Shown: positions 1 to 64,000 of the stretch, piece after piece
How the letters are laid out: every line of letters starts with the position of its first letter
How positions within the stretch are numbered: position 1 is the first letter of the stretch
Assembly: GCA_003118195.1 (NCBI GenBank)
Contig: BEXV01000640.1
Span: forward strand, 37,586-101,585
From: Hemicentrotus pulcherrimus
Taxonomy: Eukaryota > Echinodermata > Echinoidea > Camarodonta > Strongylocentrotidae
Reading direction: 5' to 3'
Length of the DNA stretch: 64,000 nucleotides
The notes under the pieces: model-generated
The model's database searches: none
What the model was told of the DNA's origin: nothing
Seen by the model: the letters and a program-made list of their open reading frames with translations, nothing else
Program-made: the position numbers and the translations under genes

Positions 1-38
1 ATGAGAGTTCTTAACCACTGAAAAATTGCTATAAATCG

Positions 39-62
39 TCACTTGCCCGATCGGGCAAGTGA
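39..62. repeat. 24-bp perfect palindrome
   Basis: The two 12-base halves TCACTTGCCCGA and TCGGGCAAGTGA are exact reverse complements. A related CTTGCCCGACGG word follows at about 74, so the palindrome may be the end of a GC-richer repeat whose other part is outside the window. Confidence 0.7.
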
Positions 63-627
63 TTATTTTTTTTGCTTGCCCGACGGCTCAATTTGGTTGC
101 CCCGGGCATTCGGGCTAGCGGGTTTGTCGCGCCCTGATAGGTAATTGGAAAAAAAATGAATGGATAAAAGAAGCTGTTCACCAAAAAGGAGTTGTGTTCA
201 AGGAAACTCTTATAAAAAGTTGGAATTTGGAGTGTGATATTGTTGCAGTTGTGTTTTGGTGTTTTGTATTTTATAAGCAGTGCAGGATTGGAGAAGCATG
301 ATATGAAAGTATGAAAGTAACAAGTTTAGCTTTATTGTGAGAACCAAGGATTGCTTCAAATCACTCTAAATTTCTAAAGTCACTGCGCCTATGGTCATTC
401 AATGCACATTCAGTGCACGGTAAGCAAAGGACTGGTCTTCTCTTACCGGTAATCATCTGAAAGGGGTCTGTGACAGTCTGATGATGAACCAGTATCAGAT
501 AGAATATAATAGACTGTGAAGGATTGACATGGAACGATATTTGATCTAACACCACTCAATACACAGCTGCCTTCAAAGCTCTTGCAGGGGAATGGCAAAT
601 GTACCAGACAATCTGTCCATTAGCTTT

Positions 628-1183
628 TAAAGGTACTATGTCCCATTTGCAGTCCACAAAAAAATGACAAAGTTAAATTCAACTGCATTTGAAAGATAAT
701 GCTAATTTAGAACTGCCCTTAAAAAAGGTGGGGCTTGAAACTGTTTTCAAGTGGGAAAATAACGACTTTTAGATGTCAAATCGACTTTAGGGCTATAGAG
801 CCCAAAAGTAATAGTCTGGATTTTCAGACAATTGTACCGAATGGTCATACGTTTTATGCTGTGCAAAGATTCAATCAGTTTAATTTTGGCCATCACAAGA
901 AGTGGGTTATTGATGTAGACAAAAGACAAAAAATTTAATGCTCATGTACCCTTTACCACTCTTTTCATGTATGTTTTTACCAAAGAAGAAAAAAGGCCAG
1001 TCAGTCACTCAATAGTGTCTGACAGTGACGTCTAGCAAGTAAACGGGTTTCCTTGCATAATTTGAATATGAGGACACTGCTGACGTTTAAATTTCACAGA
1101 TAGGACATACATGACATATTCATAATTCCTGCAAAGTTCTATAGAATTTGAGGTTGGTTGCAAAAGGGACATAGTACCTTTAA
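628..1183. mobile_element. MITE-like element, TIR TTAAAGGTACTATGTCCC
   Basis: The left end reads TTAAAGGTACTATGTCCC followed by a T-rich TTTGCA word. The right end (about 1153-1183) is the reverse complement, ending GGGACATAGTACCTTTAA. The element is about 556 bp with inverted ends of roughly 24 bp. No transposase frame is present, so it is a non-autonomous DNA transposon. Ends in TTAA could be part of the target duplication, as in piggyBac-like elements, but the superfamily is not certain. Confidence 0.7.
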
Positions 1184-3403
1184 TGGGATGCTTTAATGTA
1201 ACATGAACAATGTGCCCTTGACAACCGAAGGCAAGAGCTGTTTTACATGGAGATTATTAGAAGTATATGATGTCAGTCAAATTGTATTTTTATTGTTACA
1301 GTATTGTTATTACTAGTTTTTGTTGTAGTTGTGAATGGCAGATGTGTCCTATTCAACATTTTTGCAGACATGTTTTGCTCCAGATATGCTCATACAGTAA
1401 TTTCAAAGTATTTCAAAATAACTTTGATTTTCTTTTTCTTTTCTTTTTCTTTTCATGTTGATTTACAGAGCTTTTAAAGCTTTGATACAGCAATCAAGGA
1501 ATAAGCGCGTAGAAAATTGTCAGTTATTGCCGGTTCAAATCAAAGCCAGGAGGGCAATAACTCTGTGTTGTAAAGAACAGGAGTTAGAACCCTTCTTACT
1601 CAAAAAATAAAATATATGTCTGAAATAAGCAACCCAAAAAACTCAAGTGATGGGAAAACTTTGAAAGTGCTTGGAAGGCAGATGTTGAGATGAAATAGGA
1701 AGGATGAGAGCTGAAAAGTGAAAGGATCTTGTTCAAAATCTTTTGAGTTCTTTCTCTCAAATCAAGGTCAGGATTTGAAAGATGTTTGCCAAGCGTACAT
1801 GGGGATTGCTCAGTGTTCTGTTTGAAAGACGGATTGCATTTATAGGCATTGTGTAATGTTGAGGTATTTAGGAGAGGGAAAGTAAAAGAACTGCACTTGT
1901 TGGAGGGTGGGGGTGGGGTAGAATGATGACAATTTCTACCATGCCATATCAAAATAGTAAAAATAAAAATACATTTAGAACATTAAGAGCCCCTGAAATT
2001 ATCAGTAAAATGATCTGAAATAGTAATGAAGAATACTGTTAGGAAGTAAAATAACAATTGTTTTTAATATGATTAAAAAAAAGACAAGTCTGATGCAGAA
2101 AATGACTGAGTAAAATATCAATGAAATACAAATATAAAATAGAGAAGAGAGGACACAGATGTGTAGATTGGATTAAAAATGGAGTTGTGTGACGAATGAC
2201 TGCATCCAACCCAGACGTGTACATACATGTAAATGTTGCAGAGTTGTTTCACATCACTGGAAGATAAAGAAATCAAATTAGTCCTGGAGCAGAAAAGAAT
2301 GCATAACTCATTTCTATGTCAGCATGCACTTGACCCAATTCCAAGCAAGCATGTTCTATTTTCTAGGGCTGTATAGCACAAAGTACATGTGACTCGTGAC
2401 TGCTCTGAACTCCCCCATCTAGACCACTTCACCTCTCCCCATCAATAGTGCTCTCTCAGTGGTCCCGTTTTCATTAGCCCAAGTTTTCAGGTTGTAAGTC
2501 AATTATCATTGTATAGCCTGGTTATTCTGATCTGGTGACAACTATGCAAATAGCATGACATTTTACCCCTTTTGCTTGGGATTTCAGCTGAAGCTATTAT
2601 CTCACATTATCCAGATTTTTTTTCTTCATTTGCCCAAACTGTGGGTTAATTCACCAGTGAGGATGCACAAGGACTTTGGTATTAAATGCTTTTAAGCTTT
2701 GATCTAATTCCTAGAGTGACGAAGATTACTTGACTCTGCCTAATGGAGATGGGGAGGCTCTCCCTGAGAATCACTGATCTGTCTAATATCTCAAGTTCAA
2801 GCTTGTTCAGGCTAATGGGGTTGCACCTGGAGGTCCTCTACGAAAGAGTGAACATTACTCAAGTTGTGATACAGGTTACTGCAGGTGGGTTTCCCATCGG
2901 TAAACAAAAGGGACTTCCCGCCGGCGGAAGCGCCCAAGAAATCCTGGCACTGCCAGTAAATCCTGGCGTCTCTGTTTCCAAAATACTATTCAGCTGCTCA
3001 CGCGCAAGAGAACATTTTCGGTGGAGATCCTGCTCGCTCAGTTTCTCATGTCGTAACCCTACGACTTGTATTGATTATTAACAAGCCTTGTATGTGCTTA
3101 CGGACCTCATTGCATGAGATGTTGTTGCAAATGATTACTATCTTATTCATCTTATTCAATAGACACTGTCCTGATTTATGTCTTTACTAGGATTCGGTTT
3201 TGTGGTTTCATCTCCATGTATATCTCTTTGTAAGCCAATGTAATTTTAGAATGAATATTTGATCTAAGCCCATAATTATGTTTTTTTTTAATGATGCTTG
3301 GATCTAAAATATTCAAAGTATTATGTGTCATACTCTTTCTGGAAATAAATAAAGATGAAAACAAACAATTCAGGCATGGATGGCTCTCCACTGAGACTAA
3401 TCT

Positions 3404-3417
3404 GTTGCCATAGCAAC
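3404..3417. promoter_or_regulatory. RFX X-box motif
   Basis: GTTGCCATAGCAAC fits the X-box consensus GTNRCC-N2-RGYAAC exactly. X-boxes bind RFX transcription factors, which drive ciliary genes. Distance to a promoter is unknown, so activity is inference. Confidence 0.35.
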
Positions 3418-6400
3418 AGAAGTTTGTATGTATTCATCTGTTTACTTGTGCTTTATTCTCATTGTTACTTGCTGTCAGGATGATTCACCTTCAAAAGTCT
3501 AGAAATACCTCAATAATTGGAGAGGCGTGGGGACACTTTCAATGGTTATTCTGCGAATATAATTCTGATCAATGGAAAATTAAGATGACCATCTTTCTTA
3601 TACTACTCATTTCTCATTAAGAGTTTATCTATATAGGATGAATAAATCTGTAATTAATCTTACTCTCCTAAACGAAGATAAATGAGAAGATGAGATATCC
3701 ATTGATTTGTGAACGAGGCTAGGTTGTATCTGTTTAGTCTTCTTCACGATGGAGGCCATCAAATCTTCCTTTTGTGTGAGGAAAAACATTATCCAGTAAT
3801 AGCTCGTTATCAGATTGGCTTCTTATCTCCACAAATGTTATCTCTACTGTGCCCACATGTTCACAAGTAGTTGTAAAATGGTTTAAATCTATGTATGTTT
3901 TTTATGGCAGCCCCAAGGTTAAGTTACCAATAAAGTTAGTCTGAATATCATGATACCACTGCCCATGTCTATAAACTTATAAATTGATTCCTCAAATCAT
4001 AATTTAACAACATTTATTATTAGAGAAAAATGAACAAGGTAATTGGGGTAGAGGCCTGGACAGCTACAGTAACAGCAGGTCTGAAACTTGAGGAACTCCA
4101 TGATGATACTTTTGGGGGGAAGAAAAGCTGAGTAAATAAATGAAAAAGTTATATTACTTTGCTCAACTATTAGGTATTCATCCTCCAATGTGACAGTTAC
4201 ATGTATAAGGAGAAGGTAGACATTCCCAAAACCAGACGATAGATTGTCAGACTTGTATAGATGACAGATTAAACGGAGGGATAATGGACTGTGTGTTTGG
4301 AAGCATCCTCTACAAGCTGATAATTGCATCCATTTCTTTCATCCAGGGAGCTGCGAAAGGGAATAAAATCATTGAAAATCAATAAAAGCAACAAAAGGCA
4401 AACTCTTGAGGAAAAGTTCCTTGGATTGTTCAGCTGAACATTCTATCGAGCTCTAAGAGGATAATTTGTACAAATTGGACATGATAACAGCGTGGCTGTT
4501 TGGTCGATTGGTTGAAGGAAGAGGAAGAAATAGAAAAGATTCAATTAATGCTGAAGGATAAAGGCTAGAATAGCAGAGGGACCTGGGGCCTAGTACATGG
4601 TAAACCTTACATTTAGCATGGCAACATTCTCTTGAATGTTTCAAGTTGAACTTGAAAGGTTAAATATTGATGGTTAAAGTTAACTTGAGTTCTGGTAAAT
4701 ATCTATACAAATATATTCTCACAGAATCCGACAAAACTTAAACTGAATGCCCAAGATAACAAATAAATGACAAGTGTTAAACAATTTTGATAGAAAATGT
4801 ATAGTAGCTGAGTAAGTAGCATAGAAAGATAAGGAAATTCGGGTAATGCCCTGTAAGTATTTTGTGCATTTGTTTTGATATCACTGGTTCAAACAACCAA
4901 TCTACTGCAGGATAAACAATCCAGAATAAATCATAGCAGTTTTCTCTCAAAATATGATTCCCATACCAGAGCTCAAGATGAAGCCAGTGACCCGCCAACT
5001 CGTGATAAAACAGCATGGTTACTTAGTAATTAGTGCTTTCACTATTATCATGTACATGTATTTGCATTGAATGGAACAGTAGGAATAAGGAAAACTGCTT
5101 CATGGTAAACACATATAAATGTTTAATAGAAGAAGCCATAGAGGTGAGGGGTGGAACTGTTAAAGTGATCATTCCATTGTACCGTTTGGCACCCAATGTG
5201 TAATAAATAACACACATTCAGGCCTCCTTCATAATATGTTATTGTGCAAATATGATGAAGTGATGATGAAGTGTGGTTGGCATTTTGTTTGTTTGTTTAA
5301 TTGTTTTGTTTTTGTAGGGGATGTGTTGTTGAAAGTTGTTTGTCTGTTTGTTTTGAAACTGTAATTTATATTTGGCTTTAATAACTTATTACTGCATGGA
5401 GCTATCTCCCTCTTGTAATCACTTTTCTCTATCTTTTAATCACTTTTTTCTCATATTTCAAATGGAGTAGATTTAAATATCTAAAACATGGTTTATTCGA
5501 CCTTCAGGTCCGCTTTGTTTAGAACACAAATTATAATCATATTTTCTAGGAAAGAAATATTTCTTATATTCTATGACATTGTTGATTTGTATTCCAGACA
5601 TATTAGAATGCTTTTTAGAATTTCAGGAACTACTAAAGTTGCCTAAAATCTGGCTCCTGGCTTACAAGTAGCCTTCTTGATGAGCTTTCAACTAGCTAGG
5701 GTCAGTCACACCCATTTTGAGTGTCCCCACTTTGGCTTTTACTTCTAGATTTCCATGTAAACACCTGTTATGTCAATACAGTCAATTCTATTCCAGTTAG
5801 AAAATTGAATAAGTGAATTACAGAATAGTCTTGACAGACTTGTATCCCTCAGTGCTTTTGGATGAGGCTATAGAGGTCAGTTCTATATCTCCCAAGACCT
5901 AGAAATTGGACTACTTTAACAGTGGTTTGTACAACAGATTTCTAATGCAAATGCTGCTTCTACATGACTACAGTGGATTAACCGAAGACACATCTTGATC
6001 AAATCTTGATCTTGACCGAGTTTGTGGTCATCTGATTGATTTTAATCCACCTTGGAACTAGTCTAAATCTATGCTTGCATCTTTCTGTACTTCATGCCTG
6101 ACGAATGTCCCATCTTCATATTTTTCAATCAATATTCTCAAACCCCCAAAGACCGAACAACAAATAGTCTGGAATCAGGATTGAATGCAGGTTGTTTGGT
6201 TTTGTTCCCTTTCAAAGTTTGCGGCCCGTCTGAAGCGTTCTTAATACATTGATAGTAAAACATTATGACAGCAAATAAAACTCATAAGTCAACAAAGGCA
6301 GCAGGTATATTAGGACAATGGGAATCCATACTTCTTTTGAGGAGTTACTTATGATGAGGCCATGAGATGCTTTCGGGTTAGAGTGTTTTCCTCCTACCAG

Positions 6401-8289
6401 ATCAATGGGAAAGAATAGTTGGTATTGATCAGTGGTAGCTAGTGGTCTCCTCTGGGCTCTAACTCTTGAGGACATTCTGGTATGCCTTTGTCAGTTGTGT
6501 GGGTACAACATGAGCAGGTTTAGAACAACTTATTTTCAACATGGAGGAAAACATGGTCACAGAGGCATGAAATTTCTCATTCCAGATTCTGTCCGTTTGT
6601 ACATAACATTATGATATTTTTGTAATGAAATGATAAAAAATGATATAAACAATATTTTATTTTATGACATATTTTCTTACAAAAAAAAATGATAACAAAG
6701 AAAAGAAGAGGAAATATAATCACCTTCTCCCTTCTTTTTGAAAATTTAAGATACTTATTTTTTTTAAATCATCCCTTTTTCAAATAACTTGCAAATTAGT
6801 TATCCAATTCTTCTTTGTGTTCATCTTTTCTATTTGATCTAAGTCAGATTGCCTTCAAGAACATCACTTTTGCATACAAATTCTTGCCTCTTTTCCTTAC
6901 TCCTACAATAATTGAAGTTTTAAATGCAGGCAGGCCGCCAGGAGAGGAAACCCATTTTCTTACGGTCGAGTTGACAATAGGCTAGTTTCCGCAGACAAAC
7001 AACGCTCCTTCCTATATGCACTGCTGTAGGAAATGTGCTTTTTGAATCGAAACACTTGTTTCATTTCCTATGGGACTGCTCTTTCTACTTGTTCAGTTCT
7101 GAATCAATATTCTTTCATCTCCCTCTGGTGCTTAGGAGAGTCTATTGGTGTAGAAATGAAGAGGATGAGATTCATTCAAATTCAATACTCTTCTCATTTA
7201 GTTTTGCAACTTGGTAGCTCTCCTTTCAATAATAATATATGTTTCTTCTTTTCTTTTCAAATCTTAAAATCAGTTTGATTGTAGTATGGAAGGCAGATGT
7301 TCCTATTATACAAATGTGGTAAAATAAACAATAATTTGTTATGCAGACCAGCAAAGGACCCAAGCAAAGGCAAGGGGAGGCAAGGGGGTGGGGGTCAGTT
7401 GCACCCCCCCCCCCCCTGCCAAAGTGTTGAACTAGGGCAGGTGCAACAATTCACTGAAGTGAAGAAATGGCTTTGTCAATATTTTGTTATTTCCTTACAA
7501 TAATGTTCATTATTACCATATCAGATATTTGAGCAGTGGTTATACGAACTCATATTACACGTGTTGTAATCCTAAAAGAGGTAATCAGTAAATATAAGAC
7601 CATATTATCCTCTTACGAAAAAGCCTATGGACTTTACAAGTTTAAAAAAGCGGTAAATATAGTCTTGTATTGACCGCACTGTATTTTATCATTTTCTTTG
7701 CGCATGTATAATGCGTACAAGCACTGGATGCACAGTGCTGGTTTGACAAAGTTTTTTCAGTTCTTTCACAAGACCCATATTGCCCTCGTCTTTGACTCGG
7801 GGCAATATGAGTCTAGTTTGGGTGATATTTATGTGGTATCTTCCTGGCCAGTCAATATTATATAAATATATCTTGCAACGTCCACAGAATATGGAGGGCT
7901 GAGTGAGCAAAGATAAAAACCTGAATTCATGCATTAGGATGTCACTTTCTCGAACTCCCCATATTTGTTCTGTTCACCAAATAATGCCAAGATGGGAGGC
8001 TGTAAAAATAGACCAAGAAATATGGATGGCTCAGTGTTAGGGTCAAGTACACCCCTGTTTATAAAATATTTTGTCCTGAAAACGAAGTTTACTTTCCTGC
8101 CTTTTACGGGTGTCTGGTGCTAGTCACTCAAGGCGGGCGGGGAGGAGGGAGCTGGAGTAGAGCTAATGGAACAAGTGGAAAAACAAGACATTCCTGGACG
8201 TGATCCTTAGCAGGGTGGATGGGCTGAAGGGTGAGAAACAAATGGGCCAATTGGGAGAAAAATGAAGAGCGACTAGAGGAGATGGATGG

Positions 8290-8311
8290 ATAGAGAGATA
8301 TATGAATAGAG

Positions 8312-8342
<31 letters not shown>

Positions 8343-8660
8343 CATTACAAAAAATGATACATGCACTAGTAAGAATGAGACAGAGAGGTTGAAGGGAAAA
8401 TGAGTAAGGAGGATGAAAATTCAACAGAGAGAGAGAGAGAGAGACAGCGAGAGAGAGAGAGAGAGAGAGAGAAAGAGGGAGAGTTGGTGAGGGGAGTGAG
8501 ATTACATGTAGAATGACAGAAAGGAAAAGATAGGATATGAAAAGACAGAGAGTTATGGCGAGTATAGTTATATAAAGACAAGAAATTTTGAGCAGGCAGA
8601 AGAAAATCAGGGAGTGAGAGAGAGAGAGAAAGAGAGAGATAGAGGAAAAAATGAAATGGT
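8290..8660. repeat. Interrupted GA microsatellite cluster
   Basis: Several (GA)n runs (about 8308-8341, 8429-8473, 8616-8640) are separated by short purine-rich sequence. The open frame read on the minus strand here is an S/L/F-rich translation of the CT strand and is not a gene. Confidence 0.9.
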
Positions 8661-9280
8661 CAAAGAAAGAGAAGAGCATAGAGAGCGAGTAAACAAGCAA
8701 AAAATGGTAGAAACAATTTTGAAGTAGAAAAATAAGAAGCAGCGAGGAAGAAGGTGACTTCTGAATATGGAACCGAAACTGGAAAAGTATTCAGCCTTAA
8801 TTGTAGCCCAATGCCAGCCACCAAACGAAATTAAGGCATTTAACTGAGGTCAAGTCTGTGTGACAGGTTGTAATGGAGGTCATAGGTCAAGATGGTTAGA
8901 GGGGAGGGGTGTCATGCTTCTGATGACTCACTTTCCCAGACTGAGTCTGAAAGTCCATCTTGAAGTTATCATGGCAACATTTCAAGGTGGAAGTGATCAT
9001 TCTTTTTTATTTGAATGTTGAACTGTTCTCTTCTTTTACTCTCGTTATTAACTTGTAATTTGTATTTTCCCTATATTGTCATGTTGGCACATAAAGGCCG
9101 TAAGAGCTACATGTATGTATTGTTAATAGCCATACTGGCCTCTGTTAAAAAGTTAACTTAGTACTTAATGAACATGGCAAATTTTATTTCATTTATTGAC
9201 CATTAAAACAAAACAAAATATACAATGTATACAAATAAAGAAGAATTTAAACATATATGTTCTCTTGTATTCTCTTGCAG

Positions 9281-9397
9281 GTAAATGTGACCAGACGCAT
9301 CCTTGCTCACAGATATGTGTTGAGACAACTCCTAAGAGGTTAAGGTGTGATTGCTTTCCTGGACATGTTCTCTCAGGAAATGGCTTCCTTTGTCTAG
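9281..9397 (+). CDS. Exon 1 (visible): EGF-like domain, matrix proteoglycan-like gene
   Basis: The exon is a phase 1-1 unit of 117 bases between a TTCTCTTGCAG acceptor and a GTAAGT donor. It encodes about 39 residues with six cysteines at relative positions 3, 9, 13, 23, 25 and 38, giving spacing C-x5-C-x3-C-x9-C-x-C-x12-C. The long last loop and the CDCFPGHVLSGNG segment resemble the EGF type found in LDL-receptor and fibulin-like proteins. This extracellular domain probably precedes the Ser-Gly-rich segment of exon 2, since phases match. The linkage over a 20.7 kb intron is inference: symmetric exons could be missing between them, or this exon could belong to a different transcript. A diverged copy of its 3' half lies 325 bp downstream. 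Confidence 0.8.
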
Positions 9398-9671
9398 GTA
9401 AGTAAAATCACACAAAATACAGGTGCTACAAACATTAACACATTCAGGACGGAAAGTTTTAAAGTGCTTAATTCATCAGCTTCATATTGGAAACACCGTT
9501 TCTTTTTCTTCCGATGACTACATTTTAATTGAAAGGTCATTAATCTGAACAAAATGTAGACAATGAGTTAATATAAACAGAAACTGTGTCAGATACTTTT
9601 TTATAAGAAAATACCAATTTGTATGGAAGGGTTGAACTTTTTATCATGTTGCCAATTTAAGGATTTTCTAG

Positions 9672-9757
9672 TGGATTGCTTTCCTGGTCACGTTCTGTCA
9701 GGAAATGGTTTGCTTTGTCTAGGTCTAAGTAGGAACACAAATACAGTTGCTTCATTG
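9672..9757 (+). pseudogene. Degenerate copy of the 3' half of exon 1
   Basis: This matches 9347-9430, covering the last about 50 coding bases, the donor and about 30 bases of intron. The frame is open and would read DCFPGHVLSGNGLLCLG, close to the parent. The donor has gained two bases (GGTCTAAGT instead of GGTAAGT), the upstream half of the domain is absent, and there is no acceptor, so it is unlikely to be spliced as an exon. Confidence 0.8.
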
Positions 9758-9767
9758 AGTATCTTTA

Positions 9768-9815
9768 AATGATTATAATAATAAAAACGTTACTTATAAA
9801 GCGCTTACCACCAAA
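9768..9815 (-). repeat. LINE/SINE-type 3' tail (AAGCGCTTTATAAG)
   Basis: On the minus strand this reads as an AAGCGCTTTATAAG word followed by a TATTATT-like tail. It resembles the ends of the LINE fragment at 22576 and the repeat at 63766. Only the tail can be recognised, directly next to the DNA element at 9825. Confidence 0.45.
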
Positions 9816-9824
9816 GTCTTTTTA

Positions 9825-10387
9825 GGCCCGTCTTCACTATCTCGAGATTGCCAAATATCCAGCTATTTGAACTATCCCGATCGCAAACTATTCAGCTAAG
9901 TGCGTATTCATTAGAACGAAGTAGCAATTTAGCTGGATAGTTGGTTGGGATAATATCCCAAGATATCTCGGTCTAGTTTTCAAAATATCCCACTATTTCC
10001 CAACTATCTGGATAGTTTGCAACCGTTTTCATTAGACCGAAGTACGGAGTCAAATATGCTGATCCCATCATGCACAACGATTTCCGGTTTTCGGTGTTTA
10101 CTGTTTTTGCACTAGCGCACGCACATGCGATCTATACATACTGCTCAGCTAGCTAGCACAGCGCAGCCGGTACGTGTTTACGTTTCACAGCACGGGTAAA
10201 ATCTTAAATCTGCACGCTGCATGGTCGTACAGTCGGTCGCTGAAGTGCGCATGCGTCAATCTCGACATTATTTTTTTGAGCTAGTTGGTGATGAGCGTAT
10301 CGGTCTAGTGAAGACACGAATAGCTGGATAGCTTGTGATCGGGATAGTTCAAAATAGCTGGATATCTCAAGAAAGTGCAGACACGCC
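9825..10387. mobile_element. PIF/Harbinger-like MITE with long TIRs
   Basis: The left end begins GGCCCGTCTTCACT and the right end, read in reverse complement, begins GGCGTGTCTGCACT. Further in, both arms share ATATCCAGCTATTT and GAACTATCCCGATC words, so the inverted repeats extend for roughly 80 bp. The element is flanked by TTA on both sides (9822-9824 and 10388-10390), the target duplication typical of PIF/Harbinger elements. No transposase is encoded. The interior contains further inverted copies of the TAGCTGGATAGT word. Confidence 0.75.
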
Positions 10388-10740
10388 TTAAGTGCTAAAC
10401 TATTTGTACAGACAGGTTATGTTTTTGAATAAATGGATTGCCAAATCTTTTTCACAAATAAGTAGAAGTCATTGGTGAGGTCATGAATATGTGATAATGC
10501 TGATCATTGTTTGGCATATCACAATGGTTCTTTCCATTATCTTTATAGTGTTGTATTAAGATCAATCAAATTTTTTATTGCTGATCATTATCAGATTAGT
10601 CCAATGATGGTAGCATATTTAGCTCCCCCACCCACACCCTCTTGAAATGACCCTAATATTTTGCCCCTTTCTCACTTTTCATTCAATCTATGACAATGAG
10701 CAGGTATTGAGGGTAAGTCAGAGATGTCAAACAAATTCTA

Positions 10741-11338
10741 AAGGCCCGTTCAGATATGATATGGCAAAATCTAAATTAAAAAAAATGATGACGTGAAGTG
10801 TAATCTGCTCCACATTTTCAAATCTTATAACACTAGAGGTCAGTGATATATGTCCTTTATTTTGCGCAGTTGCAAACTTTTCATTCATTTTTGCATGTTA
10901 AAATGAAGGTTGAGTTCTGGGAAGGGGTGAAAAATAATCCATGAACTTTATCATTTGTTATTATGCAAGTGTGGAAGGACATCAGATAAGACATGTTCCT
11001 TGAAAAGGATGGCTCATCAAATGCCTTCATATTCTAAATATGTCATGTTTATCGTAAAACTCCGGGGGGGGGGGGGGGGGGNNNNNNNNNNNNNNNNNNN
11101 NNNNNATATACATCTTTCTGTGTACAGTGTTTGTAACTTTACCAAATTTCTTATTATTTTGATGATTCCAGAACATTGCAATACACACAAATTTTTATAT
11201 GCCAGAAGATCAACCTTTTCTGGTCGATTCCACACCGTTCCTTTCACAATGCAATCGCATGACCAGAACTCAACTTCATCTTTAAACAACAGCAGCTGCT
11301 ATTTTGCAGCGGCTTACAGCGCTATATCTGAACAAGCC
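10741..11338. mobile_element. Composite MITE A, TIR GGCYYGTTCAGATAT, with sequence gap
   Basis: The ends are AAGGCCCGTTCAGATAT on the left and, in reverse complement, AAGGCTTGTTCAGATAT on the right. Inside is a core of about 370 bp (10907-11277) bounded by TTGAGTTCTGG in inverted orientation. The same core occurs in the element at 14207, which has different outer ends. A G homopolymer and 24 Ns interrupt the core. Confidence 0.7.
11065..11105. other. G homopolymer and assembly gap (24 N)
   Basis: A run of 17 or more G leads directly into 24 Ns. The related element at 14260-14630 has a few tens of bases between the matching flanks, so the missing sequence is probably short. Confidence 0.95.
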
Positions 11339-13454
11339 TTAACCTATATCAGTAATAGTCAGAAATATGAGTTGCTGTATTATTGCAGAGGACTTGCGTG
11401 ATGCACTCATGATAGATCATCCGTTTCTATTTTTGTGTGAGAATCAATATTTTTCATTTGTATGGAGATGAATGTCTTCCATCTTGAAAACAAATTTATT
11501 CTTGTGATGCCAAATTGATATCCATTTCAGTCTGTTTGGTATCTCCCATACCATCGCGTGATTTTGATCTTTATCTCCTGTGAAAGGGATTGATACCATG
11601 GCACGCAGAGGGGTAGGTTTGACCTATTGAGTTTTGTGTAAAGGTCCACCAAAGTGTCTAGACCACAAATATTTGAAGATAATTGTGAGATCTGATCTCG
11701 TTTATATTTATGATAACTATTGTGGTTTGATAGGAGTTAAAAATGGTTTTATTTATTTGAAGCAGTCACCTATACTTACCCATCAAATATCTGGAAGAGG
11801 CCTGATACACTTTCAAGAAACATGACATCAAAGGGATGTAGACAAAGAGAAGATTTGTGAATCGCTTGTTGACATAGCAACAAATATCATTGTTTAAAAC
11901 ATTGAACATAAAGCTAGAGTTCATTATTGGAACAAAACACAAAAAATGATTTCAGAACGTAAAATTCTTATTCATTGATCTATTTTCTGCTTACCTTTAA
12001 TAAAAGTACTATACAAATGTACATGTACATCAGGATTTTGAATACATGGGACGATTCTACTGCTTATCATAACCAGGATCACATATTAAGGAATAATTAC
12101 ATATTTGTGACTTGTTTCTTTTGAGTTTATCCCACGTTTGGATCATTAATTTGATCTCTGTGTTGATTTTCTTCCTGCACGCTTTTCTCTCATGAGTTGC
12201 TTCATTCTACGAAAGTTAAGACATTTTATTGGGCATAATGGTATCATCATAAACATTTGTTCGATTTGGTTAGTAAATTATTACGGTATTATATAAAGTG
12301 GCGGGAACAGTGAACTGATCAATTATGAGACTCTGGGATTATAGAAAGGGGTTGATGACCTAATAAATCCACCTTTTAATCCACCTTTTGGTCAAGAAAT
12401 TGACCACTGATTGTAAGAAAATGACCCCATGGTATTCAACCCAGTGCTACTGACCTTGTGTTTGCTATCAAACCACAAAATATATATTCCTTTTTTCATC
12501 GTTGACCCATTTACATCATTTATCTTTTAAGTTTTCTTCTTCTGGTTTCGAACCCTTGACCGACCGACAAAGGAAGGAATTTTTGTCAACAATAGTTCTC
12601 AGAGTTATTAATGTCCTGGTTAAGAATTTACCATAACCATAAAAGTAGTTGAATAGTTCATTGATTTGCAATAAAGTTAGACTGTGAAAAGAAATATACA
12701 TGTACCTGAAATTTGTTGTCAGGAAAGTGATCAATGTTATATATGGGGGAAAATTAGTGTTAACTCTCGATAAGTATTGTTTGTGTAGCGTGATATGAAT
12801 ACACGAAACCCCAAAGTCATGCATGCCATCATAACTCGAGGAGTTTCATTTTAATTCATATTTCATTGTCAAGTTGTTACAATCTTGCTTCTCATCATCC
12901 TATGGAATTATTTTGCAATATTTATTTTCAAATGTGAAAGAGAACCTTAAATGTGCCATATTTCATTCATTACATGAACACAATAGTGTATTTTGGGGCA
13001 TCAGAATCTAAATCCAGAAGTTTTAATGTATATGATGTCAATGAAAACGGCAAGAGTATATTGATTTATATGGATTTAGAGTTAATGGATTTATCTCTAA
13101 AGATGGCAACCTTGATTTGAATTGAAAAGGAGAAATATAATAGTCAACTAATGCATTTTCCTAAGCCATAAAAGCATTATTACAAAAAATTCTCACAGGC
13201 AATCTCACTAAAAAGTTCTATTTTTGGGGGGTGGGAGGGGGGGCAGACTGGCTTCAGTGACAATTCAACAGTATGTCCAAATGTCTTGAGGATAATATTT
13301 TGCTCTACTTATAATTATGTTTTTGAAAACTGATAAACTTGATGAGCTTAAATATGAAAATATGCAGTCATATTTGATCTTTAGAAGAATTTACAAAGGC
13401 AGTCTGTGATCTGTGATATGATGCCCAAAGGTGATTTCTACAAGATATGCCATT

Positions 13455-13553
13455 TCGTCCCTATTTTCACGAAGTGACGGTAGTGAATGAAAATCTCATA
13501 CAATTTGCGTGCAGATTTTCCTCACTACCGTCACTTTGTGAAAACAGGAACGA
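13455..13553. mobile_element. 99-bp foldback element, copy 1
   Basis: Almost the whole element is one hairpin: a left arm from TCGTCCCTATTTTCACGAAG pairs with a right arm ending GTGAAAACAGGAACGA, and both carry GTGACGGTAGTGA. Arms are about 45 bp with a loop of a few bases. A second copy lies at 16552. Confidence 0.8.
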
Positions 13554-14206
13554 TTTATTGAAATATTGATATTATCATAACATAATCCCTAAAATATGTA
13601 TTCATACAACAAATAATATAATTTAAAATGATTCACAGTATGATTCATAAAGAAGAATATGATATGATATTGGTAGACTGATAAATGAAACATGATTGAA
13701 ATTTTGAATTTGTTGTCAAATACAGCTGATGGACCTTGGTACATGTACATGTAGAAGCAATCAAAATTTAAAAGTTTTATTTGTGCTTTGGGAACAACAG
13801 TTGATCCTGCCGGGATGATTCTCATCCGCCGATAAACAATTAAAAACAGGGCGTTTTTCTAATCATGCAATGAGATTGCACATTTCTACACGACTGCTAT
13901 ATCGGTGTTATTATGCCCCATCGCGGAACCCCTCTGTTCTCTCGTAATTCCTTAATTACTTCTGGTTCATCTTCGTCACTCCTCTTAATACAAAACAGCA
14001 ATCGACATCCCTGATGCCAGCATCGCAGTAATATGCCAGATTTATCTTCACGCTTTGCTCTAGGCCGGTCAGGGGTGGTTTTAATGATTCCGTTATGACA
14101 ACTGCTAAGATTGGAGGTCGATGCTGGATGAATTGGTTCAATGATTCGAATTGGTTCGATTTTGCTTCATGCTTTGGGGAAGCTTAGAATTGCTTCGGAT
14201 AAATCC

Positions 14207-14719
14207 TGGGCCCCGTCTTATAAAGAGTTACGATTGATCCAAATCAATCTTAAAGAGAAGCTTGAGTTCTGGGAAGAGGTAAAAAATAATTTGTGAGCGT
14301 TATCATTGTTATTGTGCAAGGGTGGAAGAACATCAGATTACACATGTTCCCTGAAAAGCATGGCTCTTCAAATGCCTTCATATTCTAAGTATGACATGAA
14401 ACATCATAAAAATCGGGGATAGGTTATTTTCGCCATGTGCTCATGTACATCATTCTGTGTACAGTGCTTGTAACTTAGCCATGATTTGGCCAAATTTCTT
14501 ATCATTTTGATGATTTCAGAACCTTGCAATACACAGGAATACTTGTATACTAGATGATCAACCTTTTCTGATAGATTCCACACCGTTTCTTTCACAATGC
14601 AAGCACATGACCAGAACCCAACTTTATCTTTAAGTCCTCCGATCAATCAAGAGTTTGCAGTTTCCTATCTCTTATGAACATAGCTGCGATTGATATCAAC
14701 TCTTTATAAGATGGGGCCC
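14207..14719. mobile_element. Composite MITE B, TIR GGGCCCCRTCTTATAAAGAG
   Basis: The left end is GGGCCCCGTCTTATAAAGAG and the right end, in reverse complement, is GGGCCCCATCTTATAAAGAG. The interior repeats the core of the element at 10741 (about 14260-14630) bounded by CTTGAGTTCTGG-like inverted words. No transposase frame is present. Confidence 0.75.
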
Positions 14720-15824
14720 AGATGTATTTGTAAAGGGCCTCTCGTAAATCGACAAAAATGGCTGTGAAATAGTTTTGGTGTAAATGTCTTATTAAATAAA
14801 GTGATTATTCAGAAGTAGAATGAAATTACTCCAAAAAGCTAGACTGATCTACATGTAGTTGCTATTCAAATATTTAAAACTGGACAATGTATTCATGGTC
14901 TGTAGTCAAGTAGAAGTGCAATATTATCTCCATTTATTCACATGAAAACTATTAAGTCCTTTCTTGCACAATTGAATGTAGTATTATGTTATCAAACTAA
15001 ACTTTTCACTGTAGATACTCCCTCTATAAAATACCTTTACAAATTTCATAGATTCCAGAAAAGCTTTAGACTGTATGAAGTATATCTGGAAGTGACAATT
15101 ATTTATTTCAAGACTGAGGTTTTGTGTGTAGATCATCAATAGTTTTCTGGTGATGGAGGAAACACTTATTTACCAAAGTTTTAATGTCTACTTGAAATAG
15201 ATGAGTTGCTTTACCCGAGCCTTAACCCTAACATGAAAAATTCTTTAAAATATATGTTTCACATGTACATGAATGTACCTTTGGAAGTGAAGAGACATGG
15301 AAGTTGGTCAAAATGTTTGACATATAGTGATGAGGAACAGTCGATAATATTTCAAGGAGTATCACTGGAGGTACATCTTCTGTGTCAATTTCAAAGGTAG
15401 ATGCAACCATAGACAATCAATACAACTGGCTTCCGGTTGCTACTTGATTTGTTATTTTACATAAGAGCCATTACTATGTAAGGCAATGTTGCTTCAATGG
15501 ACCGAGAAAGTATTCTCTTCCCTTCTTGCGTGAAGCTCTCCAGGCGCATTGATTTCTTATTGAGTAATTTCACCAGTGGCGATGGGCCGGGGTTAATATC
15601 TCCAAAAGTGAGACCAAAAGGAGAGAAAAGATGAAGAGAGGAAAGGATCGAGTAGGGCTTCGGAACACCGCCAACAATCCACCACGCACAAGTTTGTAAC
15701 TGGAGGCGATTCGTGTCTGTGGTCTCCCCCTTACAACCTCTTTTGCTTCTCTCTCTTTTCATTCTTTCTCTTTCTCATACTCTTCATCTTTCTCCCCAGC
15801 ATTCTTAGATGTATTTTTTTTGTC

Positions 15825-15828
<4 letters not shown>

Positions 15829-15877
<49 letters not shown>

Positions 15878-15905
15878 CTCCATCTCTCTTTCTCTTTCTT
15901 TATAG
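15829..15905. repeat. CT microsatellite
   Basis: A (CT)n run of over 40 bases followed by TTTCTTTCTC variants. It accounts for the RE-rich minus-strand open frame here, which is not a gene. Confidence 0.9.
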
Positions 15906-16133
15906 GTCCCTGTTTTGTAAGAATCAAGGAGGGAGAGGGGAAGCCTTGTTATTTTCATGAGGTGCTCAAACATGACAGGTTGTGACAAGTTGCGTGGGTG
16001 GAGGAGTAATGGAATATTTGACAGTCAATTCACTGTTTCAACTGTTATCCAGAGAAATGCTAGCGAGATAATGATCATTGTAGTGAAGTATAAGGAATAA
16101 CAAGTTGAGGAGGAGGAGAAAGAACAGGAAAGA

Positions 16134-16206
16134 AAAAGAGAGAGAGAGGGACAGAGGGAGAGAGGGACAGAGAGAGAGAGAGAGAGAGAGTGAGAGAAAG
16201 AGAGAT
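16134..16206. repeat. GA microsatellite
   Basis: GA-rich run with GGGACAGAG interruptions. Both strands have open frames here only because of the simple sequence. Confidence 0.85.
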
Positions 16207-16551
16207 ATATTTTGTTTGGGGGGGAGGGGGGAGAAGGGGAACAGATGTACAAGAAAGATTAACAAAGAGCCAAAAGATGTTGGAAGAAAGGGCTTTTGTG
16301 ACTGGTGTAGAGTACTTCTTGTGTGGGTGTCAAACATACGAATGGAGTGAGTCACAAACTTTCTTTGTATTTATGATAAGAATTAAAGTAGAAGTATGAA
16401 TGAGCATCAAAATGAATGAACAAATCATATGACGAATGAGAATTCATCCAAAGAGAGAGGGGTTGATGAAAAAATTGGAAGAAAGAAGATGGAAAATGCA
16501 AATTGAGCAAGATAAAGACACTCCAATGCAATTACTTACAATTTAGACTAA

Positions 16552-16649
16552 TCGTCCCTATTTTTGCGAAGTGACGGTAGTGAGGGAAAATCGCATGCAA
16601 TTTGCATGCAGATTTTCCTCACAACCGTCACTTCGTGAAAACCGGAACA
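16552..16649. mobile_element. 98-bp foldback element, copy 2
   Basis: Second member of the foldback family seen at 13455: the same GTGACGGTAGTGAGG and AGATTTTCCTCAC arms, here with near-perfect CGAAGTGACGG / CCGTCACTTCG pairing. Its right end abuts the GAT microsatellite. Confidence 0.8.
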
Positions 16650-16727
16650 TAATAATGATGATGACATCAACAACGATGATGATGATGATGATGATGTTGA
16701 TGATGAGGATTGTTATGGGGATGATTG

Positions 16728-16780
<53 letters not shown>

Positions 16781-16865
16781 GTGATGATGACAATGATGAC
16801 AACGCTGATGGTGATGATGATGGCGACGATGATGATGGTGTCGATGGTGATGATGGTGATGGTTA
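16650..16865. repeat. (GAT)n microsatellite
   Basis: About 200 bases of GATGATGAT with GGT, GAC and ACA variants. Its translations are Met- or His-rich open frames and not genes. Confidence 0.95.
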
Positions 16866-16970
16866 AGGATAAGGATGAAAGGACCGGAGGAGAATGACTC
16901 TGCTGATGAGGAGGATGAAAACAAGATATTACCTTTACAATTAAATCCTATCCCCCTTCCTCTATTATCA

Positions 16971-17160
16971 CTATTAATATGACGGACAAAGAAAGCGGAC
17001 AAAATATACAGTTCCTCAGGTAGACAAAGGAACATTCCTTCACTGCTATTATGTGACACCTGTTCTGCACATCTGTACATAATAGCAGTCAGTGAATGTT
17101 CCTTTGTCTACCTGAGGAACTGTATATTTTGTCCGCTTTCTTTGTCCGTCATGTTCATAG
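16971..17160. repeat. Inverted repeat with 84-bp arms
   Basis: Bases 16971-17054 and 17077-17160 are reverse complements with about five mismatches, separated by a 22-base spacer. Arms contain GACGGACAAAGAAAGCGGAC and CAGTTCCTCAGGTAGACAAA. No outer TIR or target duplication is visible. It may be a foldback element, a recent inverted duplication or a cloning/assembly fold. Confidence 0.85.
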
Positions 17161-17230
17161 TGTATACTCTCCCCACCTCCACCTGATTTTCCTCCTCCCT
17201 CCTTGGCATTGTCCTCTGCTCTTACTTCTC

Positions 17231-17791
17231 TTTGATGAGACAACCCATTGCCAACATGCTTGATGGATGTGTCATCTGCCTGCATGTATGTTCTAAGAAT
17301 TGGTATCTGTTATAATTCATGGCTGAAGAGATGAACACTGAAAGAATGAGGTCTGCAGTGATGTCGAATGCACATCATGTTGTTTGCTGAGAGCCAGATA
17401 GACATTAACTGCATTTACTATCATATTGGTTAATGGCCTTCTGGCACTCAGTAGATGATGTATGCATTCCATGTGGATGTTGATGGCTTTTTTGTTTGTT
17501 AGATCCCCACNTTTGATGATACAACCCATTGCCAACATGCTTGATGGATGTGTCATCTGCCTGCATGTATGTTCTAAGAATTGGTATCTGTTATAATTCA
17601 TGGTTGAAGAGATGAACACTGAAAGAATGAGGTCTGCAGTGATGTCGAATGCACATCATGTTGTTTGCTGAGAGCCAGATAGACATTAACTGCATTTACT
17701 ATCATATTGGTTAATGGCCTTCTGGCACTCAGTAGATGATGTATGCATTCCATGTGGATGTTGATGGCTTTTTTGTTTGTTAGATCCCCAC
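17231..17791 (+). repeat. 280-bp tandem duplication around a single N
   Basis: Copy 1 (17231-17510) and copy 2 (17512-17791) have the same length and differ at only about two positions, with one N at 17511 between them. This is most simply a false duplication at a scaffold join (two haplotypes or overlapping contig ends placed side by side). Confidence 0.85.
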
Positions 17792-20497
17792 AGTAGCAAT
17801 AAAGAAGTGATGTGAATTGCAGCTTTTTGATTGGAAATCTGAAATAGTAACCCCAAAGGCTGTTACATAGCTTTACGACAGGCTGTTAAGTTGAATCCCT
17901 ATTTCTTTTCTTTCTATATTGCTTTGAGAGTACCGGTATACAGTTGGGGTTGAAGTGCTCATTCTTTTTCCTTCTATTACTATTATCATTAGGTTGAAAT
18001 CAGGTGATTTAGATGATTTAAATAATTTCAAAAAGTTAGCTCTAAAATATTTCATTCAAAACATATATCCCAAGTTGTATGATTGTAGAAAGGGTCTTAA
18101 AATATGCATGCAAACTGAAAATGACCAAATACAAACTGTATTATGATCCAAAGTAATAGAATCATTCTTGTTAATCTGATAATTCATGAGAAATTTTGAT
18201 GGAAATCTAAAGTCTTATTCTGAAAGTTTTTTTTAGCAGTGAACCTTTTAGTGTCTCGGATAGGCAAACTAATCTTCAGCAATCAACATTTAAAAAGTTT
18301 CCCTGGGGTTTCCCTCTGACTTTATACCGCCTCTTGATATTTAAACCCTTCCCACCCAGTCCTCTCATCTTCCCTCATCCTATATTCTTCCAATCACTTC
18401 AGTCGGCATGAAAGATGTAATATGCTGCTCAATCGAGAGCAAAATATGATGACATGTGAATGTCCTTGGATGTGTTTAGAATGATGAGACGTAGGAGGAT
18501 ATAGAACACATCTAGTCGTTGAAAGTATGGGGAGTGAGATTCCTCTTACGATTATTGATCGAATGGAATGCATTGAGGTGGAAATACTAGAAAATACTTG
18601 AAACAGGAGAGCTGGGAGATGTTTTGAATGCATTTGATTCAATTTAGAGATGTTTGACTATCATTTAGAGCACCATCATCGTGCATTAACTGTCCATTTG
18701 GGAAACCCGAGAGCTGTGTATTTGAACATGACTTTATTGATTGAGATAGACGGTTCTTGTGTTTGTGATGTGATTCTACAGAAAGAAGTAAAATACATTC
18801 CTACAACCTTGATAAAAGACGCTCAATACAGGAGTTTTAACTTATCATCTGTTAAGAGTGAGAAAAGTTTTAGTTCTGTAGGAAACAATGAACAAAATAA
18901 TGAGTTAACGCTCTCTAGCAGAAAATATGTGTAATTTGTTATGTTAAAACTTCAAATTCAAATGCAAACATAGATCGTGTTTCTTCTACCTTTACCTTAT
19001 AGATGTTTTCTAGTGGAGAATATTGATTTTTATCTTCAAGTTAGAGTTTTTTTTTGCAATATATGCTATGACTTAAATAGGTAGAGGGCTATTTGCTTGC
19101 ATTTCTCATCAGATCACAAATATGATAATCTAAATATTTGTATAAAGCTTGGTTGTTCAACAAAGCACTTCAAGTCAAACAACATCCCAAAGAAAATTAT
19201 GCATCATGCGATACTTAACTCTTGTAGTTCTAGCTTCGGAATCTCACGTGCAGCTGAAAAATATCAAAGCTTTTTTTGCTTGCCAGATTCAGGGTGATAT
19301 AATCAGAATTACACCTAATCCAATAAACATCCATTATACCAGTGTAACTATAGAGCCTTGATTACCCAACATCCTAACAACAAATCTTTCCTAGCGACGT
19401 TTCTCATGTTGCCCCTTCCAACCATTAGCAGACTAATTTCCGCGCCCCCAAGGTTATTAAGATGGGGGACGGCTTTTGTGATATGATTAATTTGATTTTG
19501 ATATTGTTATGCCTCTGTGTGTCTGTCGCATCACTCTGTTCAGGCATGGATTCATATTCGAGTCACCAAAGGATTAATTTAGTCCTGAGTAGATTTGCAG
19601 GAAATCCAGGATTGTTGGCAATGTTAGTGGAAGAAAAGATGAGGCAGTTTTTTGTCCAGATGATTCTGTCATTGCTGGTGTTAGTAATACCCAGAAATGT
19701 TATTCTTTCCAATACACTATGTTTAGGAAAGTAGATTGTTAGTTCATATACTTGCTTTGTATCAGGGATGGATTTAACAGAAGCAGAAGCAATTCTAGAA
19801 GATTTCGAGGAGGAGGGGGGGGGGGGGATTCAAACTTTTTTGAAGCCCCATCCTCAATTTTTTTGAGGCACATGTAGGAAATGAAAGCAATAACTCCCAA
19901 GCCCCCAAAGCCCTTGCCCCCAAAGCCCTCGACCCAAATTAGTTTTCTAGAACTACTACTGAACACGAGGTTGCATAATCTTTAACAGTATTCTGAATTC
20001 ACTTGACTTGTTATACTTCTTGGATTATGCAAAGCCATTTTACGCAAGTGAAATCGGTATTACTTCTTGAAACTGATGAGCAAGATGAACATCTTATCTA
20101 AAATCAATTTGCAACATTTATATCATTTTTTTCTACATGACGTAAGTGTTAACTTAGACGGGTGAGATAAACATGTCAGGTAAGCAATATGCTTTTGTAA
20201 GCGTCTGTACCTGCTTAGCTAGCTAATAGATTGCTTTTTCTTCCTTAAAAATATTAGTGAGGACGTAATCTCTTAAATCAGAGGGGGTTCAACACCCAGA
20301 GAATGCATCAATATGGAGTAGATGGATGGAAAGGTCTTGCTCGACAGGTATAATTACAGTGTGCACTGACAAAGGACTAATTGGGCAAGCGAGGGAGAAG
20401 AGGCATCCTGTAAATTGGATGACATGAAATGTCATTAGACGAACAATAACATGATGTGACATGATGCAGCTGAGATAAGAATGGAAAGAGGGAGAGG

Positions 20498-20499
<2 letters not shown>

Positions 20500-20531
<32 letters not shown>
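20500..20531. repeat. GA microsatellite
   Basis: A (GA)n run of about 32 bases inside a purine-rich stretch. Confidence 0.9.
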
Positions 20532-20537
<6 letters not shown>

Positions 20538-21623
20538 AGGCAAGAAGGAGAGAAAGAAGGAATGATATAAACATGTTTTACATAAAAAGAAAGAATTGAT
20601 CATCATTCTATTTTAAGATTGGATTAACTTCAAGATATTTCTAAAACACCAAACAATACACTAGAGCTTCTGAGATTGCAAAATGACTTTATTTTGGTGC
20701 AATTTCCTTTTTTTTACTTGAAAGGATACAACTAAGGATTAAAAAGTTTAAAAACCTCCAATAAAAATAGTAAATGCCTTAAAACAGTGCTCGCCATATT
20801 ATGCATCTATAACTCCACTGTGTGTCAGGAGACGTAATGACGCTCTTGTTTTTGCATTCGTCAGCTAGCTCACAAAACTAATTAAATAGATATTAGATCA
20901 ATAGGAATCTAGAGCCATGTACCTGGCATTAGGATGGTACTAGCCAAGGTGTGTTCTCACTTGGCCTTTATAGACTTGTAGATTGGAAATATAGGTATGT
21001 CAAAGATTGCCAAGATACATTTGAAAGGAAATAATATACTTAAATAGATTATTTCAACGCAAACAATAGACATCTTCAAAAGATTGTAATGAGTGTTTTT
21101 CTTCCATAAATTTGGTATTTTGAAGTATCCTCATTCGGAATGTTACATGTATATGTCATCATTCAATACATATAACCACAACTGAAAGAAATTCTACAAA
21201 ATACAATTATTTAGAAACTAATATTCACAAAGATTATTATTGCGATAATAAGGCAAGTGCAAACACAGCAATGTGTAAGAGGAGTAAACACTCGATAGAC
21301 CAAGGCTGCTGATTCATTTTCTTGATAATTAATACCAGCGCTGGAGCGGTATTGTAATGAACTGAAGTAATCTCATCGACTAAGGACACAATAGATCAAT
21401 ATTTTGAACAGCTTATTGCATTGGAAGTTGCTATGAATGACACATTATCAGTCCATTGTATGTGTATGACATTGAGAAGTATTTCTTAGGAAAACCTAGT
21501 TATATTGTATTGTTATCTAAACAAATATATACATATGTGTGTGTATATATATATATATATTTGATATTTTGGTAAAGAGATTGCCCCATGCACTAGCAAA
21601 CAAAAAATTACAATAAATGATAT

Positions 21624-21696
21624 CATCTGTTTGGAATCAGAAGGGCGTTTACTCCAATCCTTTTACACAAAGTTAACGCCCCTCTAGCCCATCTTA
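21624..21696. repeat. AGAAGGGC hairpin element, copy 1
   Basis: The left arm CATCTGTTTGGAATCAGAAG continues GGCGTTTACT and pairs with a right arm containing AGTTAACGCCCCTCTAG. Its arms match the other members listed at 39896, 53099, 54118 and 55013. Confidence 0.65.
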
Positions 21697-22575
21697 AAAA
21701 TTAAAAAAAAAGGTTTCCTTTTACTTCATTCTCTGATAATTTATTCAACTTCTGCAGAAACTGTTGATGATTTAGAAATAATATAGAATTTCTGAAGTCT
21801 GTTAGGGATCATAGAATCATACTGTTTTTTCTTTAAGATCTGCAATTTCACTCTGAGATTTTTTCATTTCAGGTTAACAATATTTCCTTGATATTGAGCT
21901 GTAGCTATCTTACAAGACAAATCACCGTGATCACATTTGTATACATTTTTATCTTTGAGTCGTAGGCCCCTAGGCATCCATGTCAGAGAAGTCCTCATGG
22001 GGAAAGGGGAGATGACAGAGAGGTGGATAGCAAGACATACAAAACAGACTTCTAACAATCTACAATCATTTATATTCATTGAAAAATGATACTCTCATCA
22101 AAATTCATGGAGAACAAGCTTGATGGCACATGCCACACATTAATGTGTATTAACCCATGAATAAAGATGGATCTCATGGAATAACTGCCCTCAGATTGTT
22201 TCACTGATCATCTCGGCTCTATCACTAACCAAAGATGCAGTCACCATGACAACGTGTAATCAGAACTCGTCAGTGACATCCTTCATATGTCAGATGAGTT
22301 GTATGTTTTTAGGATGGAAGTAACCATGTGATTAGGTAACTGTATCATATACATGCTTGTATAGACTTACTTGTTCCTGAGGACATTGTGAAACTTGTAT
22401 CTGCCATACCTGTAGGTCGCCAAGAGAATAAGGAAAAGATGATTAAATGTATTATTCATTAAGGCAGCTTGGCTTCATGTGGTGGCACTGAAGGACACTG
22501 ATACACTTCTATCTGCCATAAGTTACAATACATGTAGGCCACCAAGAGCATATCAAAAGAGAATTAAATGGAATG

Positions 22576-22870
22576 ATAATCAATAATAATAATAATAATA
22601 TATATAAGTGATTTATATAGTGCTTTTACATATATTAAACGGTCTCACAGGGCTTCACAGAGTTTAGAAAATAAATTAACAAACAAGTTCCAATAGTTAA
22701 CAATAAACCTTGAATTAAGAGAGTTGTGAGAGGCTTTAAAACATCTAATGAAGGAGACATGCAGACAGATCGTGGCAGGTCATTCCAAAGTCGTTGTGCA
22801 GAGGCCTGAAAAGCATTTTCCCAGCTTGCCTGTTTGTTCTTGGCACATGGAGTATGTACATGTGTGTTAT
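22576..22870 (-). mobile_element. LINE 3' end fragment (CR1/L2-like reverse transcriptase C-terminus)
   Basis: On the minus strand an open stretch reads AFQASAQRLWNDLPRSV and then SPSLDVLK. This is the conserved C-terminal motif of many non-LTR retrotransposon ORF2 proteins (A-x-LWN-x-LP, then S-x-x-x-FK). It is followed by about 130 bases of untranslated sequence, a GCACTATATAA word and a TATTATTATT tail. Only the end of the element is present, consistent with 5' truncation. Clade is inferred from the motif and tail. Confidence 0.75.
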
Positions 22871-23558
22871 GTCGGGTTTATAGGGTGTAGATTTTGAACA
22901 CCAGCCCTCCCCCCCCCCAAGCTATCATCCATGGTTATGAACATGGATTTTATCAGACTGATAATAAAAAAAAACAGTGCTTTTCAGTGTATGTCAAAAT
23001 GAAATCAATACACCAGCAATGCATACATTCCTGCAATAATAACAATCACAGTTTCTCCAATGTAACAGAAACAATTGGGAGCAACCAGGGAATATAAGGC
23101 TGTAGCTATACCAGGATATAGGAGAAGGAGAAGAACGATAATTTAACGCTTATAAATAGTGCCACTCTGTCGAATCTCTCTTCTCTTGCTCAATTTTAAC
23201 TCTCCCATCGCTATAGCAACCTGTCATCACAAGACACCCAGGTGCAATCTCATAGATTGACTTTGGATTATACAGTCACAAGTCACAACTTTTTATAGAA
23301 AAGGTGGATGAATTTTTAACGAGTGACAGGAAAATGACGGAACTTGATCCATCAGATAATTGTTAACACCTTGCTAAGTGAATGAGATTTCAATTTCGTG
23401 TGTTAGAAATTCAGTCATTTATAATGAGTGGTTATACAACAGATTGTTAATTCCTTCCTAACTGCATGGGATTTCAAGAGGGTATTATCAGAAACATGGT
23501 CAGTCTTAATGAGAATGTTAATAACTTATTCACTGTAAGATTTCAGCAAAAGTATGTT

Positions 23559-23892
23559 AAAGGGATCGTTTAACAATGTTAAATCTGAGATACACGGCCC
23601 TACATGTTATCAGTGTCTGTGATATGGTGTAATATTGAAGCCAACAAAAAATTGCGCTTCAAAATAATCAAGAACCATACTTGTTTTTCCCAATAGACTG
23701 TAGTGTTATGAAAACCATGAGGCAAACGCAAATTTTGTTTTGATGTTCAATCATAAATATCTTGATAATCAGACAGGCGATTAGCTTGTCAAAGTCATGG
23801 GGTTCCTGACTGACCTAAATGTTTATAATTATCACTGCAGCATGATCCAGAATTTTGTTTCAGAATCTGAGACAAAGTTACAGGATCCCTTT
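23559..23892. mobile_element. TIR element AAAGGGATC, copy 1
   Basis: The element opens with AAAGGGATCG and closes with GGATCCCTTT, a 10-bp inverted terminal repeat. The interior matches the copy at 51867 over most of its length, including CACGGCCCTACATGTTATCA and the AATAGACTGTAGTGTTATG segment. No coding capacity. Confidence 0.8.
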
Positions 23893-24879
23893 AAAGTCTG
23901 CTAGTTTCAAAAGAACAGCTGTTACATTGGGATGAGCACTGGTTTGATATCTACCTTAGATTTTATAAATACTTACTGGTAGATGACTATTGTGAGACGG
24001 AAAGATGTAAACTATCGCAATTAAATCTGAAAAAATCTGTTAATACCCTTCCAGCTCTCATCAAAGTCAGGAGTGGTTTGGAATTAAAGGATATTATTGA
24101 TGATATTTTGCAAAAATTGCCTATTTTTGATAAATGTATAATTTCATCTAATTGCAACGATGACAATAATAACTACTACTACTATTACCAAGTGTTGTTA
24201 ACAATTTCTACTACTTCTTACTCTGCTACATCTACATATACCTGTAATGCAAACAAGGCTTTGAAACTCATGATGACTCCAAATTTTAACATTGCTTCCA
24301 TTAAAAGTGATACATGCTCTTAAGTCTTTGTTTTTGGCAAGGTCTAAAATGATTAACCCCCATAATGTTTGCTTCTAGTGATGATACTATTCTCTTAGTG
24401 CAGAGTGGAATGTGGATTGGAAATCTTTTTAAGAGTCATAGAGTAACACGTTTATAGGTTCAAAGGGGAATCCCCTACAAGTGATTGACTTTGAATTACC
24501 CTTTTTAGAGGGGATTCCACTCTTGTAACTCTGGCTCCTAAAAGGGTGGATATCCACTCCTGTACATTTAAAGAGTACTACAAAGATGTCACAGTTATGT
24601 TTGCTGGTAACTTCTTGGTTTGACACGACTTGCCAAACTGTCTGACATACAGAACATAGGGCTACCCAGCATGCTCTCATAGCAAGACGAGCAGGTTCGC
24701 TATTTACCCCTCATGGCGGAGTAAAGTGTTTGTATTGTCCAGACTGGTGGAATGATGGAGGCTTCATGACAGGAATTGAAAAGCATGTCTTAGTGCAACT
24801 GTTTCCTTGCAGACATTTAAAGTAGAGTGGACTGAAGAAATGTGGAGAATATGTGGTGAACTGGGTTGTATGAGATATT

Positions 24880-25049
24880 CTCCAGCGACAGATGCTCCTT
24901 TAATTTCTTTCCCCAATCAAATCTTAACTTAAACCCTGAACTCAACACCATACCTAACCCTAAGTTAAGGCTAACATAAACCCCAACTGTGACCCTAATC
25001 ATAATGATATATTTTGATGAAAGTTATCCTGGAGCAGCTGTCCCTGGAG
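24880..25049. mobile_element. Short TIR element CTCCAGSGACAGMTGCTCC
   Basis: The left end CTCCAGCGACAGATGCTCC and the right end, in reverse complement CTCCAGGGACAGCTGCTCC, form 19-bp inverted ends around about 130 bp. The interior has several CCTAA/CCCTAA words. Confidence 0.6.
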
Positions 25050-26100
25050 TAAATGTGAGATCACTGGTGGACCTGTATTCTCCTATATTCCAATTTATAC
25101 TTACGTAGCGTGATTGAGAGAAAAGCATTAAGTGATGAATTTTGTTGTGGTATTTGCTGTCAATAGTTTAACATCTTCATCAGATATACATGTAGGACTA
25201 CTTAAGACATAAAATACATCTCACTGCTGCAGTATTAAAAACACTTGCTGCAATATTTATATTAGACCTGTAAAGGTACGATGAACTCATAATAGTATTA
25301 CATGTAGGTGTGTCTAAAGTCTGGTCTTTGAGAGAGATGTCTTATCTGAATGTGGACAAATCCACTATAAAAGAACACTGCTGTGACATTACATTATGTC
25401 TGTTGGTTCTCATTGTGTAACATCTTCTTCTAATTTTATTTATTTCTATCTCTTGAATGAAGTGTTTAACGGAAGTAGAGGTCAAAATAAGGGGATGTAC
25501 AACCTGTAGGCTAATAATTATGAGAGAAGTACCAACAAAAAATATTACCTAAATACAGGAGGTAAAAATATAATAATAAATCAACTTTGTTATCATTGAT
25601 TGCTATTGAAAACATCATTTACAGAGAGAGGGAGGGGGGGGGGGGAAAAAAAAAACTTTCAGTAAAATCACAACCTCTCATACATTGGTGAATGGAAAGC
25701 ACTTTCTCAAAATCACCCTTTTTTTTCCTTTTCAGTCGACACAGACAGGCTGTTAAGGTTACAAGTGCGTGCTTGTAGAAAGGTGGTAGAATCTAAAAAT
25801 TGCACTTGGTCTGGTCCCCTCAGGGCACTACATTAATTTTTGGGAATCGATAGCGTGAGGTGAAGAGGAAAGATGGAGCCGGGAGCTAGGGGCTAACATG
25901 TGGCAGATTGCTTGGTAATTGGGGGGTAACTTGGTTAGAATGTGGCAGCTGATGATCCCTAGAGGGATTAGGATACCACTTCATCACTCAAAAGAGAAGA
26001 GGCTCCCTCCTCTCAAGATGATGGAGGGATGGTAAGAGGGATGGAGAGAGATAGAGAGGTGAAGAGGTGGAAATTGGTGGAGGCGTGGCAGAAGAGACAG

Positions 26101-26620
26101 AGGAGAGAGAGAGAGAGATAGAGAGAGAGATACATATAAAGAGATAAAGATTGAGGGATAGGGAGAGATGGAGCGATAGAAAATGATGGAGAGGTATATA
26201 AACTTTTGGAAGTAAAAGAAAAGAGAGAAGTAGAAAGAGATATGGAGAGAGAAGGAGAGATGGAAGGAGACTAAGAGGTATGAAATGATGGAAAGATTAA
26301 ATGAAAAAATTGGTGGTAATGTACGGAGCAGTGGAGAAAGATGAAGGGGTCTGGAGAGAAAGGGATAGAGATTGAGATAGAGATTGAGAAGAAAATCAAG
26401 ACAGAAAGATAGGGGCGGCTTGGGACGAAACAGAGTGGAGTAGATGGTGGATAATAGTGAAGATGCATGTGTTTTTGTGACTGATAAAAATATGTGTCTG
26501 GTTTGTAAAAGTACATGTAGTTGAGATTGAAGTGGGAGAACAAGAGAGGAGATTAGAAGAGAGAGAGAGAGAGAGATAAAGAGAGAGACAGAGAGACAGA
26601 GAGAGAGAGAGAGAGACTAG
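26101..26620. repeat. GA-rich microsatellite region
   Basis: Runs of GA at about 26101-26135 and 26559-26615 are joined by degenerate GAGATAGAGAG sequence. The minus-strand frames across it are low-complexity. Confidence 0.85.
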
Positions 26621-27116
26621 GAGAGAGATGAGAGTTGAAGAAAAGTGGTTTCCACAAAATGTAATGCAATAAAGTTAAAAGACTTCTTCCTGCAATTATA
26701 ACAAAAACGTCATCAATCAATAGTCTAATTTCCTCTATTACCCATTGCCTGAAGGATTTTTGGTTTGTTTTCAAGAAAACATTTCTTCCTCTCTTCATGA
26801 AGCGATGAAAACAAGCCACTGGATGAAATGAATTCACCCTGACATTTTCAATAACAATGCTGTATTGTTTGATCTGTTTGTATTGGCCGAGATACATTCA
26901 AATGAAACGATGTTGTTTCCGTCTCTAAAGATGGTGGTTCATCTTGGTTACCAGGACCTGCTGAAAGCCAGCTGATTTATTATTTGAATTGGGGCTTCTC
27001 ATATTTTCTCTCAAAACAAAACAAATTCAGCAGGATGCTAGTTCTGTGTTTAGAATGATATCAATGAACCATATATTTTGAAATTTAGGGAGGTGGTTTC
27101 TAAAGATGTGTTATAA

Positions 27117-27461
27117 TAACCTGGGTTTATGTGGCGCTTATTATATCGATGGTGTTCCTAAGCGCTCTTCAGATATATTATTACCCCAATAATCGGATTC
27201 AGCCTTGCCTGTACACAATGTTATCACATTCTCCACTCCCTGGGGAGCATTCCAGCCAGGCACCATTTCACAGATGTTCACAATGCTGAGCAAACTATAA
27301 TGACTTTCGCATTCTACTGGGTAGCCATTTAACACCTGGTATAGAGTGGCAAACGCTGATTAATGTCTTGCTAAAGGACATTAGTGCCGGACAGGGATTT
27401 GAACCCTAAACCCTTGAATTTAGAGTCAATTAATAAACCACTATTTCACAAAACCTCCACA
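27117..27461 (-). mobile_element. tRNA-derived SINE, degenerate copy
   Basis: On the minus strand a B-box-like GGGTTCAAATCC (27394-27406) is followed by a body containing GGCACTAATGTCCTTTAGCA, shared with the SINE at 56830. The end carries AAGCGCCACATAAACC and a TTATTATAA tail. The A box is eroded. Confidence 0.65.
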
Positions 27462-29147
27462 GGTGTAGAATGGATCGTAAGGCATAGGGTATGCATATAT
27501 ATGGCCGGATTTGTTATTTATAGAAACTCTTTTAATGATAATGATATTCAAATGAACAGTTGCTTTAAATGCCCGATAAAGTTAGTTGAATGATGAAGGA
27601 TTATCCTAGACTACTAAAATTAGGAGAGCTGGGTCACAAGTAGCTAAACACCATTCATTAAAGTTTAGTTGTTATCAGTATAGCAACAAAAATACAACCC
27701 ATGATTAGTACATACAGAGATGGAAGAAGTATAAATAGACCATATTATTACATCTGTCATTCATGATTTGTGCATGGATGGTATAGACAACAAGTTAATA
27801 GCAAGAGGGACATGCATTTAACTCTCAGAAGTGCATGCATGCGGAGACGACAACATGACATTTACGATTCCATTATACTCGGAACCTGGAGCGAAACATT
27901 CATGCCTCGATCAAACCCTAGCTGGTCCTAATTAATAGCATAAGAGAAGATAAAGACGATAATCGCTAAGAAAAATAAAGTTTGGAGCAGCGCCGCCGAG
28001 ATGTAGTTTTGTAAACCCCAGCAGCGGCAAATCAGTCGCGAGGTGATATTCTAGAGAGTTATAGGTGTGTGCTGTACACACATGTTGTGTGTGTTTTGAC
28101 AAGTCGCGAGTTAATGGGAGCCACAGCGTGGTTACATTGTATTCAGGCTAAGTAGAGTGTAAAAAGCTTGATGGTTACGGATCAAATTTCGTCAGTTATG
28201 AGTGTACATCTGCCTAGGGTAGGGAGCCACCTTGAAGAGTTTTGGAGTCGGATGACGGGGGATTGAAGAAATTCCTTCGCATACAAAGAATAGATTGGCA
28301 TCTGATTCAAAGAAAAACGATTATCCAAAATACTGCTTTCCTCAGTTTGTTTTTCTGTGCCGTGTTTATAAAAGAGTTGGGCAGTATTTTAATGTTTGAG
28401 TCGTGAACCAACACTTTGAAAAGTTGGACAAACTTTGCTAAATAAGTGCTCTAATTTTGCATGTTTAATATTTGTCCATGCAAGTCAGCCATTTTTCAGA
28501 AAAATTATTTGAGTTTGAGTTGATGTACTATTCATTTGTTTGATTTTCAGTGTAAACTATATGTCAAGCTACATGGCAATGGCATATTTTCCTACCCAGA
28601 ACTTTTTTTTTTCATCGAAAGGGGAATCAAAACAATTTGATTGGCATGATCTGTTTTGCATTCTTGCTACCATTTGGTCCTGCAGCTGTTGTTTTATTTC
28701 ATATCATATTTATATCAAGCTATATGATAGACCGAATCATCGCCATAAAATTATGTGTTCCCTTTAAACCTGTACCAAAACAAGCGTTAAAAGAAATGAT
28801 TTGCATTTTGTTGGTGCATTCTTTCCACCCCTTTGGTCCTATGTCTCCACGCCTAACGTATCCAACTCTCGATCCTATTACCAGAACTGCATTTCTGATG
28901 TCAATTTCAATATCAGAAACCAAGGGAAACAATCATTAGGTCTGATGTGGTTTTTGACCATCGTGACATGTTTGACAAGTTGAACTCTAATCGGCAGAGA
29001 ATAGCCGTGAAATTCTCTACCCCAAACAGCACCCAGTGTGTGAAAATAAATGATTGCCTGAGGGAACAGGATTGAGAAGGAGAGAGGTGAATTCCAATGA
29101 AATATGGATTTGAGAAAGAGCTTCACTGCCATTACTTGAGCAGGGGA

Positions 29148-29434
29148 GTGTTTCATAAAGACCAAGATCAACTTTAAGCTGGACTTAACTATGGCAGGCC
29201 ATTCATGCCACCGGTTGCTCTCATTATTGGTCTCTAAATTATGTTCTTTAGATAACATTTTTTCCTTTAATGATGTACATGTATTGTCAAAAAATGCGAG
29301 TTCTGTAGATTTGTGACCATGATTTGTATGTCATTTGAGAGACCAATGCCATAAATGGTTAGAGGAACTAGTGGCATAAATGGCCTGCCATATTTAAGTC
29401 CAACTTAAAGTCGATCTTAGTCTTTGCGAAACAA
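29148..29434. mobile_element. Foldback element with about 62-bp arms
   Basis: The left arm includes GTTTCATAAAGACCAAGATC and ATGGCAGGCCATTCATGCCA. The right arm repeats both in inverted orientation with about seven substitutions over 62 bases. It is followed immediately by a C homopolymer (29437-29450). No coding sequence. Confidence 0.8.
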
Positions 29435-30083
29435 CCCCCCCCCCCCCTCCCAGGTGTCTAGTTTTGTTCTGAAAATCATATTAACCTCAAGGACTTTAAT
29501 CTTGATCAATTGAACTATATAAGCAAGAAAATTGTACATTGTATTTTCTTGAACTGTCAGTTTAGATATCCTAAGTAGCCCCAGCCCCTATTCCTTGCTC
29601 TGTCATTGACCTATAAAAACCACTAGCTGATCTACTTTGCGTACTATGTAATGATTGTACTGGCTTTTTATGTTGAAAAACTCTTCTAACTTTGTACTTA
29701 CTTCGATATATATCCCCGGTGATGTTTTTGTTGCATACGATATATAATTATTCAATGTTCAGAACACCTTTTGAGGTTTTCAATTGAAATGTATAAAGAT
29801 TTGAGATGTTTCTATCGATATACTATGTGCACTAACTGAAAACAAATGAAAAGAAAAGTGTAGTTACGTGGCCTCCATATATCCAACATGCTTCTTTATA
29901 GACTAATGTCCTGTATCAACATTAAAAATGGTATTGCCTGTTGTATAAGTCAATATCTTTGTTTCACTCCAAGTTGTGCCCTAATACCAAATCAATATAT
30001 TTTTAATACCATTTGTTTGATCTTATGAATGAAAATCCTGAACACAGTGAATTCAAACTTCCCCTGTACTCTCCTTGACACAG

Positions 30084-30329
30084 GTGAAACTATCGACATC
30101 GACAGCGACGTGCCTACAACCAATGGCCTCATCACAGATGATGAGGACTTCGCTGAGGGGAGCGGTTCGGGTGACGGAGAGGGCGGCGAGGGTAGCGGTC
30201 CTCCAGACCAGACAGCCGATCTGACATGTGATGATTGGCCATGTGAGAACGGGGGCACCTGCTACCTCAGAGGGGAAACCCCCATGTGTACCTGTGCCCT
30301 GGGATGGGAGGGAGCCATGTGTGATGATG
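30084..30329 (+). CDS. Exon 2: acidic Ser-Gly-rich segment plus EGF-like domain
   Basis: A phase 1-1 exon of 246 bases (82 codons) with a CTTGACACAG acceptor and GTAAGTC donor. Residues 1-48 are acidic and low in structure, with three Ser-Gly pairs (codons at 30161, 30167 and 30194) in an EGSGSGDGEGGEGSG context. Ser-Gly dipeptides flanked by acidic residues are the usual site for heparan or chondroitin sulfate chains. Residues 49-80 form an EGF domain: CDDWPCENGGTC, then CTC and GWEGAMC, with six cysteines. The last codon is split G|CT and joins exon 3 as Ala. This marks the product as a likely secreted proteoglycan; chain attachment itself is inference. Confidence 0.9.
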
Positions 30330-31539
30330 GTAAGTCAGTCCTACTTTGTATATTACCCATTATTTACAAATCATTCCAATGTGATAAATTATGTAATTTT
30401 TCTTTCATTAAATAGTTTACATTGCCCCTTTAAAACAAGTAAGCCAGAGTTAATATTTTGTACTTTCCATCAGTGATATAGAAAACAAATTCTGTACAAA
30501 TCATTTAACTCTTTCCTGGCTTTTGTCGAGCAAAGGAATATCACATATCTTTAGTATTAAAAAAAGTTTCTGTATGCATTCTTAGGCCTACTCTCTCAAT
30601 ATGTATGCAATCATACACATATCAAACTTTATCGTCATTATCGTAATTTTATATGCTACAGCTGGAAATAGGCAGTTGTCAAAAAACGAAAGATTTGCCC
30701 CAATTTTATTAATTTCAATTTATATTTAGAAACAAATCATGAAGTTGTTTGGGCTGAAATTTAGGCTGAGAAAATTCCTGCCATTAAGAAGTTGGCCCAA
30801 TTATATCAGATATTTGACAAAAGTTATATGGCACCCAAATGACTAGTCTCTAGCAGAGGGGAGAGTCAACAATCTATCATAATCATTCTTTTGGCTCAAA
30901 AGAGGTAAAATGAGTTACTTGTAAGAGAAACTTTTGTATAAATCCCAACTATGCAACCATTAAAAGCTCAGCTTTGAGTCATATGTAGAGAAATATACAC
31001 AGAGAAGCCAAATGAGAAAGAGGTTTACTCTGTCTCCAGACCCCCTTTAGGTGTCTAAATATTTTGAATCGAAAGGAAAAATTGTCTTTGTTATTCTTCC
31101 CCAGAAACAGTCAATATTATTTTTATGCCAGCAAGCCCTGTATGCATTAGGAAGCAGATTGGCATGGTCGTTTAACAATGCAAATAAATCTTGAACTAAG
31201 GGTTAGGAATCCTTCTGAGCATGGAGTCTGAAAAGTGAAATGGAAAGTGAAAAAGAGAAATTGTACAAAGCACCTGCTCTTACTGTTATATCTTTGTTTG
31301 ATGACTAAATATTCAGTTGTTCAGTGTTCATACAATGTTTGATAGGACAATGGAACACCACCATGGCACCATCTGTATGAAAAAAATATATGCATGTATT
31401 TGTTAGAACTTATGATTAATCAAGAACATTCTGTTAACAGTTTGTTTTGCAGATTTTACTTGGCCTGCCTCTTCGGTAGCTTACAAATGCTAGAGTGCTA
31501 TCAGTTTTGGCATACAAAGAGTTTGGTATGATACATTGC

Positions 31540-31800
31540 ATTGGAGAGAGAGAAATAGTGAGTCAGATATAGATTTAGAGAGAGACAAATAGAAAGGGAA
31601 AAGAGAGATAAAAGAAGGAAAGGGTTAGCAGAAGAGGAGAAAGCAAGCAAGCGAGGGAGGGACAGACAGACAGACACAGAGAGAGGGAGAGAGACAGACG
31701 AACAGACCCACAGACAGATGGACAGACGAACAGACCCACAGACAGATAGACAGAGAGAGAGAGAGAGAAAGAGAAAGAGAGAGAAGTTAAAAAACGTGAG
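31540..31800. repeat. GA / GACA microsatellite
   Basis: GAGAGA runs combined with GACAGACAGACA and a repeated unit containing GACGAACAGACCCACAGACA. The minus-strand frame is Ser/Leu low-complexity. Confidence 0.9.
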
Positions 31801-33175
31801 TATCTCTCATGCATACAAAAAAAATTGTCCTGCTGTCTTTATTATAACTAGAGAGTGCATATAGAACGACATTGGAAAAGCAGGAGAGAAGAGACAGGGA
31901 AAAGATTGAAAGAGAAAGAGAAAGAGGGGTATGCATCAGCATCTCAAAAATGCTATATTACTCATACACAATAATCAAATTAAAGACCATGCATCCTTTC
32001 AAAACGCTGAAGGATGGTTGATAGGAAAGCTTTGCCTGAAGGAGAACATACATGAGTAATGCTTACATATCTCTTTACCTCCGGAAGGGAAGGCCACCAA
32101 ATGCACCCATAATTTATCAATCATACCTCCCCTATCAATATGTCTTGTCAACAGTCACTTTTCACCTGACATCATTCCAGACCGACAATCAACTCCCGCC
32201 CCGCCGCCGCAGAATATGAGCATGGTATCTGGTTAGCCATTGCTGGGTGGTTGCAATAAACGGGGCAAATCGTAGCTGGCTCGTTGGCAACCCAATATTT
32301 GTGATAACGATGCGATGAGAGCAATATGATTCGCCAAGTGCTATAGATAGTGCGTTATGATACAGACAGAGCATTCGCACTACAAGAACTCTCTTCAAAG
32401 TTTGTGAGAATAAAAAATGTGTAAATAATCATATAGCAAATGGGGCATAATAAGGTAGGAATATCATATAAAGGAATAGGCATATAACTTACATACGGGT
32501 ATCCCCCAAAATAGGTTCAGAGAAGTAGACTTTAATATACTGTTTATATGGATTTTTGTTTAGATGTATTTTTATATAGTGAGAATAGGGATCTAGGGGA
32601 TATTGCCATGGGAAATGAGGGGGAGTAAGAATTGGTCTGGTATCAAAGCTTTACAACCAATTTGAACTTAATGCCCCCTGATCTTCATACCAGTTGTGTG
32701 TTGGTTTGATTGTTGAACAGTGATGATATTGAACATGGTGCTCTCTTCACTTTGTTCAGCAAAGAGAAGAATATAGCAAAATTTGTGAAGGACGGCGACA
32801 TAAACATAACATTTGTTTCAAAAATAATATCGCTAGTGATATTTGTTTGTCTCGCAATGTGGTCAATAAGGTATCTAAAAGATCACGACGTTTGTTACCA
32901 TTTGTTGCTTGATGGCTTGCTCTGGTCATTTATCTTTCTAGCACTGTAGCACAGCTCTTGTGCACTCGAACCAAGAACTCAATAGTATCAAAATGATACT
33001 GTTTCAATGATAATGACTTTATAAGTATATTGGCTTCATAATTCAAGTTTTATCACCATTATTAATTTATTGCATAGCTTGAACCTAAAAGCAAAGCAAT
33101 GTACATTGTTTCACCTTCTTTTGTAAAAAAATCCATTGTCTTTGATCCCTTGCCTTGACATTAGCTAGTAATCTC

Positions 33176-33237
33176 TTTTCCAGCTCATCATTCAAATGAT
33201 AAATTCTTTTCCAGCTCATCATTCAAATGATAAATTT
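33176..33237 (+). repeat. 31-bp tandem duplication
   Basis: TTTTCCAGCTCATCATTCAA and the following ATGATAAATT occur twice in a row. Confidence 0.9.
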
Positions 33238-36200
33238 TTCCTTTTTACTGAGTATCAATTCCAACTCGACGGGACTCGGGAGTTACATCATTCAGTGCAG
33301 CATCAGTCTCCCACTTGATGTGGATGAAGCGATGTGTCTCTAATATCCCTAAGAACTATTTGTTGACTTTCTGCACACGCACTCAAGTCCCCTTTGAGGC
33401 ACTAGGGGTAGCACGTATGATTGATTATTGCTTGAAATGGAAGTAAGTTTGTACTTGGTGATATTGGTCCACTTGGTTAGGAGTTGAGAGATTGGATGCT
33501 AATGTCAATCATTTAGCGCAAATCTCCTATAGGATAGTATAGTCTCTTCTCTCAACAGTGATATCCAGATTGCACTGTGCATTGAGGAGGGAAGCATTTG
33601 TCCCACATACTAAGTCTTAGTAGTGCAACAAAGAAACAAAAAAGTACCTGCATACTGCTTCGTGTAAAAATTCTTTAATAAAGATGCTATTAGCATATTT
33701 TTTCGTATTTATATTGATATGAGGAGATAAAATTGTCACAAACTAAGCTAATGACTGGATGCTCATTCAGTATTTTTATATCACATAATTTATTTATTGA
33801 ATATTACAAGAGAAGGCATGACCAGCCCCAAAAAGCAACATATACTTTGTTGAACAATTAAAAGCTAGACTTTATCTGACTATTGGATTGGATTTTAATG
33901 CACAAATTAGTTACTGGTAAATGTTAAGATCAGATGGGTCTTGTGAAATCAGATGACATTTTTTACTCAAGATATTGGTGTAAACAACTTGGGTATACCG
34001 TAGTCAATGTAAGTCAAAAAGTCAATGTACAAAATACAGCTCATGGAGACGATTAAAGTGAATAATAGATGTGCTATAAATTATACAGATAAGTAATACA
34101 TATCTTGTGAATCAAATTCTGTTCGATGTACAGCAGAAGAGAATGGATGAGGGAGGGCGACACGTATGGCTCCCCTCCCTTGTCAAATTTGTGATTTGGG
34201 GGGTTTTGTTGCCTTTTGCCTTTTGCTTTGAGGACTAGTTTCATCTCGCCAAGAATACACTTTTAGAACGGGATTTTCAGAGATTTTTTACACAATTGTG
34301 CCCCTTTATCAAACGATCCTTGATGATCTGCCTGTATTGAGCACTTTATGGTAGTAAATCCAGTGAAATACACCACCCTGGATTGCTGGAAGAGATCAAT
34401 TCCCCTTTAAGTTTTCTGGATCTTCCCTTTAAGTGTTCTGGGTTCATTGTGAGATAGATACCCAACAGAAGTCATTTGAGTTACAGTCCTCCTAAATGGA
34501 AGGGACCCACTTTTATGATTGCTTGGATATATATGTATAGATATATATATCATCTTGGAGAGGTTTGTTTGCATGTGGGGGCATTGGACTTGCCATAAAT
34601 TATCTTCCAACTGTAAATAATTAATCGGGGCGCCCATGGCGTGGACCTTTTAACTGCGGTATCCATGTTGATGGCACTCTGAACAGCTCTCTGAGATGAC
34701 ATGATCCAACCTCATGTTCCAGGGTATCTATCCAGTCAGTCACTATGGTGCAAGTTATGTGTGTATCAAGTACTTGATGTTGAAGTGTAACCTGGTACTC
34801 TCACTTTATGGAAAATGTGTTGCCAGAGTGGAAACAGTAAAAGCTAAAAGCTAAAAAACACAATCCCAACTATTTAAAGAAAATCAACTGGAGAGCAATA
34901 TCAATACTCTATTGTATGTCCCATATAAAAAGTATGTTCAGATTAATTAATACGCCATTGTCACATTGCACATTTCAATAAGTGACACACAAGGCTGTTG
35001 AAATTGCATGAGGTTGATTATTTTAAAGTAATTGCTATTGGGTTATAATTGCTACAAATGTGCTGTGATAATGAAATCAAATAGATATCATCTTCAGAAA
35101 CCCAGAACGGCATTGAAGGGTCCCATGTGTATGATGACACTTGTGTAGATCATGTGAAAAATACAATTCTCTTATTTCTCTATCATTCTCATACTTAATA
35201 CAACTTAACAAGAACAAATGCAATAGTAGAATATTTTTAAGAAATGAACACAAGTCAATTCTGAACATCACCAGAAATAAACGCGGCAAACATGACTGTC
35301 TTCCATCTCAATCTAAGTGATGACCAAGTGAGGGGGAAGTTTACACTGGTGCAACTCAGGCATGCCAAAGGGGTATCACGCTAGCAGGTTAGGAAAACAA
35401 ATGAGGGGCTCACGACACCGGCTTAATCATACAAGCTTTCAACACACAGGGTACCTCCGATACTCAAACCTGACATAGCGATGAAACGTGATCAGTTTAC
35501 TTTCAACAGTCGGTACATGGGCTTAGCCATTAGAGGGGGAAGGCTCTAATTATTAGTTTTGGAAGTATTACAGCATGGGTACAGTAATGAGGGGTCACTA
35601 GAAGTTCTTGAGTTTCATTTATGGATATAAAACATATCGTAAAGAGGACTTCAAGTTGTAAAAACTATGAAATGAAGTGTAGATGTTTTAACTTTAAACT
35701 TAAAGTGTTACTCACATGATATGATAATTGATATGATATAATAATTGGGGGTATGTATCTGATTAACTTTAATTTTCTCAAACTATCTTCTTCTCTTTTT
35801 AAACTTAAGGCCTACACAACATGCAAGAAAATCTTTTTAGTTCAGTTTAAGTACATGATACATGTAACATATGTCCCCATAAATTCTTTGACTGGAATCA
35901 GTATTATTGCCTTTAAGTTGAAGAAAATTTGCAGTGTATACCTGAGGTGGTTGATAGGCATTTTGTTGGAAACAAATACAACTGTCATGATTATGTTTTG
36001 ATTTACATTGTATGAGTTGAATCTTCTCCTAAAGTTGTTAACATTACATTACGCACAATTAAGAAGAGGATTTTTAAATCGATATGGTGTTCTGAATGCT
36101 CGTGATCAAAGTCTTGCTAATGCAAACCATCTCTCGCAAGCAGCTGTATGATTGTTTTAATAACGTTGAATAGTACGGCGTGGAGACAGTACAAGTACAA

Positions 36201-36599
36201 GCTGCGTAATGCGAAGAAGGCCATGCAAAATTACCAAGTGTGCCTTTGAGCGACAAACATTCTAAAACTTGAACCGTGCCTGCATTCCATCTCATAATTG
36301 TAGTCAATATGACAAGTTAATTTGGCTAAATAAAATGTCACACTTGCCAGAAATAAATAACCTACATACGTGACACCCCCCGGCGGAGGGCTTCTTGTAA
36401 GAGGCCTATAAAAACAATCCAATGGACGATACGTGTGTGTCGGGAGAAAGAGCGTTCCTCTAGGAAAACGGAAGATGAGGGTTGCATCACTAGCCTGGAG
36501 GGGGTTGCCATTGTTTCTCTAGAGTGTGACGTTTTATACGAGAGACGATGTGATGCAAGACGCCATTTCAAGCTCTCCCTTCCGCTACAGCCCAGTGGG

Positions 36600-36705
36600 G
36601 TAAGAGAGGGAGGGGGAGGGAGAGAAGGAGAGAGAGAGAAAGTGAGAGAAGAGGAGAGTGGGAGAGAAAGAGAGAGGGAGAGAGGGGAGGAGCGGAAAAG
36701 GGAGG
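36600..36705. repeat. GA-rich low-complexity tract
   Basis: Purine-only sequence of about 100 bases with GAGAGAGA and GGGAG units. It explains the E/R-rich and S/L-rich frames on the two strands. Confidence 0.85.
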
Positions 36706-38958
36706 ATAGAGAGATCGAGCTGGATTCGCATTGCAGGAATAATTATTTGTAGACATTCACCTTTATTATAATACTTCATTGCATAAAACCATTATGCCTT
36801 TTCAAACAGTCCTTCAAGGTCTACTAATTATTTTCTATTTTTAACTTACAAATGCATGTAAAAGGTCTTAGCAAAATGTACTGATATCAGCACATTCCGT
36901 TTGTAAAGTATACTATTTATGTGTACCTGTGTTCTGAAATTCAATGTGCTGGTACATGTAGAAAAGATATCTGAGATCTGTGACAAAATTAGATTTTTAT
37001 AATGATGTCATAAACCCTAAAGATGACTCCCCAGTACTTGTTGATGAGTCACTCCTCTGATATCAACTTGTATAATTATATCTCTAATACGATGTAAGCG
37101 ATACCTGCTGCCACCAGAAAGTTTCTTTAAAGGCATCCATTCACATTTGTAATGAATTGTGGAAAAAAGTGTTCTTCCATGGTTGACAATAACATTGATA
37201 AATAACTCTCTTTTTTAATCCGGAAAAAATGAAAGCAGCAAAACATTCATCTTATGGTTTTATGGTTTTAAACCTTGCAATTAAAGTCTTCACACATAGC
37301 ATTAAAGCCAAGATACCTGTTTCACTACTCAATTTATAGGTTTTACTGTACTGGAAGTGTGTTCAAATTGATATAGCAGGCATTGTTCATACAGTAGATT
37401 CCAGCTAGAGACGTATATATATATATATACATATATCATCAACAGGTCTTATAAATGTCACCATTAATGGCAAGCTCTTTGCATGATGCCATGAAGTGTG
37501 GAGGAATTTATTTTCACAAAACATGTATTTCAAAGGAAAATTGTCTGTCTTTGTATGGAGGTATCTCAGGCTGAAAATGTATAGGCTTCATTTAATATGT
37601 TAAAACTTCAAAAGTATTAATTCATCTCATGTTATCTTGGGCTCAGTATTCAAAGGGGTAATTCAGTTTATTTAAACTGCTATAGTATGACAATGTTGCT
37701 CATGAAGTTGGAGTAGAATTTTCTTCCCTCTTTTCATGAACCGATTGTGACAACATGATCTATTCCAGATAGATAACTTTATATCTTCTCCAAAAAAAAC
37801 TGTCTTGCATTGATCAATATATATAGTTCTGAGAAGATATAAGCTTTATCACATTTATTCCAGCTACAATAGTGATATCCTAGGGAAAGGAACGTCTGAA
37901 TTTATGAGTCCTAACAATATGTTACACTTGCTTTAGGGTATAGGTACACATGCAGAGTCATGCATATCCGATGTATTAACTATGAAAGTTTGGAAAGAGA
38001 TTGGTTTCAGTGGTTTGGTTTTTAAGCAGCGTTGATCTGCAAGTTAATTTGCAAGTTTGAATCATGCATGTTTGAGGAAGGTGATCAGGAAGAGATTACC
38101 ATATAGATTGGAAGGGAGACCATTATGCCGTGGCAGCGGGAGGGAGGCTTATTGGCGGCATGGGTATACTATAGAAGGAGGAGATTAGAAAAATTAGGTG
38201 AAATGGGTAAAAGAGTGGGAGAACAGATAGAAATAAAGAGAAAGAAGGAACGAATTATGAAATATATCATCCATGGTGGGGGCAATGTTTTCATCTTCTC
38301 CTAATACAATGTTACAATGGAAGCTAAGGTGTGTAGTTCAATTCATTTTTTATTTTATTTTAGTTTCAATTTTCTTTTGTTTGTAATATTATCAATCCCT
38401 ATGTCTGCCTTGGAATAGTATACCTAGATTGATAGCACTTTTACAATTCTTTCTTTCTAGTTTTAAAGCAAAGAGGGAAAAACACATGCCAATGCAAGAA
38501 AGAACTCCAATCAGTTAAACTAGATAACATTTGGAAAATAATAAAAGCAGACTCATTGTCAAAGTTCAATGGCTGTAAAAGGACAGAAAATGAAGCAAGA
38601 AAACTGAATGAAAGAGTTAAAATTAGATATATAAAGCGAGCTGTTTGAATAAGATATAGATGTATAATCAAACTATTAAATAGATATTGATGTTTTCATG
38701 ACCATTTCCACACGTTGTATATAAGAAGTATTTCTCTGAAGCGTGGACCTGTTTTCTCGAAGGTGACCCATTTTCCTCTTCTGATATTTTGAAGGAGACT
38801 ATTTTTCACCTCTATCAGTTACAGATGATCGATCTCAAATTAAAAAGGCATGCAGACTATGACGAGCCACCAACACATTCAATCTCCCGCACCATTACAC
38901 AAATTTGATCACCATTTTCTGCAGTTTTTTTCACCATTCATGTCACGTAGCATTATCC

Positions 38959-38972
38959 GTTACCACGGCAAC
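38959..38972. promoter_or_regulatory. RFX X-box motif
   Basis: GTTACCACGGCAAC fits GTNRCC-N2-RGYAAC exactly. Intronic; function not shown. Confidence 0.35.
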
Positions 38973-39895
38973 CTGGGATGGAGAATCAATGGGAGGAAAC
39001 TGCAGGAAATCGAAAATGAGGCGGAGAATGGAATGTAGTTCTTTTTTAAGGTGCCGTTTGAGATGTTCTCAAGTATGATGTTCTCAAGTCCGATGTTGCG
39101 GCTGGCTTGTATGAAACTGGATGCTATGAAACCTTGGAGTGGGATATTTTATCCTGCCTAGAAATTCACTATTTCTTTATTTTTTTGCTGTAACCTTACA
39201 TGTCCCAGCTTCCCATCAAGGGCTCTTGTTCCAAGAGATGATGCCAGATCAGCTACTAGAGCTGAATAGGGGATGGGAAAGAGACTCAGAGGGGTGTAAT
39301 GCATACTTGGGTTCATCCAACTTATATTTTTCTGGGTTGGAATGGGTGTGCATTTATTCAAGAAAAATTATTGGGAAAAAATTGAGCTGGTATTTGAGAA
39401 TTGATAGTACTTTGCTAGTGCATCACACCTCCAGATTTTATTATTTTTCTCTTCTTAAAACTCATTTTTCAATAGTTAAATATGTTAATGAACACTTCCC
39501 AACGGTACACCAGTTTTAAGCAGTTCCCATTTCATCCATCTTCCTCCTGTTGCTACATGCAAGTAGGGTATATAGCTATCAACTACATGATTAAAAACCC
39601 ACATTTCCATTGTGAAACTCACAATAATATTTTGTCCATGTGTATAGTCAGTTCATATCTTCAGTAGATGCCACATTCAGAAGGCTTTAAAACCCATAAT
39701 CCCTGTCAAATCATTTGAGCTAATGACCTAGCTTTCAGTACCGTACAGGATGTGGAAAAATGGCTTCTGTAACCAAAATTGGTTTTTAAAAACCATAATC
39801 CAGACCGAGGTCAGCTATTTTATGCAGCTTTTGCATGATGGTTCGGTAGCTGACCATTGCAGTTATTGATGACTCTGTAGGTTCCTTATCATATT

Positions 39896-39954
39896 TTCAG
39901 AACCAGAAGAGCGTAAAGGTACATGAGTTAATACCCTTCTGGCTCCAAACAAAT
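39896..39954. repeat. AGAAGGGC hairpin element, copy 2
   Basis: Left arm CAGAACCAGAAGAGCGTAAA and right arm GAGTTAATACCCTTCTGGCT followed by CCAAACAAA form the same hairpin design as the copy at 53099. This copy is shortened at the left end. Confidence 0.55.
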
Positions 39955-40082
39955 TATATGAATTTTTGATGATGATGTGGATATATATGAGTTATACTTG
40001 GGATAAGAGAAAAAAGGGATAGAAATGTGAATTTCTTTTTTTGAAGTCATAATCCAGAGGTCAGCTTGTCAACTAATGAATA

Positions 40083-40136
40083 TTTTCTCCATCATGGAAG
40101 CTAAGGATTTTTTCTCCATCATGGAAGCTAAGGATT
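40083..40136 (+). repeat. 27-bp tandem duplication
   Basis: TTCTCCATCATGGAAGCTAA with GGATT occurs twice in immediate succession. Confidence 0.9.
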
Positions 40137-41723
40137 TGACCTTTGCTAATTAGAAAGCCATGGATAGACTTTGTCTTAAAATAAACCCTGAACTGATTGA
40201 TATTTCTTATGAAGTGTCTTTCTGTATGCCCACTTTGAAGTATAGAACAAGCTTCCTATCAAGAATAAAAAGGTGTCTACCCGATCCATGGCAACAGGCT
40301 TGATGCATGTACCTTTTGTGTCTTAGGGCCATGATAGTTATTCATTTTTCATCTGTTTTGTGCAATATTGGAAAGCATAAAATATTGAAATGGAGCCCTT
40401 CTTTTGATGTAAGAGAAGATACAGGAAAGAGTATAAGAGCTGTGGCATACACAAAAATAGCTTTTAGCCACTAAACGTGCTTTGGAAGAGTGAATCTTAG
40501 GGTCATTACAATAACGGGTTTGAAAACCTGAGATTTAAGGACACTATCAATTCTTTTCTTTTTTTTTTAATTCTTATATATAGTGTAATATTATCTTGAA
40601 TATTCTTCTTTATACTTAGATGAACATCAATATAAAGTTGAATAAGAAAGTGACCAAGTGAAGAAAAACAAACAGCAGCAATAGTTGCTACATCTGCTAG
40701 GTTGGTACATTATCTAACCGAATAGAAATTGATTCCAGATTTGTTGGTTAAGAGATAAAAGGACATTACATTGATAGGCATTTTGTAGACATACATGTAG
40801 TCTCCTTCTTGCTGCCAACAATTGGGACCTTTTTATGGTTGAAATAACACAGACACCTGCTTCCAAAGTGACTGACTTAATTTCATTTCCACCATCTTCA
40901 AGCTTGCCCCATCGCCACGGAAACCCGTGAGAATAGGCCCATGTCAATTCTCTACACAGGAGGTTAATGATGCATAGAGGATGAGCCAAGCTACTATACT
41001 TTTATCCTCGATCCTGACCTACACAGAGAAACACTTGCCCCATTCAGACTGCCAGTTTTGATAGTATAGCTATACAAGAATTGCATAGCTATACAACATG
41101 AAACGTCATACAGAGAAAAAACATGTTTGAGCATCGTTTCAAACAAAAACAAAATGATAAAGAATCAAGGTCCTGCTGCAATCTGCAAACATCATATCGT
41201 ATGAAGTTTTAATAAGTAGGCGGGGCTTATTGTGAGCATACGCTGCTGATTGGCCAGCATTCGTGTCAACTGACCTCTTCAAAACTAGTTTCTTTATATA
41301 TTTTTAATGACGTCATCGTCATCCAGTCAGCACACCCCCTTTGGCTCTACGATGATTCTTTATATTCTTTTTAGTCTGAACTGGCTATTGGAGGGTGTCA
41401 AGGTATTCTAAACAGATTTTTCACGGGTTAACAGGATGAAGTGTGAGCTGTACAGGAGATTAGATGTTGACACATTATTTTCTTCCTTAATTCCACCACA
41501 TTGATTACATTAAAAGTCAGGGACACATTAGAATGCTTGATTTAACTGGCCTTGATAAAAAGAAAATGTTGCCTGGCAGGTGTATCACACTTTTTTAAAT
41601 TGATCTGCTATCCCTCTTTGACTAATCATTACTTGGTCCAAGTCATCACTTTTTATAGGGGATGTATATGATATATGTATATGTATAATCAGAGATTTAT
41701 TGTATCAATGTATTATGAGTTAG

Positions 41724-41750
41724 TGCCCTTCTGGCTCCCAATGGAAAATA
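41724..41750. repeat. AGAAGGGC hairpin element, right arm only
   Basis: GAGTTAGTGCCCTTCTGGCT followed by CCCAATGG matches the right arm of the hairpin family. The left arm is not recognisable. Confidence 0.4.
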
Positions 41751-42451
41751 CATAAGATATATGTGTGGCTATGAAAGTCAGTTTGGGGTGATTTGCTGCC
41801 TAATGAGTACTAAAAAAAACTGCAATAATTGCTCTCATTTCTTTGAAATACATCAATAGAGATTAGATATAGTGCCTAGCCATCAAAAAGATTTAAGGAG
41901 GTATTTATTGATGAAATATTTGAAGAAAAAATAGACATTCATCGTTCCAAAGCCCTTTTAGCTAATCGTCATGTTGCTGGCAGAAGGGTGTTTGTTCTAG
42001 CAAGGGACTTTTTGACATGTCAATACAGAAAAAAAAATCACTGCAAACATGCCCTTGTGCTAGGCATACAATGTTTAATACAAAGTTAGAAAACTAGCCT
42101 GATTTGTGAATTTTTGGACTTACATTCTTATTTAACAGAATTCACACTAATTTTAAGAGTCCTATCTCCTATATTAGAGTCATATTAGTTATATGATTGA
42201 ATTATTATCTTTTAAAATTCAATCTACTCACTCCTGCTACAGTACATCAGCATAGCATCATCACATTGGCTTATGATAGGCAGAGAGATTTATACTCGGT
42301 GAAACTCCGCCAAATTGGGTTAGTCTGAGAAATCAATATTGTTAGTGAGAATTTACCAGCTTGTCATCGCCTCAGCTCTATTACAAGAATGCCATTTTGG
42401 AAGCAAATTCAATGATCACGTTAGTTCAGGAAAATGATGAAGATGATGAGC

Positions 42452-42452
<1 letters not shown>

Positions 42453-42484
<32 letters not shown>
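42453..42484. repeat. (GA)n microsatellite
   Basis: About 16 perfect GA units. Confidence 0.95.
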
Positions 42485-42488
<4 letters not shown>

Positions 42489-45400
42489 AGAGATAGATAG
42501 TGAGTGAGATAGATATAAAAAGAAAGATTAAAACAGAATACAGAGAAAAGGCAAGCTAAACCTAGAAAAGAGGGTTTGAAGACTACATTGGGAGATGATT
42601 CCTGTAAAGTGTAGTTGGTATGAAGTGTTTAAAAGAATTATTTTTTAAAATATGATCAAAATGTTGAGTATTGTCTAAGGAGGGAATGAAATCGTGAGTT
42701 AGATATATAACAAAGTTAAGATAAATAATGGTGATGTTTAAATCAAGATATAGGAGAAAAGAGCCACACAAAAATTATGCAAATGAGAAATGATAGAAAA
42801 AATGATTAAAAAATGGAAACTATTTGGGAGAGAATGAGACAGAACAAGTTGATTTGGGACAGAGAGATAGTATAAGAAACAAAGAGGGAGAGTGACATTG
42901 CAGGAAAAAGTATAAAAGTGACTGAAATGGAGGAGAAAGAAAGAGACAGAGGGGAAAGATAGAGAGACATCGGATGAGGAAGAGAAAGAAAGAGAGGGAG
43001 AGAGAGAGGGAGAGAGAGAGTAGATGAGAGGATGAGAGTAAGAGTTGGAGATGGAATGGAAGAGAGCAGTTGAGTGATGGAAGATTATTTTCCATAATTA
43101 TAAGGTCTAGTAACCAACATGTGTTTGTAATGGTCACCTGAGGTTAAGCATGTCTGCAGGCTAGTATCTTTATACCATCATGAATTTGGCCTAAATCAGA
43201 GAATTTCTCATTCCTTAGACGTCAGTTCAGACACAGAATATGTCAGATATTCAGATAGAACATATCTGTTTGGAGACAGAAAGACATTAACCAATATGCA
43301 TGTACTATAGCACATACATATATCACTCTTTTGGTTCTGAACAGAACAGGTTGTAAGTTTGTTCAGATGATATAATTGAAATCTTATTAACCCATTCAAT
43401 ACTAAATGTGTTTTTTACAATGCTTGTCTCTTTGGGTATTTAGTATGTAGTGTATGCATAAGGGCAGGATCCAAAGTGTTCATGATGATATATGATGGAC
43501 TTGTTTTCAACAATAATAAGTAAAATAACACATTTAATGATGAATCACAGAAATTTGAACAAACTATCATTTTGGAAGCATGGAGAGGAAAATCCTAATT
43601 GAATAGACTGGCAAATTGTTAATTTAGAAGCAAAATCCTTTCCATTGCATACCACAAGGGTCTGCAGAAAAGATATTGGTATTTTAGTTTCATTGCAATG
43701 ATTATTATGTGCACATCTAGGTCACTAATCCTACTATTTGAAGTGAGCATGGTTGAAATTGGGGCAATCAAATTAATATAAATCCACCCTTCTCTCCAAA
43801 TTTAACTTCCAGTGCTTGAGGAAGGAAGAAAGGTTTTACTTTCCTTTGTGAAGCCTCTCTTCATTTTGAATAGTGCATTAATCTATCCTTATAATGGCGG
43901 GAATTGACAAAATTGCTTTAGTTTTGAAATCCCTGTCCACAAGTTTTGGCCTTATTTAAAATGAAATATTGTCATCCCTTTTGCAATTTTCTAACACGTG
44001 TTTTGGTACATGTGTATGTTAGATTTCTTGCTGCTAATTCAATTTGGACAGATTTTGCACATGCCATTTGAAATGTTTGTGAGGCAACAGATATTGATAT
44101 TCAAGTATCCCATATCCATCATTGGCACCTCCATGTTGAGTAGAAAGAAGTGATTTGGTAAAATCCAAAGCTTGATCCTGGGGGTAAATTTACATATACC
44201 CACCAACTCTTTCACTAAATCTGAAAGGTTAGTCCAACACATCCTGTATGAGCAGAAAGGACACACATGGACAAGGGAAGGACTTTTTGCAGAAAACAAA
44301 TATTCCAAAGTTTTTGACAGTTTCCCCTTCTTTCAATCCTCTTAACCCATTTCAGTCTTTACATCATCTATTAAAGTGAGAGCTTATTGCTTGAGCAATT
44401 TTTTGGAAAAATGTATAAATTTGACCCAAAATGTACTTCCACCCTTTTGACAGGCACATTACAATCTACCTTCTCCAGGTATTGCATAGAAGAAAAGAGA
44501 CGGTGCCCTGACAGTCATGCATTCCAAGATGAAGGCCTCATTTATGATATGAAATGAAACATGATACCACACTATCATGTGTGCACTCTAGGGGAATATT
44601 AACCCATTAAAGCAGAAAGGTGTTAATGAGACGGTAACCTTTAAAAATGCCCATCTCTATGAACATGATCAGAAGTATCTCACTGGCGCTGGCTTACGGC
44701 ATGCTGCACGCCAAGTGTGACAAGAAATCATTCTGAGTCTTGTGTTTATTCATTGATCTTGAATTACAGTGAATGATTTCATTGATGTGAATTGGAATTC
44801 GCTTTTTACAAATATTGGTCATGTAGAGGTACTCAAGTTGTGGGGGAAACTACTTTAGCTCTCTATATGTATATTAGATACGGAATCATTTCAGATGTAC
44901 TGAACCTGCATAAGGAGCCTTTGACTTCAACAACCTTAGTTGGAAATGTACTGAACCAGCTTCATCATATAAGAGGCCTTTTGCATTATCAATGTTACTT
45001 CAAGTGTGAGGTTTTGAATCCTGTTGGGAATTCACGAGCCAAACACGGACTTTGAAGCATTGAGGTGTACTGCATTGAGAAATGTATTAAATATGCATGA
45101 TTTGCTGAGTCATGTTGTATAATGCTTTTTCTTTCATACAATCTTTCTCAATATCGAAGCCCGAGTAGACTGTTTCATAATCTGTTACACAGGGTGAATG
45201 GAAAATAGCAGGTGGTTTTAGTAATCTTTCACAGGAAATGTTATGCTTTAGTGGGTTAAATCTCCATCCTAGCTTAAAAGTGAAATAATGTGGTATAAAA
45301 ATGCCTGTCCTTTTTTGTGTAAAATGCAAATCAGTTTTATGATTATGATGGTTGATATGAAGAAATATTTTGCAGAGAACTAACCAATTACAAAAGAAAA

Positions 45401-46813
45401 GAGGATTACAATTCAGCCCGTGAAATCCTATGTATGATACATGTTTTTAAACTTGATAATAATAAATAATAATAATAGCCTAATAGTCCACTCCAAATGT
45501 TAATTAAATCAAAACGGAAATTCTTTTTGCCCAATTGACACTGTAAGGGTTAATAACACTCCAAAATGGATATCAGGGGTGCAGAAAAGCCCCTCTTGAA
45601 TTATGATTTACCCTCTTCTGATCCCAATTGCTCTTAGATTACCTGACTAAGCGGGGTATATGAGATTGTATCTAAAGAGAGAGCAAGAAGTCAGTGGAAT
45701 ATCTATTGTTTATGGCAAATGGGGACAGTGATGATTTATGATGTTTGATATTTCTAGATCACTTAGCCTCCTGTTTGTATACAATGAAAGCAGTGATTTA
45801 TAGCTAGGTACATGAAAGGGTACAATGTACCTCCTTAATGGCCATTCCCATCCCCTTCAATTCAGATGCTAGATAACTCCTTCCATTCCCCAAATCCTCG
45901 TATTTCAATTGCTAATCTGACATTGTCTGATACTGTTCATTTATCTGTCCTCTTCTACTTAACTTCAGGAGACCTTCCACAAAAGAGAAGTCACTGGTGG
46001 TTAAAGGTGAAAAATCTATATGTTCAAAGTATCTATTTTCATGCACCCAGGCCAATAGCATTTTTGAAAGTTTGTTGAAAGATGTGTAGTCGTGTAGCTA
46101 TAAAACAATTTTATGAATAACTGTAACTATAACCCCAAGGGATATATAAAAAATGCAACTGTCACATATAAATTATGGCATTGCACTAGATGTGAGGCCA
46201 AAGATATGTTAGGCAGATATTGCTAAATAATGCTACACATGGGGTTTATCCTCATCAACTATATTCAAACTTTTCTGAAACCAGATTTACAATGATTACA
46301 GATCGGTGATCAAGAAAAGTTGGATGCATTTCAAACAAAGTAGCGCTAAGTGCTGCTATTGCAAACAGGTTCAGGGATAGATGTAAAATGAGTGTTTTTT
46401 CATCAATATTCTTCCTTAAAAGTGCACTAGCGTAAAGGAGATACCATGCAATTGTTTTGCTTTTTCTCCCTCTCTGTGTGCTGGACTGCACGGAACGTCT
46501 GTAATCTTACCTTGGATTGTCCATTATGTTCATCCCCACTCACAGATCAATATTAAAACCCAGATTATTTAGTTCATCCCTCCTTCCATCAACTTCTCAC
46601 TTAACATGCTCTCTATCTCTATGCCGACCTGTCCTAGTCTTGGAGCTCAATCTCGTATTCTCCACCACAGTAGAGAGGGACGCTCTTTGCATCGGGGTCA
46701 GGGAAAGATGGTGGGATGTACACAAATGTTGAGTAGTGTCTCAGATTGTGACGTTTCTACCTGATGCTTTTAGAGTGCTTGTGTCTTACAGCAATTTAAC
46801 CATGAGATAGATT

Positions 46814-46816
<3 letters not shown>

Positions 46817-46845
<29 letters not shown>

Positions 46846-46930
46846 GCAATGAGTCAGAGAGAATGAAAGAAAGAGGAAGAGAGGAGTGGGGGAAAGAGAC
46901 AGAGAGAGAGACAGAGGGAGAGAGACAGAG
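46817..46930. repeat. GA microsatellite region
   Basis: A perfect GA run (about 46817-46845) followed by GACAGAGAGAG-type sequence. Confidence 0.9.
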
Positions 46931-47320
46931 CAGAGAATCAAAAGAGAGAAAGAAGATGTAGAAATATATAAAATAGACAATATATGCAAACAACATAAAT
47001 TAAAATTGTCATAACATACAATTAAAAAAAGTTGGTATTAGTCTACACTTGTGAATGGATATTCAGGGCTCAATATCCCTTATTTCCTCATTGCCTATCT
47101 CAATGTCCTCATGTCAATGAAGCATTCTTCCAGCCAGCTCAAACAACTTCCATGAATGCAAATAGAGAAAAATGGTCTCTCTCAAAAAGACTAGGCATCA
47201 TCCACACCAGATCATCTGTCTACCACAGGAGGCCAATTTAGAGAGAAGGCACGTATCAGCCAACGACGAAGAGATGATAATTGAAAAACAAACTTTGGCG
47301 TTATTTGTACACGAAATGTA

Positions 47321-47326
47321 GAGGGA

Positions 47327-47368
<42 letters not shown>
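47321..47368. repeat. GA microsatellite
   Basis: GAGGGAGAGGG leading into about 20 GA units. Confidence 0.95.
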
Positions 47369-47370
<2 letters not shown>

Positions 47371-49366
47371 TCTGGCACAGAATAGGATACGTTTATAGAT
47401 GATATGTTTGCATGTTTGCCATATCATTCTCGTCTCCTCTTATGCAATTAATTTACTTACAGGAGAAATAAAATTGCTTTTTATGAAGCATTTACTGAAT
47501 CATATTTCTTTCTCCTCTACTGCATAATAAGAATAGGAGAGAACAGTTTTCTGTATGGGTGTGTTGGGGGAGGGAGGGAGGTAAATGGGTGTGGATGCCA
47601 GAGTTCATATTCTGATAACATATTTTATATTTGCTTTAGAGGGGGATATTAATAAAAAAAAATCTATAAGCTCTTTATTCCTCAATGGACTGTGCCATCG
47701 TGGCAACTTAAATGATTGGTAGACAGCAACTTAATTGGTTGACATGTAGGTAAACCCTAGCGAAATTTGCAATTTACAGTTTGTTATGCCAATAAAAACC
47801 ACAATGGGCAAAATCTGATGTACGTTGCTATTAGGGTTCGCATACATTATGAAGCGGAGTTCTGAACATAAATAAACACATCATTTCACTTTATATTTGG
47901 TCTGATCTCCACTCTTGTAGGGATATAAACCTCATACAATAATCAGATTTACTAATTACTTAGATGTGGTCAGTAACATATGGCACAAAAAAGGCTTGGA
48001 CTGTGTCTACCATAAAGATGAAATAATTTTTCAAAATGGCACCCTAGGTAACAAATCCAATTTCCAAAGAAAATGTAATCCTTCTATTTAATGCATTTGA
48101 AAGTCCATATGACTGTATCACTAAATTGTGCCATTCCAATATCCATCTTTTTTATGGTTCAGAGGAGATCACATTTATTATGGCATCCACATTCCGGATA
48201 GATCTGGTCAAATTGCCAATGCTATCAAGCTGATAATGAAATTTGAAGAAGCATATTTTGTTTTCTCATTTCTTCCTCATTTATTACGACGGAGGGTCTA
48301 GCAAATTTGATTGCCACAAACTAAACACAAAAATGAATTTAATCAAGAGAGTGATTACTTTTGGTCTGTGAGGTAATTCCTATCAATTTACTGGCTTTGA
48401 AGGCAGATGAAGCCAATGTAATAAAGACCTGTATTATTAGCTTCCGATGCTTGCATACTTTGCCTTCTAGATGTCATCGAACTATGGCTTTTGCTTTTTA
48501 AAACATCAAATACTGTGACAGTCTGTCATGTATAAATAAATGAGATTGAGCTTAAAATGTAGCAGAAGCAATATGCAACTTCCATGAAATATTAAGAGGG
48601 TATTCTATTAGGAAAACAAAGTTGTTCTTATAAATATGATTTAATGGTATTGTAATGTTTGTTATGACTTACTCAAATGTATGTAAGTACATGTACACAT
48701 TCATAATTGTCTGCCTTTGCACGTATTGGGTTTTTGTCAATTAGTAACATATCTTGAGTAATGAGGACGAAAAACAGTTAAAGTTTGAAAATGGTTATTT
48801 ATATGAATTTAACCTTCAAGCATAAAGATCCTGATTCATGGTTAGTGTGGTAAAGTGGCTGAGGGAAAGTTGTGGCAAAACAAAATGGTACATCAAGTTG
48901 CTCTGTATTAGTGCTAGGTGAAAGTAAACTGTTTTGCTGACATTAAATCTTTGCAATTTTAGCCACCCAAGTACTTTCACATCTTACCCAGATTGAGTTA
49001 GAACTGGTTATCTTTGTAGGTCACTACGTATGGAATAGGCTCATTATGGTAACAATGACAGACTAATCTTTTCATGAAACAGTTATAAAGCACATTTATA
49101 AAGTCAATGAAATTCATGTGATGAGTCAAATGATGTTATACACTGTCAAAAACTTCTGTATATGGGGTTGACCATATTTGTATCTGTTCTACATACCGGT
49201 ACATGTACATTATGTGTTTGGATACTAACAGGGAATGATATTTAGGGTCAATGTTCCGAGAGGTCTATCTCCTGCACTTTTCAGTGCTGATCATTAATAG
49301 TCCTTCTTGTCTTGTCTAGTCACACTATACTATCATACGTTCTTCATCTTGTATCTCCCTGTACAG

Positions 49367-49571
49367 CTGTAAACATCCGCTTCCCTCGTTTCTATGGCAG
49401 CTCTTACCTCTCAATACCGGTACCCACCTCCAAGCTCTACCAGTCCTTCTACATCACCATCTCCTTCAAGCCGGAGTCTCTCAATGGAAGGCTCTTGTTT
49501 GCTAGTCAGGAGGAAGATGGCAAAGGGGATTACATGGCTGTCGGTCTGGTCGATGGAAAGGCTGTCTTCAG
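49367..49571 (+). CDS. Exon 3: laminin G domain 1, N-terminal part
   Basis: The exon starts in phase 1 after TCCCTGTACAG and ends in phase 2 before GTATGTT. It encodes 68 residues beginning VNIRFPRFYGSSYLSIPVP, the usual opening of a laminin G / LNS domain (F-x-G-x-S-Y first strand). ITISFKP, then NGRLLFASQ, GDYMAVGLVDGKAVF follow. These match the I-x-F-x-x-x-x-x-x-G-x-LL and D-x-x-x-x-x-L-x-x-G-x-V/L pattern of agrin, perlecan and pikachurin LG domains. It directly continues the EGF of exon 2, giving the EGF-LG order of this family. LG domains bind alpha-dystroglycan, integrins or heparin in relatives; the ligand here is unknown. Confidence 0.93.
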
Positions 49572-51866
49572 GTATGTTCATTTTGTTCACCTTTTTATAT
49601 TTCCTTCCAAAGAAGTTATTGAAATGGATAATCTGTTACAGCAAAGCCTTGGAACTGCTCAACAGACACATGAAACATGGTCTTAATAAGCAGGTAGTCT
49701 TTATACGGTTGTATGACTGTTTCTGAGACAATTGCTATACGTACATTTTCAAACATTAAAGGAATGCCACACTTTTAAACTAAAACCCAATTTCAAACAT
49801 CACCATAATCCTATAGTTTTCATGATCTTTTTAATATTTTCTTTGTAATTGATGTTCCCATTATTTGTTGTCATTGATTCGTAAGGTTAGTCATCTACAA
49901 TGTTTGTCATCTTAAGCTCATCTATAGTATCACAGTTTATTATTTTGGAGGGGAATGCATGGTTAGTTTAAAGATTTGTGAAGAATGGAATTTTCCTTTG
50001 TGAAAGCCGCCTTGTCAACTTCAATATTAAGGCTTCCTTTGTCATGTACAATGTTTCTTTGTTCTTTTGTTAAACTTTCACCTATTTATCAATCTGTTAA
50101 TGTTATATTAATGTTCTTTCACGTCATCAGTGGAGGTTTGGTTGTGAAGTAGAAATAAATTATTGATATGTAAACTTTGTTAAACTATATCTGTCGAATG
50201 GTGAAAAACCCATCTTTACCTAGAAAAAAATGTTAGGATTTAATAGAAACAAGATCAATCACACCCCCGTTTCAAAGGAACCCTTTATTCTGTTCATCTC
50301 TAGAATGACTTTTAACAGTACCAAAAAATTTTTGTGGGTTTAGCCTCAAGATCAATACGATTCTCCAAAAAGCAATCATAATCTTTCATATCCTAAATTC
50401 TCACAATAGGAAGATTTTCACTCAATGTCATCTGATTATTTTCTATCATAACACTGGAGTCAGATCTCCTTGTTGTGGTTTACAAAGAGCTTCTGCTTAA
50501 AAGTCACCCTTTAGAAAACCTTACAGATCTTTTACAGATCCCTTACCCTACAGACAATGTCTCTCTCTCTCTCTCTCTCTCTCTTCGTGATGAATTATTC
50601 AAAGGCTTTCTTTCTAGAGATGGTTTGTACTTACCTTTGTCCATTTTGAAAATTGCTTGAAAATCCTTTCTAAGCTGTGCTGACCTTTGAGAATAATGTT
50701 GTTTTGTCTATCCTTCTGAGAGAAACACAGAAAATACCTTCTGTATTTTGTCATTGCACTTAGTAAGGATTATACATATAAGCAAGCCAACAAACTACAA
50801 TATTTTATATAAGATGAAATGTTAAAGTCTTCTGACATTTATACGAACATGACCAGGAAATGAATTGTAACAAAGTGAAATGACGAACCGTTCTCATGTT
50901 CAAATTCTCTTTGACGGTATTGTTCAGTTACTGGAATATATCATTTTCATGTACCGGTATGCTCCTTAAAGTTCGTAAAACGTACTGAGCTACAAGTGTA
51001 CCTACTTAAACACCCCCATTCCCTGATGCCTTTTAGCAAGAAGTGTATACCTGTTCCGCTTCTTCATGATAGATGCGTCACCCGTATATATTGCGGATTG
51101 GGTTTATTACCCCTCAAAAAGGCTATTCTTACCCCTTCCAAAGAGCCTTTATTACCCCTTCATAGAGCCTTTCACTCCATCTCATAGCCAAGGTTAACAA
51201 ACTATTCCACCCTAGGCCAATGTTATCTATCATTACCATTCTATCATAATCTGGATCAATTCTTCATTATAATCCCTGGTATTAACTCCTATTGATGTCA
51301 AATTGTGGTGTCTTGACTTATGAAGAAAGGTGATGTACCTTCATAATGGATTGTAATTATGATGGTGCCCAAATAAATCATGGATTCACCGACTCAATAC
51401 CTAACAGTGTCATAAATTTCTTTTTGCATTATTATGATATGGAGGTGGTTGGATTTATGTCCTGTCCTGTGAAGTCAGATGTACAGTATATATATACCAT
51501 CCTTTGTATCTTCAGCCACAAGGGAATCAGAAATGCAAAGTCCAGTAGTTGTGTGGGTGTTGTGGTTTTCAGGAAAAGCCTTCTTTTTTTAAAAGTCTAG
51601 GGCAAGTTTGACAGATGTTTCTATAGCATTGGAAAAAACTTTATTAAATAGAATTATGTGGGTGTTAGGGGGGATTGTAGAGAAATCATGACTAATCCAC
51701 ATTCTTATTCAGTTATACAGCTTTTGGTCATTCATTGTCCCAGTTCCATTATTCAAAATTCTGAACGCTTGGTATCATGCCTGATTAAATTATTGCATTG
51801 TGGGTCAAAGTGTACCCCCTCCTTAATATTGACTACCGGTATAGATTTTCTTTCTTCATTCAGTTT

Positions 51867-52257
51867 AAAGGGATCGTTTAACAATGTTAAATCTGAGATA
51901 CACGGCCCTACGTGTTATCAGTGTCTGTGATATGGTGTAATATTGAAGCCCTCAAAAAAATTGGCTTCAAAATGATCCAGAATTGCCCCAAAAAAGTTAA
52001 AAATCTTTGAGTGACTGGTTTTTACCATACTTGGTACTCGTTTTCCCCAATAGACTGTAGTGTTATGAAAACCGTCAGGTAAAGGTTTTTCAAAATTTGT
52101 AATTCAAATCATAAATATTTTCATAATCAGACAGGCGATCAGCTTGTAAAAGTGATGGTGTTCCTGACTGACCTAAAGGTTTATAATTATCATTGCAGCA
52201 TGAGATAGATCCAGAATTTTTTTTTCAGAATCTGAGACAAAGTTACCGGATCCCTTT
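51867..52257. mobile_element. TIR element AAAGGGATC, copy 2
   Basis: Same ends (AAAGGGATCG and CGGATCCCTTT) and mostly the same interior as the copy at 23559, but about 57 bases longer because of a segment after CAAAATGATCCAGAATT. Both copies are probably immobile relics of one non-autonomous family. Confidence 0.8.
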
Positions 52258-53098
52258 AATAATAATTGATGATGAACATTTTGCCTTGTTTAATATGTTT
52301 AAGAGCAATGTAAATCTTTTGCTGATAGTCAGAATGCATTATATATATATGTTAAGTGTATTAGTAAATTTCCTACTTGCCCTAAATAAATAACCCATAG
52401 GTTAACCCAGTTATCGAATATAGGAACAACACCGATACAGACAGGGTACATTATGACTTCCATATAGAGCACAGACATTGATGACATCATGAAGACTGGA
52501 CTAGGACATGATGTATAATAATAACATAGGCATGTGTGTCCACATCATCTCTGCCGCTCTATTAACAGTACTTTAATTGGATTTATGCATTGGTAACAAG
52601 CCTACCTAAACAAGATGAGGCTCCACGACCGGGATTTATTGCTTGCTTTGTCATCCTTCCGTAAACTGAAGCAGCAGGGTGAATTCAATGTAAATGACTT
52701 TGAATGAAAGGCTGATGAAAGTAGCTGCACAGTTTAATGACCAGCTTCTGTTTTGATTCATAGAACTTGCAGTAATATGTAGCCATTTAACAAGCTGAAC
52801 ATTTTAATTCAATTTTAAAGTAAAAGTTATAGAAGCAATACAAGAGTAAGCTAACTTATTTCCATGCAAAATCATTTAGTTAGTTGCTCATCTAAAATAG
52901 AATTAATTATGAGGAAAGGAGCTTCATTAAAACTTAATCAGATCAAATCACAAATGAGATATATATGTTCATCATTGATATTTTGTCCACAATTTGAGTG
53001 GAAAAAGTTTGCCAATTTTTGGTTAAATGGAGTTACATAAAAATAAAAGAAGAGTGCAGTTTTCTTATATTTCAATTAGAATTAGAATTTTACAAATA

Positions 53099-53175
53099 TC
53101 TCTGTTTGGAGCCAGAAGGGCATTTACTCATAACACTTTTCACAGACTTAGTGCCCTTCTGCCTATAAACAGATA
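53099..53175. repeat. AGAAGGGC hairpin element, copy 3
   Basis: Left arm ATCTCTGTTTGGAGCCAGAA continues GGGCATTTACT; right arm is ACTTAGTGCCCTTCTGCCTA then TAAACAGAT. The arms pair over about 28 bases around a loop of about 20. Confidence 0.75.
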
Positions 53176-54117
53176 GAAGAAGAAAAGTAATTTAAAGATA
53201 GTAGATAAATCAATAGAATGAAGTCTTAGATATATCAAATCTATGTTCAAAAACTTAGAACTGTTGTATGATTATGTTACAAGTTCATTATCAAAACAAC
53301 TATTTTGTGTAACCTCAGTCGCACATTTAGAGATACATGTATGTAAAGATGAGTTATCTCTTTGCTAACAAGCGATGAGATGGTTTGAAAGGAAGACAAA
53401 CAGAGAAGGAGATCAATAAAATGTGGCTCCAAGATGGTATGCACGTGCTGCATGCACGTCTGAACCCAGACAAATCGTGTAGAACTTGGTGGAAAGAGTC
53501 GCCGCATTGCCCGGAGTGTGTTTACAAATTGAGCCCCTCACGCTTGATGTCTTAATTGTGGAGAACTGGACGGTTAGCCAGGTTTCTCTTTATATCTCCC
53601 TCTAAATGACTCTGAAACTGGCCTTGGATACCTCAAAGTGAATCGATACAATCAATCTGTACGAATTTGTAAAGAGATTCTATTACACCGTCGTCGGCCT
53701 ACCATAAAAGTCTTGGATTGGTGAGGGTGTTTTGAGAAAGTGAGAAACTTAAATTAAATTGACTTTTTTTTTCTCTGCACCTTCAGAATTTTCTATAAGT
53801 GGGTTTCTTGGAATCTTGCTTTTCTTCAACCCAATGGAATATTCTCTTCCACGTTTGTTTGATGTTTTCTTCATCGCCATACTCTATCTATCCATCTCAT
53901 TATCACACTCTATCTCTCTCTTTCTCTTTCTCTCTCTTTCCATCTCTCTCCACCTATTTTCTTTCTTTCTCTCACAGACTCCTCTCCTGTGGCTACAAGT
54001 GTTATTTCTCGCTCGATATGACTTACATTATAATAATCACCTATCAATATTGTCATTGTTGATGTTGATGTATTACTATCAATATCATCAACAGTCTTTA
54101 TCTTTGTCATCATCATG

Positions 54118-54196
54118 TCATCTGTTTGGATAAAGAAGGGTATTAATTCATATACTTTTTAACATAGTCAATGCCCTTCTGGCTTTAAACAGATGA
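54118..54196. repeat. AGAAGGGC hairpin element, copy 4
   Basis: Left arm TCATCTGTTTGGATAAAGAA continues GGGTATTAA; right arm is CAATGCCCTTCTGGCTTTAA then ACAGATGA. The terminal TCATCTGTTT/AAACAGATGA pair is perfect. It lies about 210 bases before exon 4. Confidence 0.75.
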
Positions 54197-54408
54197 GTAG
54201 TACTGGTCATTGTCTGTTGTACCTTATCATTACCTTTATCAATTTATCATTCATCATCATTATAATCATAGTCAACATTAAACTTTCTTCTTCCTCTTCC
54301 TCTTCTTCTTGTTCTTCTCCTCCCCTTTCCCTATCTCCTGCTTCATATATGAGCAATATTTATTATCATTTTTTATCATTCTCATACGATTTCGATCCTC
54401 TCTTGAAG

Positions 54409-54553
54409 GTTTGACTGTGGTCAGGGAGCAGCCGTGATCACCAGCCAGACATCTGTCACCCTCTACAAATGGCACACTCTCAAGATTGGTAGAGATGCTC
54501 GTAAAGGTTGGCTCCAACTAGACGATGCTCGTATGGTCAGGGGTACCACACCG
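54409..54553 (+). CDS. Exon 4: laminin G domain 1, middle part
   Basis: This 145-base exon opens with one base completing an Arg codon split as AG|G, after CCTCTCTTGAAG, and ends at a codon boundary before GTAAGTC. It encodes 48 residues beginning FDCGQGAAVITS, the LG signature F/Y-x-x-G-x-G-x-A-x-I. YKWHTLKIGRDARKGWLQLD and DARMVRGTTP follow, matching the W-H-x-L-x-x-x-R-x-x-R-x-G-x-L-x-x-D block of LG domains. It contains no start codon near its beginning and is too short to stand out as an open frame. Splicing to exons 3 and 5 gives one uninterrupted LG domain. Confidence 0.93.
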
Positions 54554-55797
54554 GTAAGTCATCATAACTCCCTCTACTACTACCGCATAACCATGGCAAC
54601 TAAAGTGTTCTAAGAACATTAAAAATATTGAGACATTTTCTCATTAGAAAGAAAAGGAAGTTGTCGTAGATTGCACAAATCATTATTCAAAGCACTCCTG
54701 TGTAACTCCTATACAGACCTAACTCCGTGTATTTCAATGTTTGGCACCAAATTGTTTGTATTCTCAACATCGTGCTGTTATACATGAGGTTTTGTTTCCT
54801 ACAATTTGGCAGCAGAACCTTTATTCCCAGAAATGTTTATAGAGTACTTTTGAAGTTGAAGGTGAACTTTCCCATGTAGTTCCAAAAAGGGTCATTTTTG
54901 TCAGGAAAAATAACCTTGCTTATGAAATATGACAATGTGCCATTACCGGTAGTTATAATGGTAGTATTGATTAATTCAATGTGAAGGCCGTGTAGATAGA
55001 ATTCCAAGCATAATTTGTCTGTTTAGAACCAGAAGGGCGTTAGCTTTCTGTAAAAGTATGATCTTATGCCCTTCTGCATGGCTTTTAACATATGAATTGT
55101 TGAAGTTACACAATACTGATGTATAGATCTGACCTCCCATTAGTTTCACCTGTCACATTTTTATACAGCATGAATTACACAAATAATAGTACATAGGGAA
55201 AATTAAAATTCACAGTTTTCCTGTTTTGGGCAGCTGAGTGGAGTTAAATAAACACCTGACTATTTCCTGTCTAAGGTCACTGCAACTCTGTGAGTCACTG
55301 TTATAAAAACACAAGATATTATTGTAAGATTTAGATGTAAAAAGTACAATTAATTGGGTGGCGTAGCATGACAAAATTGTTTTCTTTGCTTTATGTAGTT
55401 TTACTAGCACTTCAGACATACATGTAGTATGAGCGTTTCTAACCTTTAGTTGAAGAATAAAAAATTTGTAAAACCTGTTGCGATCAAAGAATTTCAATAT
55501 TGCCTCAGATGGGCATTTTCCATTCAAATCCATTCAAGACTTTATTCCAGGCCCAACTGCAAGAGCAAGGATCCATATAACTTATTTACATGTAGATATA
55601 AATGAACAACACTAACAAGAATAAGAGGGGAACACATACAGATATAAGAGAAACAAATTAATAAGAGCTTTCATATAACTGAAGAGATCACCCTATTTTG
55701 ATGAAACCAAACCAAATGAGTAATACAATTAGAATACCACCCTTGTAATAACTTTTCAAATGTTATTTCCTTTTTGCACACAATGTTAAATATACAG
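54554..55797 (+). other. Intron, 1.2 kb
   Basis: Phase 0 intron with a hairpin element at 55013. Otherwise AT-rich with no coding signal. Confidence 0.75.
55013..55093. repeat. AGAAGGGC hairpin element, copy 5
   Basis: Left arm TTGTCTGTTTAGAACCAGAA continues GGGCGTTAG; right arm is CTTATGCCCTTCTGCATGGC then TTTTAACATATGAA. The right arm has extra bases, so pairing is less regular. Confidence 0.65.
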
Positions 55798-55996
55798 GGT
55801 ACGTTTTCCATGGTGACTTTGAAGGGAGACCTCTTTGTCGGAGGGTTCAACACCACTGCAGATATCCGTGATGGTCTAAGGATCAAGCACATGTTCCAAG
55901 GTTTCAAAGGATGTATCGAGAGCATCGACATTTCAAATATGGACTTGGATCTTAGGCCTTATCCCAAAGGTTCCATGCTTGGAGGACAGAATGTTG
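55798..55996 (+). CDS. Exon 5: laminin G domain 1, C-terminal part
   Basis: Phase 0 at its start (after AAATATACAG) and phase 1 at its end (before GTGAGTTG). Sixty-six residues include LFVGGFNTTADI, the LG motif L-y-V/I-G-G followed by an N-glycosylation sequon (NTT), and then MFQGFKGCIESIDIS, the F-x-G-C-I strand. The cysteine at 55912-55914 is the first half of the LG disulfide; its partner is the Cys of GEC at the start of exon 6. The domain ends at GGQNVG. A diverged copy of the last about 75 bases lies just downstream at 56069. Confidence 0.93.
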
Positions 55997-56468
55997 GTGA
56001 GTTGTTAGTAACTATGACCTTTCACCTTTGACCTCTCTACTAAGGTAACAATGACCTTTGTTGTTTGAAAGCATTGACATTTTAAACATGGATGTGAATC
56101 TTAGAGCTTACCCCAGAGGTTCCATGGTAAGAGGACAGTATGTATATGGTCATCACATTGACCCTTACAAAGCAATTGACCTTTGACCTTATGAACAGCC
56201 TTCATGGTAAAGAAACAGACTCTAGGTGAATATAGATAGCATTGATCTATTGATCTATAGAAAGGAGCGGGTTATCCTTGAACCTCATGGCTTAATTGGC
56301 AGTTCAGGAGACAGTATGATGATGAATATAATGATAAAATTGAACTTCAGAAATTATAAGGGTAACTACATGTATGACCTCATCCCTATGGTTAGATTAG
56401 AGTTTATATCCATTGCAAATTTGTTGCTGTTGTAAGAACATGTTGAAACCTTGACCCTACCCGTGCAG
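55997..56468 (+). other. Intron, 472 bp, with decayed exon copies
   Basis: Phase 1 intron. It carries the exon 5 tail copy and repeated TTGACCTTTGACCT-like words (56017, 56051, 56177), suggesting local tandem duplication followed by divergence. Confidence 0.75.
56069..56143 (+). pseudogene. Degenerate copy of the 3' end of exon 5
   Basis: Aligns to 55920-55994 without gaps at roughly three-quarters identity. The frame stays open: SIDILNMDVNLRAYPRGSM against SIDISNMDLDLRPYPKGSM in the exon, then GQYV against GQNV. The donor GTGAGT has become TATGGT, and there is no acceptor. A weaker third trace (CTTCATGGTAAAGAAACAGA) sits near 56203. Confidence 0.8.
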
Positions 56469-56594
56469 GTGAATGCAGTGAAGGTGTATGCAAGCATCAT
56501 GTATGTACCAATGGTGGAGCTTGTATTAGCAGGTCACCGGATCAAGCCATGTGCCTCTGACCTCTCGGAACACACGGCTCAGTATGCGAAGATG
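56469..56594 (+). CDS. Exon 6: EGF-like domain with in-frame TGA at a cysteine site
   Basis: A phase 1-1 exon of 126 bases between CTACCCGTGCAG and GTAAGTC. GEC at the start supplies the second LG1 disulfide cysteine. The EGF then reads C-KHHV-C-TNGGA-C-ISRSPDQAM-C-L, followed by codon TGA at 56558-56560, and then PLGTHGSVC. In this family the residue there is the cysteine of the C-x-C-P-x-G motif, so TGT or TGC is expected and one base has changed. The remaining frame is intact and both splice sites are good, which does not look like a long-dead exon. Because the exon is symmetric, skipping it would keep the downstream frame. Causes could be a base-call error, a null allele or an alternatively skipped exon. 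Confidence 0.88.
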
Positions 56595-56636
56595 GTAAGT
56601 CAAGCTCCAGACTCAGTTTGTATCATGTAATAATAA

Positions 56637-56829
56637 TACAGTGAAACCTGTATATAAAGATCACTCAAGGGAAACATGAAAAGTGGTCTTTATAAACAGG
56701 TGGTCTTTCTGTACAGGTTCCTTCAGTTCAGGTTTCAATGAGAAACCATATTTAAGGAAACAAAAAATGTGGTCTTTATAGACAAGTGGTCTTTCTATAC
56801 AGGTGGTCGCTAAAGCAGTTTTGACTGTA
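56637..56829. mobile_element. Mariner/Tc1-type MITE
   Basis: The left end is TACAGTGAAACCTG; the right end, in reverse complement, is TACAGTCAAAACTG. Both start with TA, as expected for Tc1/mariner target sites. The inside holds repeated GTGGTCTTTATA and GGTGGTCTTTCT words. About 193 bp, non-coding. Confidence 0.75.
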
Positions 56830-57100
56830 TTTGGTTCTTGTATAGCGCTTGTATCTGCCAGACTTGATGCTCCTGGCGATCCCGATTATTACCCTGGCTT
56901 TATATAGCACGGATGCCATTACGGCGCTCTAGCATTCCAAGGAATTAATTCCTGCCAGGTACCCATTTACATCACCTGGGTTGAGTGCGGCAAATGTAGA
57001 TCAATTTCTTGCCAAAGGACATTAGTGCCGCGGCGGGACTCGAACTGAGGACCTGGTGATCGCCAGTCTGGCGATGTATCCACTTGACCACGACACCTCT
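56830..57100 (-). mobile_element. tRNA-derived SINE
   Basis: On the minus strand the head starts GGTGTCGTGGTCAAGTGG, with an A box (TGGTCAAGTGG, 57080-57090) and a B box (AGTTCGAGTCCC, 57035-57046) at normal tRNA spacing, the internal RNA polymerase III promoter. A body of about 170 bases follows and ends in AAGCGCTATACAAGAACC, close to the tail of the LINE at 22576. Its 3' end abuts the MITE at 56829. The tRNA part lacks a good cloverleaf, so it is not a tRNA gene. Confidence 0.8.
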
Positions 57101-58019
57101 TCATAAGAGCCATTTAATCTGTATCAAAAGATAGCGAATGAGTCACAAGATTATCACTGGATTCATTGGCTTGTGGGAATTCCTATTTCAGTGCCAATAC
57201 TGGAGAGTATGAAAGTAGAAAATTATGACTTCCTGTTTGTGAATAGTAACCATAATATATAGATAGCTGTCACTACCAGGGAAACTCTTTCCATGTTGTT
57301 AGCTGTTACATTATTATATTTCCCTTGATTTTTTTTGTTCTTGTAATTCAGAATATCCCTGACTACATGTATGTTTGTAAGCAAATGTTATGATCCAACA
57401 ACTGCTATATTCTGATTCTTATATTTCCTGAAAGAGAAAAATCTAGTTACAGTACCAGTATATAATTATTTGTCCCCAGATCCAAGTCTATTACACTACC
57501 ACAAATATCTTTGTTTTGTTTTCATATACATTTCTGTCTAAGATCTGTTGAATATGTAAGCAGGGTGAAAAATTCCAAATGAGAACTTACTATGTAATAC
57601 GATAGTACATGAGAGTACTACTTATACCTTTTTATTCTTATTAATTCTCTAAATCAAGAACAGTGTAGCGCATCTAGGGTTCATTGCATGGTATTATAAC
57701 ACACATATCAAAATGTGAGATATGTGATGGTATATATTTCTAGAGATCAAGCCACACACATAGCCAATCACACACATATGTGATTAGAAACACATGCTTG
57801 GCCCATATATTTTCTTTTGATTTCAACTCACTCGGCCAATTTATCAATTTTGTTTTGATAAACGGTAGATTGAAGTTCATTTTCCCCTTCGAGGTATGCT
57901 GGTACCTCACATGTGAACCAGATTTATTTTTGGTTTATTTCTTCTACAACTTTCAAATGTCTGTTATTCTTTCTTGCATCCAGTTGAATACTTTTTCTGT
58001 AGACCATATAATTCCATCA

Positions 58020-58286
58020 TTCATTATTTCTTCTATAATCATCATGTTTCTTGCCTCTTCTTCCCTTCTCTCTTCCCTTCTCTTCTTGTTCATTTATCAA
58101 TATGCTTCTCACTCTGTTTCTGTCTTCTTCTTCTTTCTTGCTCAGTTGCTTGTTCATTTCTTCTTATTTTAATTTCCTTAATTTAAACTTTACCAGCCTG
58201 ATTTTCTCTCTATTTATCTATTTTTCCTGTGGCTTCACATTATGCATCTCTCTCTCTCTCTCTGCCACTCTCTCTCTCTCTCTCTC

Positions 58287-58317
<31 letters not shown>

Positions 58318-58520
58318 ATCTCTCTCTATATATATTATTTATATGTAATCTCAATCTCTTTCACACTCTCTCCCTTCCCTCTCCCATCATCCCTTTCCTG
58401 CTCTTTCCCTCACTTCCTCTACCTTCCCTCTCTCATCTCTATCCTTTCTTTTCTTCTCTCTACCCCTCTTCACTTCTCCACTATTCTCTTCATTTCTCTT
58501 TCTTTATTTCTACATGAATT
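58020..58520. repeat. CT-rich low-complexity region
   Basis: (CT)n and CTTT/CCTT repeats, densest at 58244-58330. The S/L/F-rich plus-strand frames here are products of composition. Confidence 0.9.
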
Positions 58521-61029
58521 ATAGACTTTATTCATGTGCTATCTGTCATTCTTTCTTTCAATTTCGTTGTGTCTCAATGGTATTCACACAAGACCTATAA
58601 CTTCCTCTGTTACCCATCTTTGCTGTAGATTGATAATTAATTTAACTCATACACCTGAACAAGTGTACCTTTAAATGCGTTCAAGTTCAAGGCCGTACTG
58701 TCTACACATATATTGCACTTTGCTACTCACAGCTATATTATACATGTATAAAGTAAAAGAATATGTTGCTGATAATTCCCTCAAAGGGTATTTCAAATGG
58801 AAATAAAAGCTAATGTTTGGGTTGAAAAAATGAAGGTCATTCAATATTGAAGGGGTCTAACCAGGATGCACTCAACTACCAATTTACAATTCATGATTTA
58901 CTACAGTCAGGGTAGCCATGCTGACGTCCTTCGTGTCCTTCGAATGCAAAGATTTTGGAGGAGGAATCATCTATTTCCAAGCATTCTGATGAAAAATTAC
59001 TTAAATCAAGTTTTCATGCAAAAGCGTTCTTATCCATGATTAGAAAACATAAATGTTTTATTTCATATCACACAATGGTATGAATATCTTTAGAGTGAGG
59101 CAGAGCGATCTTACATTATAAATGATATGTTTGATAAAAGTGAGGATAAGGAATGCAAATTGTACGAAGCCTGATTCTATTTAAATTGCCCTAGATGTTG
59201 TCGAAGAGAAACCACACATTGAACACAAAGGCAATTGATAGAGGAAAAAATGTGTCTCTATATACCAGAGTATTTAGCAACAGGAACTTGTGTGCAAATT
59301 ATCAGATACATGTACCAGTAAAGTGAATTTTACTTGTCCTTCAAATTGGGATTAATGATATAGATGCTCATTCTGATGCAAACACAGTGCATTATCCACT
59401 TAATACAGTCCAATCTTACTACAATAACAACAACATTCTTTTTCTTTGTGATAACTCCATGAATGTATTGTTAACACTGATCTGATACTCTCACCTACTA
59501 TGTTGAAACATATTCTTTGCCCCTCTTGTATCTTCGCCATTCTTCAGTCTGTCCCCCTGCCTCCCCTCTGCACTATCTCTCTGATGAAGATCAATGAATC
59601 ATTAATCTTGGTTGTTATTGGCTATCAATATCCATGTTTTTATTTTTACCGTGTCTTCTACAATGTAAATTCTGCTTTGATTCAGCCCTGGGTTTGGTTG
59701 GGGAGAATGATTATTTAGTGCGATCAATACTACATCAACTCATTTTATTTCAATTCAATGCAATACAACTCAATTTGATTCATTTTGTTTCAATTCATTT
59801 CAGCTCAGTTAAATTCATACACACAATGTATTATCCATACATTGTATTCCAATATGCAGAACACATCATGAATGGGGAGGTCAGAATATGTACATGGGTA
59901 TATATTGAGGCAATCTAATATATCTGTCGAGATTCATCAAGCCTCTTTGGAATACGAGAAAGTAAAATGGTTTTTCTACTGACCTAGAATATTGATAGCA
60001 ACTGATAGAGATACGGCAAGCAGTTGTCAGGGTGGTGATTTTGAGAGCTTCTTTTGAGAATGTAATTGTAGGTGATTCATGTAAGAAGGTCTAAATTGCA
60101 AGCGGCAGAAAGAAAATGATTTAACCCTTCAAATCCCATGTAATTGTTCTTTCTACTATCACTTTTGAAGCTGGTACATATGCATGAGCAAGATAATAAG
60201 TGTAATAAAGCTTAAGTCTTGATATGAATTTTAAAATGAGAGATCATAGATCAAAATTTTCAAAGTAATATTATGACGAGAAGAGGGAGGAGGATGGTGA
60301 TGAAGATGAGGATGCAGATAATGATTAGGATGATGATATTGAGGATGATGATTATTGATAATGATAGAAATGATTATACATGTAGCTTATACTTGTTAGT
60401 ATTCATGCAGTAACAAATAAATGCTTAAAACTTGTACTGCAAGCAATTCATTTTTGTTTTACATTTTTGTTATAAAACCAATGGCGTAATGGTGAAGACA
60501 AGATCCTCATAATAAATAATTGACATGAACCCTTTTCAATTTCTGTGGCTGAAGGATGTTGCACACGAAGAAACACAAAAATCATGTTCAAGCATATCAT
60601 ATCATAGTCAAGTGTGAAATTGTGTCTTTCATGTTTTAATATTCACATGGACAACCTTTAAACACCGTGAGCATGGAATAAGGTTAAGTAACATTACTCT
60701 ATTCAAAGGCATGTTGACATAAGTTGACATAACCAGTATCATTTGTCCCAGAGGCTGAATAGCTGACAAGAAGATATTGAAATACAACAACAGAAATAGG
60801 ATGTTTGTATAATGTGGAGGCGAGTAAGGAGGGGGTGGTAGAGAAATGTTTTTTTTTTTTAAAGAACTGTACCCCCCCCCCCCTCTGCCCCACATTAGAG
60901 ATTCAAAGGATGCCCTTTGTAGTTGCTCGTTATGTTTTCATCAAGCTCCTTATCTTTACTCAAACGCGAGCCCAGGGCCATTTGGTAGATGCAATCCTTG
61001 TGGAGCTTGAACTAATATACTCATGTAGC

Positions 61030-61043
61030 GTTACCGTGGCAAC
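61030..61043. promoter_or_regulatory. RFX X-box motif
   Basis: GTTACCGTGGCAAC fits GTNRCC-N2-RGYAAC exactly. It is the third perfect match in the window and lies about 0.9 kb before exon 7. Confidence 0.35.
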
Positions 61044-61472
61044 ACGAGCATCATCGTACATGCGTTTTCATTTCCCCAGGCATGCCATAGAGACATAAGT
61101 GACTGTTGAGCCCTTGTGCAGTCTGCTCGTGGTGTTACATCTGAAGATGAAGCTAGCTAGCTATCGTAAAGGAAAATAGTGCAATATTGAATTCGGGCAG
61201 GTGGATTAGCCATTGACAAGTGAGAATTAATGTTGCTTGTGAAAACAGTTTGATACATTAAATCATCCCTCGCATGCTTGAAGATGTCAAGTATGGGTTA
61301 AATAATGCGAGTTAGCAACCTGCTGACTCTTAGCTATTGATAAGCAGAAGCATATTGCAGTAGATTTTTTTTTTTAAATTGATCTTACAATACTGAAGTG
61401 CAGAAAAGTGAGGAACATGTTCAGCATTTCATTGTATCCAGGTTTCTAAAACATATTACTTTGTTTCCTTTT

Positions 61473-61473
61473 G

Positions 61474-61517
<44 letters not shown>

Positions 61518-61519
61518 GA
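61473..61519. repeat. GA / GACA microsatellite
   Basis: (GA)n passing into seven GACA units. Confidence 0.95.
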
Positions 61520-61968
61520 TAGAAAGAAAGTGACATAATTGTTTTTCGTACCATTAACCTCAGTAGAAGCTTTAGGGAATGCTGCCAAAATAAAATAGGA
61601 AATATATACAAATTGTGTTTGAGGAAAATGAAAGTTGGAAAATACCAATAAAAAAAGTTCTAAAGAAATACAGTAAATGTGCTATTGAGCAAAATGATGT
61701 AGCTACTCAATATTGTATTCTCTGATGGCTACATCTTTACTCATTGTATGCTAATGAAAGACTGAAAATGTGTTTCTTCTCCTGCTTGCTACTAGCTGTC
61801 TTCTATTCTCTAGCTCTATTCTGCACGTTGTTTCTGTTTATATCTCAAAGAAGCACCAACAAAATCCTTTATTTCATTTGCTAAAAGATGAATTTGAATC
61901 ATAAGCCTTAGAAAATACTTGAATGATATACACATTCAATATATTCCTATCTTGTTTTCTTTTTGCAG

Positions 61969-62209
61969 TAATTGAGATCCACACCCCATCGTTCAATAGC
62001 TCCCACTCCTCCCACATCGCCCATGACTCCCTAGGCAAGAAGCATCTCTCCTTCCTTCAGATGGAGATCATTTTCAAACCCAAGGAGCCATCTGGCATCC
62101 TGATCTACAGCGGTACGGAATCCAGGGAGGGGGACTTCTTCTCCATCACGCTGGATGAGAACTACATAGGCTTTAAGTTTGATTGTGGTTCAGGGCCCGC
62201 TGTTTTGAG
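61969..62209 (+). CDS. Exon 7: laminin G domain 2, N-terminal part
   Basis: Opens in phase 1 (G|TA, Val) after TTCTTTTTGCAG and ends in phase 2 before GTAAGAC. Eighty residues: VIEIHTPSFNSSHSSHIAH with an NSS glycosylation sequon, then LSFLQMEIIFKPKEPSGILI, YSGTESREGDFFSITLDEN and FKFDCGSGPAVL. These match the LG blocks I-x-F-x-P-x-x-x-x-G-x-L-x-Y, G-D-F-x-x-x-x-L and F-x-G-S-G-P-A-V-L, the last almost as in agrin LG domains. Here the intron falls after the GSGPAVL strand, whereas in LG1 it falls before it, so the two LG domains do not share exon structure at this point. Confidence 0.93.
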
Positions 62210-62702
62210 GTAAGACATGGAGTGTGTGCAGAGGATTAGTTGAGATGGTGGTGATGCTGGTGGTGGTGGTGGTAGTTATGTTGGAGGTGGTGGTGGTGTT
62301 AGTGGTAGTGGTGTTGATGATGGTTTTGTCGGTAGTCGTAGTGGTAGTTTTTATAGACCAACTAATAAATAAGTGTACTTTTCCATCTTCAACCAGGTAG
62401 AGAGAAACTTTTGCTAATTTTTAGAACAACAACAAAATGGAGGGCTGCTCACAAGATGAAATATTTTATTCTATATGTTTGATATAGAACAATTGTAAAA
62501 ATCCATATCTCTAATGGATTTCCCTTTAAGAAAAATTCTTCATAAGTTTCTCTCATATTGTGCTTTTATTTAAAAAAAACCTTTATATCAGGCTATAATT
62601 TTCCTTTATATTTTAAGAACTAGTCCCAAATAAGATTACATATATAGCTTTTGAAGCATTCAAATTAACATGTAATTTATTGTCTCCTTCTCTTGTCTGC
62701 AG
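62210..62702 (+). other. Intron, 493 bp
   Basis: Phase 2 intron with a (GGT)n-type repeat at 62244-62350 and a TCTTGTCTGCAG acceptor. Nothing else recognised. Confidence 0.8.
62244..62350. repeat. (GGT)n-rich microsatellite
   Basis: GGTGGTGGT runs with AGT and TGA interruptions starting about 35 bases after the exon 7 donor. Confidence 0.85.
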
Positions 62703-62931
62703 ATCAACCCAGCCAGTAACGCTTCATGAATGGCACATCGTGGAGGTATCAAGAACGGCCCGAGAAGGTATGTTGAGGGTGGATAACCAACCTACGGTTA
62801 CAGCGTTAGCCCCTGGAGCTTTTACACAGACATCGTTTGATACAAACCTCTACATCGGAGGCATTGACGATATCGACCTCCTTTCCAGAGAGATGGCAGT
62901 CAAGAATTCATTCAGCGGAGATATCCAAAGG
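62703..62931 (+). CDS. Exon 8: laminin G domain 2, middle and C-terminal part
   Basis: Starts with one base completing AG|A (Arg) after GTCTGCAG and ends at a codon boundary before GTGAGAG. It reads STQPVTLHEWHIVEVSRTAR, then EGMLRVDNQPTV and TNLYIGGIDDIDLL, ending NSFSGDIQR. The W-H-x-V-x-x-x-R-x-x-R-E-G-x-L-x-V-D and L-Y-I-G-G blocks are typical LG. Where LG1 has G-C-I, this domain has G-D-I, so the usual LG disulfide cysteine is missing, as in the second LG domain of some agrin-type proteins. The last about 60 bases and donor recur several times in the next intron. Confidence 0.93.
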
Positions 62932-63552
62932 GTGAGAGATAGTCGGGGATAGATGGAAGAAATGAGAGTGAGATCTAGGAAAGGAAAATTAAAGGGAGAG
63001 AAAGAGAGAATGAAGTAAGAGAGATAGATAATATGAAAGAGAGAGAAAGAGAGGGAGAGAGAGAGAGGGAGAGAGAGAGATTGACCTCTTGTCCAGAGAG
63101 ATTGCTGTCAAGAATTCATTCAGCGGAGATATCCAAAGGGTGATAGATGGAAGAGATGAGAGTGAGATCTAGGTATTAAAGGAAAAAGAAAGGGAGAGAA
63201 AGAGCGAGAGAGAGAGATCCAAAGGGTGATAGATGGAAGAGATGAGAGTGAGATCTAGGTATTAAAGGAAAATTAAAGGGAGAGAAGGAGAGAATGAGAG
63301 AGAGAGAGAAAGAGAGAGGATGAGAGATAGTCAGAGATAGATGGAAAAGATGAGAGGGAGATCTAGGAAAGGAAGAAAATAGAGAGAAAGAGAGAGAGAT
63401 ATCAAAGGGATGAGGGATAGTCAGAGATAGAGGTATGAGATAAGAGTTAGGTTCAGGGGAAAAGAAGAAGAAAGGGAGAGAGAGTGACATCCAGAGGATG
63501 AAAGATAGTTAGATCCAGCAAGATAGGGAAAAGAAAGAGAGAGGGAGAGAGA

Positions 63553-63587
<35 letters not shown>

Positions 63588-63600
63588 CAAGAGAAAGTTG
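62921..63600 (+). repeat. Minisatellite containing exon 8 donor copies
   Basis: Degenerate units carry ATATCCAAAGGGTGATAGAT, AGAGATGAGAGTGAGATCTA and AGGTATTAAAGGAAAA words separated by GAGAGA spacers. Units begin near 62921 (the exon end itself), 63130, 63217, 63310, 63399 and 63487. The array ends in a plain GA run (63545-63586). Confidence 0.8.
63079..63150 (+). pseudogene. Copy of the 3' end of exon 8
   Basis: Matches 62871-62942 closely: ATTGACCTCTTGTCCAGAGA and the whole AAGAATTCATTCAGCGGAGA segment through ATCCAAAGGG. The frame is open (IDLLSREIAVKNSFSGDIQR). The donor reads GTGATA instead of GTGAGA, and no acceptor precedes it. Confidence 0.85.
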
Positions 63601-63765
63601 GGAGCAGAGGAAAGGAGAAGATGAAAAGTTTGAGAGAAGGAGAAGATGGGTCGAGTAATAGCTTTGTTTCTTTTTCTTGTCTACCAAATAGGCACTTGTA
63701 ATTACAAAAATAGATCTCTCATTTTTCTTGGGATCAGAATCAACAAATGAGTGTCATATGAAACG

Positions 63766-63850
63766 ATATAATAATAATAATAATAATAATAATTTAACTT
63801 ATATAGCGCTTAATACAAATGTCTCTAAGCGCTTTACAAATATACTATAA
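63766..63850 (-). mobile_element. LINE-type 3' tail
   Basis: On the minus strand: AAGCGCTTAGAGACATTTGT, then AAGCGCTATATAAG and a (TTA)n/(ATT)n tail. It is very like the end of the LINE fragment at 22576. No reverse transcriptase sequence is present here. Confidence 0.55.
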
Positions 63851-63937
63851 TATAAAATGGAATACACTGAAATTATATACATACTGTTTGTCTCTCATTG
63901 ATTGATATGATATTCCATCCCATTTTTTTTCTTGCAG

Positions 63938-63998
63938 GTGTTAGTCAATGATAATGCATTAGATCTGATCAATGAGGCAGTGGGCGGGGCTAATGTTG
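63938..63998 (+). CDS. Exon 9 (partial): end of laminin G domain 2
   Basis: Begins in phase 0 after TTTCTTGCAG and reads VLVNDNALDLINEAVGGANV to near the window edge. It joins exon 8 as SGDIQR-VLVND, the normal continuation of an LG domain. The last bases are AATGTTGGT; by analogy with exon 5 (GAATGTTG then GTGAGT) the donor probably starts at 63999, but the window ends there, so the boundary is inferred. If the exon continues, the frame stays open to base 64000. Confidence 0.85.
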   Translation, partial: MLVNDNALDLINEAVGGANV

Positions 63999-64000
63999 GT

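Follow-up and report, generated by a model that had tools for sequence, protein, structure and literature searches.

An in-frame TGA at a conserved EGF cysteine site of a sea-urchin pikachurin-like gene that otherwise looks intact

An in-frame stop codon inside an exon that otherwise looks fully functional raises the question of whether the gene is broken, whether the stop is avoided or decoded, or whether one base has been called wrongly. Such a codon, a TGA standing where an EGF cysteine is expected, occurs in a stretch of 64,000 nucleotides (here called the window) that is part of contig C640 of the 414 Mb Hemicentrotus pulcherrimus assembly. We consider below which gene carries the codon, how well the rest of that gene has been kept, and which of the possible explanations the evidence favours.

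Among the protein matches listed, those closest to the window are pikachurin-like proteins of sea urchins, namely of Lytechinus pictus (88% identical in one search and 89% in another), L. variegatus (92%) and Diadema antillarum (78%). Agrins and neurexins score below pikachurin-like proteins across the whole region. Nine exons of the gene, with matching phases, lie inside the window (Table 1). The ninth continues into locus L022, which is identical to the window where the two overlap, and four further exons follow past the window end before a natural TAA, giving 13 exons in total. A search of 9.4 kb of the window and a further 20 kb or so upstream found no first exon with a signal peptide, and "exon 6", the TGA exon, is therefore the sixth coding exon found in the window, the first exon being missing from the count.

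The encoded protein contains three Pfam Laminin_G_1 and three Laminin_G_2 stretches, which indicate three laminin G domains interleaved with EGF domains. Two Pfam EGF stretches were recognized in the window protein, which has an X at the stop, versus three in each of the two urchin orthologues scanned. The order of an N-terminal Cys module followed by EGF, LamG, EGF, LamG, EGF and LamG is shared with the L. variegatus (P0007) and D. antillarum (P0008) proteins, which differ in having cysteine where the window has TGA. The part of the gene inside the window is identical to L. variegatus P0007 at 460 of 518 aligned residues (nine exons summed). With a limit of E 0.1, neither the 13 exons, which lack the first exon, nor the proteins of L. 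variegatus and D. antillarum gave a fibronectin type III (FN3) match. Judged by its sequence, the gene is an invertebrate pikachurin-like (EGFLAM) orthologue, and because of the missing FN3 match it is filed as such and not as the vertebrate pikachurin form. The deposited L. pictus model (P0001) looks like a faulty gene model, because compared with L. variegatus it has an unrelated N-terminus and a garbled laminin G 1 stretch.

Table 1. Coding exons, the in-frame TGA and local duplications of exon ends in the window.
Feature	Position	Strand	Evidence or remark
Coding exon, N-terminal Cys-rich module	9281..9397	+	Splice sites, phase; aligned to Diadema P0008 and Lytechinus P0007
Coding exon, acidic linker and first EGF domain	30084..30329	+	Splice sites, phase; Pfam EGF stretch
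Coding exon, laminin G 1 part a	49367..49571	+	Splice sites, phase; alignment to relatives
Coding exon, laminin G 1 part b	54409..54553	+	Splice sites, phase; alignment to relatives
Coding exon, laminin G 1 part c	55798..55996	+	Splice sites, phase; alignment to relatives
Coding exon, EGF domain between laminin G 1 and 2, with TGA	56469..56594	+	126 bp, phase 1-1; sole assembly match
In-frame TGA, fifth EGF cysteine site	56558..56560	+	Read in the sequence; alignment to relatives
Coding exon, laminin G 2 part a	61969..62209	+	Splice sites, phase; alignment to relatives
Coding exon, laminin G 2 part b	62703..62931	+	Splice sites, phase; alignment to relatives
Exon start, laminin G 2 end and third EGF domain	63938..64000	+	Continues in L022; overlap identical
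Exon 3'-end duplication	9349-9430 and 9674-9754		82% identity
Exon 3'-end duplication	55918-55994 and 56067-56143		81% identity
Exon 3'-end duplication	62869-62940 and 63077-63148		90% identity; inside a longer 68% match

The preliminary description had placed the TGA at an EGF cysteine codon, within an exon with good splice sites, correct phase and all other EGF residues, and this reading holds. The exon runs from cag followed by GTGAATGC to GAAGATG followed by gtaagt, and both acceptor and donor are good by eye. In frame it reads G-E-C-S-E-G-V-C-K-H-H-V-C-T-N-G-G-A-C-...-M-C-L-stop-P-L-G-T-H-G-S-V-C-E-D, so that the stop takes the place of the fifth of six EGF cysteines, as numbered by eye, and the other five are present. 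The orthologues of L. variegatus, L. pictus and D. antillarum, a comparison that had been recommended, have C-L-C-P-L-G at this site. Cysteine occupies the column in 63 of 63 selected relatives (P0001-P0062 and P0065, picked from 124 proteins; the 61 others, mostly agrins and neurexins, were excluded). The same residue stands in 221 of 221 distinct relatives among the matches listed, all of which span both flanks; these were pooled from three protein searches, two of them contributing the best 120 of 131 and the best 120 of 204, and the entries are representatives of clusters at 90% identity. A mis-drawn exon boundary was ruled out, as the exon is in phase with both its neighbours and its protein follows that of Lytechinus before and after the stop.

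As far as it was read, the remainder of the gene looks intact. The joined frame of the 13 exons comprises 750 codons, the last of which is the natural stop; the sole internal stop is codon 334. In the 403-residue part from laminin G 1 to laminin G 2, conservation among the 63 relatives reaches at least 90% in 75 columns, and the window departs at three of these. Two of the three are departures in Lytechinus too, one to the same residue and one to a different one; the remaining one is the stop itself. The marks of a pseudogene, several disabling lesions or relaxed constraint, were not seen, given one internal stop in 750 codons and no departure from the conserved columns beyond those of Lytechinus other than the stop; the intact joined frame together with the conserved columns ruled out a frameshift or wider decay. 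Further stops that appear inside the matches of the assembly search were dismissed, as these matches overrun the exon ends and the exon-trimmed frame has one internal stop.

Conservation of the TGA exon itself bears on how long the stop may have been present. Apart from the stop, 40 of 41 residues match L. variegatus, and the sole other change, Ala versus Ser in both Lytechinus and Diadema, may predate or postdate it. Exon by exon, identity to L. variegatus is 28/34, 67/81, 59/69, 41/48, 52/66, 40/42 (the TGA exon), 79/81, 75/76 and 19/21, which puts this exon among the better conserved ones and about level with those of laminin G 2. Laminin G 2 (61969-62931) is nearly identical to L. variegatus and laminin G 1 (49367-55996) less so, that is, conservation along the gene is uneven. 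Based on the 94 nonsynonymous sites in the 40 other whole codons of the TGA exon, the probability of at most one amino-acid change would be 0.76, 0.23 and 0.05 after 1%, 3% and 5% of unconstrained neutral divergence, respectively. Because 40 of 41 residues have been kept, the exon has not been long out of use: either the TGA lesion is young, or it is unreal, or the exon continues to be used.

Another copy of the exon does not appear to be the source of the TGA. No second copy was found within the window, and the exon matches the assembly once, at its own place (one candidate scored). With the L. variegatus protein as query, exons of high identity occur on contig C640 only and the matches on other contigs are relatives, 28-56% identical (best 60 of 793 candidates); a paralogue or a second exon copy as the source of the TGA was rejected on these grounds. 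Since there is only one assembly match, no unmerged second haplotype offers itself for comparison.

In three of the nine window exons the 3' end is repeated in the intron just downstream (Table 1), and such copies make up three of the five complex local duplications in the window, though exons cover about 2.5% of it. This excess may be due in part to exon copies decaying more slowly and to the complexity filter. Just 3' of the TGA exon a 49-base unit is locally repeated and a dispersed repeat starts (56623-56700, 56670-56804); at least 39 other places in the assembly match the final 60-80 or so bases of a query spanning this flank. A sub-threshold Rfam match to mir-1759 on the minus strand (60808-60899; 32.8 bits against a gathering score of 58, E 0.0047) is probably due to chance.

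The preliminary description had listed a base error, a segregating nonsense allele, exon skipping and recoding as possible causes of the TGA. The list was sound, and the first two are favoured because the codon is the sole internal stop in an otherwise intact gene of which no second copy was found; the other two proved unsupported. Very probably the codon reflects a recent and isolated lesion of one base in a pikachurin-like gene that is otherwise whole. Either the draft consensus would have a wrong base here or the sequenced animal would carry a nonsense allele, and we consider these two about equally likely.

A single base change suffices for the stop, and 261 of the 6750 possible single-base changes in the frame (about 3.9%) give one. 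At assumed consensus error rates of 1e-5 and 1e-4 per base, about 22 and about 218 false stops, respectively, are expected in 25,000 such genes. Draft features are indeed present in the assembly, including a 24-N gap, a 1-N gap and a 280-base repeat across the latter. In this repeat the stretch 17231-17510 recurs at 17512-17791 with 278 of 280 bases identical and a single N in between, and it probably reflects either a contig overlap that was left unmerged or two alleles placed one after the other.

The present case resembles a known kind, the consensus errors and private nonsense variants met in draft genomes of very polymorphic animals, in having one base, one stop and a gene otherwise intact, with no difference seen. 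If the sequenced animal does carry the allele, its protein would be cut off within the EGF domain that follows laminin G 1, with laminin G 2, the third EGF domain and laminin G 3 lost. As a rule, mRNAs with such a premature stop undergo nonsense-mediated decay, and the same would be expected of this one. The genome sequences of echinoderm individuals are described as highly polymorphic in a paper on echinoderm gene names (PMC8361234), and private nonsense alleles are on that account to be expected.

The TGA form is the only one present in the assembly, as it would be if a truncated form, without laminin G 2, EGF 3 and laminin G 3 of the pikachurin-like protein, had become fixed in the species. 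The downstream exons, however, are intact, with no further stop and no frameshift, and laminin G 2 hardly differs from its Lytechinus counterpart. An old loss is disfavoured because more damage would be expected, and we regard fixation of the truncated form as improbable.

Skipping of the TGA exon, always or in this species, would yield a shorter in-frame protein in which laminin G 1 is joined to laminin G 2. As pointed out in the preliminary description, skipping keeps the frame (126 bp, phase 1-1). This is weak evidence, since the window holds two other whole exons of Cys-rich or EGF type, and their lengths (117 and 246 bp) can likewise be divided by three. Against skipping, the EGF domain with its cysteine is kept in all 221 relatives listed, although the 90% clusters could hide skipped isoforms, the donor and acceptor look good by eye, and the exon is about as conserved as its laminin G 2 neighbours. 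There is little to recommend this explanation, which we place on a par with a fixed truncation.

Finally, the UGA might be recoded as selenocysteine or read through with Cys, Arg or Trp, giving a full-length protein. The TGA does stand at a cysteine site, and recoding as Cys or Sec would likewise keep the rest of the exon conserved. The selenocysteine route exists in principle, since 14 SECIS elements have been identified in Strongylocentrotus purpuratus, so that selenoproteins occur in sea urchins (PMC2746813). As for read-through, cysteine was inserted at three CFTR UGA nonsense codons under G418 treatment (PMC11079177). An in-frame TGA where homologues have cysteine is also what selenoproteins show. 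Here, however, no homologue with Sec or a conserved TGA occurs among the 221 relatives listed, and no SECIS element above chance was found downstream by Rfam and a crude pattern scan, both uncalibrated and run without a positive control. With a limit of E 10, Rfam gave no SECIS family in window positions 49000-64000 and in the 20 kb from the window end past the natural stop, and the scan of the 4 kb 3' flank gave one weak candidate against a shuffle mean of 0.35 (7 of 20 shuffles hold one). The SECIS search that had been proposed thus returned nothing in favour of recoding, and the caution voiced earlier about selenocysteine at an EGF cysteine appears well placed.

A C following UGA favours read-through. 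In this gene that C is forced by the conserved Pro codon coming next and is consequently no extra evidence. Unlike the Sec sites of selenoproteins, an EGF cysteine is disulfide-bonded and not a redox site. We know of no precedent for recoding at such an EGF site, and one literature search on selenocysteine in EGF domains listed a single paper, on therapeutic protein modifications. Recoding is formally possible yet unsupported, and we consider it very improbable indeed, more so than skipping or truncation. The same very low likelihood attaches to the specific case in which the TGA is a true and common allele and selenocysteine, or Cys by efficient read-through, is inserted there, at a cysteine that forms an EGF disulfide in an extracellular matrix protein.

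In the retina, the C-terminal EGF-like and laminin G region of pikachurin has been proposed as a bridge to the receptor GPR179 (PMC6203450), and the protein is reported to be cleaved into N- and C-fragments, as shown with recombinant murine protein in Y79 cells (PMC3514312). Going by the listing of one literature search, no function of the protein in sea urchins was found in print. The cause of the TGA is most likely ordinary, with no novel mode of decoding involved. For now its importance lies chiefly in annotation: the gene model should be carried on past the TGA codon, and the base needs checking. If the TGA were decoded, it would be a recoding site without known precedent, and were the stop a common real allele, a pikachurin-like protein would have lost its C-terminal half naturally.
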